A DNA stretch of 64,000 bases from Sulfuricurvum sp. (GTDB taxonomy: Bacteria > Campylobacterota > Campylobacteria > Campylobacterales > Sulfurimonadaceae), in the NCBI RefSeq assembly GCF_028713855.1, contig NZ_JAQTNN010000005.1, forward strand, positions 1-64,000, written 5' to 3'. Position numbers and translations under genes: made by a program. Below, in pieces: positions 1 to 64,000 of this stretch (positions are counted from its first letter, which is position 1; every line of letters begins with the position of its first letter). The notes beneath the pieces were generated by a model, which was not told the DNA's origin, made no database searches, and saw only the letters and a list, made by a program, of their open reading frames with translations.

Positions 1-11
1 TATGAAAATAC

Positions 12-40
12 TTGCTTTAGTTATAATGATGGGTTATAAT
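12..40 (+). promoter_or_regulatory. Probable sigma-70 promoter of the LysR-type gene
   Basis: A TTGCTT box (12-17) and a perfect TATAAT (35-40) are 17 bases apart, about 30 bases before the ATG of the LysR gene. Spacing and sequence fit the housekeeping sigma factor. The gene upstream lies outside the window, so autoregulation or a divergent target cannot be judged. Confidence 0.5.
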
Positions 41-71
41 ACTGCTATTCATTCAACTTATAGGAATTATT

Positions 72-971
72 ATGTTAAAAGACTTTGCGAAACTTATGAC
101 TTTTCTCACGGTAGTCCGTGAAAAAAGCTTTTCAAAAGCATCGGCAAAATTGGGTATTTCGCAGCCTGCGGTTACACAGCAGATTAAATTTATCGAAGAC
201 TATCTTGATACCCGAGTGGTAGAACGTAAAAAGAACGGAATTAAGCTGACGAAAGAGGGAGAAGATCTTTTCCGTATTGCAACTAAACTCGAAAAAGCGA
301 TCCAATCAAGCGAAAAAGAACTTCTCAAAATTATTAATAAAGAGTTTACGTTTGTTGTTGGAGCATCTTACGCGATCGGAAACTATGTTTTGCCGACCTA
401 TCTCCAACAGCTCAAAGAGAAGATCAATAACGAAGTTCATATCCGTGTGGCATTTTCGGAGGATATTGTTGATCAGTTGCTTGATAAAAAGATCGATATT
501 GCCCTTATCGAATCACCAATATTTAAAGACGGACTTATTTACCGCGAATGGGAAGAAGATGAGTTGGTGATTTTTTCCAATCAGCCTATCCCTAAACAAC
601 TTCGCAAAGAGGATATGTATAAATTTGACTGGATTTGCCGTGATGAGAACTCTCATACCCGTAAATTAACAGCGGAAGTATTCGAAGAAATCGGAGTAGA
701 GTGTTCGGGCTTTAGTGTCATCGGAGTTGTGGCAAGTTCTACTGCGATTAAAGAGACGATCATGCGTTCACCGAAAGATGGAACGCGCCCTGTGGTATCT
801 GTTATTTCTCGCCATGTTATCAGTGATGAGGTAGAAGAAGGTAAACTGTTTGAAGCGCGGATCAAAAACTATAAAATTAAACGCAAGTTTTACATCGTTT
901 ACAGCAAAGAGCGTAAGCATGATGCCTTTATTGATAATGTTGTAACGTATCTATTGGGATTGAAGTTATAA
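72..971 (+). CDS. LysR-family transcriptional regulator
   Basis: A 299-residue protein of the usual LysR length. Residues 5-65 form the N-terminal winged helix-turn-helix, with the characteristic run SFSKASAKLGISQPAVTQQI. Residues from about 90 to 295 fit the periplasmic-binding-like effector domain (start VVGASYAIGNYVLP). The ATG follows TAGGAA by six bases. Proteins of this family bind DNA as tetramers and respond to a small-molecule co-inducer. The ligand and target are not evident here: the downstream gene is convergent, and LysR targets are usually divergent, so the target probably lies to the left of the window. The family call is secure and the role is unknown. Confidence 0.93.
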   Translation: MLKDFAKLMTFLTVVREKSFSKASAKLGISQPAVTQQIKFIEDYLDTRVVERKKNGIKLTKEGEDLFRIATKLEKAIQSSEKELLKIINKEFTFVVGASYAIGNYVLPTYLQQLKEKINNEVHIRVAFSEDIVDQLLDKKIDIALIESPIFKDGLIYREWEEDELVIFSNQPIPKQLRKEDMYKFDWICRDENSHTRKLTAEVFEEIGVECSGFSVIGVVASSTAIKETIMRSPKDGTRPVVSVISRHVISDEVEEGKLFEARIKNYKIKRKFYIVYSKERKHDAFIDNVVTYLLGLKL

Positions 972-990
972 CTTTCAATCCTTACTTTTT
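957..990. terminator. Bidirectional hairpin terminator between convergent genes
   Basis: The arms GGATTGAAGTT (957-967) and AACTTTCAATCC (970-981) pair over 11 bases with one bulge. On the plus strand TTACTTTTT follows. The hairpin includes the stop of the LysR gene and abuts the stop of the convergent gene at 982. Confidence 0.6.
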
Positions 991-1443
991 CTTCAAAAAT
1001 TTCTGATTTTCAGGATTTGATAGCAGAGCGCTCATTGAATTCTGAACCCCTTCTTGTTTCTCAATATTGATCATAGGGTGGTGCTCTCTCGGAAGGGCAA
1101 GATTTACAAATGCCGGTGTGTCATCGATGATGATCTGAACGATCGAGAGCAGTGGAACCGAAACAAAGCTTCCGATATTTTCTTGCCCGAATCCCGCTTC
1201 AAAAATTAAAATATCATTATCGATTCGCGCACTTTCGAACGTATAACCTGCTAAGAAAAAGAGGGTCATTGCCCGAAACTCTTCACTTAGATGTTGTGGA
1301 AGAGGTGGGTCAAAAGTGACCTGCTCAATTTTGCAGAGAATACCGAAATTTTGGTCGTTTTCAAAAAGATAGATGAGCATATCACGAACATGGTTTTCCA
1401 TCAATCTCGCGAAGGAAGGATTTTTAATAATATCGTATAACAT
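982..1443 (-). CDS. Conserved hypothetical protein
   Basis: A 153-residue, mostly acidic, soluble protein with no signal peptide or membrane segment. The N-terminal third looks helical (FARLMENHVRDMLIYLFE). The middle is rich in beta-forming stretches (DNDILIFEAGFG, VPLLSIVQIIIDD), and the end is a low-complexity tail, NPENQKFLKKK. I recognise no catalytic motif. It is followed downstream by the LysR gene in convergent orientation and preceded by the pabC-like/cysK pair on the same strand, 23 bases away, so it may be the last gene of that operon. Function unknown. The ORF is likely real because of its length, composition and tight packing. Confidence 0.7.
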   Translation of the reverse strand: MLYDIIKNPSFARLMENHVRDMLIYLFENDQNFGILCKIEQVTFDPPLPQHLSEEFRAMTLFFLAGYTFESARIDNDILIFEAGFGQENIGSFVSVPLLSIVQIIIDDTPAFVNLALPREHHPMINIEKQEGVQNSMSALLSNPENQKFLKKK

Positions 1444-1466
1444 TAGGGCAGACCTGTTTTATAAAA

Positions 1467-2036
1467 TTAACCTATTATACCATTTTCGACTTCAATGAAC
1501 CCTACCATCGCATTCATAAGGGCAACTTTGGTTGCTTTGGTGATGTTTTCGGGACGGAGAGGTTCAGGGGTTAGAAATCCTTCTTTGATTAAACGTGCAC
1601 GTGTAGTTCCCATCAATAAAGGAGAATCGGGGGTGAACCATTTTCCATCGATGTACAAGGCTATATTAGCAATGGTTGTATCCGTTAACAGAGTATTTTT
1701 TACAATGAGAATATCATCACATTCACCACGCTGCTCAAATAAAGCATTGAGTGCTTCTCGATTTGAATCTTTGAGCGGATATTCAATAGTATCATCATAA
1801 ACGAGTTTTAAAGAGGTAATGATTCGCGGTTCATACGGATGAAATTCAACTGTATATTGAGTCGCGTTGTAGAGAAAGCGACATCGATATATCCCTTTTT
1901 CGGGGGGATGTAAGAGGGAATTGAGATCATAGTGCTGTCGACTATGGAGACTTTTTAGTGATTGATCTAAACGTGCTTGATGGTAAGGAATATGAAGAAC
2001 TGCGCCGTTTTCACAGCGGAGCGTCTCTAAAAGCAT
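1467..2036 (-). CDS. Aminotransferase class IV family protein, PabC-like (aminodeoxychorismate lyase-like)
   Basis: A 189-residue protein resembling the short class IV PLP enzymes that in this phylum carry the 4-amino-4-deoxychorismate lyase step of folate synthesis. The PLP lysine is probably in YPLKDSNRE (about residue 90). TLLTDTTIANIALYIDGKW and TPDSPLLMGTTRARLI match the 'E-x-x-x-S-N-(I/L)' and 'GxxR' regions, but serine/threonine replaces the usual glutamate in part. It is much shorter than canonical PabC (about 270), lacking most of the N-terminal domain. Its ATG directly follows the cysK TAA with no gap, so the two are probably translationally coupled. Family assignment is good; the precise substrate is inferred. 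Confidence 0.72.
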   Translation of the reverse strand: MLLETLRCENGAVLHIPYHQARLDQSLKSLHSRQHYDLNSLLHPPEKGIYRCRFLYNATQYTVEFHPYEPRIITSLKLVYDDTIEYPLKDSNREALNALFEQRGECDDILIVKNTLLTDTTIANIALYIDGKWFTPDSPLLMGTTRARLIKEGFLTPEPLRPENITKATKVALMNAMVGFIEVENGIIG

Positions 2037-2960
2037 TTATGCTTCAAACAGCGGGGTGCTGAGGTAACGTTCTGCGGTATCGCACAAAATTGTGACGATT
2101 GTTTTTCCTTGATTTTCAGGTCGTGCGGCAACGAGTGCTGCAGCATGGACATTTGCTCCTGCGGAGATTCCAACGAGAAGTCCTTCTGCTTTTGCAAGCG
2201 CTTTGGACGCGGCAATTGCTTCTTCATTGCTTACGGTAATCACTTCACCGTACAAAGATGTATTGAGGATATCAGGGACAAATCCTGCACCTATTCCCTG
2301 AATTTTATGCGGTCCCGGTTTTCCGCCTGAGAGGACAGCGGAGTCTTTAGGTTCCACGGCAATGATTTGGATATTCGGCAAAACGGCTTTGAGCGCTTCT
2401 CCTGTTCCTGTCAATGTGCCTCCTGTTCCGACAGCGGCAATAAAAATATCAACTTTCCCATCGGTGTCTCGAAGAATTTCTTGTGCCGTGGTGATGCGAT
2501 GAATAGCAGGATTGGCGGGGTTGGCAAACTGCTGGAGGACGATGGCGTTAGGCATTGATGCGACTAAGGCATTGGCTTCATCAATCGCCCCTTTCATACC
2601 TTGTGCGGCAGGGGTGAGTACGAGATTGGCTCCGAGCGCTTTGAGGAGATTGCGTCGTTCGATACTCATGGATTCCGGCATTGTCAACGTGAGTTTCAGT
2701 CCCAAAGCAGCACAGATAGATGCGAGGGCAATACCGGTGTTTCCGCTGGTAGGCTCGATGATAAGAGTATCGGATGTGATTTTCCCCTCATCCATAGCCG
2801 TTTTAATCATATTAAAACCGATGCGGTCTTTGACTGAACTGGTGGGGTTCATAAATTCACATTTTCCTAAAATCGTTGCTCCGCTTGCAAGGGAGAGGGC
2901 ATTAATCCGGACTAGGGGGGTATTTCCGATGAGTTCAGTGATATTAGCAGCTATCTTCAT
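2037..2960 (-). CDS. cysK: Cysteine synthase A (O-acetylserine sulfhydrylase)
   Basis: A 307-residue PLP enzyme making L-cysteine from O-acetylserine and sulfide in the cytoplasm. The PLP lysine is K44 in NPTSSVKDRIG. The substrate/phosphate loops PTSGNTGIALA and GTGGTLTGTG and the family start ITELIGNTPLVRI are all present. I choose the ATG at 2960 because CAGGGA lies just upstream; an in-frame ATG 24 bases earlier has no ribosome-binding site. It is transcribed towards the PabC-like gene, whose ATG touches the cysK stop. CysK and CysM cannot be fully separated by eye, but length and motifs favour CysK. Confidence 0.93.
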   Translation of the reverse strand: MKIAANITELIGNTPLVRINALSLASGATILGKCEFMNPTSSVKDRIGFNMIKTAMDEGKITSDTLIIEPTSGNTGIALASICAALGLKLTLTMPESMSIERRNLLKALGANLVLTPAAQGMKGAIDEANALVASMPNAIVLQQFANPANPAIHRITTAQEILRDTDGKVDIFIAAVGTGGTLTGTGEALKAVLPNIQIIAVEPKDSAVLSGGKPGPHKIQGIGAGFVPDILNTSLYGEVITVSNEEAIAASKALAKAEGLLVGISAGANVHAAALVAARPENQGKTIVTILCDTAERYLSTPLFEA

Positions 2961-3089
2961 GTTGTATCCCTGTTTTTTACACATTATAATAACAAATTTT
3001 TAAAAATCCAATAATTATTAGCAATTCAGTATGGATAGTGATAAATATCCGTTAATACCATTGATAATAGTGTTTGAAGGGAAAAAGTT

Positions 3090-3118
3090 TTGCATTAACA
3101 GCGGTTTTATCCTATAAT
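3090..3118 (+). promoter_or_regulatory. Probable sigma-70 promoter of the biotin carboxylase gene
   Basis: TTGCAT (3090-3095) and TATAAT (3113-3118) are 17 bases apart in the 240-base divergent gap between cysK and the carboxylase gene. This leaves an untranslated leader of about 75 bases that contains the small inverted repeat TTTAGCCTAGCTAAA. Confidence 0.5.
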
Positions 3119-3200
3119 TTCATTTTTAAATCAAGATATCGGGTGTCTTTGGAAAATTTAGCCTAGCTAAATGCTTCAAAGGTGTTCAAATGAGGGAACC

Positions 3201-4658
3201 GTGAAAACTAAAAAGATCAGTAAAGTATTGATTGCGAACCGTGGTGAAATCGCACTTCGTATTATTCGAGCCTGTAAAGAGTTGGGGATTAAAAGTGTCG
3301 TTGTATTTTCAGAAGTCGATGTAAATGGCGTCTGGGTTCGTAAAGCTGATGAATGTTATCCGATCATGGGTGACCCGATCGCCGCATATCTTGACTATGA
3401 GCGTATTATCTCTTTGGCTAAAAAAGCGGATTGTGATGCGATCCACCCAGGATACGGATTTTTGTCTGAGAGTGCAGAGTTTGCTCAAGCATGTGTTGAT
3501 AACGGTATTATTTTTATCGGACCGAAGCCGGAGCATATCGCTCTGTTCGGGGACAAAATGGCATCAAAAGTAGCGATGCGTGCCGTTGGTGTTCCGATGC
3601 TTCCGGGTACCGATGAGCCGATTGATAATGTCGAAGACGCTGAGAAAATTGCAATCGGAATCGGATTCCCTGTTATCATCAAAGCGGCTTTCGGCGGCGG
3701 CGGGCGCGGTATGCGTATCGTTGAACGTGCGGAAGATTTTAAAGAGATGTATGAGTCTGCAACCAAAGAAGCATTGCGTTTCTTTAGCCGTGGTGAAACA
3801 TTTATCGAAAAATACCTCAAAAACCCACGCCATATCGAAATCCAAATCGTTGCGGACAAATACGGCAACGTTGTTCACCTCGGTGACCGTGACTGCTCGA
3901 TCCAACGTCGCCACCAAAAAGTAATCGAAATCGCTCCATCACCGTTGTTGAATGAAGCAACACGCCGTGAGCTTTATCGTATTTCTACCAAAGCGATGTT
4001 CAAACTCGGTTACGAGAGTGTTGGAACAATCGAATATCTGGTTGACCAAGATGACAATATCTATTTCATCGAAATGAACACTCGTGTTCAAGTAGAGCAT
4101 CCGGTAACGGAAGCGATCTCAGGAATCGATTTGATCCAACGTATGATTCAAATTGCTGAGGGTGATCAACTGATTTTTATGCAAGAAGAGATTAAATTCC
4201 GTGGGTATGCGATTGAGTTCCGTATCAATGCTGAAAATCCTAAAATGGGATTTGTTCCATCTCCGGGTCTTATCACTAACTACCTTGCACCGGGTGGTCC
4301 TGGGGTACGTTTGGACTCTATGGCGTATACTAACTATCTAATCCCGTCAAACTATGATTCAATGATCGGAAAATTGATCGTTACTGCTTTGACATGGGAA
4401 GATGTTGTTCGTAAGGCACGTCGTGCTTTGGATGAGTTCTTGATCGAGGGTATACCGACGAATATCCCTCTTCACCGTCAAATCGTTCGTGATGAGCACT
4501 TTATCAAAGGTGAACTCGATACTGGGTATCTTGATACCAAATTGCAACACTTTAATCTCGATGCGATCCACAACATGGATGACGAAGAGGCTAAGATGAA
4601 GCAAATTACTGCTGTTATCGAAGCAATCAACAAAAACAAACTCAACGTTCGCCACTAA
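3201..4658 (+). CDS. Biotin carboxylase subunit (acetyl-CoA or pyruvate carboxylase A type)
   Basis: A 485-residue ATP-grasp biotin carboxylase. The family start VLIANRGEIALRIIRAC, the glycine-rich loop AAFGGGGRGMRIV, the HIEIQI and RDCSIQRRHQK segments, and the EMNTRVQVEHPVTE active-site strand are intact. The start is GTG at 3201, with GAGGGA just upstream; an earlier in-frame start lacks one. It carries a C-terminal extension (about 35 residues after TGYLDTKL) ending in a helical segment that AccC lacks, and there is no accB next to it. Both points favour the A subunit of a two-subunit pyruvate carboxylase over AccC, but this is inference. It sits alone between divergent cysK and convergent lnt. 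Confidence 0.88.
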   Translation: MKTKKISKVLIANRGEIALRIIRACKELGIKSVVVFSEVDVNGVWVRKADECYPIMGDPIAAYLDYERIISLAKKADCDAIHPGYGFLSESAEFAQACVDNGIIFIGPKPEHIALFGDKMASKVAMRAVGVPMLPGTDEPIDNVEDAEKIAIGIGFPVIIKAAFGGGGRGMRIVERAEDFKEMYESATKEALRFFSRGETFIEKYLKNPRHIEIQIVADKYGNVVHLGDRDCSIQRRHQKVIEIAPSPLLNEATRRELYRISTKAMFKLGYESVGTIEYLVDQDDNIYFIEMNTRVQVEHPVTEAISGIDLIQRMIQIAEGDQLIFMQEEIKFRGYAIEFRINAENPKMGFVPSPGLITNYLAPGGPGVRLDSMAYTNYLIPSNYDSMIGKLIVTALTWEDVVRKARRALDEFLIEGIPTNIPLHRQIVRDEHFIKGELDTGYLDTKLQHFNLDAIHNMDDEEAKMKQITAVIEAINKNKLNVRH

Positions 4659-4660
4659 AC

Positions 4661-4690
4661 AATAAAAGCCCTCAGGGCTTTTATTTTCTT
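4661..4690. terminator. Strong bidirectional intrinsic terminator
   Basis: A perfect 11-base stem (4661-4671 with 4675-4685) closes a three-base TCA loop, with A-rich and T-rich ends on both sides (AATAAAAGCCC / GGGCTTTTATT, then TTCTT). It lies between the convergent biotin carboxylase and lnt genes and can serve both. Confidence 0.85.
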
Positions 4691-4699
4691 CTTATACTT

Positions 4700-5917
4700 T
4701 TAATACACTATCCCGCTTCCCCCGCTGTTAGCCGAATGAAAGACAATTGTATTGTTTTGACGTGCATAGAATTGAATCAATAATCTTTGCAACGTCGGTT
4801 CAATCGAAGGGGTGAACCAGCCGTTGTTACTCATCGCAATCAAGTAGCGTACATCCGGTGTGTAGAGTTCTTTTCTTGTTGCTTCATAACAGATGGCGTT
4901 TCGGAATTTGACGCCGTGGATTATAAAATCGGTTGGTTTATCGGCGGTGACAAAATCAGAGGCTCCTCCGAAAATTTCCCGATCGACCCACTCTTTGATA
5001 AATGCGGGAAGAGGAATGTATTCGCCAAACGGGACGAGAATAGTTTTTTTGGCAACGGTAACGTGACCGTTTTGAAACAGATAAGAGACATTGTAATTTA
5101 ATCCGTCCTCTTCATACAATGCTCCGGTCACAATCGGAATCTGATAGGAAAGCTTTTGCAAGTAGGCACTTAGATGCGGATGATGATTCATAAACAGGGC
5201 AAACGACGCTTCTGGGAGGACAACAAGATCATACTTTTGCTGGATGGCTTCTTGGATAGCGGCGATGTTTTCAGTATTTAATCGATATTGTTGAGATTCT
5301 TCCCATTTAATGTCTTGCGGAACATCGGTTGTGACGAGTTTAATTTTTAGCTGTGGGATCGGCGGCTTCGGATAATGGGTTTGGATTGCAAACAGGAGTA
5401 AGAGTAGAGGAAAGAGCTTTTTGATACTGCTGAACCATGCGGTAGAGGCAAGCGAAAAAAGGATCAGGGCAAATTGCCATTTTGAAAATCCGAGATAACT
5501 GTTGACAAAAATAAGTTCCGGCTGCATCCAGTTAAAATCCATTGGCCATACGTAGGTAAGACCGAAAAGGATTGCCGCACGGATTAAGGGATTCGAAGTT
5601 AGGCCCATTACTCCGTAATAGAGGGCATAGACAAAACCAAATCCAAGCGCGACGAGCCAGATCGCCCATCCAAGCCCATAATATTGAAAACTGAAACCGA
5701 TCCAATAGCACCAGAAAAGTCCGATCCAAAATCCGGCGATGGGAAGGACTTTTTTAGGGGCGTGGAGCAGTCCGTACAGTGCCCCTAATCCAAATACGGT
5801 ATTGATAAATGGTGATGTGAGCCCAAAATATTCCCAATAGATAAAAGCGGAGAAACCGACGGCAATCAGGAGGGGGAGATAAACATAGGTACTACGGTGG
5901 ATAGAACTGATTTTCAT
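4700..5917 (-). CDS. lnt: Apolipoprotein N-acyltransferase
   Basis: A 405-residue inner-membrane enzyme that adds the third acyl chain to the N-terminal cysteine of lipoproteins. The first 185 residues hold about six hydrophobic segments. A nitrilase-like periplasmic domain follows, with the expected triad: Glu in LVVLPEASF, Lys in VAKKTILVPFGEYIP and Cys in NAICYEA. The conserved MSNNGWF follows. The protein is shorter than E. coli Lnt (about 510) and ends soon after the nitrilase domain without an obvious C-terminal membrane segment, as in other Campylobacterota. It is divergent from yajC, with 69 bases between starts. Confidence 0.9.
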   Translation of the reverse strand: MKISSIHRSTYVYLPLLIAVGFSAFIYWEYFGLTSPFINTVFGLGALYGLLHAPKKVLPIAGFWIGLFWCYWIGFSFQYYGLGWAIWLVALGFGFVYALYYGVMGLTSNPLIRAAILFGLTYVWPMDFNWMQPELIFVNSYLGFSKWQFALILFSLASTAWFSSIKKLFPLLLLLFAIQTHYPKPPIPQLKIKLVTTDVPQDIKWEESQQYRLNTENIAAIQEAIQQKYDLVVLPEASFALFMNHHPHLSAYLQKLSYQIPIVTGALYEEDGLNYNVSYLFQNGHVTVAKKTILVPFGEYIPLPAFIKEWVDREIFGGASDFVTADKPTDFIIHGVKFRNAICYEATRKELYTPDVRYLIAMSNNGWFTPSIEPTLQRLLIQFYARQNNTIVFHSANSGGSGIVY

Positions 5918-5986
5918 GGCGCAATTATACCGATGTTAATGTCTTTTGAGTATAATGCGACAATTTTCTTTATGTTAAGGATATCC

Positions 5987-6253
5987 ATGGAAATTCTCAC
6001 CCAAATTCTCCCTTTCGTCTTTTTGATCGCTATTATGTACTTTGTGATCATTCGTCCCCAAAACCAACAGGCTAAAAAGCACAAAGAGATGGTTGAAGCA
6101 TTGACCAAAGGGGATAAAGTCGTCACAAGCGGAGGACTTATCGTCGAGATTAAAAAAGTCGAAGATCAATTTTTTGCTGTGAAATTCAACAATGACACCG
6201 AAGGGCGTCTTGTTAAAGACGCAGTGGCGCGAAAGTACGAGGATGAAGCTTAA
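5987..6253 (+). CDS. yajC: Preprotein translocase accessory protein YajC
   Basis: An 88-residue single-pass membrane protein of the SecDF-YajC complex. The hydrophobic segment ILPFVFLIAIMYFVIIRPQ ends in the family signature RPQNQQ, followed by the charged region KKHKEMVEALTKGDKVVTSGGL. The ATG at 5987 follows AAGG at six bases; longer in-frame starts would overlap lnt. Its last 11 bases overlap secD in another frame. A TATAAT at 5951-5956 may be the -10 of the operon, without a clear -35. Confidence 0.92.
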   Translation: MEILTQILPFVFLIAIMYFVIIRPQNQQAKKHKEMVEALTKGDKVVTSGGLIVEIKKVEDQFFAVKFNNDTEGRLVKDAVARKYEDEA

Positions 6254-7820
6254 TTACCGACTCGTTTTACTGATTATTGCCACTGTATTCGGTTTAGTTT
6301 TTTCGATCCCTTCCTTCACTCAAAGCAGTGCAGGAAAAAAAGTTACCTTAGGTCTTGACCTGCAAGGTGGATTGCATATGCTGTTGGGAGTTAAAACCGA
6401 TGAAGCGGTGACCTCTCAAATTAAATCAATTGCATCCGCTTTGAAACACTTTGGAGAGCGTAACGATGTACTGCTTGATGCGATAAGTGCTCAAGAGGAT
6501 AGGGTTACGTTTGAGTTGATCGATGCTGATGATGCGAAAACTATGGATACGTACCTAAAAACACTTGAGGGGACGATTGTCCATGCAAGCGAGGGGAAAT
6601 ATACGATTACAATGACCCCTGCGGCGATCGAAAAGCTCAAGGTACGTGCGGTTGATCAAGCAATCGAGACGATTCGTAACCGTCTCGATCAATTTGGACT
6701 TGCTGAACCTACAGTAGCACGTCAAGGGGTTGATAAAATCCTTGTAGAACTTCCGGGGATTAAAACCCCTCAAGAAGAACAACGGGCACGTGAACTGATC
6801 TCCCGTGCGGCGAAGCTTGAACTTATGGCGGTTGATGAAGACCATGCAATGCGAGTTAATGAGATGAATGAAGGTGAAGCGGCAACTTATGGGGATAAAA
6901 TCCTCGAAGATGCACTTCAGCCTCAGCTCAAACATCTGGTCAATGAGATTCCTATTTTAGATGGGACAATGTTGACTGATGCTCATGTCGGCTACGATCA
7001 AAATAACCGTCCGGTGATTAACTTTTCACTCAACTCTGCCGGAGCGCAAATTTTCGGTGATTTCACCGGTAAAAGTGTCGGTAAACGTCTTGCGATCGTT
7101 CTGGACGGTAAAGTCTATTCAGCTCCGGTTATCAATGAACGTATCGGCGGTGGAAGCGGTCAGATTAGCGGTAACTATACCGTTGCTGAAGCAAACGACC
7201 TTGCGATCGCATTGCGTTCAGGGGCGTTACTTGCGCCTATTTATATGATGGAAAAACGCTCTGTCGGACCAAGTCTCGGTGCGGATAGTATTAAAGCGTC
7301 TCTTTTTGCATTTGCAACGGGTGCGGCACTGGTCGTTTTGTTTATGGTTGCTTACTATGGGTATGCCGGTATTATAGCAACAACCGCAATGGTCATCAAT
7401 ATTATTTTAATCATTGCCGTTATGGCGATGTTTGGAGCGACGTTGACATTGCCGGGGATGGCAGGGATTGTCCTTACCGTCGGTATGGCGGTAGATGGAA
7501 ACGTCATCATCAATGAACGGATACGCGAACTTCTTCGTGAAGGGGCCAAAGTGCGTAAAGCGATTGAAGGGGGATATGACAATGCGTTCAGTACCCTCGT
7601 GGATGCGAATTTGACCACACTTATCGCGGCAGTGGCTCTGTATATGTACGGAACCGGTCCGATCAAAGGGTTTGCAGTAACGTTGGCCGTCGGTATTTTA
7701 GTATCGATGTTTACCGCGATTTTGGGAACACACGGAATTTTCAGTGCCCTCATGGAACAGATTGAAAAAAGCGGCAAGATGAACCGATGGTTCGGTATCC
7801 GCCTTGAGGGTAAGGAGTAA
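6243..7820 (+). CDS. secD: Protein translocase subunit SecD
   Basis: A 525-residue RND-like membrane protein that, with SecF, uses the proton gradient to pull secreted proteins across the inner membrane. There is one N-terminal hydrophobic segment (residues 5-22). A large periplasmic region follows, with the family motif GLDLQGGLHMLLGV and the RNRLDQFGLAEP and QISGNYTVAEA segments. Five C-terminal membrane helices carry VDGNVIINERIRE, the family's conserved Asp-containing helix. The start is ATG at 6243, inside the yajC end, which suggests coupling. SecF starts two bases after the stop. Confidence 0.95.
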   Translation: MKLNYRLVLLIIATVFGLVFSIPSFTQSSAGKKVTLGLDLQGGLHMLLGVKTDEAVTSQIKSIASALKHFGERNDVLLDAISAQEDRVTFELIDADDAKTMDTYLKTLEGTIVHASEGKYTITMTPAAIEKLKVRAVDQAIETIRNRLDQFGLAEPTVARQGVDKILVELPGIKTPQEEQRARELISRAAKLELMAVDEDHAMRVNEMNEGEAATYGDKILEDALQPQLKHLVNEIPILDGTMLTDAHVGYDQNNRPVINFSLNSAGAQIFGDFTGKSVGKRLAIVLDGKVYSAPVINERIGGGSGQISGNYTVAEANDLAIALRSGALLAPIYMMEKRSVGPSLGADSIKASLFAFATGAALVVLFMVAYYGYAGIIATTAMVINIILIIAVMAMFGATLTLPGMAGIVLTVGMAVDGNVIINERIRELLREGAKVRKAIEGGYDNAFSTLVDANLTTLIAAVALYMYGTGPIKGFAVTLAVGILVSMFTAILGTHGIFSALMEQIEKSGKMNRWFGIRLEGKE

Positions 7821-7822
7821 TC

Positions 7823-8800
7823 ATGGAATTTTTTAGAGCCAAAAAAGCGTTTAATTTGATGGGATTGGTCAAGCCCATCTTTACGTTCTCACTGATCGTT
7901 ACCCTGATTTCGTTTTACCTGATTTTTCATAAAGGGTTTGTGTATGGAATCGATTTTGCCGGTGGTACGGTTGTACAGGTAAAATACGATAAACCGGTTC
8001 AGATTGATGCACTGCGCGAGAAGTTAAAAAATACTCCATTCGCTTCGGCAGGGATTCAAGAATTCGGCTCATCCAGTGAGATTATTTTACGTCTTCAAAA
8101 TACGACGGCAGACGTAACCAAAGATACGGCACAGCAAGTTTCTACAGCTCTTAAAGGAACTGGGAACTTTGAAATTCGCCGTGTTGACATGGTGGGACCG
8201 AAAGTCGGGAAAGAACTCCAAACACAGGGTATCATCGCCCTTTTGGTTTCCGTAATCGGAATTTTGATCTATGTCGCGTTTCGATTTGAATGGCGCTATG
8301 GGGTTGCAGCAATTATTGCCCTCGTGCATGACGTTGTGATTACCGCGGGTATGGTCAGTTTATTTAATGTTGAATTTGATTTGACGGTATTGGCGGCATT
8401 GCTGACGATTTTAGGATTTTCGATCAACGATACGATCGTTATTTTCGACCGTATCCGCGAAACGATTCGTGATACGAAAGATGCATCACGCTATAGCTTG
8501 GCCGATATTATTAATGAGAGTGTCACAAATACCCTTTCACGAACGATTCTGACGGTTGCGACTGTATTTTTTGTTATTTTAACCCTCTTTTTATTCGGTG
8601 GAGAGATTATCCACGGATTCAGTTTTGCGATGCTGATAGGGGTCATTTTTGGTGCTTACAGCTCGATTTTTGTTGCGTCACCATTTTTGATTTGGTTTGG
8701 TTATGATGTGGCTAAAGCGAAAGCCGCTCATGCCGATAAAGCACGCAGACATGCTGAAAAAGAGAAAATGCGTGCACAGTTCGAACAAGGTATTGTGTAA
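7823..8800 (+). CDS. secF: Protein translocase subunit SecF
   Basis: A 325-residue partner of SecD. It has an N-terminal membrane helix (about 15-35), a short periplasmic domain starting GIDFAGGTVVQVKY (the SecF form of the family signature), then five helices. Among these, GFSINDTIVIFDRIRE carries the conserved aspartate of the proton path. The C-terminal tail is highly charged (KAKAAHADKARRHAEKEK). It is the last gene of yajC-secD-secF, and a 108-base gap containing a dispersed stem-loop repeat separates it from leuS. Confidence 0.95.
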   Translation: MEFFRAKKAFNLMGLVKPIFTFSLIVTLISFYLIFHKGFVYGIDFAGGTVVQVKYDKPVQIDALREKLKNTPFASAGIQEFGSSSEIILRLQNTTADVTKDTAQQVSTALKGTGNFEIRRVDMVGPKVGKELQTQGIIALLVSVIGILIYVAFRFEWRYGVAAIIALVHDVVITAGMVSLFNVEFDLTVLAALLTILGFSINDTIVIFDRIRETIRDTKDASRYSLADIINESVTNTLSRTILTVATVFFVILTLFLFGGEIIHGFSFAMLIGVIFGAYSSIFVASPFLIWFGYDVAKAKAAHADKARRHAEKEKMRAQFEQGIV

Positions 8801-8810
8801 ACTTGGATGA

Positions 8811-8890
8811 AATCTGCCTCGAAGAGGCTAGCTTTAGTGCCATAGCGGCTAGCGTAGTCAAAAGGGATTTTATTCCTTTTGGCGTTCTAG
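8811..8890 (-). repeat. Dispersed intergenic stem-loop repeat, copy 1
   Basis: Read on the minus strand, arms CAAAAGG and CCTTTTG (8881-8875 with 8865-8859) close the nine-base loop AATAAAATC. They are followed by GACTACGCTAGCC, and then by a second inverted pair built on GGCTAGC. The same loop with a different stem recurs near 19.2, 35.2 and 57.2 kb. It fills the secF-leuS gap in reverse orientation to both genes. Confidence 0.75.
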
Positions 8891-8908
8891 ATAGACTTAG
8901 GAGTATTT

Positions 8909-11356
8909 TTGAATTACACCCCCGCATCAATAGAAGCCAAATGGCAAAAAACGTGGAGCGCTACAAAAGCGTATGAACCTTCAAACGATTTTAGTAAACC
9001 CAAAAAATACGTCCTCAGTATGTTTCCTTACCCTTCGGGGCGCATCCATATGGGACACGTCCGCAACTACACCATCGGCGACGCTTTCGCCCGTTATTAC
9101 CGCCAACAAGGTTTTAATGTTCTGCACCCGATCGGATGGGACAGTTTCGGAATGCCTGCAGAGAATGCGGCGATCAAACACGGTGTCCATCCTAAAAAAT
9201 GGACATACGAAAATATCGCAACCATGCGCGGAGAGCTTGCCGGTTTAGGGCTTTCTTTCTCAGAAGAGCGTGAATTTGCAACCTCTAACCCTGAATATAC
9301 TGCGTTTGAACAGGGCTTTATCATCGATATGTTTAACAAAGGACTTTTGTATCGTAAACAGGGCTTTTTAAACTGGTGTCCGCACGATTTGACCGTTTTA
9401 GCGAATGAACAAGTAGTCGATGGCGGATGCTGGAGATGCGGAACCCCTATCGTCCAAAAAGAGATGTTTCAGTATTATCTCAAAATCAGCGATTACGCCG
9501 AAGAGCTTCTCGAATCGCTTAAAACACTTGAGGGGAAATGGCCGAAACAGGTTTTGACGATGCAGGAGAACTGGATCGGGAAATCGTACGGGTTGGAATT
9601 TGCGTTCAAACTCGACGAAGAGAGTGAAGCACGTCTTGGCGCCGTCTATCAAAGTTTTGATGTCTTTACCACCCGTCCCGATACGATTTACGGAGTGAGC
9701 TACGCCGCTCTCGCACCGGAACACGAGATTGTCCGTCATATGCTCTCATTCGGTCTGCTCGATGAATCAACAGCCAGTGCGATCAAAGCGATGCAGCGTG
9801 TAAGCGCACGTGATCGTGCAACCAGCCCGAAAGAGGGTGTATCTCTTGGTATTAATGTCATTCATCCTCTCACGGGGGCAAAAGTGCCGGTATGGGTGGC
9901 GAACTTCGTCCTTACCGATTACGGCTCGGGTGCAGTTATGGCGGTTCCGGCGCACGATGATCGTGACTATGAATTCGCAACCAAATACGCCTTGCCGATC
10001 AAAGCGGTTATTTTTCCATCCGAGGGAGAATTGCCGAGCGGGTGTGCGTATACCGAAACGGGAATACTACGTGATAGTGCAGAGTTTAGCGGTCTTGATA
10101 ACGTCACCGCAAAAGCGTCGATCATGGATCATTTTGAGGCAAACAAACTCGGGAAAAAAGTGATCAATTTCCGTCTAAAAGACTGGGGAATCAGCCGTCA
10201 GCGTTACTGGGGTGCACCGATTCCTTTGATTCATTGTGAATCGTGCGGAATCGTTCCGGAAGATAAATCCAATCTTCCGGTAGCACTTCCTGAGGATGTT
10301 GTGATTAACGGTGAGGGAAACCCGCTCGAACATCATCCGTCATGGAAACATTGCGCATGTCCTAAATGCGGCAAGCCAGCTATCCGTGAAACGGATACGA
10401 TGGATACCTTTATACAATCATCGTGGTATTTCCTCCGTTATACGGTCAAAAACGATTTTAAAGAGGCATTGGATAAGCAAGCACTCGATTATTGGATGGG
10501 AGTTGACCACTACATCGGCGGGATTGAACACGCGATCTTGCATCTGCTGTATGCACGCTTCTTTACGAAAATGCTCCGCGATTTGGGTTATGTGAACAGC
10601 GATGAGCCGTTTGAGCATCTTCTTACTCAGGGGATGGTTCTTAAAGACGGTGCGAAGATGTCGAAATCCAAAGGCAACACCGTCGATCCGGGTGCATTGG
10701 TAGAGAAATACGGTGCCGATACGGCGCGTCTCTTTATCCTTTTTGCTGCTCCTCCGACCCAAGAGTTGGAGTGGAATGACAGTGCTGTTGAGGGGGCTTT
10801 CCGATTTTTAAAACGCTTTGCCGATCGCAGCCAATACGTACGAAAAACGGACACGATTCCTAGCATTGACCACACAACCCTTTCTAAAGAAGAAAAAGGG
10901 GCACGTAAAAAAGTGTATGAAGCACTTGTGCGGGCTCAAGAAGTGTATGGTGAGCGTCATACCTTTAACACGATGATTGCAGGTGCAATGGAAGCGATGA
11001 ATGCGCTGAATGAACAAAACAATACGGACGTATGGACGGAAGGGTACTGGATTCTCACCTCGATACTCGAACCGATTGTCCCTCATATCTGCTGGGAACT
11101 CTCAACCGAATTTTTTGGTGGCAAAAACTTTGGTGTACACGTCGTTCGCGAAGAGGTATTTGAGGTCGAAGAATTGAGCCTCGGTGTCTCCATTAACGGC
11201 AAAAATCGTGCTACGATAGAAGTAGGGGTTAGTGAGAGCCAAGAGGCAATCATAGAGATTGCCAAAGCTTCCGTTGAAAAATGGATTGAAGGCAAAGAGA
11301 TCGTAAAAGCGATCGTGATACCCGGAAAACTCGTTAATCTGGTGATAAAAGGATAG
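8909..11356 (+). CDS. leuS: Leucyl-tRNA synthetase
   Basis: An 815-residue class I synthetase charging tRNA-Leu. It has the HIGH-type motif HMGH in [15 protein letters not shown] (about residue 43-58), the KMSKS motif in [15 protein letters not shown], a connective editing domain ([19 protein letters not shown]), and CxxC pairs near CWRCG, CESCG and CPKCG. The start is TTG at 8909, five bases after GGAG (8900-8903); no ATG or GTG is better placed. The length is slightly below the bacterial norm (about 860). It is followed after four bases by lptE, an arrangement seen across this phylum. Confidence 0.95.
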
Positions 11357-11360
11357 TGAG

Positions 11361-11861
11361 ATGCGTTTAGCAATATTTTTGGTATGGGTCGTATTATTGA
11401 GCGGATGCGGGTATGCTCCGGCATCCTACTATGCCAAAAATGTTCTCGGTGACAGCGTCAGTACCGAAGTCGTTATCTCTATGGAAGACCCTCAAAATAC
11501 GGTGATTATCAAAGATGCCGTGGATATGGCAGTTATTACAAAGTTCAAAACGGCACTGGTTTCGAAAAAACTCTCCAAAACACATCTAAAAATATCGATT
11601 GCTTCGGTTTTATTCACACCGTTACGTTATGATACTAATGGGTATGTCATTACGTATCGTACAACCGTGGTGATGCGTATTGATCGTATTGTGGGAGAAA
11701 AAACATCTCCATATTCGACACATGGTATATATGACTTCTCGATTGAACCGAATGCTATTATTTCGGATCAAGCCCGTTTTGAGGCAATACGTCAGGGTGC
11801 GCAAAAAGGGATTGATTCATTTATCGCACAAGTAGCGGCACAGGGTGCAAACTCGAAATAA
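11361..11861 (+). CDS. lptE: LPS-assembly lipoprotein, LptE-like
   Basis: A 166-residue predicted outer-membrane lipoprotein. The signal peptide ends in the lipobox LLSGCGYAP (Cys17), and the GCGY start is typical of LptE. The mature part has alternating beta-forming segments and a helical C-terminus (ARFEAIRQGAQKGIDSFIAQV). LptE plugs the LptD barrel and helps insert lipopolysaccharide. Sequence similarity in this family is low, so the call leans on the lipobox, the size, and the position right after leuS and before folC. Confidence 0.75.
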   Translation: MRLAIFLVWVVLLSGCGYAPASYYAKNVLGDSVSTEVVISMEDPQNTVIIKDAVDMAVITKFKTALVSKKLSKTHLKISIASVLFTPLRYDTNGYVITYRTTVVMRIDRIVGEKTSPYSTHGIYDFSIEPNAIISDQARFEAIRQGAQKGIDSFIAQVAAQGANSK

Positions 11862-11871
11862 GGGGTAGGTT

Positions 11872-13416
11872 ATGACCATCAACCAAATTGTTCGCAACAC
11901 CGTAGATCGGCTTAAAGCCGAAGGAAAAGTATGGACCCCCGACGTGTATGCCGAAATATTTTGTGCTGAAGCTAAAAAAGCGGGATTTGCCGTAGAAGAT
12001 TGCAGCGGCATTGATCGTTATGTGACACTGTTGGACAAAAAAACTGCTGAAGAGATTAAGCAGTATCGTGTCAGAACCACAGCTGAACTTATCCGTTTTT
12101 TGATCTCGAAGCTCAGTCGTCTAAACCCCAATGAAGCCTCCATCCTTGTTGAACTATTAAGTGCTTTAGCCAAAAAAATGGCACAGAGCATGGACGCGTT
12201 ACACAATCCTGAAGCTTCCGCATTGGCCAAAAAAACCATTGCTATTTTAGAAAGCCAAGGCGGTTCCACGCAGATTGATTTGCTCAAACAGGCATGGAGC
12301 AATTTCCTCACAATTTATGATGACACATTTTTGATGAAACTGGCAACTTTCGGACCTGTCGATACGGCTAATCTGCGTAAAACCATTGAAGGACTTAATC
12401 TCCAAGAGGGGGGAAGTCAAGGCGGCATGGTGATTGATCATGCTAAAACGGTTCGTCTTCTTGTTTCATCCTTAGTTCCCTCTATCGCACCGACTATGGA
12501 TACCGCAACAATTCAGCTTTCCCAAAAATTGGCTGACAATCCTGCATACATCGCATCAGATGAGTGTGAAAAAGAGCTTAAAATAGCCATTTCGATGCGT
12601 ATTGCTTTGGATAAACAAAGTGTCGAAGAGATGGTTCGTGCACTCGATGTGCTTTTGGAAAAACTCTCTGCACAGTTGATTGAACTGATAGAGCGGAGTG
12701 AAAATTCGACGAGTGAGATCCGAGAAGTCAAACGAGACCTCGAATCTTTAGAGAGTAACAAACCCAGCGATTTTAAAACGGCACACAAACGGCTCTATGC
12801 TATAGCGAGCACTCTCGAAGAGAAAGTGGAAGTTTTAAGTAAAGATCTCAAAATTCATAATGATAAAGTAATACAAATGGGTAAAAAAATTGCAACATTG
12901 GAGGCGGAACTCACGCAGGCAACACAAGCTTCCCGCGAAGATTTTTTGACCAAGTTGTTTAATAAACGGGCGATTGAAGAATATTTAACGATCAAAGAAG
13001 CAGAATATGAGCGACATGGCCGCGTTTTTTGTGTTGCAATGCTTGATTTGGATAACTTTAAAACGGTCAATGATACCTACGGGCATGAGGCCGGGGATGC
13101 GGTGCTGATCGCTTTTGCTAAAATCTTAAAAGAAGAAGCGCGTACCAGCGATATCGTCGGTCGTTACGGTGGAGAAGAGTTTTTGGCGATTTTAGGCGAT
13201 ACCGATATCGCCGGTGCAAAAGTATTTTGTGAAAAAGTACGAGCACATGTGGAGTCAGCTCATTTTATGTATCAGGGTGCGCGGATAAAAGTCAGTATCA
13301 GTATCGGTGTCGCCGAGCGTAAAGACTATCCTTCCCTGAAAGGGCTCATTAACGGTTCGGACGAGCGGCTCTATGATGCCAAACGCAAAGGGCGAAACCG
13401 CGTAGAGCCAGCATGA
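11872..13416 (+). CDS. GGDEF-domain protein, probable diguanylate cyclase
   Basis: A 514-residue soluble protein. The C-terminal 170 residues are a complete GGDEF domain: DLDNFKTVNDTYGHEAGD, then RYGGEEFLAIL as the active site. RTSD lies exactly five residues before GGEEF, the inhibitory I-site pattern, so the product c-di-GMP probably feeds back. The N-terminal 330 residues are helical with a coiled-coil stretch before the GGDEF (about 250-345: ELIERSENSTSEIREVKRDL). I recognise no known sensor domain in them. It lies between lptE and folC; its last four bases overlap folC (ATGA). Confidence 0.9.
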   Translation: MTINQIVRNTVDRLKAEGKVWTPDVYAEIFCAEAKKAGFAVEDCSGIDRYVTLLDKKTAEEIKQYRVRTTAELIRFLISKLSRLNPNEASILVELLSALAKKMAQSMDALHNPEASALAKKTIAILESQGGSTQIDLLKQAWSNFLTIYDDTFLMKLATFGPVDTANLRKTIEGLNLQEGGSQGGMVIDHAKTVRLLVSSLVPSIAPTMDTATIQLSQKLADNPAYIASDECEKELKIAISMRIALDKQSVEEMVRALDVLLEKLSAQLIELIERSENSTSEIREVKRDLESLESNKPSDFKTAHKRLYAIASTLEEKVEVLSKDLKIHNDKVIQMGKKIATLEAELTQATQASREDFLTKLFNKRAIEEYLTIKEAEYERHGRVFCVAMLDLDNFKTVNDTYGHEAGDAVLIAFAKILKEEARTSDIVGRYGGEEFLAILGDTDIAGAKVFCEKVRAHVESAHFMYQGARIKVSISIGVAERKDYPSLKGLINGSDERLYDAKRKGRNRVEPA

Positions 13417-14576
13417 CATTAAACGAGTTCCTTGCCGCTAAACCTCTTTTTTACGATGTAATCGACTATGAACGCTTTCCCAATGCGTATCAAAGCATCA
13501 AACAATTTCTTCCGAGTTTGAAAATCATCCACCTTGTCGGAACCAATGGAAAAGGTTCTACGGGACGTTTTTTGGCAACTGCGTTGAGTCGTTCAGGGAA
13601 AAAGACAGGGCATTACACCTCTCCTCATATTCTTCGCTTTAATGAGCGGATTTGGTTGGATGGTTCTGAGGGCAGTGATGAAGCGTTAGAGAATGCCCAC
13701 CAAAAGCTTTTTGCCCTCTTATCCACGGAGATTGCTAATACGCTGAGCTATTTTGAGTATACGACTCTTTTGGCAATGGTAGTATATGAAGAATGTGACT
13801 ATGTCGTACTTGAAGCGGGACTGGGTGGTGAATACGATGCTACCAATGCCTTTGATAAAGTGCTGAGTATTTTCACCCCTATCGATTTTGACCATGCGGC
13901 ATTTTTGGGAACCACGATCGAATCTATTGCATCGACAAAACTGAGGAGCATGCAAAGCATTGCTCTCTTGGGAAAACAAAAACACTCACAAGTCGAGACA
14001 ATTGCACGCACTGTTGCGGGTGAAAAAAGGTGCACCCTCTACACTCTTTCGGAACGCGTTACCCTCAATATTGAAACAATGGCATGGCACCTTGCCACGA
14101 AAAACAGTCTCAGCGACTATTTACGCGATAATCTTACCCTTGCTATGGCGGCGTATGAGCTTTTAGGGTTTGAAGCAACCGAGGGGTTGTTTGATCAGAG
14201 TGCATTGTTCGGCCGTTTGAGTAAAATTGCTTCGAACATCACTTTGGATGTAGGGCATAACGCCTTAGCTGCAGAGTCGATAGCTAAAGCGTACAAGGGT
14301 CGAACAATAACACTGATCTATAACACCTATGGTGATAAAGATTACGGTGAGATTTTGAGCCTTTTAAAACCGATTATTGATTCGGTTGAGATTATCGACG
14401 TCAATGAAGGGCGGATTGTGGAACGGAGTCTTCTCGAATCGGTATTACATGAACTGAATATCCCATATCGATCATTTGAAGAAATAAACACTAATAAAGA
14501 ATATTTGGTTTTCGGTTCGTTTAGCGTAGCCGAGACGTTTTTAAAGAGGATGAATGTCACAAGCACGATGGTATGA
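13413..14576 (+). CDS. folC: Bifunctional folylpolyglutamate / dihydrofolate synthase
   Basis: A 387-residue Mur-ligase-like ATP enzyme adding glutamate to (dihydro)folates. The P-loop is LVGTNGKGSTGRFLA (about residue 41-55). TSPHILRFNERIW, EAGLGGEYDATNAF and the magnesium/substrate region TPIDFDHAAFLG follow. The C-terminal ligase domain includes LDVGHNALAAES. Length is slightly short of E. coli FolC (422). It overlaps the GGDEF gene by four bases and mfd by 23, so the run is co-transcribed. Confidence 0.9.
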   Translation: MTLNEFLAAKPLFYDVIDYERFPNAYQSIKQFLPSLKIIHLVGTNGKGSTGRFLATALSRSGKKTGHYTSPHILRFNERIWLDGSEGSDEALENAHQKLFALLSTEIANTLSYFEYTTLLAMVVYEECDYVVLEAGLGGEYDATNAFDKVLSIFTPIDFDHAAFLGTTIESIASTKLRSMQSIALLGKQKHSQVETIARTVAGEKRCTLYTLSERVTLNIETMAWHLATKNSLSDYLRDNLTLAMAAYELLGFEATEGLFDQSALFGRLSKIASNITLDVGHNALAAESIAKAYKGRTITLIYNTYGDKDYGEILSLLKPIIDSVEIIDVNEGRIVERSLLESVLHELNIPYRSFEEINTNKEYLVFGSFSVAETFLKRMNVTSTMV

Positions 14577-17541
14577 GTACCTAAAAAATAGCCCGAAAAA
14601 GCTCCCTGAAATCCTCCTGTGCGAGGATGCAAAAGAGGCATCGGAACTGAGTGACGTCTCCACCTTTTTAGAGATACCTCATATCGTATTACCCGATTTT
14701 CGTGCAACCTATATGGATGATCTGCGTCCGTTTAGCGAAGAGTTGTTTGCCCTCTTTGCCGCACTGCGTACCTATTATACGGCGTCCAAAAAACCGCTGA
14801 TCATATCACCCGTAAAAACGTTGCTTTTCCCTCTCCCTTCTGCGTCATTGCTTCAAAGTGAGACCATCGAATTTGCTTCCCGTATCGATTTGAGCGTATT
14901 TAAAGAGAAGCTCCTCCATTGGGGCTATAGCTTTGTCGATATGGTGGAGATGGAGGGGGAGGTATCCCATCGCGGCGATATCCTCGATATCTACGTCCCG
15001 AACCAATCCAACCCGTACCGTATCAGCCTATTTGACGATGAGGTCGAAGAGATAAAAGCGTTCGATGTCGAGACACAGCGGACGGATAAAGAGGAATTAG
15101 CCTCTATCGACGTCACCAGCGCTTTTTTCTCACTTGATGCACAGCAGCATAAAGCTTTTGAGAAAGCGATTGCTTCCGCTCAGAGCGACAGCTTCGTCAA
15201 AGACATTGCTTCACTCGGATTTTGGGTATTGGGCTCTGAGGGGATCGATCTGTGCGAGGGTAAAAAGGTCGCGCGTATTCGAGAGATGAAAAACGTTCTC
15301 GATGAAGCGTACGGTCTCAATCAACCCGTATTGGCGCGTGAGCGATTGGAAGCGGATATTCTCCCTGAGTCGGAACGTTATACTCCCTTGGGGGGAGGGA
15401 ATTTCGAGACCCTCCGAAGCGTCCATAAAAACAAAAAATTCACCCTCATCGCCGCGAGTGATACCCAGCTTAAAGCAGCGGGGATTTTTGAGCTCAAAGG
15501 GATAACGGTTAAAACCTCGGGGATCGTTCTCAACCTGATCGGTCCCGATGAAATCATCCTCTCCCTCAACCATCACGAGAAAAAGCGCCGTCGCCGCCGT
15601 ACCTCCATTCTCCTCGATGATTTGAAAGTGGGCGATTATGTTGTCCACGAAGAGTACGGCGTGGGGATATTCGTCGGAATCGAGCAGGCGGAGATTCTCG
15701 GCGGGATCAAAGACCTCGTTGTGATTAAATACATGGGGGATGACAAACTCCTCCTCCCCGTCGAAAACCTCGATGCAATCGATCGCTATATCGCATCCGG
15801 CTCTCTTCCCGTACTCGATCGTCTGGGCAAGGGGAGCTTCGGTAAGCTCAAAGAATCGGTCAAAGCACGACTGTTTGAGATAGCCTCCGAGATTGTCGGA
15901 ATCGCGGCGAGCCGTGCGCTTATTAAAGCTTCTGTCCTTAACGTCGATGCGGGAGAACTGCGACAATTCCAAGCGGCTGCCGGATTTGATTATACCCCGG
16001 ATCAGGCGAGTGCGATCAGCTCTATTGTTCGTGATCTCTCTTCGGGACAGATTATGGATCGGCTCCTCAGCGGAGATGTCGGTTTCGGGAAAACCGAAGT
16101 AGCGATGAACGCCATTTTTGCTGCGGCCAAAGGGGGATACCAATCGCTCCTCGTCGTTCCGACCACGTTGCTCAGTTCTCAGCACTTTCAATCACTTAAA
16201 ACGAGGCTGGCACCGTTTGGGCTTCGAGTGGCAAAGTTAGACCGATTTGTTAGCACCAAAGAGAAAAATGCGACGCTTAGAGCGTTGGAATCGGGAGAAC
16301 TCGATTGTGTTGTCGGAACGCATGCCCTGTTCGGTGTGAACTGTGCGAAGCTGGGGATCGTTATCATCGATGAAGAGCATAAATTTGGAGTGAAACAAAA
16401 AGAGAAGCTCAAATCCCTCTATGAAAACGTCCATCTCCTTAGTATGAGTGCAACGCCGATCCCGCGAAGTCTGAACCAAGCTCTTAGTTCGATCAAGACG
16501 ATGAGCGAACTCCTCACCCCTCCATCCGAGCGTTTAGGGGTACGGACCTTTGTTAAAAACTATGACGAAAAACTGATCAAAGAGGTGATATTACGCGAAC
16601 TTCGCCGTGGCGGTCAAGTGTTTTATGTCCACAACTCGATTGACTCTATGATCATCAAATCGGGAGAGCTCAAAGCGATCCTTCCTGATCTGCGTATCCT
16701 AATATTGCACTCTCAAATCAGTGCAACCCAAACCGAGGATGAACTAGCCAAATTTGCTAACCGTGAGTATGATGTGTTACTTGCCACGTCAATCATCGAA
16801 TCGGGTATCCATATGCCGACGGTCAATACGATGATCATCGACGGAGCGGATCGTTTCGGGATGGCCGATCTGCATCAGCTTCGCGGTCGGGTCGGACGGG
16901 GACATATTGAGGGATATGCTTACTTTATCGTCGATGACAAAGACCATCTTACCGAAGAAGCGAAAAAGCGCCTCGTGGCACTCGAATCGAACTCCTTTTT
17001 GGGAAGCGGATCGATGCTGGCCTATCACGATCTCGAAATTCGCGGAGGTGGGAACCTCGTCGGAGATGCCCAAAGCGGTCATATCAAAAATATCGGTTAT
17101 GCCCTTTATTTGCGAATGCTTGAAGATGCGATCAAAATTCTCACGAATCAGACGACGGCAGTGCGGGCAAAGGTCGATATTAAACTCACCGTCAGTGCCT
17201 TTATCAGCGATGAGCTCGTCAGTGAAGACCGTCTCCGCCTCGAACTCTATCGCCGTCTCAGCCAGTGTGAATCACCGAGCGAGATTTATGAGATTGAGGA
17301 AGAGGTCGGAGATCGTTTTGGCAAACCTGATATGCCGACGAAACAGTTCTTTGAGATTATGGTGATCAAACTCCTCAGTATCGAAAAGAAAATCAAAATG
17401 GTGAGCAACTACAATCAAAACATCACCATCGAATATATAAGCGGTGTCAAAGAGACATTGCAGAGTAAAAGCAAAGATGACGATGATCTCATCGGAGCTG
17501 TCTTGCAGTACCTTCGGACTGCGAAACCGAAAGCTTTGTAG
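14554..17541 (+). CDS. mfd: Transcription-repair coupling factor
   Basis: A 995-residue superfamily 2 translocase that dislodges stalled RNA polymerase and recruits nucleotide excision repair. An abbreviated UvrB-like N-terminal part is followed by the RNA-polymerase-interaction domain (VGDYVVHEEYGVGIFVGIE). The translocase motifs come next: LLSGDVGFGKTEVAM, IIDEEHKFGVKQKE, SATPIPRSLNQAL and LHQLRGRVGRG. A C-terminal TRCF domain completes it. It is about 150 residues shorter than E. coli Mfd, mostly in the N-terminal part, as is usual in this phylum. The start ATG lies inside folC. Confidence 0.95.
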   Translation: MSQARWYEYLKNSPKKLPEILLCEDAKEASELSDVSTFLEIPHIVLPDFRATYMDDLRPFSEELFALFAALRTYYTASKKPLIISPVKTLLFPLPSASLLQSETIEFASRIDLSVFKEKLLHWGYSFVDMVEMEGEVSHRGDILDIYVPNQSNPYRISLFDDEVEEIKAFDVETQRTDKEELASIDVTSAFFSLDAQQHKAFEKAIASAQSDSFVKDIASLGFWVLGSEGIDLCEGKKVARIREMKNVLDEAYGLNQPVLARERLEADILPESERYTPLGGGNFETLRSVHKNKKFTLIAASDTQLKAAGIFELKGITVKTSGIVLNLIGPDEIILSLNHHEKKRRRRRTSILLDDLKVGDYVVHEEYGVGIFVGIEQAEILGGIKDLVVIKYMGDDKLLLPVENLDAIDRYIASGSLPVLDRLGKGSFGKLKESVKARLFEIASEIVGIAASRALIKASVLNVDAGELRQFQAAAGFDYTPDQASAISSIVRDLSSGQIMDRLLSGDVGFGKTEVAMNAIFAAAKGGYQSLLVVPTTLLSSQHFQSLKTRLAPFGLRVAKLDRFVSTKEKNATLRALESGELDCVVGTHALFGVNCAKLGIVIIDEEHKFGVKQKEKLKSLYENVHLLSMSATPIPRSLNQALSSIKTMSELLTPPSERLGVRTFVKNYDEKLIKEVILRELRRGGQVFYVHNSIDSMIIKSGELKAILPDLRILILHSQISATQTEDELAKFANREYDVLLATSIIESGIHMPTVNTMIIDGADRFGMADLHQLRGRVGRGHIEGYAYFIVDDKDHLTEEAKKRLVALESNSFLGSGSMLAYHDLEIRGGGNLVGDAQSGHIKNIGYALYLRMLEDAIKILTNQTTAVRAKVDIKLTVSAFISDELVSEDRLRLELYRRLSQCESPSEIYEIEEEVGDRFGKPDMPTKQFFEIMVIKLLSIEKKIKMVSNYNQNITIEYISGVKETLQSKSKDDDDLIGAVLQYLRTAKPKAL

Positions 17542-17569
17542 GTTACAGTTAATAGATGTGTATTTATAT

Positions 17570-17599
17570 TTGTCTTTTATAATGTTAGATGGATATAAT
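17570..17599 (+). promoter_or_regulatory. Probable sigma-70 promoter of the CZB gene
   Basis: TTGTCT (17570-17575) and TATAAT (17594-17599) are 18 bases apart, in the gap between mfd and the TTG start at 17629. A ribosome-binding site GAGGAGAAAG follows. The CZB gene therefore probably has its own promoter. Confidence 0.55.
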
Positions 17600-17628
17600 G
17601 GGGTCTTTATTTAAATGAGGAGAAAGCT

Positions 17629-18108
17629 TTGGATAAAGCTGTCACATTGCAGTTGCTAAGTGATGCGAAGAGAGCACACATGAACTGGGTACAACGTGCA
17701 CAACTGCTGATTGACGGATTGCCGATCGATAAGGATGCGATACCGTTAAGTTGCAGTGATTGTGAATTTGGGCAATGGCTCTACCGAGAGGGAGAAAAAA
17801 TAACTGCCCTTGGAAACATACCGTATATAGGCGATATTGAAAAAGTACACTTTGACTTACACGATCACTATATGAAAATATTTAGAATATATTTTGCCGA
17901 TGACAATCGTTCTTTTTTGTCAAAACTATTAAACTCCAAAAAAAAGATAAGTGATCAGGGAAAAGAGATGGCTAAAGAATATTTTAGTATGCTACAGGCA
18001 ACTTCAGAAGAACTCCTCACTCTTATAGGCAAACTGGAACGTCGTTTACGTGCAATTCCGGAAAGTACTTTCAACGTGTGTGAAAATACAATAGAAGCAG
18101 GGATGTGA
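17629..18108 (+). CDS. Stand-alone CZB (chemoreceptor zinc-binding) domain protein
   Basis: A 159-residue soluble helical protein. Its first 90 residues match the CZB domain: His17, the Cys motif CEFGQWLY (Cys45), and HFDLHDHY (His74 and His78), giving a 3His/1Cys zinc site. In other bacteria this domain senses zinc or hypochlorous acid as part of chemoreceptors or of the diguanylate cyclase DgcZ. Here it has no attached output domain; the C-terminal 60 residues are helical. The start is TTG with a strong GAGGAG. Its TGA overlaps the ATG of rlmC by one base. Confidence 0.82.
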   Translation: MDKAVTLQLLSDAKRAHMNWVQRAQLLIDGLPIDKDAIPLSCSDCEFGQWLYREGEKITALGNIPYIGDIEKVHFDLHDHYMKIFRIYFADDNRSFLSKLLNSKKKISDQGKEMAKEYFSMLQATSEELLTLIGKLERRLRAIPESTFNVCENTIEAGM

Positions 18109-19229
18109 TGAGCTTTTGCAGTTACTATGACACGTATCAATGCCGATCATGCAGTTGGATCGATTACCATTACGCCGAACAGCTAAAACTTAAGAATGAG
18201 CATTTGCATACCCTTTTGACCCCTTTTAATCCGACGGAGTGGTTAAAACCTGCCACCTCACCGTTAAAAGGTTTCCGTAACAAAGCAAAAATGGTAGCAA
18301 GTCCGACGTTAGAGGGAGTGGTGCTAGGACTCTCCGAAGAGGTGAGTCTGATCGAGTGTCCTTTGTATGATTCGAGTATGCAAAAAGTCCTGCACACCGT
18401 AGAACTGTGGCTTCGAGAGCTGGGTGTCAAAGGGTATGACGTTAAAAAGAAAAAAGGGGAGCTGAAATACGTTCTCCTCACCCGAAGCAAATCCAACGGA
18501 ACGATGATGCTCCGTTTTGTCCTACGTTCCCATGGGATTGTCGGAAGGCTGGAAAAAGGGCTAGATGATTTACTCAAACGCGCACCTGAACTGAAAGTGA
18601 TCACGGCCAATATTCAGAGCGTCCATATGGCGATATTAGAAGGGGATGAGGAGATTTTCTTTACCGAGCAACGTCGTCTCGAAGAGCGGCTCAACGGTAT
18701 CCCTCTTTATATCCGTCCGAAGAGTTTTTTCCAAACCAATCCCGAAGTAGCTGAAAAGCTTTACCGTACTGCTGCTGAATGGGCAGGAGAGACAAAACCG
18801 ACACGGTTATGGGATCTGTTTTGCGGGGTAGGGGGATTTGCCCTTCATTGTGCTACTCCGGAGCGTAACATCATCGGAATCGAGATCGAGCCCGAAGCGA
18901 TCCAGTGCGCCCGTGATTCGGCGGCACAATTGGAGATGAAAAATATCCGGTTCGAATCGCTCGATGCAGCGAGTTTCGGAGCCAGTTCAGGGGAAAAACC
19001 GGATGTTGTGATCGTTAATCCGCCGCGCCGAGGATTGGGAGAGCAGTTATGCAAATGGCTGATACGCGTCGGTAGTGAACGGATACTCTATTCGAGCTGT
19101 AATGCGATGAGTCTGGCGAAAGATCTTGAAATATTAAGCGGCTACCGTGTGAATCGGGTTCAGCTGTTTGATATGTTCCCCCATACGGCTCATTATGAAG
19201 TTTTAATTGAATTAACGCGAAAGGAATAA
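18108..19229 (+). CDS. rlmC: 23S rRNA (uracil-C5)-methyltransferase, RlmC type
   Basis: A 373-residue SAM-dependent methyltransferase modifying a uracil of 23S rRNA (U747 in E. coli). The N-terminal iron-sulfur cysteines are visible in CSYYDTYQCRSCSW, with a fourth in ECPLYD. FRNKAKMV, RPKSFFQTNP, the SAM loop LWDLFCGVGGFALH, VNPPRRG and the catalytic SSCNA follow. QLFDMFPHTAHYE ends the domain. The resemblance to E. coli RlmC is close along the whole length and clearer than to TrmA or RlmD. ATG 18108 is preferred over GTG 18105 because of its spacing from AGCAGGG. The last codons and stop lie within a dispersed stem-loop repeat. Confidence 0.92.
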   Translation: MSFCSYYDTYQCRSCSWIDYHYAEQLKLKNEHLHTLLTPFNPTEWLKPATSPLKGFRNKAKMVASPTLEGVVLGLSEEVSLIECPLYDSSMQKVLHTVELWLRELGVKGYDVKKKKGELKYVLLTRSKSNGTMMLRFVLRSHGIVGRLEKGLDDLLKRAPELKVITANIQSVHMAILEGDEEIFFTEQRRLEERLNGIPLYIRPKSFFQTNPEVAEKLYRTAAEWAGETKPTRLWDLFCGVGGFALHCATPERNIIGIEIEPEAIQCARDSAAQLEMKNIRFESLDAASFGASSGEKPDVVIVNPPRRGLGEQLCKWLIRVGSERILYSSCNAMSLAKDLEILSGYRVNRVQLFDMFPHTAHYEVLIELTRKE

Positions 19230-19310
19230 AATCCCTTTCGCTACGCTAACGCTGAGTTTTACCCGCAGGGGGCACAATGTCCTCGGCGGAAAGCCCACGC
19301 GCAGTAAACC
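19217..19310 (+). repeat. Dispersed intergenic stem-loop repeat, copy 2 (long form)
   Basis: Arms GCGAAAGG (19217-19224) and CCTTTCGC (19234-19241) form a perfect eight-base stem around loop AATAAAATC, followed by TACGCTAACGCT. A second conserved block around 19285-19305 contains CGGC then AAGCCCACGCGCAG and is shared with the copy near 35.2 kb. The rlmC stop codon is inside the stem-loop. Confidence 0.78.
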
Positions 19311-19317
19311 GCACTTG

Positions 19318-19824
19318 TTATCTATATAATTGCCCGAAGTGATCAATATACGTTAAATACAGCCTGACTTCAAATTCGAGTTGATGGTATTGCGGTTCGA
19401 TGTGGGTGCAGAGTTTATAAAATGCTTTATTATGCTCTTTTTCTTTGAGATGGGCAAGCTCATGAGTAACGATCATCCGAAGAAACGACTCAGGGACTTT
19501 TTTAAAGAAGTGTGAAATTCGAATCTCGTTTTTAGCCTTTAACTTCCCCCCCTGAACCCGTGAGACGAAGGTATGGGTTCCCAGTGCGGAGTGCAGATCA
19601 CGGATTTTGGTGTCAAAGAGTACTTTTGAGATGGGTGCGGAGCTTCGGAAATGGGTATTCTTGAGTTCCATCACATAATCATAGAGACTTTTATCGGTGT
19701 TGTAGGGATGGGTATCGGGATATTTGAGCAAAAGCCGTTCACCCAGTGTGTCAGTATCGATCAGATGAAGGACCTGAGTCCGTATCTCTTGAGGGTAATG
19801 AGCTAAATATTTAAGGGTATGCAT
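19318..19824 (-). CDS. YgjP-like (WLM/DUF45) zinc metallopeptidase domain protein
   Basis: A 168-residue soluble protein with the zinc motif HELAHLKEKEHNKAFY: HExxH followed by a second conserved His, as in the YgjP/DUF45 family related to SprT and wss1 peptidases. The substrate is unknown. ATG 19824 is chosen because upstream in-frame starts would run into the divergent gene at 19854. The residues before the motif (KLKAKNEIRISHFFKKVPESFLRMIVT) fit the family's beta hairpin and helix. Its stop lies just beyond a dispersed repeat. Confidence 0.82.
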   Translation of the reverse strand: MHTLKYLAHYPQEIRTQVLHLIDTDTLGERLLLKYPDTHPYNTDKSLYDYVMELKNTHFRSSAPISKVLFDTKIRDLHSALGTHTFVSRVQGGKLKAKNEIRISHFFKKVPESFLRMIVTHELAHLKEKEHNKAFYKLCTHIEPQYHQLEFEVRLYLTYIDHFGQLYR

Positions 19825-19853
19825 ACGCAATTGTAGTATAGTTTCACAACATA

Positions 19854-20450
19854 ATGCAAAGGTTCGGGATGGAACATCAAAAGATCGACGAACTCGTCGC
19901 AAAGATCAAAGCACTCGAATCAGAACTGGAAATGGAACTTCATCAGGAATATGAGAAATTTACCTGTGAAATAACAAAAAAACGAGAAGAGATACTCGAA
20001 TCTTATCGGCATGATCGTCAGAGCCTATTGCGCTATTTGGCGACAACGCCGATTTTACATCTCCTGAGTGCTCCGGTGATTTGGTCTGTTCTAATTCCGG
20101 CATTGATTTTGGACGGGTTTGTCTCGATCTATCAATGGATCTGTTTTCCGATCTACAAGATTACTAAAGTCAAACGTAAAGATTATATTATCGTCGACCG
20201 CCATCGTTTGGGGTATCTCAATATTATCGAAAAACTAAACTGCCTCTATTGCAGTTATTTTGGCGGTCTGATGGCGTATATTTCCGAGATTGCCGCCCGT
20301 ACGGAACAATACTGGTGCCCGATTCGCCATGCGAGCAGGGTCAAATCAATCCATTCACGGTATCAGAAGTTTTTTGAGTACGGTGACAGCAGCCATTATC
20401 GCCATGGGATTGAACCATTAAGAAAGGAACTCATGGAGGAGAAAGAGTGA
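19854..20450 (+). CDS. Conserved membrane protein of unknown function with CxxC and CPxxH motifs
   Basis: A 198-residue protein. Residues 8-60 are a charged coiled coil (IDELVAKIKALESELEMELHQEYEKF). A long hydrophobic stretch at about 65-100 probably makes two membrane passes. The soluble part then carries LNCLYCSYFGG (CxxC) and YWCPIRHA (CPxxH), which together could bind a metal or an iron-sulfur cluster. I do not recognise a named family, though I believe related proteins occur in other Proteobacteria. A start at 19869 is also possible. Its TGA overlaps the GTG of the next gene by four bases. Confidence 0.75.
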   Translation: MQRFGMEHQKIDELVAKIKALESELEMELHQEYEKFTCEITKKREEILESYRHDRQSLLRYLATTPILHLLSAPVIWSVLIPALILDGFVSIYQWICFPIYKITKVKRKDYIIVDRHRLGYLNIIEKLNCLYCSYFGGLMAYISEIAARTEQYWCPIRHASRVKSIHSRYQKFFEYGDSSHYRHGIEPLRKELMEEKE

Positions 20451-21256
20451 AAATAGCGTTTATTGGAGATATCGTCGGTCGTCCGGGACGGACGATGATT
20501 AAAGAACACTTGTCAAAGCTCAGACGTGAACACGGCATTGATTTCGTCATCGCCAACTACGAAAATGCTTCGCACGGATTCGGTGTAACGATGAAAAATG
20601 CCAAGGAGTTGTTCGATATGGGGATCGACTGCATGAGCGGCGGGAACCATACGTGGGATAAAAAAGAGATTGAGCCGTTGTTGGAGTCGTTGCCTCTCCT
20701 GCGTCCTCACAACTACCCTGAAGGGGTAAAAGGGACAGGGTGTCGTATTTTTGACGTTGCGGGAGAAAAACTCGCTGTACTCAATATTATGGGACATTAC
20801 GGAATGCCATATGTCGATAATGCCTTTCGATGCGCTCGTGACACCGTCACAAGTCTCAAAAATGACGGAGTCGATCACATCTTCCTCGATTTCCATGCTG
20901 AGGCCTCCAGTGAGAAACGGGCTATGCTGATGCTTCTTCAGTCACAAGTTAGCGGTATTATCGGAACCCATACCCATGTGGGGAGCGATGATTTCCAGAT
21001 TGTCAAAGGGACAGCCTATATGACCGATATCGGTCTCAGCGGATGCCGTGATAACGTCATCGGTATGGATTCCAGAGTACCTTTGGAACGGTTTACCACG
21101 GGAGTATCAGGACGTTTTGAAGTCCCAGAAAAATGCCGAAAAATCCTCCAAATCGCTATTATGAATCTCGAAGAAGGAAAATGTACCGAAGCGTTCAAGC
21201 TCAAAATCTTCGATGACGGGCGTGTTTACAGAACCGATGCGTGGGTAGAAGAATAA
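20447..21256 (+). CDS. YmdB-family metallophosphoesterase (TIGR00282 type)
   Basis: A 269-residue protein of the YmdB family, which in Bacillus hydrolyses cyclic nucleotides and affects biofilm and motility choice. Metal-binding motifs: GDIVGRPGR at the N-terminus, NYENASHGFG, SGGNHTWDKKE, DFHAEASSEK and GTHTHVGSDD. TDIGLSGCRDNVIG and the C-terminal segments are typical. The start is GTG at 20447 within the previous stop (GTGA). It abuts the magIII-like gene with no gap, so it belongs to a three- or four-gene operon. Confidence 0.88.
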   Translation: MKIAFIGDIVGRPGRTMIKEHLSKLRREHGIDFVIANYENASHGFGVTMKNAKELFDMGIDCMSGGNHTWDKKEIEPLLESLPLLRPHNYPEGVKGTGCRIFDVAGEKLAVLNIMGHYGMPYVDNAFRCARDTVTSLKNDGVDHIFLDFHAEASSEKRAMLMLLQSQVSGIIGTHTHVGSDDFQIVKGTAYMTDIGLSGCRDNVIGMDSRVPLERFTTGVSGRFEVPEKCRKILQIAIMNLEEGKCTEAFKLKIFDDGRVYRTDAWVEE

Positions 21257-21913
21257 ATGGAATTACAAGATTCTTGGGACCTATTCAGCGCATTAGAGCG
21301 TTTAAAACTTCTCGAAAATTCTCCGCCGCTATGGTGGCCCTCTTATGGAACCTTTGAAGTCGTCATCGGTGCCGTCCTTACTCAAAATACCCAGTGGGAA
21401 CGTGTAAAAATCTCCCTAGACAACCTGCGTAATCTCGATCTGATAGACCCTGCTATGCTCTCTAAATGTCATAATGAAAGTCTGATGGAGCTGATCCGTC
21501 CGAGCGGTTTGTTCAAAGCCAAAGCCGCTAATCTCATCCGCTTATCACACAATATGATTGAAGAGTTCGGTGATTTCGAGACCTTTGTCCTCTCGGTAGA
21601 TCGCGACTGGCTGTTGTCTCAAAAAGGGATCGGACCTGAGACGGCGGATTCCATACTCTGTTACGCCTGCGCCCGTCCGGCTATGGTCGTCGATGCCTAC
21701 ACGGCACGACTACTGGGCGCATTCGGATATGAGTTCGAAAGTTATGATGAACTTCAGGAGTGGTGCGAAGCAGGGGTACGAGGCTATTTCGACACCGTTC
21801 AGCTTCCCGCCGCATTTGCGCGGTTTCATGGGATGATAGTGGAGTATGTGAAGAAGAATAGTAAGGGGAAAGTGGTTAAAATCGAAGAAATTAATATAGG
21901 ATTATTAAGATGA
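21257..21913 (+). CDS. magIII: 3-methyladenine DNA glycosylase, MagIII type (HhH-GPD)
   Basis: A 218-residue base-excision glycosylase of the endonuclease III superfamily. The helix-hairpin-helix is LLSQKGIGPETADSILCYA, and the catalytic aspartate is in VVDAYTARLL. The lysine that gives endonuclease III its lyase activity (GRKTAN) is glutamate here (GPETAD), and the C-terminal four-cysteine iron-sulfur cluster is absent. Both features are those of the monofunctional Helicobacter MagIII. It would remove alkylated purines. The stop overlaps the next ATG (ATGA). Confidence 0.85.
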   Translation: MELQDSWDLFSALERLKLLENSPPLWWPSYGTFEVVIGAVLTQNTQWERVKISLDNLRNLDLIDPAMLSKCHNESLMELIRPSGLFKAKAANLIRLSHNMIEEFGDFETFVLSVDRDWLLSQKGIGPETADSILCYACARPAMVVDAYTARLLGAFGYEFESYDELQEWCEAGVRGYFDTVQLPAAFARFHGMIVEYVKKNSKGKVVKIEEINIGLLR

Positions 21914-22356
21914 CATGGGCAAAGCTTCTAAAAATTCTTTTTTGGATTGTAGTGATTGGAATCATTGCTTTTATTATCTTGGTCATGACAATATTTTATA
22001 TTTTAGGTAAAGATTTAGTAAGTGAAATTGAAACACATAGACATGTATCTCCAGATAGAAAGCTTGATGCCGTTGTCATCGAAGCTGATGCAGGTGCACT
22101 GACTACTTCTGTAATGCAAAGACTATATATTGTAAAACGAGGCGATCAACTATCTGGAAAGGCTGTTGCAGTTATTGATAGTCCTGTCATTAAGAATAAA
22201 GAGACAAATTCTACAAAATATGGGGTTATAGTTCAATGGAAATCACCGAGTGAATTGGTAGTTCAATATTCTGACGCGAAACATATTTATATGAATCATT
22301 CAACGGTGGAAGTGAATGACGAAAAAATTCATATTGAATTTGATGAAATGAAGTAA
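21910..22356 (+). CDS. Unknown membrane-anchored protein, AT-rich
   Basis: A 148-residue protein with one strong N-terminal membrane helix (about residue 6-33) and a soluble beta-rich remainder (RRHVSPDRKLDAVVIEADAG type start, VQWKSPSELVVQYSD). I recognise no family with confidence. Codon use and base composition are clearly more AT-rich than those of magIII and ymdB upstream. The ATG uses the magIII stop (ATGA). Probably a recent acquisition that rides on the operon. The C-terminus is followed directly by convergent ywbE. Confidence 0.62.
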   Translation: MTWAKLLKILFWIVVIGIIAFIILVMTIFYILGKDLVSEIETHRHVSPDRKLDAVVIEADAGALTTSVMQRLYIVKRGDQLSGKAVAVIDSPVIKNKETNSTKYGVIVQWKSPSELVVQYSDAKHIYMNHSTVEVNDEKIHIEFDEMK

Positions 22357-22365
22357 GACTGCTAA

Positions 22366-22557
22366 TTAAAACACCTCTTTAACCCGTCCCACTTCCCCAC
22401 CCATCAATCGCACTTTTATCCCATGCGGATGGTTGGATGATTTGGTGAGGATGTCACGAACAACCCCCTCGGTCAGTCTACCCGTCGATTGATCCTCTTT
22501 GAGGACGATGCTCACCCGTTTGCCTGACATGATATTTTTCCGTTCTTTGCCGTCCAT
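22366..22557 (-). CDS. YwbE-family (DUF2196) protein, copy 1
   Basis: A 63-residue basic protein: GKRVSIVLKEDQSTGRL, then TEGVVRDILT and HPHGIKVRL, the YwbE signature. Function unknown; the fold is presumed a small beta barrel. The ATG at 22557 follows AAGGAT. It differs from the copy at 25716 by three residues only, while the DNA differs at many silent positions. It lies downstream of a HEPN/MNT pair and a truncated HAD gene, whereas copy 2 lies directly after an intact HAD gene. Confidence 0.88.
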   Translation of the reverse strand: MDGKERKNIMSGKRVSIVLKEDQSTGRLTEGVVRDILTKSSNHPHGIKVRLMGGEVGRVKEVF

Positions 22558-22622
22558 TGTTGATCCTTGCTCTTTGTTTTTATAGGGAGTTATACTGGAT
22601 TTTGAAAAATTGTAGTCGTCTC

Positions 22623-23012
22623 TCATTGTCCGATTTTTTGTTTTGTTTGTTTGTAGATTGTTTTGGCAAATTCATAAAACTCTTTTGCCTCTTCGACGGA
22701 TGGTTTTCCGTTGGGCATCAAGCCGAAATCTCCGGGATAACGGGACTCAATATAGAGTTCGTCGAGGGTATGAAATAGATCGGTATCATCGCATACCAAT
22801 TCAGATTTATTGAGGTCGAAGAGTTTATTGAGTGAATGAATTTTCGGGACATTTTCGCCGTTTTCTTCCATGAGTGCTTTAAAAGCTTTTTCGATTGCCT
22901 GCTGAGAATGAAACGCGACGAGATGAGTTAGATGAGGTTGTGAGAGGATTTGCTCGATGACATCGAGATCATCGGAGGCGGCTTGGAGCCATGCTTGGCT
23001 AAGCCGATTCAT
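22623..23012 (-). CDS. HEPN-domain protein (toxin-like partner of the nucleotidyltransferase)
   Basis: A 129-residue helical protein of the HEPN family. Typical segments are LVAFHSQQAIEKAFKALME, KIHSLNKLF and YIESRYPGD. In HEPN/MNT pairs this partner is often a ribonuclease-like toxin or the substrate-binding unit. The canonical RxxxxH is not obvious here, which would suit the non-nuclease branch. It overlaps the nucleotidyltransferase upstream by 14 bases, so they form one module. This is the first of three such modules in the window. Confidence 0.82.
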   Translation of the reverse strand: MNRLSQAWLQAASDDLDVIEQILSQPHLTHLVAFHSQQAIEKAFKALMEENGENVPKIHSLNKLFDLNKSELVCDDTDLFHTLDELYIESRYPGDFGLMPNGKPSVEEAKEFYEFAKTIYKQTKQKIGQ

Positions 23013-23340
23013 AGAGCTTGACCCCTTTGGTCGTAATCTCTCTCGAAAATGAACTGTTCATAGCGATAAACTCTCGGTGCATTGCCTTGGTATGGACGAT
23101 CAAATCGGTGGGATGGGTTCGAACAATATTTTCCAACGCTTTTGCAACTTTGAGATAGACTCGGTTTTTTTCGCCCCAGTTTTGAGGGATAAACTCATCA
23201 TCTGTCACAACATATAAATCAATATCACTATTCTCTGTAGGCTCACCATAGGCATAGCTTCCGAATAAAACGACCTGCATGGGATTAAGAGGCGTTAGTT
23301 GAGTAATGATTTGATCTTTCAGTGCATTGGTTAACTTCAT
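22999..23340 (-). CDS. Minimal nucleotidyltransferase (MNT), module 1
   Basis: A 113-residue protein with the nucleotidyltransferase signature VVLFGSYAYGEPTENSDIDLYVV (GSxxxG followed by SDxDL) and a third acidic residue expected in TDLIVH. In MNT/HEPN modules the enzyme AMPylates its HEPN partner and acts as antitoxin. It is first in the pair, overlapping the HEPN gene. The pair lies between a HAD gene remnant and ywbE copy 1, a position where copy 2 of the duplication has nothing. Confidence 0.87.
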   Translation of the reverse strand: MKLTNALKDQIITQLTPLNPMQVVLFGSYAYGEPTENSDIDLYVVTDDEFIPQNWGEKNRVYLKVAKALENIVRTHPTDLIVHTKAMHREFIAMNSSFSREITTKGVKLYESA

Positions 23341-23376
23341 GAGAAGATTATAACAGATTTTTGATTTCTTTAAGAA

Positions 23377-23520
23377 TTACGGTAACAAGTCTAGCAATTC
23401 TTCGAGCGTTTTGATCCGATGGGTCGCCGCGCTAAAATCGTGGTTTTCGGTAAATCGGTTGTGGACGATGATGCACTCGATCCCGCGTTTAATGATCTCT
23501 ACTATAATGTCAAGGTGATG
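23377..23520 (-). pseudogene. C-terminal remnant of a HAD-superfamily phosphatase
   Basis: The minus strand reads 47 codons ending at TAA (23379-23377). The last 34 residues, from IECIIVHNRFTENHDFSAA to KTLEELLDLLP, are almost identical to the C-terminus of the intact HAD protein at 25918. The first dozen codons may correspond to the region before it with an internal loss of about eight codons (IIVEIIKRG against IIIEDSERG). No start or N-terminal domain remains. It is one arm of an old HAD-ywbE duplication. Confidence 0.82.
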
Positions 23521-23535
23521 TATGGGTAATTTATT

Positions 23536-23922
23536 TTAACTAGGATTACTATCTTGCTCTTTGATATACGCATACTCTTCGTCCGTAAAGATTCTCGAAC
23601 GGGTGATAAACTGATATCCTAAATCAATCTCTAATGAAAACGAGTTTCCAAACGCACTTTTTTCTTCTTTGACATCGATAATAATTTGGGAATGTCTGAA
23701 ATATTCGAATTGGTCTTTGTCGATAAAAAACTCGCATCCACATATCTCACCGAGTTTGACATTTCTGCTGGGAACGTAAAAATCGCTTTTTTCATAGCAC
23801 ATCGGAGCTGTTCCGTCACAGCATCCGCCGCTTTGGTTAAAAACTAATTCGCCGTTTTGTTTTTTTAATATTTCGATGACTTCTGCGGCTTTGGGGGTGA
23901 GGGATAATCGTTCTATATTCAT
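23536..23922 (-). CDS. DUF779 protein, aldehyde dehydrogenase partner
   Basis: A 128-residue soluble protein of the DUF779 family. It is cysteine-rich in the first half (GGCCDGTAPMCYEKS, GEICGCEFF), suggesting metal or redox chemistry. Genes of this family are typically found next to ExaC/AldB-type aldehyde dehydrogenases, and here it directly follows one with a 71-base gap. Its molecular role is unknown. A HAD remnant lies downstream. Confidence 0.85.
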   Translation of the reverse strand: MNIERLSLTPKAAEVIEILKKQNGELVFNQSGGCCDGTAPMCYEKSDFYVPSRNVKLGEICGCEFFIDKDQFEYFRHSQIIIDVKEEKSAFGNSFSLEIDLGYQFITRSRIFTDEEYAYIKEQDSNPS

Positions 23923-23993
23923 ACTAAATTCCTAAGATGCACTATGTACGGGATCAAAACGATTTTGACCCCGTTCGAATTTTCAACTATCGA

Positions 23994-25490
23994 TTAAAAA
24001 AATCCCATAGCACTTTTGTTGTAAGAGGTCAAAATATTTTTCGTATGACGGTATGAGTTCAACATCATCATGTGCGTCTCTCTGCCGAGACCCGATTTTT
24101 TGTATCCGCCGAATGATGCGTGTGACGGGTACATGTGATAGCAGTTCACCCAAACACGGCCGGCTTCGATTCCACGGCTGATTTTATGGAGTTGATGTGC
24201 ATCGCGTGACCATACCCCTGAACCCAATCCGTAGATGGTATCGTTGGCGATAGCCAATGCTTCTTCTTCGTCTTTAAAGGTTGTAACGGCAAGAACCGGT
24301 CCGAAAATCTCTTCTTGGAAGATGCGCATTTTATTGTGACCTTTGAATACGGTCGGCTGGATATAGAATCCGTTCGGATACGTTGCAGACTCATACACCT
24401 CTCCGCCGATGAGACACTCAGCCCCTTCTTCTTTACCGATTTTGATGTATTCGAGGATCTTCTCTTTTTGGTTCAGTGAACATTGAGCACCCATCATGTT
24501 GGCTACATCCAACGGATTTCCTAATTTGATCGCTTCCATCCGCTCTAAAACACGTTTCATAAACGGTTCATAGATCGACTCTTGAATCAATGCGCGTGAA
24601 GGACACGTACACACTTCACCGGAGTTAAACGCGAATAGAATCAACCCTTCAATCGCTTTATCAAAGAACTCATCATCGGCAGCCATAATCGACTCAAAGA
24701 AGATATTCGGAGATTTACCACCCAATTCCAACGTCGTAGGGATGATGTTCTCTGTCGCATATTGCATGATTAACTGACCCGTTGTCGTCTCACCGGTAAA
24801 TCCGACTTTTTTAACATGAGGATGGGTTGATAGGTATTTACCGATTTTTCCGCCGGCACCGTTGATAATATTAACGACCCCTTTTGGAAGGACATCTTGG
24901 ATCGCTTCCATCAAAAGTAGAATGGACATAGGGGTAGCAGAAGCCGGTTTCATGACGATACAGTTACCTGCCGCCAATGCCGGAGCCAGTTTCCATGCCG
25001 CCATCAATAGCGGGAAATTCCAAGGAATGATTTGCGCGACAACACCGTACGGCTCATAAATTTCTTGAGAAATGGTTGTTTCGTCGATATCGGCCACGGT
25101 ACCTGACTCGGCTCGGATGACGGACGCGAAATATCGGAAGTGATCCACAACCAAAGGGATATCTGCAAATAAAGTTTCTCGGATCGTTTTACCGTTATCC
25201 AACGTCTCTGCAATCGCTAACGCTTCCAAGTTTGCTTCGATCGCATCGGCAACTTTATTGAGCATAATACTTCGTTCTACGACGGAAGTATGTTTGTAGG
25301 ATTGAAATGCTTTGTTTGCGGCTTGAATTGCCAGTTCGACATCGGCTTCATTCGATCTTGGAATTTTTGTTAAAACTTCACCGTCAACGGGAGAGATATT
25401 GTCAAAATATTCGCCACTTTGTGGAGCTAACCATTCTCCACCAATGAAGTTCTCATATTGAGCTTTGTAAGTCGGTTTTGTGTATGCCAC
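23994..25490 (-). CDS. NAD-dependent aldehyde dehydrogenase, ExaC/AldB type
   Basis: A 498-residue enzyme oxidising short aldehydes (acetaldehyde is usual for this clade) to acids. Catalytic Glu255 lies in PTTLELGGKSPN and Cys294 in FNSGEVCTCPSRAL, the AldB/ExaC form of the site. The PWNFPLLMAAWKLAPALAAGN and EEIFGPV segments are intact. I place the start at GTG 25490, with AAAGGA seven bases before it. A longer in-frame start adds 24 residues but has no ribosome-binding site and no family match. Co-transcribed with DUF779. The gap upstream (25491-25715) holds no further gene. Confidence 0.92.
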   Translation of the reverse strand: MAYTKPTYKAQYENFIGGEWLAPQSGEYFDNISPVDGEVLTKIPRSNEADVELAIQAANKAFQSYKHTSVVERSIMLNKVADAIEANLEALAIAETLDNGKTIRETLFADIPLVVDHFRYFASVIRAESGTVADIDETTISQEIYEPYGVVAQIIPWNFPLLMAAWKLAPALAAGNCIVMKPASATPMSILLLMEAIQDVLPKGVVNIINGAGGKIGKYLSTHPHVKKVGFTGETTTGQLIMQYATENIIPTTLELGGKSPNIFFESIMAADDEFFDKAIEGLILFAFNSGEVCTCPSRALIQESIYEPFMKRVLERMEAIKLGNPLDVANMMGAQCSLNQKEKILEYIKIGKEEGAECLIGGEVYESATYPNGFYIQPTVFKGHNKMRIFQEEIFGPVLAVTTFKDEEEALAIANDTIYGLGSGVWSRDAHQLHKISRGIEAGRVWVNCYHMYPSHASFGGYKKSGLGRETHMMMLNSYRHTKNILTSYNKSAMGFF

Positions 25491-25715
25491 TGTTTTTTCC
25501 TTTGATTCAATTTCATTAAGAAACTTGACGGAATTCTTTCCAGCAATTTTTTCTCTGAGCATACTTTATACTACTTCTATAGCTTGAAAATAGCGGTCTC
25601 GAAAGTGCCTGTTTTTCGGCTATATCTAGGTGGTTTCAGGGGATGATTAGAGTGTATGTGCAGTGCAACGGTAAGGATTTTTTTTAAATACTGTAGGATT
25701 GTCGTTTAAAGAGGC

Positions 25716-25907
25716 TCAAAAGACCTCTTTAACCCGTCCTACTTCTCCGCTCATCAACCGCACTTTGATCCCGTGCGGATGGGAGGGTGATTTGGTGAGA
25801 ATATCACGGACAACCCCTTCGGTTAATCTTCCTGTGGATTGATCCTCTTTGAGGACGATGCTCACCCGTTTGCCCGACATGATATTTTTTCGTTCTTTGC
25901 CGTCCAT
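25716..25907 (-). CDS. YwbE-family (DUF2196) protein, copy 2
   Basis: A 63-residue near-twin of the protein at 22366; the three differences are at SN/PS in the DILTKS-HPHG segment and G/S in LMGG. The ATG follows AAGGAG. It starts 10 bases after the stop of an intact HAD phosphatase, so this HAD-ywbE order is probably the ancestral state of the duplicated pair. Function unknown. Confidence 0.88.
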   Translation of the reverse strand: MDGKERKNIMSGKRVSIVLKEDQSTGRLTEGVVRDILTKSPSHPHGIKVRLMSGEVGRVKEVF

Positions 25908-25917
25908 GTGTATCTCC

Positions 25918-26550
25918 TTAGTTGAGTAGTGTTATAAGTTCTTCGAGTGTTTTGATCCGATGCGCTGCCGCGCTAAAGTCATGCTTTTCGGTAAAGCGGT
26001 TGTGGACGATGACACACTCGATCCCTGCCGCAACGGCGGAGCGCAGCCCCCGCTCCGAATCCTCGATAATGATCGTCTCGTGCTTCTCTCCCCCTAATCT
26101 CTCCCATCCCATCAAGTAGGGGTCGGGGTAGGGTTTGGCACGGGGGTACTCACCGCTGCAGAGGACGAAGTCCATGTAATCGGCTATCCCTCTGTCGGCA
26201 TGGATGAGCTCGAAATCGCACCGCAACGCTGAGGTGACGATCCCCATGCGGTATCGGTGTGAGAGTTGTTCTAGTACCTCTTTGACACCGGAAATAGCGA
26301 TCTCTTCGGTTCGGAGATAGTGTTGATAAAGTTCGTTTCGCTGTGCGCGCCATTTGTCGGTCTCAGAGATCGGTACCCCCGCTTCTTCGGCGATCAAAAA
26401 GGCACTCTCTCCTGCGATCATAATGTCGTGGTAGCGATCTTCGCTCAGATGAAATCCCATGGTGTTTAATACCTCGGCGCTGGCAGTGTAGTACCAGTGT
26501 TCGGTATCGACGAGTACTCCGTCATTGTCAAAAAGGATCTGTGTTTTCAT
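25918..26550 (-). CDS. HAD-superfamily (subfamily IA) phosphatase
   Basis: A 210-residue phosphatase or phosphoglucomutase-like hydrolase. Motif I is LFDNDGVLVDT, with the catalytic Asp pair; the usual DFDG is DNDG here. Motif II is IVTSALR, the lysine motif KPYPDPYLMG, and motif IV IIIEDSERGLRSAVAAG. The helical cap lies at about 15-85. The substrate is not predictable; sugar phosphates are common for this group. A truncated second copy lies at 23377. Confidence 0.88.
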   Translation of the reverse strand: MKTQILFDNDGVLVDTEHWYYTASAEVLNTMGFHLSEDRYHDIMIAGESAFLIAEEAGVPISETDKWRAQRNELYQHYLRTEEIAISGVKEVLEQLSHRYRMGIVTSALRCDFELIHADRGIADYMDFVLCSGEYPRAKPYPDPYLMGWERLGGEKHETIIIEDSERGLRSAVAAGIECVIVHNRFTEKHDFSAAAHRIKTLEELITLLN

Positions 26551-26666
26551 GGATGGAATTGTACCGTTGTTACCTTACCGTTATCATTACTCTTCTCACC
26601 TAGACGAAAAGTATAGATAGAACTGTATTTGCATACCCATAAACAATATTATGCCAAAGGGGAACT

Positions 26667-27266
26667 ATGACGATCGACGTCAATCTGCATCGCACAGACG
26701 AGGATTTTTTTGATAATCTTGATGAGATTATGGAAGATAGCATGGTGCAGATGTTTATTTTACATCCGTCGACGATGGCTGAACTCGAACATTCTAAAAA
26801 GGTTGCAGCGGAGTATGGGAGTGTTTTTTATTCTATTCCTCTGAGCTTGCATCATGAAGCCGACGAAAATTGTGTAGCTTTTTCGATCCAAAGTGATGAG
26901 GATAGTGCTCTTCTCCCAGTATCGGGCAAACCGATCATGATTGATGAATCCCGACTCAATGATGCTGCCGTGTATGATTTGAGCAGCTGTAAAGGGATTA
27001 TCCTTAATGCGACGCGTGAACATACCGCATTGTCGAATTTTCATCTCGCTCTCGGTGCAGAGAATATAGGAGCGTTTGATACTGATACGTTAAGCGGTTT
27101 GAGTATGGATCAGATTGTCCTGCAAAGCAGTTATCCCCTTCATGGATTTGACGAGATTTCCGATGCGGTAAAAGTGATTTCAGATGCTATGCTCCGACCC
27201 GAACAGAGTATTATCGCCCGAGCGACGAAAAGTTCATTGGAGTTATTCGGGTTTCGTAAAAGTTGA
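26667..27266 (+). CDS. Conserved protein, possibly a degenerate TatD-like hydrolase
   Basis: A 199-residue soluble protein. The C-terminal half has the layout of TatD nucleases: a strand ending AFDTDTLSG, then LSMDQIVLQSSYPLHGFDEI where TatD has its ETD aspartate, then RPEQSIIARATKSSLELFGF as in the closing helix. The metal-binding histidines (HxH, H, H) are not in place, and the protein is about 60 residues shorter than TatD. Hence a catalytically dead relative is possible. This is a weak, motif-level inference. It is followed by a small lipoprotein gene. Confidence 0.6.
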   Translation: MTIDVNLHRTDEDFFDNLDEIMEDSMVQMFILHPSTMAELEHSKKVAAEYGSVFYSIPLSLHHEADENCVAFSIQSDEDSALLPVSGKPIMIDESRLNDAAVYDLSSCKGIILNATREHTALSNFHLALGAENIGAFDTDTLSGLSMDQIVLQSSYPLHGFDEISDAVKVISDAMLRPEQSIIARATKSSLELFGFRKS

Positions 27267-27343
27267 GAGCGCAGGGGTATAAACAGAGGATAAACACTAA
27301 ACGCGTTATAATTTTGTTACAACTTGAAATTTTAGGAGACTAT

Positions 27344-27475
27344 ATGATTCGTTTTTTGATGCTATCGGTATTGGCTGTTTTGATATTGGGCGGATGCACC
27401 GCAAAAGAATTTAACAGTGGTGTAGATGATGGTATAAATGATATTAAACGTGTTGTTCGCGGGACAAACAATTAG
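27344..27475 (+). CDS. Small lipoprotein
   Basis: A 43-residue protein starting at ATG 27344, six bases after TTAGGAGAC. The signal MIRFLMLSVLAVLILGGCTAK ends in a lipobox with Cys18, leaving a mature lipopeptide of only 26 residues (EFNSGVDDGINDIKRVVRG). Size and layout resemble entericidin-like lipoproteins, but no family match is claimed. A short inverted repeat CGGGAC/GTCCCG overlaps the stop. Confidence 0.6.
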   Translation: MIRFLMLSVLAVLILGGCTAKEFNSGVDDGINDIKRVVRGTNN

Positions 27476-27488
27476 TCCCGTAACGGAT

Positions 27489-27851
27489 TTAACACGCTAA
27501 TACTTCGATGCAATCTTCACCTTTTGGGACGAGACATAAAAAGCTATAGGTTTCGTCACCTAAGGTTTCATAACTATGGGGCACTCCCGCAGGGATCAAT
27601 AACACATCTCCCTTCCCCGCTTCAATCGTTTGATCACCTATTACAACTTTTGCCCGACCGCTGAGGACGTATTGCTCATGTTCAACGGTATTGGTATGCA
27701 AAGGCATATATCCGCCTGCATCGATAGTAAAGTTACGCATGGCAAAATGGGGAGATTCATCCGGAGACAGGAGCATTTTCATACTCACGCCACGACCGGC
27801 TTTTTGGGGAGTCGCATCAATGACATCGATTTGTTTGTGGAGAAACATCAT
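27489..27851 (-). CDS. Cupin-domain protein
   Basis: A 120-residue single-domain cupin. Motif 1 is PLHTNTVEHEQYVLSGRAKV (His, His, Glu ligands) and motif 2 is KGDVLLIPAGVPHSYE (His). It is probably a metal-binding small-molecule sensor or isomerase of unknown substrate. It is convergent with the small lipoprotein gene. The C-terminus (CIEVLAC) has two cysteines of unknown meaning. Confidence 0.85.
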   Translation of the reverse strand: MMFLHKQIDVIDATPQKAGRGVSMKMLLSPDESPHFAMRNFTIDAGGYMPLHTNTVEHEQYVLSGRAKVVIGDQTIEAGKGDVLLIPAGVPHSYETLGDETYSFLCLVPKGEDCIEVLAC

Positions 27852-27917
27852 AACCTCGTATTTTGTAAATACGGTAGGTTAGCATACTAAAAATATAGGG
27901 GAGTTAAAAAGATGAAC

Positions 27918-28103
27918 TCAATCTCGAAGATTGAGCCATGATGGAGGATTGTCGAAACTGAGTTCACTTTCGTGCCAGTCGGTTTTTTCACCGTTACGGG
28001 CGTGAAGTTGTCCGCCGATGAGAGTGTATTGTAACCCTGTGACGTTACTGGTAAGCTTTTTACCCTCTTTTAACGCTAATAGAACGGCTTCTTTGCTTTC
28101 CAT
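27918..28103 (-). CDS. Small conserved hypothetical protein
   Basis: A 61-residue soluble protein (starts MESKEAVLLALKEGKKLTS, ends PPSWLNLRD) with an AGGAACC-like site in front of its ATG. The start is weakly like small phage-type proteins that open with 'ALKEGKK', but no assignment is made. It lies downstream of the csp gene on the same strand, after a strong hairpin. Confidence 0.5.
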   Translation of the reverse strand: MESKEAVLLALKEGKKLTSNVTGLQYTLIGGQLHARNGEKTDWHESELSFDNPPSWLNLRD

Positions 28104-28165
28104 GTGGGTTCCTTTAAATCGGTTCGGAAAAACACCTGATGGTGCCTTAATAGAACGATAAAGGT

Positions 28166-28188
28166 GACAGGCAGAAAGACTGCCTGTC
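28166..28188 (-). terminator. Hairpin after the csp gene
   Basis: Nine-base arms GACAGGCAG (28166-28174) and CTGCCTGTC (28180-28188) enclose a five-base loop, starting eight bases after the csp stop. There is no long U tract afterwards (ACCTTTAT on the minus strand), so it may stabilise the 3' end rather than terminate strongly. Confidence 0.5.
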
Positions 28189-28195
28189 TGTGCAA

Positions 28196-28557
<362 letters not shown>

Positions 28558-28563
28558 GGAGTT

Positions 28564-28592
28564 ATTATACCTGAAAAAAAACTTAATAGCAA
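28564..28592 (-). promoter_or_regulatory. Probable sigma-70 promoter of csp
   Basis: On the minus strand TTGCTA (28592-28587) and TATAAT (28569-28564) are 17 bases apart, in the 203-base gap between dnaX and csp. Confidence 0.5.
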
Positions 28593-28617
28593 GGAAAGAT
28601 TTTATTCATGAGCCGTT

Positions 28618-30261
28618 TTATACTTTGGATTGCACAGTGATTTTTGTCGCTTCGAACAATTCGGCTGCTTTTTGGATCATCGGCTCTTTGAGAACATCGC
28701 TGCCGTCAAACTCTTTGACACTTGTTTCATCGCATTGGCTGACACAACTTCCTACACCGATTTCGGCCTCTTCGACCATGGATGCGGGTTCGTCACGTGC
28801 TTCGGAAATCGTCTCGGCGGCAAGCGATTTTTCAGGTTCAGCCACTGAGGTATTATCCACAGCTACGCTTTCAGCGGTTTTGGTACACGCATTGGATTTA
28901 ATCTGGGTATCGATGCCGTAAATCTCACGGACAAACTGTCGGATAATGCCGAAGCTGTTTTTGAGCAGTTCTTTTTCCTCTCCCTCCGCGCAGCTTTCCC
29001 AGGTGAGTGTATTATTATCGAAGGAGAGGAAGGTAACATTATTGTTAAAACAGATACCAAGCTCGACACTTCGGTCACTGATCCGCTCACACAGCTGTTC
29101 GTAAGGGGATTTTACAGCAGGCGGAGTAGGGGTGACATGGATGGTTGGAGCTTCCGTCACACTGATCGGTGTAGGAGCTTTTGTCGGTGCATGGGAGACA
29201 CGCGATTCGAGAGATTCGATCATCTCATCGATCTCTTTTATCTTGAGTGCTTCGATCATTTTAAAGAGAACAAGGCTCACGACAAATCCGCCGTCGGCAT
29301 TGATCGCAAAGAGAGTTTTTGCATCGCTGAGGATGCGGAAAAACCGCTCAATCACGAGGGGGCTGAAACGGTGATCCCCTTCATAGAGACGCTCTTTGAG
29401 ATAGGCGATAAGCTCATCCACCACCATTTCGGATTCATACGCTTCGAGTTCTTGAAGCATAGCGATTAAACTGTGCCGATCTTTCGCAAAAATGGCATCA
29501 AAAAGTCGGCTGATATAATCAGGATCGAGAAGCCCCAGCATATCGGCAACCGTTTTGACATCCACGAATCCTTTGGAATAGATGATGGCCTGATCCATGA
29601 GGGTCAAGGTATCACGCAGGCTTCCTGAACCGCTACGGGCTAGGATATCCAATGCTTCAGCTTGGTACTCGATGTTTTCCAGATGGAGGATATGGCTGAG
29701 GTGATGGACGATGTTCGGATGACTGATCCGTTTAAATCGAAAATGCTGCGTTCGGCTTAAAATGGTCGGTGGGAGTTTCAGCGGATCGGTGGTTGCTAGG
29801 ATGAATTTGACGTATTCCGGCGGTTCTTCGAGAGTTTTGAGGAGGGCATTATGTGCTTCTTTGGTAAGCATGTGAACTTCATCGATGATGAAAATTTTGA
29901 TCTTGGCACTGGCAGGGCGGTATTTGGTGTGTTCGATCAGATCGCGAATATCGTCGATTTTACGGCTGGAAGCGGCATCCATTTCGATGATGTCGATATG
30001 ACGCCCTTCATTTGCCATGACACAATGACTGCACACATCGCACGGGCTGGAAGTAGGGCCATTTTCACAAATCAGTGATTTGGCAAAAATCCGTGCGGTA
30101 GAAGTTTTACCCGATCCGCGAAGTCCTGAGAAAAGATAGGCGTGAGAGAGGCGTTTTGAATCGAGTGCGAGGGATAGGGTTTGGGAAATACTCTCCTGCC
30201 CGATGAGTTCTTCGAAACGTCGAGGACGGTATTTGAGTGCGAGTACTTCGGATGTGCCCAA
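28618..30261 (-). CDS. dnaX: DNA polymerase III subunits gamma/tau
   Basis: A 547-residue clamp-loader ATPase. The P-loop is FSGLRGSGKTSTARI (about residue 45-58), followed by the four-cysteine zinc site CENG...CDVCSHC, the Walker B IIDEVHMLT, the sensor 1 region ILATTDPLKLP, and GSGSLRDTLTLMDQA. The C-terminal 200 residues correspond to tau and contain an acidic low-complexity linker (about 430-520). I saw no obvious slippery sequence that would give a separate gamma. It is the third gene of rho-murI-dnaX, 57 bases after murI. Confidence 0.95.
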   Translation of the reverse strand: MGTSEVLALKYRPRRFEELIGQESISQTLSLALDSKRLSHAYLFSGLRGSGKTSTARIFAKSLICENGPTSSPCDVCSHCVMANEGRHIDIIEMDAASSRKIDDIRDLIEHTKYRPASAKIKIFIIDEVHMLTKEAHNALLKTLEEPPEYVKFILATTDPLKLPPTILSRTQHFRFKRISHPNIVHHLSHILHLENIEYQAEALDILARSGSGSLRDTLTLMDQAIIYSKGFVDVKTVADMLGLLDPDYISRLFDAIFAKDRHSLIAMLQELEAYESEMVVDELIAYLKERLYEGDHRFSPLVIERFFRILSDAKTLFAINADGGFVVSLVLFKMIEALKIKEIDEMIESLESRVSHAPTKAPTPISVTEAPTIHVTPTPPAVKSPYEQLCERISDRSVELGICFNNNVTFLSFDNNTLTWESCAEGEEKELLKNSFGIIRQFVREIYGIDTQIKSNACTKTAESVAVDNTSVAEPEKSLAAETISEARDEPASMVEEAEIGVGSCVSQCDETSVKEFDGSDVLKEPMIQKAAELFEATKITVQSKV

Positions 30262-30318
30262 TTGAGACCTCTTTGATTTTGTATAAGGGAGTTTACCGTG
30301 GATACGATAAATTTTAGA

Positions 30319-31065
30319 TTACAGTGACAGCCACTCTTTGGCAACGCGGCGTAACCCTTCGGGATTTTCAGAGGCAAAAAATTTGAGACTGGTATTCTCA
30401 AATCGCTTCGTAAAATCGTAGTGACTTTCCAGATATTCGACAATCGCTTCTCCCGAGTGGATGAGAGAGCTTTTTCCTTCGAAATAGTTATCAATCGCGC
30501 GGGCGACGAGAGGGAAGTGAGTACATCCTAGGATAATGGCATCGGGGGTTTTATCTAAGGAAGCGAAATAGTGATGCAAGGCACTCTGGAGCACTTCACC
30601 CTCATACAATCCCTCTTCTACAATAGGTACTAAAAGAGAGGTTGCAATGGCGCTGAGATTTTTGTATCCCAACTCGTGAAGACCTTTCTCGTAGGCACCT
30701 GATTTGACAGTTGCTTTGGTTCCGAGAATGAGGATATTGGCCTCGGTGGAAGGGATGGCATTTTTGAGTGCCAACACCCCCGGATCGACCACTCCGATAA
30801 CATCACAATCACTGTGAAGGCGCATTTCGTCGAGGGCATAGGCGCTGACGGTATTGCATGCGGTGATGAGTAAATCGATTTCAAAGTTTTTGAAAAATTC
30901 GAGGGCTTCGAGGGAGTAGCGGATAATGGTGTTTTGATCTTTGACCCCATAAGGGACGCGGGCGGTATCGCCGAAGTAGATAATCTCTTCGAAAAGTTTA
31001 TGCTCCAGCAGCGACTTGACGACGCTTAAGCCTCCGACACCGCTATCAAAGACGCCGACTCTCAT
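30319..31065 (-). CDS. murI: Glutamate racemase
   Basis: A 248-residue cofactor-independent enzyme making D-glutamate for peptidoglycan. The catalytic cysteines are Cys70 (ITACNTVSAY) and Cys181 (LGCTHFPL). The start GVFDSGVGGLSVV and the DTARVPYG segment are typical. Its ATG begins one base after the rho stop, so it is co-transcribed with and probably coupled to rho. Confidence 0.94.
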   Translation of the reverse strand: MRVGVFDSGVGGLSVVKSLLEHKLFEEIIYFGDTARVPYGVKDQNTIIRYSLEALEFFKNFEIDLLITACNTVSAYALDEMRLHSDCDVIGVVDPGVLALKNAIPSTEANILILGTKATVKSGAYEKGLHELGYKNLSAIATSLLVPIVEEGLYEGEVLQSALHHYFASLDKTPDAIILGCTHFPLVARAIDNYFEGKSSLIHSGEAIVEYLESHYDFTKRFENTSLKFFASENPEGLRRVAKEWLSL

Positions 31066-31066
31066 C

Positions 31067-32392
31067 TTATTTGCTTGACTCGTTCATGCTATCAAGAAAC
31101 TCGATATTCGATTTGCTTTTGAGCATGGTGTTGTAGAGGAAGCGGAGTGCTTCGACTTCGTCTTCTTGTTTATGCAGCATCGAGCGAAGGACAAATACTT
31201 TTTGCAAGACATCCGGTCCGAGGAGGAGTTCCTCTTTACGGGTTCCTGATTTGAGAATATCGATCGCAGGGAAAATACGGCGATCGGAGATTTTACGGCT
31301 GAGGACAATCTCGGAGTTACCGGTCCCTTTGAACTCTTCGAAAATGACTTCATCCATACGGCTTCCTGTATCGACAAGGGCCGTTGCGATGATCGTGAGA
31401 CTTCCGCCGTTTTCGATGTTACGTGCGGCACCGAAGAAACGTTTCGGTTTGTGCAAGGCATTGGCGTCAACCCCACCCGAGAGAACTTTTCCCGAACTCG
31501 GTGTGACGGTGTTATACGCACGTGCTAGACGAGTGATGGAGTCGAGGAGAATGACAACGTCTTTACCAAGTTCAACACGTCGTTTTGCCCGTTCGATGAC
31601 CATTTCGGCTACTTTAACGTGGTTTTTAGCCGGTTCATCAAAGGTGGAACTGTAGACTTCCCCTTTAACAGAGCGCTCCATATCGGTAACCTCTTCGGGA
31701 CGTTCATCGACGAGAAGAACCATCAACTCTACTTCAGGATGATTGTTGGTTACACCGTGAGCAATCTCTTTCATAAGTTCTGTTTTACCAGAGCGGGGAG
31801 GGGCAACAATAAGACCGCGCTGACCTTTACCGATTGGAGAGAACAAATCCATCATCCGTCCGGTCAATTTGGTCGGCTGGTATTCGAGTTTGAGCTGTTC
31901 GAGCGCATAAAGCGGGGTAAGGTTTTCAAAAAGAGGTCGTTTTTTAGACTCTTCCGGAGGGAGATAGTTGATCGCTTCGACTTTAAGGAGGGCATAGTAG
32001 CGCTCTTGGTCTTTGGGTGCACGTACCTGACCGGTAACGATATCCCCGTTACGCAGGGCGAAACGGCGAATCTGTGTACTGGAAACATAGGCATCATGAA
32101 GTGAATCGCTGAACCCTTGATCCACAGCACGTAAAAAGCCGTAACCGTCCTGCATAATTTCCAAAATACCCGTAAAGAGGATGAATCCCCCTTGCTGTAC
32201 TTGGGTTTTTAAGATTTCGAAAATCAAATCTTGACGTTTGAGTTCGTTAGGATCTTCGATGCTTAATGAGGTAGCAATCTCAAGAAGATCTTCAAGCTTT
32301 TTGGTACGTAGTGCTTCGATCGTGAACCCATCAACAGGGATGTGAGTACGATTTTTCGAGTTATTTCGAGGAGTTTTTGCGGTATCGCTCAT
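31067..32392 (-). CDS. rho: Transcription termination factor Rho
   Basis: A 441-residue hexameric RNA helicase. The cold-shock-like RNA-binding domain includes [14 protein letters not shown] and [12 protein letters not shown]. The P-loop is [19 protein letters not shown], followed by [14 protein letters not shown], and the secondary RNA-binding loops are [14 protein letters not shown] and [14 protein letters not shown]. The N-terminal extension of about 40 residues is basic and polar. It is first in rho-murI-dnaX and divergent from a chemoreceptor gene. Confidence 0.96.
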
Positions 32393-32475
32393 GCGTGGAA
32401 TGCCTTAAAGTGTGTGGATTTAATCGGCGAGTACTAGGTGAGATGTCATTGACAGGTCATGGTATTTGTTCCGAC

Positions 32476-32505
32476 ATTATAAACTATCGAGAAGCAGGTT
32501 GTCAA
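32476..32505 (-). promoter_or_regulatory. Strong sigma-70 promoter of rho-murI-dnaX
   Basis: On the minus strand a perfect TTGACA (32505-32500) and TATAAT (32481-32476) are 18 bases apart. The leader to the rho ATG is about 80 bases, long enough for Rho autoregulation, which is known in other bacteria and is inferred here. Confidence 0.7.
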
Positions 32506-32627
32506 GAAAACTTTCTTATAGCCTCTTTCAGTAACGGTTCAGCAAGTATAAGGAAATATATTAGATAAATTTATTATTCAAATTTTTATTGTTGTGTAAT
32601 ATTACTTTAATGAAGCAAGGACGTTGG

Positions 32628-34253
32628 ATGGGGTGGGTATATAATTTTTCGATAAAAACAATTTTAAAAGTGGTAATGTCTGTTATCGGGTTGTTATTGA
32701 TTGTAAACACGGTTATTGAATACAAGTTTTCAAAAGATGTTGACAGCATGCTGCAAACCCAAAGTCAAGAAAGTATCCCTCAGGCAATTGATTATATCAA
32801 CCTCAAAATTAATGTTATCCAAATCCAACAGTGGCTTACGGATATCTCAGCGACACGGGGAGCCAAAGGATATGATGACGGGTTTGGCGAAGCAGAAAAG
32901 TATTACCAAAACGCCAATGCCATTATAGAAAAACTATTGGTTCAGTATCAAAATAATCCTAAGAAAAAAGAAGAAATTACACAATTCAAAAATGATTTGG
33001 ATGATTATTATGCGGTAAGCAAAAAGATGGCAGAGGCTTATGTTTCAGGAGGCCCAGAGCAGGGAAATGCGTTGATGGGCAAAGTGGATCCTTATGCGGA
33101 AGCATTGTCTAAACGTTTGGACTCGTGGAGCGATGAATATATCAAAGAGGTTGAAGAGAGCTCTAAAAACATCGCAGAATACAACGCTTCAGCAAAATTT
33201 TGGGTATTGCTTTTGTCTATTATATTGTTTGTGGTTGTTATGGTCAGTTTTGGTGTTGTTGCACTTATTTTGGAAGGTGTAAAGCATCTTATTACTCGGA
33301 TCGGTTATTTGGATCAATTGGATTTAAGCAAATCACAGTCTATGAACGGGAAAAATGAAATTGCTTTTATTGCCTCTCATCTTGAAAGTTTACGATGTAA
33401 ACTCAGCAGCGTTATCGGTCATGCGAAAGATACTTCGAATGAAAATGCGTCGGTTGCACATGAACTTTCCGTTACTTCACTGCGTGTAGGAAAAACCGTG
33501 GAAGAGACGGTTGATGTTATTAACCAAGTAGTGCGTAAAGTGGAAGCGATCCATTCCGATACACAAAATATTATTGATAAAGCACAACAAAATAAAATGG
33601 AAATTATAGATGCCGGTAATGCACTTAGCGTAACTGCTTCAAAAATTACGGCATTGACGGCACAGGTACAAAAAAGTTCGCAAACTGAGAATGATATGGC
33701 GATTCGTATTCAGCAGTTAAGTAACGATACAAAGCAGGTAAAAGAAGTGCTCGGAATCATTTCCGATATTGCTGATCAGACGAATCTGCTTGCTCTTAAT
33801 GCTGCGATTGAAGCAGCTCGAGCCGGAGAACATGGTCGCGGCTTTGCCGTTGTAGCGGATGAAGTACGTAAATTGGCTGAGCGTACTCAGAAGAGCTTGG
33901 TTGAAATCCAAACCACGATTAATATTATTGTTCAGGCTATTATGGAAACAAGTGAAGAGATGAATCAAAGTTCAAAAAATATGTATCAACTAGCTACTAT
34001 TTCGGATGAAGCTGAAGGTGAAATTGAACGAGCTTCTTCCAGTATGCTTACCGCAACACACACCACACAAGAGACTGTTTCCATTATCAGTCACACGGTT
34101 GAGATGATTGCAACAATCAATAAAGAAATCCAGCAGATTGATATGTTGAGCAGTTCCAACGCCCGCAGTGTTGAAGAAATTGCTGCCGCAGCAGATCATC
34201 TTCATGTTATGACTGAAAATTTAAATACCCGCTTGAATGAATTTAAAGACTAA
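32628..34253 (+). CDS. Methyl-accepting chemotaxis protein
   Basis: A 541-residue transmembrane chemoreceptor. Membrane helices are at about 8-30 and 188-212, bounding a helical periplasmic sensor of about 155 residues. A degenerate HAMP-like linker follows. The cytoplasmic signalling tip is [35 protein letters not shown]. There is no C-terminal pentapeptide. ATG 32628 follows AAGGACG; earlier in-frame ATGs lack such a site. The ligand is unknown. The cheVAW genes that would receive its signal are 16 kb away. Confidence 0.92.
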
Positions 34254-34346
34254 GCAGCTCTTGTATTTTATCGTATGGATCGAGTTGTGAACGATTTTTG
34301 CTAGAAGTGTTAATGAAGAAAAATAAACATATTTAAAAGGTTCAGC

Positions 34347-35153
34347 TTGTTCGATTTTTTTAAAAAGCAAACCGAAGTAACTCCCGCAGTTGAAGCGGTG
34401 GTAGAGACTCCCAGAGATTTTACCAACTCGATCGGGATGGAGTTTCTCTATATCGATGGCGGAGAATTTACGATGGGGCGCAATCCGCAATATAATGAAG
34501 GCGGCGATGTCGAATCACCTGCGCATCCGGTGAAAGTGGGTGGCTTTTGGATCGCCAAATATCCTGTAACACAGGAACAATATTTCAAACTTACCCGAGT
34601 CAATCCTTCTTATTTTAAAAATGACAAGGTGGAAGAGGAGAGTTCCCGCCGTCATCCGGTGGAACAGGTGAGCTGGTTTGATGCCAAAGCTTTTGTGGAG
34701 CTTCTCAACCGATATGAGGGGAAAACACGATTTTATGCTCTTCCGAGCGAAGCGCAGTGGGAATACGTTGTTAAAGCGGGAGGAAATACCCGTTTCACCT
34801 TCGGCGATTCGGAAGCACTGCTTGATGATTACGCGATTTATGAATACAGTTCAAACGGAAGAACGGCGGTTGTTGACAATAAAACCCCTAACCGTTTAGG
34901 GGTTCACGGGTTACTCGGCAATATATGGGAGTGGTGTGAAGATGACTTTTTTGCCAACTATAACGGTGCGCCGAGTGATGGACGACCTCGTATCGGCGGA
35001 GCCGAGGGAGAATCGTTTAAAGTTCGCCGCGGCGGAAGTTATAAAACCGGTTATTTATGTTTAAGAAGTGCATTTCGGGGATATTCGCGTCCTGATTTGA
35101 CCGCTAATGATATCGGATTTCGTCTGGTTATCAACGGTGATCCTCTGAAGTAA
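34347..35153 (+). CDS. Formylglycine-generating-enzyme-like (SUMF1) domain protein
   Basis: A 268-residue protein. After a short polar N-terminus, residues 25-265 are a complete FGE-sulfatase fold: EFLYIDGGEFTMG, KYPVTQEQYFKLT, HPVEQVSWFDAKAFVELLN, LPSEAQWEYVVKAG, GLLGNIWEWCEDDF and RRGGSY. In true FGE two cysteines follow RGGS. Here only the second position has one (YLCLRSAFRG), so oxygenase activity is unlikely. The start is TTG 34347, with AAAAGG upstream. There is no signal peptide. A repeat follows the gene. Confidence 0.87.
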   Translation: MFDFFKKQTEVTPAVEAVVETPRDFTNSIGMEFLYIDGGEFTMGRNPQYNEGGDVESPAHPVKVGGFWIAKYPVTQEQYFKLTRVNPSYFKNDKVEEESSRRHPVEQVSWFDAKAFVELLNRYEGKTRFYALPSEAQWEYVVKAGGNTRFTFGDSEALLDDYAIYEYSSNGRTAVVDNKTPNRLGVHGLLGNIWEWCEDDFFANYNGAPSDGRPRIGGAEGESFKVRRGGSYKTGYLCLRSAFRGYSRPDLTANDIGFRLVINGDPLK

Positions 35154-35169
35154 AAAAAGTTATTAAAAC

Positions 35170-35249
35170 GTTCCGAGAATAAAATCCTCGAAACTACGCT
35201 AACGCTATGTTTCCTTCGGCAGGAAGCCCACGCGCAGATGGACGCGCTA
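35170..35249 (+). repeat. Dispersed intergenic stem-loop repeat, copy 3 (long form)
   Basis: Arms GTTCCGAG (35170-35177) and CTCGAAAC (35187-35194) pair with one mismatch around loop AATAAAATC, then TACGCTAACGCTATG. A second block at about 35210-35232 repeats the CGGC...AAGCCCACGCGCAG segment of copy 2. It ends at the stop of the convergent YchJ-like gene. Confidence 0.78.
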
Positions 35250-35645
35250 TAAAAATTCACCATCTACGTATAGCCATTTTCCCTCAACTTTTAAAAAGCG
35301 GCTTTTCTCTTTGAGAATACCGTGATCTAACATCGCTTCAAACGTGACAAATGCCTCTTCCTTCCCATCGATAAATTCACTGATTTTTAATCCTAAAAAC
35401 TGAGTATTGTGAAAGAACTCTAGAATACTTTTTCTCCATATCTCTTTATCTTCTGTGTAATCAGGATTGTTCGGATGGGTCGTTGCCATAATATAATCGG
35501 CTAATCCCAATGCATATGCGCTGTAGCGTGAGCACATGAGTTTTTGAGCATTAGAAGGAAGAACCCCTCGGTGATAGGGGAAACAGCAGTTTTTATATTT
35601 TTCGCCGCTATGGCAAGGACAAGGCGAATTTACAGATATTTTCAT
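35247..35645 (-). CDS. YchJ-like protein with SEC-C motif
   Basis: A 132-residue protein starting with the zinc-binding SEC-C motif (SPCPCHSGEKYKNCCFPYH). A YchJ-type cystatin-like domain follows (LMCSRYSAYALGLADYIMATTHP, then VTFEAMLDH and WLYVDGEFL). The SEC-C motif can bind proteins or RNA in other contexts; the role of YchJ is unknown. It is convergent with the FGE-like gene. Confidence 0.88.
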   Translation of the reverse strand: MKISVNSPCPCHSGEKYKNCCFPYHRGVLPSNAQKLMCSRYSAYALGLADYIMATTHPNNPDYTEDKEIWRKSILEFFHNTQFLGLKISEFIDGKEEAFVTFEAMLDHGILKEKSRFLKVEGKWLYVDGEFL

Positions 35646-35779
35646 GATGTCATAATAGTGAACCGTTTCTTGAAAATTGCTTATTATAAATAATTTTTGT
35701 TAATAAGGATTGAATAAGCGTGAAGCGAGTACTCTACTTTATTGAAGATAACTCATCCGAACAAAAGAGGAGGGGCAAG

Positions 35780-36214
35780 ATGTCCTATTTTATCTGGCTC
35801 ATGTTAGCGGTTGCGGCATTTGTGGTGGAGATGACATTACCGACTTTTTTTGCTTTATTCGCAGGCATCGGCTTTATTTTTGCAGCATCAGCCGCTTTTT
35901 TCTTTCCCGAATCGCTTGTGCTCCAGTTGGTTATTGCCTCGGTTTTCATGGTTATTGGAGCGATAATATTTAAAAAACGGGGTTTCGGAGATGATCCGCG
36001 CGACGCGGTTGGAACACACAACGAATTTATAGGGATTGCCGGAACTGTAAAAACAGCGTTATCTCCTCACCAAGAGGGAGAAGTGGAATTGTATGAAGCG
36101 ATTGTAGGGAGCCGTCACTGGCCGGCTGTTTCAGAAGATAATGAGATTGATGAGGGTACAGAAATACGGGTAGTGAAGCTCAATGGCAATACTTTGATCG
36201 TTGAAAAAAGCTAA
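35780..36214 (+). CDS. NfeD-family membrane protein
   Basis: A 144-residue protein with two or three membrane helices (about 3-70) and a C-terminal OB-fold domain (GIAGTVKTALSPHQEGEVEL through TEIRVVKLNGNTLIVEK), the short NfeD type. It sits 12 bases before an SPFH gene, the standard NfeD-stomatin pairing, and probably anchors or modulates it. ATG 35780 follows GGAGGGG. A longer in-frame start adds 20 polar residues in front of the first helix without support. Confidence 0.88.
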   Translation: MSYFIWLMLAVAAFVVEMTLPTFFALFAGIGFIFAASAAFFFPESLVLQLVIASVFMVIGAIIFKKRGFGDDPRDAVGTHNEFIGIAGTVKTALSPHQEGEVELYEAIVGSRHWPAVSEDNEIDEGTEIRVVKLNGNTLIVEKS

Positions 36215-36226
36215 GAAGGGATTTCT

Positions 36227-37144
36227 ATGGATACAAGTATTATTTTTTCGCTGGTACTGGTTGTTGCGGCGATTTATAGTCTTTCGCAAATGGTTCGAAT
36301 CGTTCCTCAAGGGGAGGAATGGGTCGTCGAGAGGCTGGGTAAATACCATACGACCCTTTTACCGGGTCTCCATTTATTGATACCTATCGTCGATATTGTG
36401 GCCTATAAGATTGTGACGAAAGAGCTGATCCAGCAGACGCGCGAGCAAGAGGTCATCACTAAAGACAATGCCGTCGTCATTATTAGTGCGGTGGTTTTTT
36501 ACCGCGTTACCGATCCAGGGAAAGCGTCCTATTCGATCAGCAATTTTGAGAGTGCCGTTGCGAATATGACGACAACGACATTGCGCGCCGTTATCGGGGG
36601 GATGACGCTGAACGCTTCACTTTCTCAGCGTGATGTCATTAAAGCGGAGGTTGCGGAAAAAATCCGTGATTCGCTGAGCGGATGGGGACTGACTCTGGGT
36701 AATCTGGAAGTTCAGGATATCCGTCCGAGTCCGAATTTGCAAGAAGCAATGGAACGGCAAGCGGCAGCCGATCGTGAGCGTGAAGCGGCAATATTGATCG
36801 CTGACGGACAAAAGCGGGCTGCCATCGCCAAAGCGGAAGGGTTAAGAGAGTCGATGATTCTCGAAGCACAGGGAAGACTGGAATCGGCAAAACTGGATGC
36901 ACAAGCCAAAGTGGAACTGGCCGAAGGGGATCGAAAGTCCATGGGCCTGATCGCTGAAGGGATCACCGCAGGGGAGGCGGCACCTCATTTCCTCCTCGCA
37001 CAACACTATATCAATAGTGTCAAAAAACTGAGCGAATCGGGCAATTCAAAGGTAGTCTTTATGCCTGCCGACTGGCAGCAAAGTCTTGCCGGTGCAGTAG
37101 GAGCACTGGGATATTTGGGAACGTCACTTGGGGATAAAAAGTAG
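36227..37144 (+). CDS. SPFH/stomatin-like membrane protein (QmcA type)
   Basis: A 305-residue protein with an N-terminal membrane helix, then the band-7 domain: IVPQGEEWVVERLGKYHTTL, AVVFYRVTDPGKASY, LRAVIGGMTL. A charged Ala/Glu-rich helix follows (REREAAILIADGQKRAAIAKAEGLRE), and a C-terminal hydrophobic end. Such proteins form large membrane-bound oligomers that organise membrane domains and regulate FtsH-type proteases. Paired with the NfeD gene upstream. Confidence 0.93.
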   Translation: MDTSIIFSLVLVVAAIYSLSQMVRIVPQGEEWVVERLGKYHTTLLPGLHLLIPIVDIVAYKIVTKELIQQTREQEVITKDNAVVIISAVVFYRVTDPGKASYSISNFESAVANMTTTTLRAVIGGMTLNASLSQRDVIKAEVAEKIRDSLSGWGLTLGNLEVQDIRPSPNLQEAMERQAAADREREAAILIADGQKRAAIAKAEGLRESMILEAQGRLESAKLDAQAKVELAEGDRKSMGLIAEGITAGEAAPHFLLAQHYINSVKKLSESGNSKVVFMPADWQQSLAGAVGALGYLGTSLGDKK

Positions 37145-37166
37145 GGCAATTTGCCAACTTTTTTAG
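37136..37166 (+). terminator. Probable intrinsic terminator after nfeD-SPFH
   Basis: AAAAAGT (37136-37142) pairs with ACTTTTT, and GGCA with TGCC, around a short loop with a small internal bulge. A run of T residues ends the structure. It overlaps the SPFH stop codon. Confidence 0.5.
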
Positions 37167-37196
37167 CTCTTAGGGGTGATTGGCTATAATCACTTT

Positions 37197-38498
37197 ATGA
37201 TATATTTACTAATACCCTTAACCATTATCCTTATTGCAGTTGCGTGGGCGCTGATCCGCGCACGCCAAGAATACTCGCTTATGCACGCGCATGCTCTCCA
37301 ACTCCAAGAACAACTCACCCAAGAACACAATCTTCGTAGTGAAACAGAACGAAAATATGAGAGTCAAAGAATGGATTATCATGCGCTGGAGCGGGATTTC
37401 GCAGTACTGCACACGCGACATGAGGAATCAGCTCGTGCTTTTGAAGAAAAAATTCGTCTCCTCGATGAGGCGAAACTGCAGATGAAAGCGCAGTTCGAAC
37501 ATTTGGCCACCCAGATTTTCGATCAAAAAGCCAAAACATTCGACGAAGCGCATACCAAAGGGCTTGACCTCCTCTTAAAGCCGTTCCGCGAGCAAATTTC
37601 GCAGTTTGCCACACAGAGCAAGGAGCAGTTTATCCACGATGCCAAAGAGCGTCAAAGTATCAAAGACGAAATCCTCCGTCTCAAAACCCTCAATGAGCGT
37701 CTAAGTGAAGATGCGATCAATCTCACCAATGCCCTTAAGGGGGAGAATAAAACCCAGGGGAACTGGGGAGAGATCGTATTGGAGCGGATTTTAGAGGAGT
37801 CGGGGCTGCGCGAGGGGCATGAATACGAAACCCAAAATACCTACAGCGATGAAGAGGGAAAAAAATTCCGCCCCGACGTTATTGTCCATCTGCCGCAGAA
37901 CAAAGATATCATCATCGACTCGAAGGTCTCTTTGGTCGCCTACGATGCCTTTATTCGTGCCGACACGGATGAAGAACGTGCCCATGCCCTCAAACAGCAT
38001 CTTCTTTCAATTCATGCCCATATCAAAGGTCTCAGCGGCAAACGGTACGAACAGCTCAGCGGAGTACGGACACTCGATTTTGTGTTGCTATTTATGCCGA
38101 TTGAGGGGGCATTTTTACTTGCATTGGAGCAGGATAATACGTTCTTTAAAACGGCGTATGAGCAAAACATCGTCGTTGTCTCCCCGTCTACGCTATTGGT
38201 TACGCTACGCACCATCGAACATATCTGGCGAAGTGAGTATCAGGAACGTAACGCCAAAGCGATAGCGGAATCGGCTGAAGCGCTGTATGAAAAACTGGTG
38301 GCATTTGTCGAGGACATGGAGAAGATCGGCGAACAGATCGGACGTACCCAAAAAAGCTATGAGGGGGCGATGAATAAACTCTCAACCGGAAAAGGGAATC
38401 TTATCCGGCGTGTCGAGTCGATGCGGAAGTTGGGTTTGAAGCCGAAGAAGTTGCTTCCATCGTCGGTGATTGATGATGAGGTAGAAGATGAAAATTGA
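37197..38498 (+). CDS. rmuC: RmuC-family DNA recombination protein
   Basis: A 433-residue protein: an N-terminal membrane helix, a long coiled coil (about 25-170), then the RmuC nuclease-like domain with NWGEIVLERILEESGLREG, FRPDVIVHLPQNKDIIIDSKVSL and SPSTLLVTLRTI. RmuC limits inversions at short inverted repeats in E. coli. ATG 37197 lacks a clear ribosome-binding site, and an in-frame GTG at 37176 follows AGGG. A TATAAT ends only six bases before the ATG, so a leaderless message is possible. Confidence 0.88.
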   Translation: MIYLLIPLTIILIAVAWALIRARQEYSLMHAHALQLQEQLTQEHNLRSETERKYESQRMDYHALERDFAVLHTRHEESARAFEEKIRLLDEAKLQMKAQFEHLATQIFDQKAKTFDEAHTKGLDLLLKPFREQISQFATQSKEQFIHDAKERQSIKDEILRLKTLNERLSEDAINLTNALKGENKTQGNWGEIVLERILEESGLREGHEYETQNTYSDEEGKKFRPDVIVHLPQNKDIIIDSKVSLVAYDAFIRADTDEERAHALKQHLLSIHAHIKGLSGKRYEQLSGVRTLDFVLLFMPIEGAFLLALEQDNTFFKTAYEQNIVVVSPSTLLVTLRTIEHIWRSEYQERNAKAIAESAEALYEKLVAFVEDMEKIGEQIGRTQKSYEGAMNKLSTGKGNLIRRVESMRKLGLKPKKLLPSSVIDDEVEDEN

Positions 38499-38554
38499 GT
38501 TATAATATCTTCACTTTAATAATGAATAATAGATAAAAATAGGGAACCATAGAG

Positions 38555-38848
38555 ATGACATCAAAACTTCATATCCTCTCTTTTCTATCCGATCACAAAG
38601 AGTCACTTAAACAAAATTTCGGTGTAACTCAGATCGGATTATTCGGCAGTTATGCACGTGATGAGGCAAATGAAGAGAGTGATGTCGATATTGCCGTTGA
38701 GATCGAAGCTCCTAACAAATTTAGAAGTTTTTTTGGATTGAAAAATTATCTCGAAACCAATCTTTATCCCAAAATTGATTTGGGGATCGAAAGCACGTTG
38801 AAGCCTATTGCAAAAGAGTTTATTCAAAAAGAGATTATTTATGTCTAA
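38555..38848 (+). CDS. mntA: MntA-type nucleotidyltransferase antitoxin, module 2
   Basis: A 97-residue minimal nucleotidyltransferase with IGLFGSYARDEANEESDVDIAVEI (GSxxxD...SDxD) and the third acidic position in KIDLGIE. MntA of type VII systems AMPylates HepT and neutralises it. The stop overlaps the HepT start by eight bases (ATGTCTAA). A TATAAT lies at about 38501 upstream. The system is in its own transcription unit downstream of rmuC. Confidence 0.9.
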   Translation: MTSKLHILSFLSDHKESLKQNFGVTQIGLFGSYARDEANEESDVDIAVEIEAPNKFRSFFGLKNYLETNLYPKIDLGIESTLKPIAKEFIQKEIIYV

Positions 38849-39176
38849 GCGGGATCATCGTCTTTACGTCGAGGATATATTAGAATCTGTGCGAGCGGTT
38901 GAAAGTTATGTTGAGGGGATCGATTTCGATGCGTTTCTCAATGACCGTAAAACGTACAGCGCGACGATTAGAGAATATATCATTATCGGAGAAGCAATCA
39001 GTGCGATTATCGATCTTTTAGAAGAGCGGTTTCCAGATTATGAATGGCGAATGGTTAAAGATTTTCGTAATTTCATCGTGCATGAGTATTTTGGTGTTGA
39101 TCCGAGGATCGTGTGGGATTTGACGATTCAAGAATTGCCAATATTGAAAGAAAAGATCGAGTTATTGGATCAATAA
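38841..39176 (+). CDS. hepT: HepT-type HEPN (DUF86) ribonuclease toxin
   Basis: A 111-residue all-helical protein. The catalytic RxxxxH is present as RNFIVHEYFGVD, followed by the DUF86 ending IVWDLTIQELPILKEKI; GEAISAIIDLLEERFP precedes it. HepT cleaves RNA (tRNA in studied systems) unless AMPylated by MntA. ATG 38841 overlaps mntA. It is followed by a short gap and convergent pssA. Confidence 0.9.
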   Translation: MSKRDHRLYVEDILESVRAVESYVEGIDFDAFLNDRKTYSATIREYIIIGEAISAIIDLLEERFPDYEWRMVKDFRNFIVHEYFGVDPRIVWDLTIQELPILKEKIELLDQ

Positions 39177-39214
39177 TCAATAGTATGGAATACGATCCCG
39201 GTACTCTTATTTTC

Positions 39215-39763
39215 TTATAAATGGGGAATCTTCACTTTAGAGTTTAGTAACGCTCCGATGATAATCATCAGGGCGAGTACCCCCATCCATCCGATAAATC
39301 CTGATCCCAACCATACAAGCCATAAAAGAATTGCTCCCAGCGGTGTTGGAACCCCTGTAAAATGTTTGGCTACCTCTCCGACATCGGCGTTGATGTTAAA
39401 TTGGATCAAACGGCGCAAACCGCTAATGACGTAGTAGATCGACGCGATAGAGGTGATGATGAGCGGTAGTCCTGAGAGGTTTGTGTAGACTGATTGGAAG
39501 ATAAAAAAGGTGGGGACGAGGACGAAGCTGAGAAAATCGGCAAACGAGTCGAGCTGAATTCCGAATTCATTGGAAAGGCCGAATTTACGGGCGATTTTAC
39601 CGTCGATAATGTCAAAAGCTCCCCCCATCCATGCGAGTACAACGGCGACCATAAAATGATTTTGGGTAATGAAATAGGTGGCGAGAAGACCGCAGGTGAT
39701 ATTTGCCATTGTTACTAAGTTGGCAAGGTTAAAGTGACTGGTTGAGCGCCATAAGAATTGCAT
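39215..39763 (-). CDS. pssA: CDP-diacylglycerol-serine O-phosphatidyltransferase
   Basis: A 182-residue polytopic enzyme making phosphatidylserine from CDP-diacylglycerol. The CDP-alcohol phosphotransferase signature is complete: GGAFDIIDGKIARKFGLSNE then G and two aspartates in LDSFAD. There are about six membrane helices, and TGVPTPLGA fits the serine-specific branch. It is shorter than most PssA (about 240), which matches this phylum. PgsA cannot be excluded, but the N-terminal NLVTMANITCGL favours PssA. Confidence 0.85.
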   Translation of the reverse strand: MQFLWRSTSHFNLANLVTMANITCGLLATYFITQNHFMVAVVLAWMGGAFDIIDGKIARKFGLSNEFGIQLDSFADFLSFVLVPTFFIFQSVYTNLSGLPLIITSIASIYYVISGLRRLIQFNINADVGEVAKHFTGVPTPLGAILLWLVWLGSGFIGWMGVLALMIIIGALLNSKVKIPHL

Positions 39764-39832
39764 AAAAGTCCTATTATTGTATTATTCAAATTGAAATTAT
39801 AACCAAAGCCGGCAAAATAGGCCTAATTGAAA

Positions 39833-39850
39833 AAGGTTATCATTATTAAG
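39833..39850 (+). promoter_or_regulatory. Possible second Fur half-operator
   Basis: GGTTATCATTATTAAGGA resembles a partial Fur box (TATCATTATTAA core), 12 bases upstream of a better palindrome. Tandem Fur boxes are common in iron-uptake promoters. Confidence 0.35.
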
Positions 39851-39861
39851 GATATTATAAG

Positions 39862-39880
39862 TTGATAATGTTTATCATTC
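39862..39880 (+). promoter_or_regulatory. Probable Fur box of the porin-feoA-feoB operon
   Basis: TGATAATGTTTATCATT (39863-39879) is close to the Fur consensus, with TGATA and TATCA as inverted arms. It lies 29 bases before the porin ATG, so bound Fur would cover or block the promoter. The feoA-feoB genes downstream give the functional context. Confidence 0.65.
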
Positions 39881-39908
39881 TATCTATAGCAATGTGTAAG
39901 GAAGAGAG

Positions 39909-41132
39909 ATGAAGCGTGTTGTCCTAATCAGTTTAGTAGCCGCAGCCGCTTTAAACGCAGTAAGCATCGACGAAGCGTTTAAAAGTGGAAAAGTAAGCGG
40001 ACAGATTCGTACCGCATATGTGAATCAAGACAATGCAATCGATACTGATACCTATGGAACGTCTGTAGGCGGGCGGCTTAAGTACGAGACGGCTACATGG
40101 AATAACGTGACACTCGGTATTGCCGCTTACGTCAGTGAAAAACTTTCGTTTGCCAGTGGAAACGGGGAGAAGTTAAATCCTGATTTCTTTGATACATACG
40201 GAAACTCTTTTGTGTATTTAGGAGAAGCGTATATCGATTACAGCGCGGATGATGTGTCCGTGCGTATCGGTCGGCAAATGGTCGATACCCCTTTTATGGA
40301 AACCGATGATGTTCGGTTTCTTCCTAACAGTTTTGAAGCGGCGATTGTTTCTTACAGCGGTATTGAAAAAACAACTGTGATTGCAGGATATGCACAGCGA
40401 TGGGCAGGATATGATTCTCCAACAGGTCATAATGATAGCTTGAACGAATTTAAAAAATTCGGTGAAAATCATGACAGCAGCGGAGTGTATTTGGTAGGAA
40501 TAACCAATGAAAGTTTCGAGAATATTGGATTGCAGGGATGGCTTTATAAGATCAATCAATATTCTGACATTTTCTATACGGATGCAACATACACAAAGAG
40601 ACTGGGCGAAACCTCCACGGTAGAGTTGAGTGTGCAATATGCCCTTTTCGATGAAGATAAAGATACCCAAGGAAATGAAACAGGGATTGACGGACATATT
40701 TACGGTGCAGGGATAAATGTAAACATAGGAATGATAACACTGGGTACAGCCTATAACCGTACTTCCAATACGAATGGGAAGTTTATTACCAACGGTTTGG
40801 GCGGAGGACCCTATTACACGTCAATGGAAGAGATGACTATTGATGGCTTGGAAGATGCAAAAGCATATCAGGTTAGTGCTGAAATCGATATGACTGATGT
40901 AGGGATCGAAGGGCTGAAATTTGCAACGTTGTACGGTGATTTCAGAGGAAAAAATCAAAATTTGGATGCCAAAGTAAGCGAATTTGACATTGTTGCAGCC
41001 TATACACTAGATGAAAATATATGTGCCGATATGAGTTATGCCAGGGTCAATGATAAAAACAAAAACACTAGTGATACCGGAACAGATGGCGGATATGACC
41101 GCTTTTTGGTGCGTTTAAATTATAGCTTTTAA
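39909..41132 (+). CDS. Outer-membrane porin, OprD-like
   Basis: A 407-residue predicted beta barrel: a cleavable signal (residues 1-18, ALNAVS), about 16 amphipathic strands, and a C-terminal phenylalanine (RLNYSF) as required for BAM recognition. Strands such as KVSGQIRTAYVNQD and YDRFLVRLNYSF fit OprD-like porins of Campylobacterota. It is the first gene after the Fur box and 11 bases before feoA, suggesting a role in letting iron or a chelate through the outer membrane. The substrate is inferred from context. Confidence 0.85.
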   Translation: MKRVVLISLVAAAALNAVSIDEAFKSGKVSGQIRTAYVNQDNAIDTDTYGTSVGGRLKYETATWNNVTLGIAAYVSEKLSFASGNGEKLNPDFFDTYGNSFVYLGEAYIDYSADDVSVRIGRQMVDTPFMETDDVRFLPNSFEAAIVSYSGIEKTTVIAGYAQRWAGYDSPTGHNDSLNEFKKFGENHDSSGVYLVGITNESFENIGLQGWLYKINQYSDIFYTDATYTKRLGETSTVELSVQYALFDEDKDTQGNETGIDGHIYGAGINVNIGMITLGTAYNRTSNTNGKFITNGLGGGPYYTSMEEMTIDGLEDAKAYQVSAEIDMTDVGIEGLKFATLYGDFRGKNQNLDAKVSEFDIVAAYTLDENICADMSYARVNDKNKNTSDTGTDGGYDRFLVRLNYSF

Positions 41133-41143
41133 GAAGGATTTTT

Positions 41144-41383
41144 ATGAATACAATGACCTTACTGAGTGCATGTACCAAAGGCGGGATTGCTACAGTAGTA
41201 AAAATTAATGCCCAAGGACCGCTGAAACAGCGGCTTATTTCATTTGGTCTTATGAAGGGGACAGAAGTTAAAATGCTTGAATGTGCACTCAATAAAAGTA
41301 CCTATGAGATCAAAATCGGGAATATGAATATTGCTCTACGTAAAGAAGAAGCCGAGTTGATTGAGGTGTCCAATGTCCGATAA
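41144..41383 (+). CDS. feoA: Ferrous iron transport protein A
   Basis: A 79-residue SH3-like cytosolic protein that supports FeoB. The family layout is clear: GGIATVVKINAQGPLKQRLISFGLMKGTEVKML, then EIKIGNMNIALRKEEAELIEV. Its last 11 bases overlap feoB. Confidence 0.9.
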   Translation: MNTMTLLSACTKGGIATVVKINAQGPLKQRLISFGLMKGTEVKMLECALNKSTYEIKIGNMNIALRKEEAELIEVSNVR

Positions 41384-43484
41384 AAAAATAAAAGTTGCTC
41401 TCGTAGGACAGCCTAATGTCGGCAAGAGCATGCTCATTAATTCGATCAGTAACGCACGTTTGCATGTCGGAAATTTTACCGGGGTAACCGTCGAGAAAAC
41501 AGAAGTTTTATTTGAATACGGCGGATACCATTTTAGTGTTGTCGATCTGCCTGGAACGTATGCCTTTACCGATTATTCGATTGAAGAGCGGGTAACGCAT
41601 GATTTTTTATGCGATGAGAGCTACGATTTGATTATCAACGTCCTCGATTCGACCAACATGGAAAAAAACCTTCAGCTCACCGCAGAGTTGATGACAATGA
41701 GTAAAAAAATGGTTATTGCTCTTAATATGAGTGATGAAGCGGATCGTGAGGGGATAGAAATCAATGCTCCTTATTTGACACAGCTGCTAGGGATTCCGTG
41801 TGTGCGCGTTTCCGCTGCGGCAAAAATCGGTCTTGATGAACTCATGAAAGCAGTGATCGGTGTGCATGAGGTTGCTTATCAAGAACAAAAACTGATCTTT
41901 AGCGAAGCGGTTGAAGAGGAGATCGTAGTCATTACAGATTATCTGAATCGACACAAATTCAAGGCATCGATTAGTAATCGTAATATTGCGATTAATTTAC
42001 TCCAACAAGAGAAAAAGACTTATCGAACCCTTCATTCCAATCCGATTTGGACTGAACTTCAGCCGATGTTGATCGAAGCGGACCATCACATCTCTCTTCA
42101 TCATGACAGCGATGATATCAAAGAAGTTTTTGCCGAAGAATATCTTGCTTTTAATCGCGGGGTTATCAAGGAAGCGGTGAAAGTAAAGCTTGTGGCGGTA
42201 GAGAAAAAAACAACAACAGAGAAAATCGACTCGGTTTTAATTCATCCGATATTCGGAATACCGATTTTTCTCTTTTTTATGTGGGGATTGTTCCAACTCA
42301 CGTTTAAGATCGGAAGCATTCCGATGGATTGGATTGATGCTTTTTTCGGATGGCTCGGTGGGGCGATCGGTTCAACGATCACGAATAGTGAAATACGTTC
42401 CCTCATTGTAGACGGAGTGATCTCCGGGGTTGGAGCGGTTATCCTTTTCGTCCCTAATATCGTGATTTTATTTGTAGGAATAGCTTTGCTTGAATCGACG
42501 GGGTATATGTCACGTGTTGCATTTTTATTGGATGGTTTTTTCCATAAATTTGGACTTCACGGGCAGTCATTTATCCCGCTTGTATCAGGATTCGGATGTT
42601 CAATTCCGGCGTATATGTCGGCGCGTATTCTGAAAAATGACCGTGATCGGCTTTTAACACTCTTTGTCATCGGATTTATGAGCTGTGGTGCGCGTTTACC
42701 GGTGTATGTTCTCTTTACAGGAGCATTTTTCGGTCCTGAGATGGCAGGAAATGTGTTGTTCGGAATCTATATTCTTGGAGCAATGATTGGTCTTGTTGCG
42801 GCAAAAGTGTTGAAGATGACGGCGTTCAAAGGGATTGACGAACCGTTCGTTATGGAGATGCCAAAATATCGGCTCCCTTCCGTGAAACTGATATGGCATA
42901 CCGTATTGACTAAAACGATGATGTATTTGAAAAAAGCGGGGACGTTTATTGCCGCTGCTTCACTTCTTGTTTGGTTTCTCAGCAGCTATCCGAAAGACAG
43001 TGCTCTTGATGCTATGTTTGGGGCAAAAATCGAAGCATCCTCGTCCGATGATGAGGTAAAAGTGCTCGAAAATCAGCTCGCCGAAGCGCAGTTGGAACAA
43101 AGCTTTTTGGGTCAAATCGGTCATGTGATAGAGCCGGTATTCGCACCTCTTGGATTTGATTGGAAAATGGCGGTTGCGTTGCAGACGGGATTGGCGGCGA
43201 AAGAGGTGGTGGTATCAACTATGGGAGTTCTTTACTCGTTGGGGAGTGATGCGACGGAGGCCGATAACTCTTTAGTCAGTGCTATCCATGATCATATCCC
43301 TTTTGCTTCAGCGGTAGCGTTTATCGTGGTTATTATGACCTATCTGCCGTGTCTGGCGGCATCCGTTGTCTTTACTCGTGAGGCGGGAGGAATTAAATAT
43401 TTCGGATATTTGTTCGCTTTCACAACAATCGTCGCCTATTCGCTGGCATTTATTGCTTATCATTTGACGTTGTGGCTGAGTTAG
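41373..43484 (+). CDS. feoB: Ferrous iron transport protein B
   Basis: A 703-residue inner-membrane Fe(II) transporter. The N-terminal G domain has G1 GQPNVGKSM, G3 VVDLPGTYAF, and NMSDEADR as the G4 position. The helical spacer precedes about ten membrane helices with the two gates SGFGCSIPAYMSARIL and TYLPCLAASVVF; each keeps its conserved cysteine. ATG 41373 lies within feoA. This is the core of Fe(II) uptake under low oxygen, repressed by Fur. Confidence 0.96.
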   Translation: MSDKKIKVALVGQPNVGKSMLINSISNARLHVGNFTGVTVEKTEVLFEYGGYHFSVVDLPGTYAFTDYSIEERVTHDFLCDESYDLIINVLDSTNMEKNLQLTAELMTMSKKMVIALNMSDEADREGIEINAPYLTQLLGIPCVRVSAAAKIGLDELMKAVIGVHEVAYQEQKLIFSEAVEEEIVVITDYLNRHKFKASISNRNIAINLLQQEKKTYRTLHSNPIWTELQPMLIEADHHISLHHDSDDIKEVFAEEYLAFNRGVIKEAVKVKLVAVEKKTTTEKIDSVLIHPIFGIPIFLFFMWGLFQLTFKIGSIPMDWIDAFFGWLGGAIGSTITNSEIRSLIVDGVISGVGAVILFVPNIVILFVGIALLESTGYMSRVAFLLDGFFHKFGLHGQSFIPLVSGFGCSIPAYMSARILKNDRDRLLTLFVIGFMSCGARLPVYVLFTGAFFGPEMAGNVLFGIYILGAMIGLVAAKVLKMTAFKGIDEPFVMEMPKYRLPSVKLIWHTVLTKTMMYLKKAGTFIAAASLLVWFLSSYPKDSALDAMFGAKIEASSSDDEVKVLENQLAEAQLEQSFLGQIGHVIEPVFAPLGFDWKMAVALQTGLAAKEVVVSTMGVLYSLGSDATEADNSLVSAIHDHIPFASAVAFIVVIMTYLPCLAASVVFTREAGGIKYFGYLFAFTTIVAYSLAFIAYHLTLWLS

Positions 43485-43518
43485 CGCTTGTTAACCGTCC
43501 CTGCGTTACAATTAGAGT

Positions 43519-44181
43519 ATGAGTAAAATATTAATGATAGAAGACGATCTCGAACTGGCCGAGATCCTTACCGAATTTTTAGAACAGTATGAATTTGAAG
43601 TGACGACGGAAGATGATCCGTTTAAAGCTCTCAGTATCCTCAAACTTGAAAAGTTTGATGCAGTGATTTTGGATCTAACCTTGCCGGGGATGGATGGGTT
43701 AGAGGTCTGTGAAGCAATCCGCGCACGTCAAAACATCCCGATCATTATCTCTTCGGCACGCTCCGATGTGACCGATAAGATTAATGCGCTCGAACTCGGT
43801 GCCGATGATTATCTCCCTAAACCTTATGACCCGAGAGAGCTTGTATCCCGTATCCACTCAGTATTGCGCCGATACGATGCGGCTTCGGTTGCCGCTTCCG
43901 AGATTGCATGTGATTTTAAACTCAATGAATCGGCGATGCAGATCAGTTACAAGATGCGTCCTCTCGAACTCACCAATGCTGAGTACGGTATCCTCGCACA
44001 CATGATTAAAAAACAGGGAATGGTCGTCTCTCGAGAGGATTTGATTCACAATGTCAGTGCGATAAACGAAGACTCTTCGAACAAAAGTATTGATGTAATG
44101 ATGGGGCGTATCCGCAACAAGCTTGGGGATAAAGCTCTCATTGAATCGATCCGTGGTATCGGTTATAAGTTATTAAAGTAA
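43519..44181 (+). CDS. OmpR-family response regulator
   Basis: A 220-residue regulator. The receiver has acidic pair EDD at 8-10, phosphoacceptor Asp52 in LDLTLPGMDG, and Lys101 in LPKPYDP. The DNA-binding winged helix includes LTNAEYGILAHMIKKQGMVVSREDL and SIDVMMGRIRNKLGD. The stop directly precedes the kinase ATG. The pair resembles the Campylobacterota ArsRS/CprRS group, which governs acid response or envelope and biofilm traits in relatives. The target genes here are unknown. Confidence 0.92.
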   Translation: MSKILMIEDDLELAEILTEFLEQYEFEVTTEDDPFKALSILKLEKFDAVILDLTLPGMDGLEVCEAIRARQNIPIIISSARSDVTDKINALELGADDYLPKPYDPRELVSRIHSVLRRYDAASVAASEIACDFKLNESAMQISYKMRPLELTNAEYGILAHMIKKQGMVVSREDLIHNVSAINEDSSNKSIDVMMGRIRNKLGDKALIESIRGIGYKLLK

Positions 44182-45480
44182 ATGATCAAAAATAATGCTG
44201 TTTTAGCAACCGTTATGTTTGCCCTCGTCGTTACGGTGACGAGTGTAAGTTACACCTTTTATCAACTCTATGAGACCAATCGAGCCAAGCATATTGATAA
44301 TGTTTTTGGCAAACATGCGCTTATCAGTCAAATCTACCATACCTATCTTCTAAAACAAATTTCTGAACCGATGTTTGAAGCCAATTTGGCACTGTATGAT
44401 TTGGATGATATTACCGGTAAAGAGGAATATGAGGCGATTATCCGTCAAGGCAAGGTGCTCAAAAGTGACGGAACAACGGACCGTGAGATGAGCTCTTTAG
44501 AGTTTTCATACATACATCCAACGGTACAGCCTATTATTATTTCGATGATTGAGTACAAGGATAAGATTTATTTTTGGGCAGAGTCGTCTCATCATACGGT
44601 GTTGCTTGAAGATCATAGTATCCACGCGTATAATCCGATTAATCTATTGTCGGCTTACGGAACGCTGATAACGATTTTGTTGGTCTCATTTGCCCTTATT
44701 ATCCATCGGCTCAGTCCTCTACGCCGCCTTCGCCGTCAAATCGCTCGATTCGGGGAAGGGGATATGGGTGTACGTTTCCGTATTAACGGCAGTGATGAAA
44801 TCGCACTGATCGCCAATGAGCTTGACACTACCCAAAACAAAATTCGTTCTTTGATTGAATCACGCAATCTTTTTTTACGAAACATTATGCACGAACTTAA
44901 AACACCAATTGCCAAGGGGCGTATTGTCGCGACGATGATCGGCGATGAAAAGCAACGGGGACGATTTGAGGGGATATTTGAGCGTTTAGAGTTATTGATC
45001 GGCGAATTTGCTCTTATCGAAGAGATATCATCCGGAAATCAGTATTTGGAGAAAAAAGAGTATCGGCTTGTCGATATCATCGACGGTGCGATTGATTCGG
45101 CGATGGTAGAGTATGATTCGGTGAGCTGTCACGTCGATACGATGATAAAAATAGAAGTTGATTACCGTCTTTTTATGACGGCAGTCAAAAATTTGATTGA
45201 CAATGCGATCAAATATTCCCCCGATAAAAAAATGGAGATTGCGGCGGAGGGGGGAGAAATTCTTTTTATTAATACCGGTCAACCGCTCAAAAAACCACTT
45301 TCGTATTATATTGAGCCTTTTACGAAAGATCATCCGACCAAAGACAGCTTCGGATTGGGGCTTTACATTGTCGATGCGATTTTAAAAGAGCACGGCTACG
45401 TGTTAGCGTATGAGCGGCGAGAGAATCGTAACTGCTTTATATTTGTCCCTGAAAAACCCTCCAAAAGGAACCATAAATGA
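44182..45480 (+). CDS. Membrane sensor histidine kinase
   Basis: A 432-residue kinase: membrane helices at about 8-28 and 158-178, a periplasmic domain of 130 residues between them, and a HAMP region (RLSPLRRLRRQIARFGEGDMG). The phosphoacceptor His237 is in NIMHELKTPIAKGRI, the N box is NLIDNAIKYS, and GLGLYIVDAIL closes the ATPase. The HELKTPIAKGRI form is that of ArsS/CprS-like kinases. The ATPase lid is short (INTGQPLKKPL). Paired with the regulator upstream; overlaps surE by four bases. Confidence 0.92.
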   Translation: MIKNNAVLATVMFALVVTVTSVSYTFYQLYETNRAKHIDNVFGKHALISQIYHTYLLKQISEPMFEANLALYDLDDITGKEEYEAIIRQGKVLKSDGTTDREMSSLEFSYIHPTVQPIIISMIEYKDKIYFWAESSHHTVLLEDHSIHAYNPINLLSAYGTLITILLVSFALIIHRLSPLRRLRRQIARFGEGDMGVRFRINGSDEIALIANELDTTQNKIRSLIESRNLFLRNIMHELKTPIAKGRIVATMIGDEKQRGRFEGIFERLELLIGEFALIEEISSGNQYLEKKEYRLVDIIDGAIDSAMVEYDSVSCHVDTMIKIEVDYRLFMTAVKNLIDNAIKYSPDKKMEIAAEGGEILFINTGQPLKKPLSYYIEPFTKDHPTKDSFGLGLYIVDAILKEHGYVLAYERRENRNCFIFVPEKPSKRNHK

Positions 45481-46244
45481 AAAAAATCCTCATCAGTAAT
45501 GACGACGGGTACGAATCTCCGGGGCTTTTGGCATTGATCGAAGCGTTGGATGGTTTGGGGCATATTACGGTTGTTGCCCCTTCGACTGAGAAATCGGCAT
45601 GCGGTCACTCTTTGACCTTGACTCGCCCTTTGAGCTTTATCAGTGTTGGGGATGATTTTTACAAACTTGATGACGGGACACCGAGTGATTGTGTCTATCT
45701 CGCTCTTCATTCACTGTTTGAGGAGCAAAAACCTGATCTCGTTATTAGTGGAATCAACAAAGGCTCCAACATGGGTGAGGATATTACCTACTCAGGTACG
45801 GCGGCGGCGGCGATGGAGGGGGTATTGCAGGGAGTTCCGTCGATAGCAATATCGCAAGTGATGGACTTTACACAGCCTATGGGTGATTTTGCGTTGGCTA
45901 AAAATGCCATCCGAACATTGGTAACAAAAATCCTGGACGGAGAATTTCCGTTGAAGCATCGTGAGTTCTTAAATGTTAATATTCCCTACGGTGTCGAGGA
46001 GTTGCAATGGTGCGTCACCTATGCCGGATACCGCTATTATGCGAACGATGCCCATCTCCACCGTAATCCCAGAGGGATGGAATATTATTGGCTTGGGCTT
46101 CACCCGTTGGAGTTTAAAGCACGTGAACATGGGATGGGATTATGCGATTTTGAGGCAATCGAGCAGGGGATGGTCTCTCTTACCCCTATTCAGCTTGATA
46201 TGAGTGCGTACGAATCGATGAAAAAATTGCAGGAGTGGCTGTGA
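45477..46244 (+). CDS. surE: 5'/3'-nucleotidase SurE
   Basis: A 255-residue metal-dependent phosphatase acting on nucleoside monophosphates. The start KILISNDDGYESPGLLAL carries the metal-binding Asp pair. APSTEKSACGHSLTL, GTPSDCVYLA, SGINKGSNMGEDITYSGTAAAAMEG and the C-terminal LTPIQLDMSAY are family marks. The ATG overlaps the kinase stop, so it is in that operon. Confidence 0.95.
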   Translation: MKKILISNDDGYESPGLLALIEALDGLGHITVVAPSTEKSACGHSLTLTRPLSFISVGDDFYKLDDGTPSDCVYLALHSLFEEQKPDLVISGINKGSNMGEDITYSGTAAAAMEGVLQGVPSIAISQVMDFTQPMGDFALAKNAIRTLVTKILDGEFPLKHREFLNVNIPYGVEELQWCVTYAGYRYYANDAHLHRNPRGMEYYWLGLHPLEFKAREHGMGLCDFEAIEQGMVSLTPIQLDMSAYESMKKLQEWL

Positions 46245-46879
46245 GGCATACCCGTACGAAGCTGGTTTTCGGTGAGGAAACTTTCGAAAAACTTCAAAAT
46301 GCGAATATTCTTCTTCTCGGTGTCGGCGGTGTCGGGAGTTTTTGTCTCGATTGTCTTTATCGATCCGGCGTACGACACATAACAATCATTGATTTTGACC
46401 GTTACGATCTCACGAACCAAAACCGCCAGATGCATTCCGAAGAGCATGAAGGGGAACTCAAAGTCGAAGCACTCAAAAAGCACTATCCCGAAGTGATAGC
46501 TATCGCCGAAAAGATTACCCCTGAATGGGTTGAAGCGTTTGATTTCGAACCGTATGATCTTGTCCTTGATGCGATCGACGATATGCGTGCCAAACTTTCC
46601 CTTATTCAAAAGTGTTATCCTAAACTCATTGCCTCCGTCGGTTCGGCGAAACGGCTTGACCCGACGAAGATTGAGGTGCGCTCCATTTGGAAAACCGAAG
46701 GCGATCCGTTTGCTTCTAAACTCAGAAATGAATTGCGTAAACGTAAGTTTAACGGTGATTTCAGTTGTATCTGCTCATCAGAACTTCCCCGTATTAAAGA
46801 AAAAGGGAGCTTTGTCGCAGTGACGGGAGCTTTTGGTCTTGCGATGTGTTCACTGGCATTGCGGAGAATAGGGTTTTAA
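46241..46879 (+). CDS. ThiF/E1-like adenylating enzyme, TcdA-like
   Basis: A 212-residue ATP-dependent E1-like protein. The nucleotide loop is ILLLGVGGVGSFCLDCLYRSG; DFDRYDLTNQNRQ and the strand LVLDAIDDMRAKL are typical. It resembles TcdA (YgdL/CsdL), which cyclises the threonylcarbamoyl group on tRNA A37. The C-terminal part holds two cysteines (CICSSELP) near the expected region. GTG 46241, five bases after GGAG, is preferred. It shares GTGA with surE. Confidence 0.82.
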   Translation: MRHTRTKLVFGEETFEKLQNANILLLGVGGVGSFCLDCLYRSGVRHITIIDFDRYDLTNQNRQMHSEEHEGELKVEALKKHYPEVIAIAEKITPEWVEAFDFEPYDLVLDAIDDMRAKLSLIQKCYPKLIASVGSAKRLDPTKIEVRSIWKTEGDPFASKLRNELRKRKFNGDFSCICSSELPRIKEKGSFVAVTGAFGLAMCSLALRRIGF

Positions 46880-46889
46880 TCGATCACTT

Positions 46890-46898
46890 TGGTATAAT
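46890..46898 (+). promoter_or_regulatory. Extended -10 promoter of greA
   Basis: TGGTATAAT is a perfect extended -10 element, 28 bases before the greA GTG and just after the TcdA-like stop. No clear -35 box is seen, which such promoters do not need. Confidence 0.5.
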
Positions 46899-46926
46899 GT
46901 TCCCACTTATTTTTGCGGAGCAAACA

Positions 46927-47424
46927 GTGGAACAAAAAGAACCCATGACCAAATACGGGTTTCAGCGATTAAGTGATGAGCTGAATACCCTTAAAAATGT
47001 CGATTTACCGGCGGTTAATGTCGAAATCGATCGTGCCAAAGAGTACGGAGATTTAAAAGAGAATTCCGAATACCATGCTGCGCGTGAAAAGCAGGCCTTT
47101 ATCGGTACACGTATTGCAGAACTCGGAGACGTTATTTCCCGTGCCCAGATTGTCGATCCAAGCGAACTCGAACACGCTCGTGTCAGTTTCGGATCTACGG
47201 TTGTATTAAATGATCTTGATAGCGATTCAGAGGTGACGTACACGATCGTCGGCGGATGTGAAAGTAATCCTGAGCGTGGATTGATTTCGTTTAACTCTCC
47301 GCTTGCAAAACAGCTTTTAGGACGTGAGGAGGGGGATGATTTTAAAGCTCGCCTTCCGGGCGGTGAAAAGTCATTTGAAGTAGTAGAGGTCAAATATCAG
47401 GAGATCGTGTTTGAAAGCCATTAA
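46927..47424 (+). CDS. greA: Transcription elongation factor GreA
   Basis: A 165-residue protein that rescues backtracked RNA polymerase by stimulating RNA cleavage. The N-terminal coiled coil has the catalytic tip acidic residues in AKEYGDLKENSEYHAAREKQ. The C-terminal FKBP-like domain includes GSTVVLNDLDSDSEVTYTIVG and ISFNSPLAKQLLGREEGD. The start is GTG 46927, with GGAG nine bases upstream. It overlaps argC by 14 bases. Confidence 0.95.
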   Translation: MEQKEPMTKYGFQRLSDELNTLKNVDLPAVNVEIDRAKEYGDLKENSEYHAAREKQAFIGTRIAELGDVISRAQIVDPSELEHARVSFGSTVVLNDLDSDSEVTYTIVGGCESNPERGLISFNSPLAKQLLGREEGDDFKARLPGGEKSFEVVEVKYQEIVFESH

Positions 47425-48424
47425 CGTCGGAATCATCGGAGTCAGCGGTTATACGGGTTTAGAACTCGTTAAAATGCTTATCAACCATCCGATTTTTGCT
47501 TTGACGTATTGTGCCAATACGGAGGGTGAAACCACTATTGCCGCATTACATCCCTCTTTAGCCGGAGTATGCGATTTGTCGGTGGATAAGGTCGATTTGG
47601 ATCGTGCGTGCGCATCATGCGAACTGATTTTTTTGGCACTTCCGCATAAAACAGCGATGCAGACAGCCAAAGGGTTATTGGAACGCGGTGTCAAAGTCGT
47701 TGATCTTTCCGCGGATTACCGTCTCTCTCAGGAAAATTACGAAGCATTCTATTGTGAACACGAAGATATTGGAAACCTTTCTCATGCGATCTATTCGATT
47801 CCTGAACTTCATGGAAATATTGCAAAAGGTGCAAAACTTATTGCCAATCCGGGATGTCACGTCACCGCATCGTTGATGGCTTTGGCCCCCTTTTTGGATC
47901 ATATTGATTTGATGCAGCCGATTTTTATCGATTCGAAAACAGGGGTGTCGGGTGCCGGTAAATCACCTTCTGCAGGGACACATTACGTGAATGTCAATGA
48001 CAATATCAATTGTTATAACATTATCAAGCACCGCCATGCGGTTGAAATCGAGCAACATGCAAGTGATTTGTGCGGCAACGATATTCATGTCACGTTTGTC
48101 CCCTCGCTCGTTCCGATGACGCGGGGAATGCTCGCGTGTGTCTACGCAACATTGAAAACCGATTGTGACCCTTTGGCGCTTATGGAAACGTTTTATCAGA
48201 ACAAGCCGTTTGTCCGTCTTCGTAATGCACCTCCGCATACCAAAATGACATCGGGAACTAATTTTGCCGATGTGTACGCTGCACGCCATGGGAATGCTCT
48301 CGTTGCGATGTGTGCAATCGACAATTTGATGCGCGGAGCGAGCTCACAAGCGCTTGTGAATGCCAACCTCATGATGGATTTGGATGAAACGCTCGGCATT
48401 CCAAAAATCGCGTATGTCCCCTAA
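47411..48424 (+). CDS. argC: N-acetyl-gamma-glutamyl-phosphate reductase
   Basis: A 337-residue NADPH enzyme of arginine synthesis. The Rossmann loop is VGIIGVSGYTGLELVKML, the active-site Cys149 is in IANPGCHVTAS, and DSKTGVSGAGKSP and FVPSLVPMTRGM follow. The start is TTG 47411 inside greA, eight bases after GGAG. It overlaps the next gene by 11 bases (ATGTCCCCTAA). Confidence 0.94.
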   Translation: MKAINVGIIGVSGYTGLELVKMLINHPIFALTYCANTEGETTIAALHPSLAGVCDLSVDKVDLDRACASCELIFLALPHKTAMQTAKGLLERGVKVVDLSADYRLSQENYEAFYCEHEDIGNLSHAIYSIPELHGNIAKGAKLIANPGCHVTASLMALAPFLDHIDLMQPIFIDSKTGVSGAGKSPSAGTHYVNVNDNINCYNIIKHRHAVEIEQHASDLCGNDIHVTFVPSLVPMTRGMLACVYATLKTDCDPLALMETFYQNKPFVRLRNAPPHTKMTSGTNFADVYAARHGNALVAMCAIDNLMRGASSQALVNANLMMDLDETLGIPKIAYVP

Positions 48425-49157
48425 ACCTCTTCAAGCGGGTGCGATTTTAATCGCTGATGCCCACTGCGCTCCGTGGCGCACCTCTTTTATCGATTTTCTT
48501 TATTCCCTTGAATCGGGCGAGATTACGACACCGCAACTTATTTTGATGGGGGACGTGTTTGATATGCTCTACGGTCCTATACCGCGAACGTATGGTTATA
48601 ACACGGAGGGGATCGATCTTCTAAACCGGTTGTCTTTGCGAATGGAGATACTCTATTTAGAGGGTAATCATGATTTTTTAATGAGTGGTCTATTTCCTAA
48701 TGTGCAGGTCATTCGCCGAGAATATCAGCCTTTGCTAATGAGCTTTGAGGGGAAAAAGATTGCTCTCTCTCACGGTGACAGTAATATGGGCTGGGGTTAT
48801 GAACTGTATACTGCGCTGATTCGCAGCCCTTTGGTTTTAGGGATACTCCGAAGGATCGATAATCTGGGCAAAGGTTTTATTGTTGCGTGGCTGGAAGAGC
48901 AGATGAAACGAAAAATCCATTGCCGTAGCATTGAGAATTTTCAAGGCTTGATTGAGCGACGGTTGGAATCATTAAATCTGGGTTCTGTTGATGTATTGGT
49001 CGAAGGGCATTTTCACCAAAATCAGACATTTACGCTGGATGGCTTGGATTACATCAACGTCGGCGCTTTTGCTTGCAATGAAAGATACTTTACTGTACAA
49101 TCAAACCAAAATCAGCCGTTATTACACGAAGCAGTTTTTCGTAAGGAGCCCCGATGA
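48414..49157 (+). CDS. Calcineurin-like phosphoesterase, LpxH/LpxJ-type UDP-diacylglucosamine hydrolase
   Basis: A 247-residue metallophosphoesterase. Motifs in order: LIADAHC, LMGDVFDMLYG, LEGNHDFLM, ALSHGDSNMGWGYELYTALIR and VEGHFHQN, the five metal-binding blocks of the LpxH-like group. LpxH cleaves UDP-2,3-diacylglucosamine in lipid A synthesis; many Campylobacterota use the related LpxJ. ATG 48414 avoids a longer overlap with argC. It ends in the ATGA that starts cheV. Confidence 0.8.
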   Translation: MSPKPLQAGAILIADAHCAPWRTSFIDFLYSLESGEITTPQLILMGDVFDMLYGPIPRTYGYNTEGIDLLNRLSLRMEILYLEGNHDFLMSGLFPNVQVIRREYQPLLMSFEGKKIALSHGDSNMGWGYELYTALIRSPLVLGILRRIDNLGKGFIVAWLEEQMKRKIHCRSIENFQGLIERRLESLNLGSVDVLVEGHFHQNQTFTLDGLDYINVGAFACNERYFTVQSNQNQPLLHEAVFRKEPR

Positions 49158-50098
49158 AGGGACAAGGTGATGTTTTAAAAGTCGGCACAAATGAGATGGA
49201 ATTGGTCGATTTCCGTATCTTCAAGCGCGAAGGCGATGAGATATATGAGGGGATATACGGGGTCAATGTCGCCAAAGTACGCGAAATTATCCGATTCCCG
49301 AAATTGACAGAACTTCCAGGTACACCTGCTTTTATCGAAGGAATCTTTGATTTGCGCGGTGTTGTTATCCCTGTGGTTAATTTGGCTAAATGGATGGGTG
49401 TCGAGGCTCCTGAAGAGATGGACAGAGAAGCCCGTGTTATTATTACCGAGTTTAACAATATCCTGATCGGTTTTGTCGTTCATGAAGCCAAACGGATTCG
49501 CCGTATTAACTGGAAAGATATTGAGCCGGCTTCTTTTGTATCCTCGTCAGGGGGATTGGATGGTTCTAAAATTACCGGAGTAACCCGTATTGAAGACGAT
49601 GGAGTTCTTTTGATTTTGGATTTGGAAGGGGTTGTTCAAGAACTTGGCCTCTATCAACCTTCCAGAGGAAAACTTGAAGATGGAAAAAACCATTTCAGCG
49701 GCTATGTCTTGCTTCTTGATGACAGTTCAACCGCAAGACGGATTATCAAAGAAGCATTAGAACAGATGGGCTTTGATGTAATCGAAGCGACGGACGGTCA
49801 GCAAGGGCTTAAAATCTTGGAGGATCTGTATCAGGCATACGGCAACAATCTTCCTTCCAAACTGCGTCTCATCGCATCAGACATTGAGATGCCGTTGATG
49901 GATGGATTCCATTTTGCGGCCAATGTGAAAGCGGATGAACGGTTTAAGATGATTCCGATTGTATTTAACTCTTCTATTAGCGACCATTTCAGCGAAATAC
50001 GCGGAAAAGAAGCAGGCGGAGAGGCTTACTTGGTCAAATTTGATTCGAATTTATTTTACGATGAAGTAGCACGTGTCGTACGTGCTCATATTCAATAG
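49154..50098 (+). CDS. cheV: Chemotaxis coupling protein CheV
   Basis: A 314-residue fusion of a CheW-like domain (residues about 12-165: GVNVAKVREIIRFPKLTELPG, IFDLRGVVIPVVNLAKWMG) and a receiver (about 185-312: LLLDDSSTARRIIKEAL, SDIEMPLMDGFHF). It links chemoreceptors to CheA and can be tuned by phosphorylation. The start is ATG after AAGGAG, overlapping the previous stop. First gene of cheV-cheA-cheW. Confidence 0.95.
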   Translation: MKGQGDVLKVGTNEMELVDFRIFKREGDEIYEGIYGVNVAKVREIIRFPKLTELPGTPAFIEGIFDLRGVVIPVVNLAKWMGVEAPEEMDREARVIITEFNNILIGFVVHEAKRIRRINWKDIEPASFVSSSGGLDGSKITGVTRIEDDGVLLILDLEGVVQELGLYQPSRGKLEDGKNHFSGYVLLLDDSSTARRIIKEALEQMGFDVIEATDGQQGLKILEDLYQAYGNNLPSKLRLIASDIEMPLMDGFHFAANVKADERFKMIPIVFNSSISDHFSEIRGKEAGGEAYLVKFDSNLFYDEVARVVRAHIQ

Positions 50099-50108
50099 GG
50101 GTTAGGCA

Positions 50109-52592
50109 ATGGATGAATTTGAAGAGATATTACAAGATTTTTTGGTTGAATCATTTGAACTGATCGAACAACTGGATCAGGACCTTGTCGAGTTAGAATC
50201 ACGGCCGGATGATTTGGAATTACTTAATCGTATCTTCAGGGTTGCCCATACGATTAAAGGGGCCAGTTCCTTTTTAAATTTCGATGTATTGACCCACTTG
50301 ACCCATCATATGGAAAATTTGTTGAATATGGCACGTCACGGAGACCTCGTTATTGATGCGGACGTGATGGACGTCATTCTTGAATCGATCGATTTGATGA
50401 AGGCGTTATTGGTACGCATTCGAGACAGCGGTAAAGACGGCGGAATTGAGATAAGTGCATGCGTCGAACGTTTGGACGCCGTTGCAAACGGTACGGCATT
50501 AGGTGAAACGGTTCCTGCGCCGGTAGATGTAGCCGTACCTAAAGCTGCGCCCGAACCGGTGATTGCGGTGGCTATTGCTGAAGAAGAACCTGATTATTCA
50601 GGGATGAGCGAAGCGGAAGTTGAAGCGGAAATCGAACGACTGATTGCGGTACGTCAAGCTGAAGATGCGGCAAAACGCGCACACAAAGCACCATCTGCTC
50701 CGGTAGCAGAAGAAGAGGAACCTGATTATTCAGGGATGAGCGAAGCGGAAGTTGAAGCGGAAATCGAACGTTTGATTGCTGTACGTCAGGCTGAAGATGC
50801 GGCAAAACGTGCACAAAAAAGTGCAGAACCAGAAGCACCAAAAACGGCACCAGTATCTGTATCTACGCCACAAACTGTCCCTGCACCTGTAAAAGTGGCA
50901 TCGGCACCTCGAAAAGTAGAACCGAAAGAAGAGGGAGAATCTCGTGGCGGTGCTACGGTGGAACAAACCATTCGTGTTGATGTCAAACGACTTGACCATT
51001 TGATGAATCTGATCGGAGAACTCGTTTTAGGGAAAAACCGTCTAATCAAAATTAACGACGATGTCGAAGAGCGCTACGAAGGGGAAGCGTTCTTGGAAGA
51101 ACTTAACCAAGTGGTTTCGATTGTTTCACTCGTAACAACCGATTTACAGATTGCCGTTATGAAAACGCGAATGCTGCCAATCGGAAAAGTATTCAATAAA
51201 TTCCCTCGCATGATCCGTGACCTATCCCGTGAACTGAATAAAAAGATTGAACTAGAGATTACCGGTGAAGAGACGGAACTTGATAAATCGATCGTTGAAG
51301 AGATCGGCGACCCGTTAGTCCATATCATCCGAAACTCGTGCGACCATGGTATTGAGACACCTGATATCCGTCTTGCTGCGGGTAAAGAAGAAACGGGAAC
51401 GATTCATCTCAAAGCCTATCATGAAGGGAACCATATCGTTATCCAGATTATTGATGACGGTAAAGGGCTTGATGCGGATATGCTCAAGCAAAAATCGATT
51501 GAAAAAGGGGTTGTTACCGAAAAAGAGGCTGATGCCATGTCTGAAAAAGAGGCATTCGGCCTCATTTTTCGTCCCGGATTCTCAACTGCTTCACAGGTTA
51601 CCAGCGTCTCAGGACGCGGTGTCGGAATGGATGTGGTCAAGACCAATATCGAAAAGCTCAACGGGATGATCGATATTGATTCTGAGGTAGGGAAGGGGAC
51701 TTCGATGAAGCTCAAAATCCCTCTTACCCTCGCGATTATTCAAGCTTTGCTTGTCGGAGTGCAGGAAGAGTATTATGCGATTCCTCTCGCATCGGTTCTT
51801 GAAACGGTTCGTATCAGTAAAGATGAAATTTACACTGTTGAGAGCCGCTCCGTTATGCGTCTTCGTGACGAAGTCCTTTCTCTCGTTCATATCGGTGATA
51901 TATTTGAAGTGGAACGTGTCTTTGATAACAGTGAACATGCCTACGTCGTTGTCCTCGGACTGGCAGAGAGCAAAATCGGTCTTATCGTCGATTCGTTGGT
52001 TGGGCAAGAAGAGATCGTTATTAAATCTCTCGGCGAATACCTCAAAGGGATCGAAGGGATTGCAGGAGCAACCATTCGCGGTGATGGCGGTGTGACCTTG
52101 ATCGTCGATGTTGCCGCGCTGATGCAGATGGCCAAATCGGTTAAATCGACTGTCGGTCAAGAGAGTGCTGAAGCCAAAGGGCGTTCGGGCGTTAAAAACA
52201 AACCGAGCGATTACACGGTAATGATTGTGGATGATTCCAAGACAGACCGAACGATTATGCGTAAATCGTTGGAGCCGTTAGGAATTACTCTCGTCGAGGC
52301 AACAGATGGTGTTGAAGCCCTGAACGTACTCAAACAGGGCGATTATATCTTTGATGCGATGCTTGTTGATATTGAGATGCCGCGAATGGATGGTTACAGC
52401 TTAGCTGCTGAGATCAAAAAATACAACAAATATAAAAATCTTCCGCTCATTGCCGTCACATCCCGTACCGGAAAAGCGGATCGGATGCGCGGAGTAGAGT
52501 CGGGAATGGTAGAGTATATCACCAAACCGTATTCACCGGAATATCTGATGAATGTCGTCAAACGCAATATCAAGTTTAACGAGGGACTATAA
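50109..52592 (+). CDS. cheA: Chemotaxis histidine kinase CheA with C-terminal receiver (CheAY)
   Basis: An 827-residue kinase. P1 has the phosphoacceptor His47 in RVAHTIKGASSFLNF. No P2 is evident: residues about 135-285 are an Ala/Pro/Glu-rich linker containing a tandem 44-residue repeat. P3 dimerisation (VKRLDHLMNLIGELVLGKNRL), P4 ATPase (IIRNSCDHGIE, DDGKGLD, GRGVGMDVV, GKGTSMKLKIPLTLAI) and P5 CheW-like (PLASVLETVRI) follow. A receiver (about 703-825, MIVDDSKTDRTIM, VDIEMPRMDGYSL) ends the protein. The fused receiver is the Campylobacterota form and probably acts as a phosphate sink. Confidence 0.96.
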   Translation: MDEFEEILQDFLVESFELIEQLDQDLVELESRPDDLELLNRIFRVAHTIKGASSFLNFDVLTHLTHHMENLLNMARHGDLVIDADVMDVILESIDLMKALLVRIRDSGKDGGIEISACVERLDAVANGTALGETVPAPVDVAVPKAAPEPVIAVAIAEEEPDYSGMSEAEVEAEIERLIAVRQAEDAAKRAHKAPSAPVAEEEEPDYSGMSEAEVEAEIERLIAVRQAEDAAKRAQKSAEPEAPKTAPVSVSTPQTVPAPVKVASAPRKVEPKEEGESRGGATVEQTIRVDVKRLDHLMNLIGELVLGKNRLIKINDDVEERYEGEAFLEELNQVVSIVSLVTTDLQIAVMKTRMLPIGKVFNKFPRMIRDLSRELNKKIELEITGEETELDKSIVEEIGDPLVHIIRNSCDHGIETPDIRLAAGKEETGTIHLKAYHEGNHIVIQIIDDGKGLDADMLKQKSIEKGVVTEKEADAMSEKEAFGLIFRPGFSTASQVTSVSGRGVGMDVVKTNIEKLNGMIDIDSEVGKGTSMKLKIPLTLAIIQALLVGVQEEYYAIPLASVLETVRISKDEIYTVESRSVMRLRDEVLSLVHIGDIFEVERVFDNSEHAYVVVLGLAESKIGLIVDSLVGQEEIVIKSLGEYLKGIEGIAGATIRGDGGVTLIVDVAALMQMAKSVKSTVGQESAEAKGRSGVKNKPSDYTVMIVDDSKTDRTIMRKSLEPLGITLVEATDGVEALNVLKQGDYIFDAMLVDIEMPRMDGYSLAAEIKKYNKYKNLPLIAVTSRTGKADRMRGVESGMVEYITKPYSPEYLMNVVKRNIKFNEGL
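50580..50820 (+). repeat. Tandem 132-base repeat inside the cheA linker
   Basis: Two in-frame units with a period of 132 bases (44 codons). The shared protein core of about 35 residues runs from EEPDYSGMSEAEVEAEIERL to RQAEDAAKRA. The DNA copies are nearly identical with a few silent changes, so the duplication is fairly recent or kept by gene conversion. Confidence 0.85.
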
Positions 52593-52594
52593 CC

Positions 52595-53089
52595 ATGAGT
52601 GAAAAACTTCAACAAATTATCAACAAACAGCATAGAGCTCTCTCAGGGGATGACACTAAGATCGATGAAGTAATTCAACTGGTTGGATTTATCGTCGGCG
52701 ATGAAGAATTCTCGGTACCTATTTTGAGTATCCAAGAGATTATTAAACCGATTTCTTGGACACGTGTCCCACAAACACCTGCTTATATTTTAGGGGTATT
52801 TAATCTTCGCGGTTCGGTTATTCCGTTGATCGATTTACGTTCACGTTTCGGATTGGAAACGATGAAGCATACCGAAGAGACTCGATTTATCGTAATGAAA
52901 AATGGGGATGATGTTGCCGGGTTCGTGATTGATCGTCTAACCGAAGCCATTCGCTTGCCAAAACGCGATGTTGGTCCGGCACCGGATACGATAAATGAAG
53001 CGGAGAGTATGATTGACGGAGTTGGTAAACAAGCTGATCGCATCATTACCATCCTTAAAGTCGGTAAATTACTTGAGCGAAATTTTTAA
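52595..53089 (+). CDS. cheW: Chemotaxis coupling protein CheW
   Basis: A 164-residue scaffold linking receptors and CheA. The core IQLVGFIVGDEEFSVPILSIQEIIKPI, then VPQTPAYILGVFNLRGSVIPLIDLRSRFG, is typical, followed by GFVIDRLTEAIRL. It starts two bases after cheA. The N-terminal 20 residues are a polar extension. Last gene of cheVAW. Confidence 0.95.
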   Translation: MSEKLQQIINKQHRALSGDDTKIDEVIQLVGFIVGDEEFSVPILSIQEIIKPISWTRVPQTPAYILGVFNLRGSVIPLIDLRSRFGLETMKHTEETRFIVMKNGDDVAGFVIDRLTEAIRLPKRDVGPAPDTINEAESMIDGVGKQADRIITILKVGKLLERNF

Positions 53090-53118
53090 TTAAATATCAT
53101 TTATGGCACAATATCGCC

Positions 53119-54423
53119 ATGAATGAAACACACTTTTTAAACCGCCGCCAAAAACTCTTTGACCTCATGGACGAAGGTGTGGCGATCATCACCTCTGCAC
53201 TTACTCAAAGCCGCTCGAATGACACCGAATACCCTTACCGTCAAAACAGCGATTTTTATTATCTTTGCGGGTTGAATGAAGACAACTCTGTTTTAGTGTT
53301 GATTAAAACTCCCGAATTTACGAAAACGATCCTCTTTGTCGAAGCGTACAACGCCGAGTCCGCATTGTGGAATGGTGCACGTTTGGGGGTTGATGGTGCA
53401 CGTGAGTGTTTCAAAGTAGATGAAGTGCATGACAACACCGAATATATAGGTATGATTAAAGAGCTTTTGCGGGAGCATATCAATCTTTATATCGATTTAT
53501 ACAGTGATTCTGTAAGCCTTATCGAAGCGAAAAATGCCGCACAGTCTCTACACAGTACACGCGGTGTCAAACGCCATATTCGCTCCATCCGAGACATCAC
53601 CTATCTGATCCGAACCTTACGCCTTATTAAATCCGACGATGAGATTGAGTTGATTAAAAAAGCGATTGCTATTACTGCTGAGGCACACCATAGTGCAATG
53701 CGAGAGTGCCGTGCAGGGATGAGAGAATATCAGCTTCAAGCCGCCATGAGTTATATTTTTCTCAATAATGGTGCATCGAGTGAAGCTTATGGTGCAATTG
53801 TAGCCGGTGGTAATAATGCCAATACACTTCATTACGTTGATAACCGCGATACTCTTAACGATGGGGATTTGGTACTGATCGATGCCGCGTGCGAGTGGGA
53901 ACTTTATGCAAGCGATATTACCCGCACCTTTCCCGTCAACGGAAAATTTAGTGATGCACAGCGAGAGGTTTACAATGCCGTCCTTGATGTTCAGCTCTGT
54001 GTTATCGAAGCGATCAAACCGGGGGTTAAACGCGACTGGCTTCAAACTTACAGTGAAGAACTCCTTTGTGATGCCTTGATAGAATTGGGGATTTTGAGCG
54101 GCGAACGAAATAGCCTTATAGAAGCCAAAGAGCACAAAAAATACGCTCCGCACGGGATAGGGCACTGGATGGGGCTGGATGTTCATGATCCGTGTCCGTA
54201 CGTGGACGAAGAGGGTGCGTCGTTAGCGTTTATGGCGGGGATGGTGATGACGATCGAACCGGGGCTCTATTTCCGCATCGATGATGAGAGTGTACCTGAA
54301 CGTTATCGCGGCATCGGTATCCGTATCGAGGATAATATTCTCGTTACCGAAGAGGGGTATGAGAATCTTTCGGCGATGATTGCCAAGAGTGTGGAGGAGA
54401 TAGAGGGGATGTGTAATCAATGA
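53119..54423 (+). CDS. pepP: Xaa-Pro aminopeptidase (aminopeptidase P)
   Basis: A 434-residue M24B metallopeptidase removing N-terminal residues before proline. The N-terminal AMP_N domain contains SDFYYLCGLNEDNSVLVL. The catalytic pita-bread domain has the dinuclear metal ligands: Asp in LVLIDAACEWELYASDITRTFP (two), His in HGIGHWMGLDVHD, Glu in TIEPGLYF, and Glu in GIRIEDNILVTEEG. The stop TGA overlaps the ATG of the AT-rich gene downstream. Confidence 0.94.
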   Translation: MNETHFLNRRQKLFDLMDEGVAIITSALTQSRSNDTEYPYRQNSDFYYLCGLNEDNSVLVLIKTPEFTKTILFVEAYNAESALWNGARLGVDGARECFKVDEVHDNTEYIGMIKELLREHINLYIDLYSDSVSLIEAKNAAQSLHSTRGVKRHIRSIRDITYLIRTLRLIKSDDEIELIKKAIAITAEAHHSAMRECRAGMREYQLQAAMSYIFLNNGASSEAYGAIVAGGNNANTLHYVDNRDTLNDGDLVLIDAACEWELYASDITRTFPVNGKFSDAQREVYNAVLDVQLCVIEAIKPGVKRDWLQTYSEELLCDALIELGILSGERNSLIEAKEHKKYAPHGIGHWMGLDVHDPCPYVDEEGASLAFMAGMVMTIEPGLYFRIDDESVPERYRGIGIRIEDNILVTEEGYENLSAMIAKSVEEIEGMCNQ

Positions 54424-55079
54424 TTCTAGGAGTCATTTATGTATTTTGTTTTTTAGTTATTGGAATTTTTTCAAATGGAGCGTTTTATTCCACGATTTCC
54501 ATTTTTAACATAATTTTCTTTGGAGGGTTGTTGCTTGATGATGTATATAAAAGCAAAGCCTCTTGGATAAAGAACATAAAATTTATTGTAGTTGTAGGGT
54601 TTAGCCTTACTTTTCTTTTAAGCTTTACTGGATTTTGTTTTGAAAGAATGCAATATATATCACAAAAGGATATGTATCTTCACCCTATGTCTAGGATAGT
54701 TAGTGAACTTGCAGAACATGGTTTAGCAAAGAAAAAATTTGTTGAAACTCAAAGTGGTAGAGGTTATGATTATGATGATACAGATATTCAAAAAATAGCT
54801 CAAAATGTAGATGACTTTTTAAAAAAGCATCCAGAAAATATTCACATTAATCATAATTATTCTTTTGATCAATCAGAAACTTATGATGTTTTAGTTACGT
54901 ATCTGTTTTCTGAAGATGAAATAGATCAGATAAATGCATATATTACAGAAAATGGTAAAAAAGAATATAATAAAAAAATCATAGGTATTAGTTATTGGCA
55001 AAGCTATTCAGCTTGTGGACATCCGACTAATGGAATGAAAGATTATATATACGAGGATGTTCTGAAGTTTGAGAAATGA
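54420..55079 (+). CDS. Unknown AT-rich membrane protein
   Basis: A 219-residue protein with about three N-terminal hydrophobic segments (residues 1-20, 22-40, 53-75) and a soluble acidic C-terminal part (SQSGRGYDYDDTD-like region, DQSETYDVLVTYLFSED). I recognise no family. Its base composition is far more AT-rich than that of pepP upstream, suggesting transfer. The ATG shares ATGA with the pepP stop. It is followed by a DUF4160 remnant. Confidence 0.6.
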   Translation: MILGVIYVFCFLVIGIFSNGAFYSTISIFNIIFFGGLLLDDVYKSKASWIKNIKFIVVVGFSLTFLLSFTGFCFERMQYISQKDMYLHPMSRIVSELAEHGLAKKKFVETQSGRGYDYDDTDIQKIAQNVDDFLKKHPENIHINHNYSFDQSETYDVLVTYLFSEDEIDQINAYITENGKKEYNKKIIGISYWQSYSACGHPTNGMKDYIYEDVLKFEK

Positions 55080-55098
55080 GCAAAGCTGTTCTGCGTAG

Positions 55099-55176
55099 AT
55101 ACGCGACGTTACAGCGATTGTGGAAAAACACAAAGACGATTTTTTGGAGGCGTGGAATGAATACTTTAATCAATAA
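55099..55176 (+). pseudogene. C-terminal remnant of a DUF4160 protein
   Basis: Between an in-frame TAG (55096-55098) and TAA (55174-55176) the strand reads 25 codons: IRDVTAIVEKHKDDFLEAWN then EYFNQ. The AIVEKHKDDFLEAWNEYF ending is that of DUF4160 proteins, which normally sit just before DUF2442 genes with such an overlap. No DUF4160 N-terminus is found upstream, so this is a relic that now serves as the leader of the DUF2442 gene. Confidence 0.65.
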
Positions 55177-55408
55177 GATTGAATTCGACACAAAAATTTT
55201 AGTTCACCTCGATAGCGGTGATGTTTTAAGCCTGCCGTATTCGTATACCAAACGCATCGAACAAAGCAATGTATCACAACTTTTAAATTACCATCTTATC
55301 GGTGGGGGAAGAGGTATCCATTTTGAGGATATTGATGAGGATATATCGTTGGAAGGGATTATTGACTACAAACTAAAACATGAGCTTGTTTTGTCGCATT
55401 GTGCATAG
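55157..55408 (+). CDS. DUF2442 protein (antitoxin-like partner of DUF4160)
   Basis: An 83-residue protein. Residues INKIEFDTKILVHLDSGDVLSL and the ending IGGGRGIHFEDIDEDISLEGIID match DUF2442, whose hallmark is G-x-G-I-H-(W/F) followed by D-E-D-I/L-S. The ATG follows GGAGG, which lies within the DUF4160 remnant. DUF4160/DUF2442 pairs are suspected toxin-antitoxin pairs; here only the DUF2442 half is intact. Confidence 0.78.
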   Translation: MNTLINKIEFDTKILVHLDSGDVLSLPYSYTKRIEQSNVSQLLNYHLIGGGRGIHFEDIDEDISLEGIIDYKLKHELVLSHCA

Positions 55409-55415
55409 TACAAGT

Positions 55416-55706
55416 TTACAAAACTTCATACCCCTCTTCAATCACCCCTCTAAACTCCTCCGAAATACCATGCCAGTCCAATACATCGACCCGTACTGGA
55501 AGGGTCGATTCTTGTAACGCCTCTTTGAGACGGCTCATCGTTCGTCGATCAATCGGTGAGCCACATTTAAGGGCGATGTCGATATCGGAGTAGGGCTTTG
55601 CCGTTCCGTGGATGCGTGATCCAAATACACGGATTTCACATTCGCTAAGATGCTCGGTAATGAGTTGTTTTAAAAGGGCGAGATGTTCAGGTGATAGATC
55701 AATCAT
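55416..55706 (-). CDS. Nucleotidyltransferase of HI0073 type, module 3
   Basis: A 96-residue minimal nucleotidyltransferase: IRVFGSRIHGTAKPYSDIDIAL (GSxxxG then SDIDI), and the third Asp is in VRVDVLDW. It is the enzyme of an HI0074/HI0073-like pair. ATG 55706 overlaps the HEPN gene by eight bases (ATGATTGA). The partner comes first here, unlike the other two modules. Confidence 0.87.
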   Translation of the reverse strand: MIDLSPEHLALLKQLITEHLSECEIRVFGSRIHGTAKPYSDIDIALKCGSPIDRRTMSRLKEALQESTLPVRVDVLDWHGISEEFRGVIEEGYEVL

Positions 55707-56118
55707 TGCGCGATTGGATGGCATCAAAAAGAGATTTTACTTCGATTAAAAATGGTTTGGCATCGGCGAATACTTCGTTGGCAGTTGTTTGATCATACGT
55801 GTGAGAGGTTTCGTTTCGGGAAGAGTGAAACCCCATCCATAACTCGACATCGTTAATCAGACGATTTTCAGCGGCAACACGAAACAACTCACGGCGCGTC
55901 ACACCATCCACATAAGCGCTCCCCACATGATTTTCGATCCACCGTTTCATCATTTTCCATGATTGCTCATAGCATACTTCGAAATTTTGGATCACTCCTG
56001 AGCGGATACTCTCACGAATATCGTTTGAGAGTTCAAGTGTAGTTGCATCTTCATCTGCTTGGAGAGATCGTTCCAGTGCTTCGATTGCTTTTAAAAAATT
56101 GGTGAGGACAAGTGCCAT
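55699..56118 (-). CDS. HI0074-type HEPN protein (nucleotidyltransferase substrate-binding partner)
   Basis: A 139-residue helical bundle with the family features FLKAIEALERSL, VIQNFEVCYEQSWKMMKRW, ELFRVAAENRLI and the RxxxxH-like SSRNETSHTYD. The structural homolog HI0074 binds its nucleotidyltransferase partner. The role here could be toxin or substrate-binding unit. It is first in the pair, followed by the MNT. Confidence 0.88.
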   Translation of the reverse strand: MALVLTNFLKAIEALERSLQADEDATTLELSNDIRESIRSGVIQNFEVCYEQSWKMMKRWIENHVGSAYVDGVTRRELFRVAAENRLINDVELWMGFHSSRNETSHTYDQTTANEVFADAKPFLIEVKSLFDAIQSRND

Positions 56119-56163
56119 CGGTTTCCTTGAAAATCTACTGTAATGATTTTAGGGTTATGCCAC

Positions 56164-56589
56164 TTAATTATAGCTATAACTCCAACCATTGAGGCCGTCT
56201 TTCGCCTCTTTAAACCCTTCCGAATCCCCTAAAAAATCGATAATATGCAACAATGTCCACGGAATACTGTTCGCTTCGGCGTCATCGACGATGTGTTTAG
56301 GCATAGGGGTCTCTTGGGTTGTCATAGCAAAAGCGATCCGTTCACGGTTGCTCAACACATGACTGGTGGCAGTGATTCCCAGTTCGCGGCAGAATTTTTC
56401 CAAAATTAGCGGTTTCACTTCATCAGGAATAATATCGGACGTATTGAGAATAATGGTGAAATGGATCGGGAGTTCATCCGCCATCATCGACGGGGATGCC
56501 ATCAGGATGTAGTCGACCTTTTCGAGGAGTTTTGTAATCTCTCCTGATGAGAGGTAGCTGTGAACTTTGAGTGCTTGCATTTCCTGCAT
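56164..56589 (-). CDS. Unknown protein, partner of the upstream gene
   Basis: A 141-residue soluble protein (begins MQEMQALKVHSYLSSGEI, ends NGWSYSYN) that I do not recognise. The segment EVKPLILEKFCRELGITATSHVLSNRERIAFAMTTQE looks helical with a possible nucleotide-independent fold. Its ATG overlaps the stop of the upstream gene (TAATG), so the two are one operon. Both lie next to the HEPN/MNT module, an accessory setting. Confidence 0.55.
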   Translation of the reverse strand: MQEMQALKVHSYLSSGEITKLLEKVDYILMASPSMMADELPIHFTIILNTSDIIPDEVKPLILEKFCRELGITATSHVLSNRERIAFAMTTQETPMPKHIVDDAEANSIPWTLLHIIDFLGDSEGFKEAKDGLNGWSYSYN

Positions 56590-57068
56590 TAGACTTTTCC
56601 TTCGAGTATTTTAGTGATAAGCGAGGTCATACCGAGGTGGAGATTATAGTTAGTTACCGGAAAATCGACCATCTCGTTTTCGAGATTGACACTGTAACCG
56701 CTGAGATACTTTCCCAAAATTTCTAAATCGATTGACTGGTAGGAATCGGTATCGATTTTAGTCCGAAGAAGTTTTCCCTCATCGTTACTTCTTGCGAGGG
56801 TAAAGGCAAGGGTTCTGAGACTCAGTAAATCACACCATCGTATAAAGAGGGCAGGAGAGAGCTCGGAATAAGGATTTCCTTCGGGATCAAAGAGAAGGTT
56901 TTGTTCTCGCAGAGGAATAAGTACGCTTAAAACAGCCTCGCAAAAGGGGAGACTTTTTTGTCGCCAAAAGGGAGCTTCATCGCTTCGATCGAGTGCGGTT
57001 GAAATTGCTCCGAGTATTGCTGAGGATTCAGTAGTGCGAAGCAGTGTATCCATAGTGTGAAGAATCAT
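56589..57068 (-). CDS. Unknown protein with faint conjugative coupling-protein-like features
   Basis: A 159-residue soluble protein. The stretch APFWRQKSLPFCEAVLSVLIPLRE, followed by later TNYNLHLGMTSLITKIL, recalls the helical all-alpha region of IcmO/TraD-type coupling proteins (the segment with 'W..KA..L..ALI..LR'). No P-loop is present. The match is by eye and weak. It is the first gene of a two-gene run transcribed away from DUF445. Confidence 0.5.
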   Translation of the reverse strand: MILHTMDTLLRTTESSAILGAISTALDRSDEAPFWRQKSLPFCEAVLSVLIPLREQNLLFDPEGNPYSELSPALFIRWCDLLSLRTLAFTLARSNDEGKLLRTKIDTDSYQSIDLEILGKYLSGYSVNLENEMVDFPVTNYNLHLGMTSLITKILEGKV

Positions 57069-57177
57069 TTACCGCTCCTTTTTTGGGTCTAACTTTAACC
57101 TTTTTTGTATAATACATACATTAACAAAATTTGTCTCATTTATGAGATAAGATTCAGTGTCATAGTGCTTAACGGAG

Positions 57178-57201
57178 CTAAAGAGATTCTATTCCTTTGG
57201 C
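57178..57201 (-). repeat. Dispersed intergenic stem-loop repeat, copy 4 (diverged)
   Basis: On the minus strand GCCAAAGG, loop AATAGAATC and TCTTTAGC (57201-57178) form the same stem-loop, with a G.U pair and one mismatch, followed by TCCGTTAAGCACTATG. It sits in the gap between two divergent genes and lacks the CGGC/CACGCGCAG block. Confidence 0.6.
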
Positions 57202-57228
57202 GTTTATAATAGATAAAAGGAGTTTTTA

Positions 57229-57927
57229 ATGGATAAAGGATGGTTAACGAATGGCATTTCCCTCGGATTGGTGGGATTATCGTATACCGTAGACGGTATG
57301 GAGGCAAATATATTGCGCAGTGCCGGACTGTTTGCCCTCTCGGGTGCCGTGACAAATCAGCTTGCTATTCACATGCTCTTTGAAAAAGTACCATTTTTAT
57401 ACGGTTCGGGAATCATCCTTGATCGGTTTGAATCGATCCGCGAAGCGTTAAAAAAACTTATTATGGAGCAGTTCTTCACTCCTGAAAAAATTGAAAGTTT
57501 TGTTCAGTCTCAAGAACGGACGATAGATCTCTCTCCCATCATCGAACAAACCGATTTTACCCCTGCGTACAATGCTTTGGTCCGAAGTGTCATGGATTCA
57601 TCTTTAGGTGGTATGATAGGGATGTTCGGAGGCGAAGCGATGATTGCAAAACTCAAAGAGCCGTTTTTGGAAAAGATCAAACTCTCTACGATCGAGATTT
57701 CTCAAAGCGAATCGTTTATGAATGCACTCAATACGCATTTGCATCAGGGAAGTTCCCATTTAGCAAGTACAATCGATCAGATTGTGGAATCGCGTCTTGC
57801 CGAGTTAACGCCGGTGATGATTAAAGAGATGCTTTTTGGACTCATGAAAGAGCATTTAGGATGGCTGGTCGTATGGGGTGGTGTATTCGGTGGAGCGATA
57901 GGAATTATGTCGGCTTTCTTGATTTAA
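57229..57927 (+). CDS. DUF445-family membrane protein
   Basis: A 232-residue protein of the DUF445 family (signature ALSGAVTNQLAIHMLFEKVPFLYGSG, where the family has TNWLAVKMLF). It has a hydrophobic start, a helical amphipathic middle, and a C-terminal membrane segment (LVVWGGVFGGAIGIMSAFLI). The role is unknown. It is about half the length of the longest family members. GTTTATAATAG just before the ATG may include the promoter -10. Confidence 0.85.
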   Translation: MDKGWLTNGISLGLVGLSYTVDGMEANILRSAGLFALSGAVTNQLAIHMLFEKVPFLYGSGIILDRFESIREALKKLIMEQFFTPEKIESFVQSQERTIDLSPIIEQTDFTPAYNALVRSVMDSSLGGMIGMFGGEAMIAKLKEPFLEKIKLSTIEISQSESFMNALNTHLHQGSSHLASTIDQIVESRLAELTPVMIKEMLFGLMKEHLGWLVVWGGVFGGAIGIMSAFLI

Positions 57928-57946
57928 AAGATTTTACTCAAAAGAC

Positions 57947-57976
57947 TTGACAACAAGTGACTCAAAGTATTATAAT
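57947..57976 (+). promoter_or_regulatory. Strong sigma-70 promoter of clpB
   Basis: A perfect TTGACA (57947-57952) and TATAAT (57971-57976) are 18 bases apart, ending 26 bases before the clpB ATG. I found no CIRCE or HspR-type operator in the gap, so heat regulation is not visible here. Confidence 0.75.
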
Positions 57977-58002
57977 TCTTGCAACTCAATAAGGAGAATT
58001 TT

Positions 58003-60582
58003 ATGTCAAACAATATTTTTGAAAAACTAACCCATCAAATGACCGAGATGATCGAATCGTCGATCTCTCTAGCCTTACACAATAAAAACAGCGAAGTTGA
58101 ACCGATCCATTTTTTATGGGCGTTACTGGCCAACAGTAACTCTCCTCTCAATCAGGCATTGATGAAAATGAATGTCGATAAAACGGCGATAGAACTGGAT
58201 GTTAAAAGTGCCGCGAAAAAACTATCCAGCGCTTCACACGTTACCAAAGAGAGTATTCGTCTGTCACGGGAATTTGTCCGTGCATTGGAACACGGTTCCG
58301 CTGAAATGGCGGTGAACGGTGATCAGTTTATCGCTATTGATACCTTTTTGCTTGCGAATCTGAACAAAACTCCCTTCAAAGAAATTCTTGAAAAGTATCT
58401 CAATATCTTTGAACTACGCAAAACATTTGAAGCAATGCGCGCAGGGCAAAAAATCGAGTCTCAAACGGCGGACGAGACATTGGAAAGTCTTGCAAAATAC
58501 GGGATTGATTTAACTAAAGAAGCGATTGATGGGAAACTCTCTCCGGTGATCGGTCGGGATGAAGAGATTTCTCGTATGATGCAGATTTTGATCCGTAAAA
58601 CCAAAAATAATCCGATTCTTCTCGGTGAACCTGGCGTAGGTAAAACAGCTTTGGTAGAGGGATTGGCACAACGTATCGTCAACAAAGAGGTACCCCTGAG
58701 TCTTCAAAATAAGAGGGTTATAACCCTTGATATGAGCGCCCTGATCGCGGGGGCAAAATACCGAGGTGAGTTCGAAGATCGTCTCAAAGCGGTAATCGAT
58801 GAGGTGAAAAAGTCAGCCAATATCATCCTATTTATCGATGAAATTCACACGATCGTCGGTGCAGGAGCATCGGAAGGGTCAATGGATGCTGCCAATATCC
58901 TCAAACCGGCATTGGCTCGCGGAGAGTTACACACGATCGGTGCGACAACGCTCAAAGAATATCGTAAATATTTCGAAAAAGATGCCGCGTTACAACGCCG
59001 TTTTCAACCGGTCAATGTGGATGAACCGAGTGTCAACCAATCATTACAAATCCTCCGTGGTTTGAAAGAACGTCTCGAAGCACACCATAATGTTACCATT
59101 ACCGATTCGGCACTGGTAGCTGCGGCGAAGCTCTCCGATCGTTACATCAATGATCGTTTTCTGCCGGACAAAGCGATCGATTTGATCGACGAGGCGGCGG
59201 CAGAACTTAAAATGCAGATTGAATCGGAGCCCAACGCTCTTGCGAGTGTAAAACGACGTCAAACCAACTTGCAGGTTGAACAAGAAGCGCTCAAGATGGA
59301 AGAGAGTGTTGCTAATACGAAACGTCTTGAAGAGATTAAGCGTGAGTTAGCCGATGTTGCAGAAGAACGCCGTGCTCTGGATGGGCAATTTTCGCATGAA
59401 AAAGAGGTCTTTAATTACATGGCGAAGCTCAAAGGGGAGTTGGAGTCGAAACGCCGTGAAGCAGAAGTAGCCAAGCAAAATGCCGATTTTAATAAGGCTG
59501 CTGAGATCGAATACGGACAAATTCCGAAACTTTTCGAAGAGGAAAAGGTTCTTCAAGAGAAGTGGAAAGGGATGATGGCTGCTGGAACACTGCTTAAAAA
59601 CAGTGTTGATGAAGCTTCTATCGCCGGAATCGTAAGCCGCTGGACAAAAATTCCGGTGAATAAAATGCTCCAAAGCGAAAAAGAGAAGATTCTCCACATC
59701 GAGGACGAACTAAATCGTGATGTCGTTGGGCAAGAGAAAGCGACCCACGCGGTAGCCCGTGCGATCAAACGGAACAAAGCGGGTCTTTCCGATAAGAGCC
59801 GTCCGATCGGATCGTTCCTCTTTTTAGGACCTACGGGTGTCGGAAAAACGCAAACGGCGAAAACATTGGCGAAATTCCTTTTCGACAGCAGTGAATCGAT
59901 GATCCGTATCGATATGTCCGAATACATGGAAAAACATGCCGTTTCCCGTCTCGTCGGCGCTCCTCCGGGATATGTCGGATTTGATGAGGGGGGACAGCTC
60001 ACCGAAGCGGTACGCCGCAAGCCTTACAGTGTCATCTTGTTTGATGAGGTGGAAAAAGCCCATCCTGATGTCTTTAATGTATTGCTTCAGGTACTTGATG
60101 ACGGACGTCTGACTGATAATAAAGGGGTAGTGGTCGATTTCACCAATACGATCATTATTTTGACCTCTAACATCGCTAGCGATAAGATTATGGCGCATCA
60201 TGGGGAGAGCGGACTCGAAGCAATGGTGCTTGGTGAACTCAAACAGCATTTTAAACCGGAGTTTTTGAACCGTTTGGATGATGTGGTAGTCTTTAATCCA
60301 TTAGGGGAAGCGCAAATCCTCAGCATCGTCGATCTTTTCTTTAAAGATATCGCAGCAAAAGTGGAAGAGAGAGATATTACCCTTACCATCACCGATAGTG
60401 CAAAACGATACATCGCAAGTGCGGGATTCGATCCGGTGTACGGTGCTCGACCACTTAAACGGGCATTGTATGAGATTATCGAAGACCGTCTCGCTGATTT
60501 GATCCTTGGCGGAGAGGTTGAAGAGGGTGCTTCAGTAGCTTTTGATGCTGTTGGAGATGAGGTTACCGTAACTGTGGCATAA
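58003..60582 (+). CDS. clpB: ATP-dependent chaperone ClpB
   Basis: An 859-residue Hsp100 disaggregase working with DnaK. The N-domain (1-145) is followed by AAA1 with Walker [14 protein letters not shown] (about 208) and the arginine-finger region. A coiled-coil middle domain (about 405-530) follows, then AAA2 with Walker [14 protein letters not shown] (about 609) and [13 protein letters not shown]. The C-terminal [15 protein letters not shown] ends the D2 small domain. ATG 58003 follows AAGGAGAAT; a longer in-frame start overlaps the promoter region. Confidence 0.97.
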
Positions 60583-60590
60583 TCGCGTTT

Positions 60591-60944
60591 ATGAAAACGA
60601 TTGCATTACTCTTTATATTATTGTTACCGCTATGGGGATGTACGGGAGATTGTATGACTTGCCATCCTGCATTGCTTAAAAATATCGATACCGATAAACG
60701 GCACAAACCGATGACGACGTGCATCAAATGTCACAGTGCCGACCCTGCTAAAATGGGTGATTGCGGAAGTGACTGTTTCGCCTGTCATCCGATTGCGAAG
60801 ATTGAGGGGGCAAGGGTTGCCGAACATGCAGTAATACGTGAATGTCGTGATTGTCATATGAAACTCAAACCCTCCATCCCAATTGATTTGGGGCCAAAAG
60901 GGCAATCAAATCAGATGATTCTCAGGGACTTTTTGAAGCCTTAA
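60591..60944 (+). CDS. Tetraheme c-type cytochrome, probable lipoprotein
   Basis: A 117-residue exported protein with four CxxCH heme-binding motifs: CMTCH (21-25), CIKCH (44-48), CFACH (62-66) and CRDCH (85-89), plus free histidines (His38, His79) as possible distal ligands. The signal ends LLPLWGC, a possible lipobox with Cys17. It is probably a periplasmic electron carrier. It follows clpB by eight bases, with no functional link evident. Its TAA overlaps the convergent stop (TTAA). Confidence 0.88.
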   Translation: MKTIALLFILLLPLWGCTGDCMTCHPALLKNIDTDKRHKPMTTCIKCHSADPAKMGDCGSDCFACHPIAKIEGARVAEHAVIRECRDCHMKLKPSIPIDLGPKGQSNQMILRDFLKP

Positions 60945-61465
60945 GCGTAAATAGGCTCGAAAAGTTTATCGAATCCGTCAATGATTTTTTGCATCAATTT
61001 TTGAGCCTCATCGATCATTTTTTCAGTGCTTTTTGTCTCTTTGACTGCGTTATCAAAGAGATCAACTACCCCTTTTTTCGCATAATTTTTGACATTTTCA
61101 TCACTGTTTTTCAGATTACCTATAAGTTTTGTCACATCCGACGCCACTTTATTGATTGGTGAAGTTTGGTTTTGATCTTCAAGCTCTTTCATGAATTTAT
61201 CGATATAGGGTTGTGCTTTTTTCATAAATGCGTTGATCTCTTTCTGATCTTGTTCACTGATGCCATTACTGTCGAGGTTGAATGAAAATGCCTGCAATGA
61301 AGAAAAAGAAAACGATTGTTCTTTGGTTGTATCGGTTGTTTTCTCACTGAGAGAAAGTGACTGGGAATTTTCAAAATTGAGCGAAAGAGTATCGCCGCTG
61401 CTCGTTTTCATTTGAATATTCAGTTCATGAGAACGGTATGCATCAAGTGAGGATGTACTAATCAT
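60941..61465 (-). CDS. Conserved hypothetical protein
   Basis: A 174-residue protein rich in Ser/Asn/Lys, without signal peptide or membrane segment. The first 75 residues include serine-rich segments (NSQSLSLSEKTTDTTKEQ); the rest is helical (EINAFMKKAQPYIDKFMKELEDQ, EKMIDEAQKLMQKIIDGFDKLF). I recall no named family with certainty; DUF5610-like secreted or flagellar-associated proteins have a similar look. ATG 61465 follows AAAGGTG. Convergent with the cytochrome gene. Confidence 0.65.
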   Translation of the reverse strand: MISTSSLDAYRSHELNIQMKTSSGDTLSLNFENSQSLSLSEKTTDTTKEQSFSFSSLQAFSFNLDSNGISEQDQKEINAFMKKAQPYIDKFMKELEDQNQTSPINKVASDVTKLIGNLKNSDENVKNYAKKGVVDLFDNAVKETKSTEKMIDEAQKLMQKIIDGFDKLFEPIYA

Positions 61466-61608
61466 AATTGCACCTTTGCAGTTTAGTATGTTAGTGACAA
61501 TATCGGACATTTTCGAGATTGTTTTAACAAGCTTTTACGAAGCTTAACCGACCTTTAAGTAAAAATTGTCTATTATTGCGTGCTAAAAATTTCTAAAGGG
61601 AATGGCTT

Positions 61609-61743
61609 ATGAAAAGAACATACCAACCGCATAATACGCCACGTAAACGTACCCACGGTTTCCGTGCACGTATGGCGACAAAAAACGGCCGTCGAGTATT
61701 GAACGCTCGTCGTGCTAAGGGTAGAAAACGATTGGCTGTCTAA
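61609..61743 (+). CDS. rpmH: Ribosomal protein bL34
   Basis: A 44-residue basic ribosomal protein: [18 protein letters not shown] start, then [24 protein letters not shown]. This is the standard bL34 sequence. The ATG follows AAAGGGA. It begins the rpmH-rnpA-yidD-yidC cluster that is conserved in bacteria. Confidence 0.98.
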
Positions 61744-61754
61744 ATAGCTTCTCG

Positions 61755-62099
61755 ATGCTAAAGCTCCACAGTGAGTTTCAGCGTGTTTATCAACGCGGGA
61801 AAAATGCGCACAGCACTTCAATCGCGTTGTTTTATCTCCCCTTAGCGGGAGAAAAAAAAGTTGGATATACGGCCAGTAAAAAAGTCGGAAATGCAGTAGT
61901 GAGAAATCGGTGTAAAAGACGTCTTCGGGCTCTTTTTAACGAGTTTTCACCCAATGCACAAGACGGATGGTACGTTTTTGTCGCCAAGAAAGGGTTATTT
62001 GACAACTCTTTCGATACAGTGCGACGCGACTGCAAATATGTTTTAAAACGGACGGGTGCCATGACTGGATCAGGTGATGATAAGAATCTTCTTTCTTAA
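61755..62099 (+). CDS. rnpA: Ribonuclease P protein component
   Basis: A 114-residue basic protein of RNase P, which matures tRNA 5' ends. The family core is KVGYTASKKVGNAVVRNRCKRRLRAL (positively charged RNR motif), with FQRVYQRGK near the start. Eleven bases after rpmH, overlapping yidD. No strong ribosome-binding site is seen before ATG 61755. Confidence 0.95.
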   Translation: MLKLHSEFQRVYQRGKNAHSTSIALFYLPLAGEKKVGYTASKKVGNAVVRNRCKRRLRALFNEFSPNAQDGWYVFVAKKGLFDNSFDTVRRDCKYVLKRTGAMTGSGDDKNLLS

Positions 62100-62409
62100 G
62101 CTCCTGTGGCTTTATCGGCACTCTTTCTCTTTGGTGACACGCGGTGCGTGTCGTCACTATCCTTCATGCTCCGAATATGCTCTATGGCAGTTTGAGCGTA
62201 ATACCCTCCCACGCGCATTCTTATCCACTTTTTTACGAATTTTACGGTGCAATCAGCTTTTTTCCGGCGGTATCGATTATCCGATTATCGGCAAACCGAT
62301 GATAAAACCCTCCGAACTCTCCATAAATACGATAAAATACTGGTTTGTTCCATATCAACAGAATTATTTTCTGATCAAAAATTTTAAGTTTAAAGGGTCA
62401 CAGTGCTAG
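62077..62409 (+). CDS. yidD: Membrane protein insertion efficiency factor YidD
   Basis: A 110-residue protein. The YidD core is ACRHYPSCSEYALWQFERN and LRILRCNQLFSGGIDYPI with the conserved cysteines. The C-terminal 35 residues (SINTIKYWFVPYQQNYFLIKNF) extend beyond the usual 70-80. ATG 62077 is preferred to GTG 62074. It helps YidC insert membrane proteins. It overlaps rnpA by 23 bases and yidC by seven. Confidence 0.9.
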   Translation: MIRIFFLKLLWLYRHSFSLVTRGACRHYPSCSEYALWQFERNTLPRAFLSTFLRILRCNQLFSGGIDYPIIGKPMIKPSELSINTIKYWFVPYQQNYFLIKNFKFKGSQC

Positions 62410-64000
62410 AAAAGTTTACTCCCAATCAGCGACTCATCGTTGCCGTCGCTTTATCTTTTGCCTTTTTTATAGGTTATACCACGCTCGTTCCACCAAAATC
62501 ATCTGTTAACGAATCCAATGTTACTAAAGCAAACACAGTAAAAGAAAGCGTATCACAGAGTGCTGTAGTGACAAAACAATCTGATAGTACCCCTGCGGCT
62601 GCTACAGAGATGAAAACAACGAAAACCGATACGCTTACCACAGTTTCTGCAAAAGAGTTCACCCTCAAAATTGATACTCTTGGACGGATTGGATCGGTCA
62701 TCCTGAGTGATAAAAAACATAATGGAAAAGACGGTAAATTATCCGAATTGGTTGCGCCGGAAGGTGCCAAACCGATTCAAATCCGATTTGCCGATCAAGC
62801 ATTGAATGAAGCAGCGGCAAAAGTCCCTTATACGAGTGATGCGAGTAATATCGCTTTAGGTGAGAACGGTAAATCAACCGTTGTATTGACACAAAACCTT
62901 CCGGAATTGACTGTTACAAAAACATTGACGTTTTACGCAGACGGCCATTATGATGCAAAAATAGCGCTCTCCAATGAAAAACGTTATTTCGTTTACCTCG
63001 GGCAACATCCGCAAATTATAGAGCAGATGATGACCGTTGTCGGTGGGATGGTCTACTCCGGAGATAAACTTACGACAATTTTCAAAGACGGCGATGTTGA
63101 AGGACAATCACTTTTTACCGATGTCCATTTCGTTTCTGCATTTGATCAATATTATGCAAGTATGATGTACGGATTTGACAAATCGACCCAAGTGACGATT
63201 GAACGTGATGCCAAAAGCAATGCGGTTACTTATTTGGAAGGGAATACTAACTTTACCTTTAACGGGTATATCGGTCCTAAAGAGTATAAAACACTTGAAG
63301 CAATCAATCCTGTTTTGGTCAATGCAATCGAATACGGCTGGTTTACGTTTGTTGCCGCTCCGATTTTTAAAATCTTAATGTGGTTGCATGGAATGATCGG
63401 AAACTGGGGTTGGTCAATCATTGCATTAACCATTTTAATTCGTGTATTTCTCTACCCTTTGACTCACAAAGGGATGGTTTCGATGCAGAAAATTAAAGAG
63501 ATTGCTCCACGAATCAAAGAAGTTCAGGAAAAATATAAAGGGGATCCGGCACGTATGAATGCTGCGGTCATGGAGATGTATAAAAAACATGGAGCTAATC
63601 CATTGGGCGGGTGTTTACCACTTGTATTACAAATTCCAGTCTTTTTTGCAATCTATCGAGTTCTTCTTAACGCAGTTGAACTGCAAGGTGCTCCGTGGGT
63701 ACTGTGGGTAACTGATCTATCCCGTATGGATCCGTATTACATTCTCCCTATTTTGATGGGTGCAACGATGTATTATCAACAAAAAATTACTCCGAGCAAT
63801 TTCACCGATCCATTGCAGGAGAAAATCTTTAAATTCTTGCCGGTTATTTTCACGTTCTTCTTCTTCACATTCCCAGCTGGGCTTGTGTTGTACTGGTTTG
63901 TGAATAATATTTTCTCGATCGCACAGCAGTTTATGGTTAATAAACAGTTTGAAGCGGCGCGTGCAATGCGTCATGAAACTCATCTTGCGGAAAAGCATCA
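62403..64000 (+). CDS. yidC: Membrane protein insertase YidC (3' end outside the window)
   Basis: A GTG start at 62403 lies inside the end of yidD. The reading frame is open to the window end (about 532 residues), so the gene continues to the right. It has one N-terminal helix (FTPNQRLIVAVALSFAFFIGY), a periplasmic domain (about 50-320), and the conserved membrane core: SIIALTILIRVFLYPLTHKGM with the conserved arginine, NPLGGCLPLVLQIPVFFAIY, FPAGLVLYWFVNN. YidC inserts and folds inner-membrane proteins, with or without SecYEG. The last bases are within the C-terminal tail. Confidence 0.95.
   Translation, partial: MLEKFTPNQRLIVAVALSFAFFIGYTTLVPPKSSVNESNVTKANTVKESVSQSAVVTKQSDSTPAAATEMKTTKTDTLTTVSAKEFTLKIDTLGRIGSVILSDKKHNGKDGKLSELVAPEGAKPIQIRFADQALNEAAAKVPYTSDASNIALGENGKSTVVLTQNLPELTVTKTLTFYADGHYDAKIALSNEKRYFVYLGQHPQIIEQMMTVVGGMVYSGDKLTTIFKDGDVEGQSLFTDVHFVSAFDQYYASMMYGFDKSTQVTIERDAKSNAVTYLEGNTNFTFNGYIGPKEYKTLEAINPVLVNAIEYGWFTFVAAPIFKILMWLHGMIGNWGWSIIALTILIRVFLYPLTHKGMVSMQKIKEIAPRIKEVQEKYKGDPARMNAAVMEMYKKHGANPLGGCLPLVLQIPVFFAIYRVLLNAVELQGAPWVLWVTDLSRMDPYYILPILMGATMYYQQKITPSNFTDPLQEKIFKFLPVIFTFFFFTFPAGLVLYWFVNNIFSIAQQFMVNKQFEAARAMRHETHLAEKH

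Follow-up and report, generated by a model that had tools for sequence, protein, structure and literature searches.

Background

Passage of Fe(II) across the outer membrane is usually credited to general porins. Operons in which a porin gene stands directly ahead of ferrous iron transport genes have also been described. In a 2004 study of Geobacter sulfurreducens, a porin-feoA-feoA-feoB2 operon is reported behind a predicted FUR box, and a role in ferrous iron transport is suggested (PMC545781). In a 2008 study of Acidithiobacillus, an OprB-family porin, named FeoP, belongs to the feoPABC operon of A. ferrooxidans and A. thiooxidans and is proposed to be a dedicated entry gene; a Fur box upstream of feoB in A. 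ferrooxidans is described there as experimentally validated (PMC2631029). A more distant parallel comes from Escherichia coli, in which Fur is supplied with Fe(II) by the general porin OmpC acting together with FeoB, an indication that the Fe(II) supply can be influenced by a porin; unlike the genes considered here, ompC and feoABC lie at separate loci and are coupled via EnvZ/OmpR rather than within one operon (PMC7315122).

We analyzed a porin-feoA-feoB locus in a 64-kb stretch of DNA (the window, below, meaning this whole stretch) from a 2.81-Mb Sulfuricurvum genome, which belongs to a group of sulfur-oxidizing bacteria. The concept of a porin tied to Feo is already published, for OprB-family porins, and the locus analyzed here is an OprD-type variant of it. 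Within the open-access literature (subscription papers being outside this scope), we found no published description of an OprD-type porin-feoAB arrangement, and none is given in the available portions of PMC10066037, PMC10696704 and PMC13186404. We consider it probable, with some reserve, that the locus is a Fur-repressed transcription unit for the uptake of ferrous iron across both membranes.

Results and discussion

Organization of the locus

The first gene (39909-41132, plus strand) encodes an OprD/Occ-family outer-membrane porin of 407 amino acids with a predicted 18-stranded barrel (assigned from PF03573, AlphaFold2, Foldseek and VIA, as described below). A gap of exactly 11 bases (41133-41143) separates it from feoA (41144-41383, plus strand; PF04023, 66 bits against a cut-off of 23), which in turn overlaps feoB (41373-43484, plus strand; 703 amino acids from the ATG; TIGR00437, 608.9 bits against a cut-off of 315.65) by 11 bases. 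FeoA and a full-length FeoB are thus both present, and the earlier note on this DNA, which had placed a 407-residue OprD-like porin 11 bases ahead of feoA-feoB, was correct in this respect. The divergent upstream neighbor, at 39215-39763 on the minus strand, encodes a CDP-alcohol phosphatidyltransferase, and feoB is followed on its 3' side by a response regulator and then an ArsS-family histidine kinase (43519-45477).

Like feoPABC, this locus has a porin directly before the Feo genes and behind a Fur-type box, a predicted one in this case; it differs in that the porin is of the OprD rather than the OprB family, in that the response regulator gene comes next after feoB, whereas feoC is present in Acidithiobacillus, and in that the host belongs to the Campylobacterota (comparison with PMC2631029). 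The order of predicted box, porin and feo genes is likewise shared with the Geobacter operon, which differs in its OprB-family porin, its two feoA copies and its FUR consensus (WTGAAAATNATTTTCAW), and which was described from one genome (PMC545781).

Distribution in Sulfurimonadaceae

From 121 genomes of the family we took 115 FeoB places in 111 genomes; the 10 genomes left out have no full-length FeoB place, and include two (G113 and G092) in which FeoB is split or cut. At 67 of the 115 places the 6 kb upstream include a porin of this type on the same strand, with its end no more than 234 bases from feoA at 65 of these 67 (the other two gaps are 2481 and 3474 bases). The window's own genus contributes 21 linked places, 20 of them with a gap of less than 40 bases. 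No full porin was found at the remaining 48 places in the stretch taken, some of these stretches ending at contig ends. A porin before feoAB is therefore the commonest state in this family, and the earlier statement that a porin is normally absent from Feo operons has to be qualified: it does not hold in Sulfurimonadaceae, and the Geobacter and Acidithiobacillus operons are published precedents outside it.

A predicted Fur-type operator ahead of the porin

The palindrome noticed earlier just ahead of the porin, TGATAATGTTTATCA, lies at 39863-39877 on the plus strand, 31 bases from the porin, and agrees with TGATAATNATTATCA at 13 of 14 positions. It is the sole exact match to TGATAATNNTTATCA both in the window and in the genome. 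What had been taken for a possible second half-site is in fact a weaker, full-length Fur-type site, TGAAAAAGGTTATCA (39828-39842, plus strand; 11 of 14 consensus positions), approximately 35 bases upstream of the main palindrome and inside a block, TTGAAAAAGGTTATCATTATTAAG, that is conserved in the genus: among 19 testable same-genus loci, TTATCATTATTAAG occurs exactly in 11 and with two mismatches or fewer in 14. A probable -10 element, TATAAG (39856-39861, plus strand), assigned from its position, stands between the two sites, and TATAAG or a TGTAAG-like sequence is found at the same place in most same-genus alignments, so that the transcription start would fall inside the main palindrome.

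To compare loci, each box was scored at the 14 positions of TGATAATNATTATCA, and a score of at least 12 in the 250 bases before the porin counted as a match. Start codons of the porins were set by a script, which makes box-to-start distances approximate outside the window. A Fur-type box was found upstream of the porin at 52 of 64 testable linked loci, three linked loci with too little upstream sequence having been left out of the count; 100 dinucleotide shuffles of the porin-upstream stretches gave a mean of 0.41 boxes and at most 2, and a control stretch inside the porin gave a box in 0/64. When 140 palindromes built from permuted half-sites were counted in the same way, TGATAAT ranked top (52) and TAATGAT next (21), with a median of 0, and the TAATGAT count looks like the classical overlapping box picked up in a shifted register. 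Scans of the window at looser mismatch limits returned 6 matches against 3.26 and 5.99 expected, which is not significant alone, and the case for the operator therefore comes from conservation. We ruled out a chance palindrome, given its single exact occurrence in window and genome and a conservation far above that of the shuffles.

Twelve of the 64 linked loci have no box at the threshold of 12 out of 14. In one genome, G051, the porin is kept 2.5 kb from feoA without a clear box, and two genomes of the window's genus (G078 and G074) retain just a 3' scar of the decayed porin before feoA, with no box scoring 11 or more in the 3-kb stretch.

The genome encodes two FUR-family proteins, one closest to Fur models and one PerR-like, and Fur and PerR operators are similar; which of the two binds cannot be read from the conservation of the box. 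The box could be read by the PerR-like protein in place of Fur, in which case the unit would answer to peroxide or manganese. We regard this as very unlikely, since the half-site TGATAAT matches the classical Fur consensus and since the box in relatives stands by feoAB and by ferritin-linked porins. The fit of the half-site is to the E. coli Fur consensus as quoted in PMC545781. We infer that Fur is the repressor, the unit having upstream of it the conserved (predicted) Fur-type operator expected of a member of the Fur regulon.

The porin-feoA junction

A terminator or a separate promoter between porin and feoA, which the earlier note had named as evidence that would speak against a joint unit, was looked for in the sequence, and neither was found. 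The 11-base gap holds no terminator-like site; the nearest one, with five pairs, lies inside the 3' end of the porin (41088-41103), and that stretch folds no better than its shuffles (z -0.80). Between 39857 and feoA, the plus strand yielded no promoter-like site.

Boxes at the junction follow the width of the gap. Where the gap is shorter than 40 bases, as in the window, a junction box is present at 0 of 38 loci, versus 25 of 27 loci with gaps of 40-300 bases, in which a second box lies within the gap; where there is no linked porin, a box precedes feoA by 300 bases or less in 28 of 43 testable loci. The family thus presents three states: no porin, a porin with two operators, and a porin behind a single operator. 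A short gap leaves little room for a box, and the point is accordingly that tight pairs manage without a second operator, as expected if they share the first. This pattern is what a single transcription unit predicts, and it supports cotranscription of the three genes rather than proving it. Comparison across relatives gives good support to the proposal that one predicted Fur-type operator serves one porin-feoA-feoB unit, and the overall reading, of which this proposal forms part, is supported in part.

Fold of the porin and its possible substrates

The porin scores 69.1 bits against the OprD family (PF03573; cut-off 25, E 5e-19), above the curated cut-off and alone among Pfam families at E up to 1e-3, with no match to the OprB family (PF04966); it falls below the cut-offs of the NCBIfam Opr family porin models NF033922 (89.5 of 100 bits) and NF033923 (97.5 of 150 bits). 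An AlphaFold2 model, built from an alignment of 64 linked porins (three that are cut or broken were left out), has a mean pLDDT of 91 and 18 strands. Its best structural matches by Foldseek and VIA are a BenF-like porin, OpdK, OpdG and OpdQ, with VIA Z scores to Occ porins of about 34 to 40 over about 330 to 370 residues at 12-18 percent identity; Campylobacter jejuni MOMP comes next in VIA, with Z about 31. The predicted fold is of the OprD porin type, from which the substrate is not certain. Family and 18-strand fold are shared with the Occ porins of Pseudomonas and Acinetobacter (OpdK, 2qtk; OpdQ, 3t24; OccAB1, 5dl5), several solved members of which differ in being named for small organic substrates, with no Feo linkage found for them in the portions of the literature covered. 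The linked porins are acidic, with a median net charge of -27 (a figure for linked porins alone), and this charge is compatible with the passage of cations.

These substrate names, which include carboxylates, would also suit a pore that takes up iron on small organic acids (for example, citrate) or on weak chelates, the iron then being released in the periplasm to feed FeoB. Neighborhood and regulation are equally compatible with such a pore, but the porin-feoA-feoB unit includes neither a gene for a periplasmic binding protein nor one for a reductase, and we think this route improbable.

Rearranged relatives and other neighborhoods

We sampled 80 named loci, together with further stretches, and in a survey of the class took 40 of the listed FeoB places. 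The box shifts with gene order: two Sulfurovaceae loci (L267 and L279) have the order feoB-feoA-porin, with boxes before feoB. Elsewhere a FUR-family gene stands directly before the porin (L276) or is followed by ferritin and then the porin (L298), and one locus (L221, genome G100) has two boxes, the porin and then a TonB receptor, with rubrerythrin opposite; boxes are present in these rearrangements as well. Three genomes from a different family within the order (G147, G168 and G152) carry a more distant porin before feoA-feoB, with a strong box in two of the three, and three gammaproteobacterial relatives (L256, L257 and L260) have a box before the porin and no feo genes within the stretch.

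Close paralogues of the porin lie before cbiM, in CheD chemotaxis clusters, beside CusF and beside solute-binding (SBP_bac_3) genes. Among 13 loci with unlinked porins (L212, L215-L223 and L225-L227), the stretch contains no box with a score of at least 12 in 11 cases; L221 and L227 do have such a box. In a quick tree of 114 porins (25 open forks and some long branches, the 'feo' label also taking in three fur-linked or Fur-box porins), the iron-linked label requires 12 changes against a shuffled mean of 33.4; within Sulfuricurvum, Feo-linked porins are interleaved with those next to CbiM, CheD and SBP_bac_3 genes. Linkage is thus clustered overall, yet there is no single iron-specific clade, and such a clade is unsupported within Sulfuricurvum. 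Regular-expression counts of a loop motif and a GGGP motif did not separate Feo-linked from other porins.

The porin might accordingly be an unselective pore, or one for another small solute, raised under iron limitation for general permeability and placed before feoAB for shared regulation. Porins of the same clade stand beside cobalt/nickel ECF, chemotaxis, CusF and solute-binding genes, interleaved in the tree with Feo-linked ones, and solved Occ relatives are named for carboxylate and amino-acid substrates; set against this, Feo linkage and Fur-type boxes survive rearrangements that land the porin beside iron genes. On balance we judge a general pore unlikely. Iron selectivity cannot be claimed, because the same porin clade is found beside non-iron systems in Sulfuricurvum; entry of ferrous iron through this porin is plausible.

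Conclusion

We favor a joint, Fur-repressed route for Fe(II) across both membranes, counting for it the linkage (67/115), the boxes (52/64), the junction pattern, the rearranged relatives, the Fur-like gene and the E. coli link between OmpC and FeoB, and counting against it the lack of a single clade, the substrate names of Occ porins, the 12/64 loci with no box, G051, G078 and G074, and a box that does not tell the two FUR-family proteins apart. Under this model, when iron is plentiful Fe-loaded Fur would sit on the start-site palindrome, and probably on the weaker upstream site too, blocking transcription. When iron is scarce, a single message would yield an OprD/Occ-type pore, which would admit free or loosely complexed Fe(II) to the periplasm, and the FeoAB importer, which would carry it into the cytoplasm. 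Most likely, then, the cell opens both membranes to iron together.

More speculatively, and as a generalization about which we are doubtful, Campylobacterota may hold a radiating family of OprD-type porins, copies of which have been attached singly to metal importers of the inner membrane (FeoAB many times, the cobalt/nickel transporter CbiM at least once) and co-regulated with them, giving TonB-independent, metal-dedicated routes through the whole envelope, with the porin moving between iron loci while keeping its Fur-type operator.

The natural comparison among loci with no porin, two operators, one operator and a decayed porin suggests selection in favor of a porin linked to Feo. It makes a workable system for asking if a dedicated ferrous iron pore can exist, and it would justify annotating the 'Opr family porins' of Sulfurimonadaceae as members of the iron regulon.

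Rearrangements of the porin and feoA

Among the stretches fetched around porin and FeoB loci of relatives, one carries two porins of the window's type in tandem upstream of feoA (L271:3865-6543). In two others, L116 from genome G078 and L129 from G074, the porin ahead of feoA is reduced to a 3' scar (at most about 230 bases before feoA), and a search across each 3-kb stretch for a Fur-type box (putative Fur operator) matching at least 11 of the 14 palindrome positions found none. The pair is split in genome G051, where three genes on the opposite strand, encoding ApbE, a 182-aa protein and a DUF6662 protein, part the porin from feoA (L224:2510-4869); feoA there has Fur-type boxes of its own, and no clear box was found at the porin.

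In the window itself, two small ORFs of 97 and 122 aa (38555-39176) look like an MNT/HEPN nucleotidyltransferase pair, as judged by eye only.

Porin relatives in other gene neighborhoods

Fur-type boxes scoring 12 to 14 of 14 lie just 5' of gammaproteobacterial relatives of the porin (L256:2620, L257:1495 and L260:3911), and these three fetched stretches contain no feo genes. Paralogues of the window's outer-membrane porin were found inside clusters of PAS-like and chemotaxis-like genes (L219:1518-4021, L218:2023-3207, L225:1488-4005 and L226:2539-3738), with CheD confirmed among the neighbors in L219.

In a Sulfuricurvum relative (L215:1296-4119, genome G070, contig C121), a porin of the same clade as the window's has no Fur-type box at the locus and is directly followed by cbiM of a cobalt/nickel ECF transporter, identified by its match to PF01891; this is possibly a second pairing of a porin with a metal importer.
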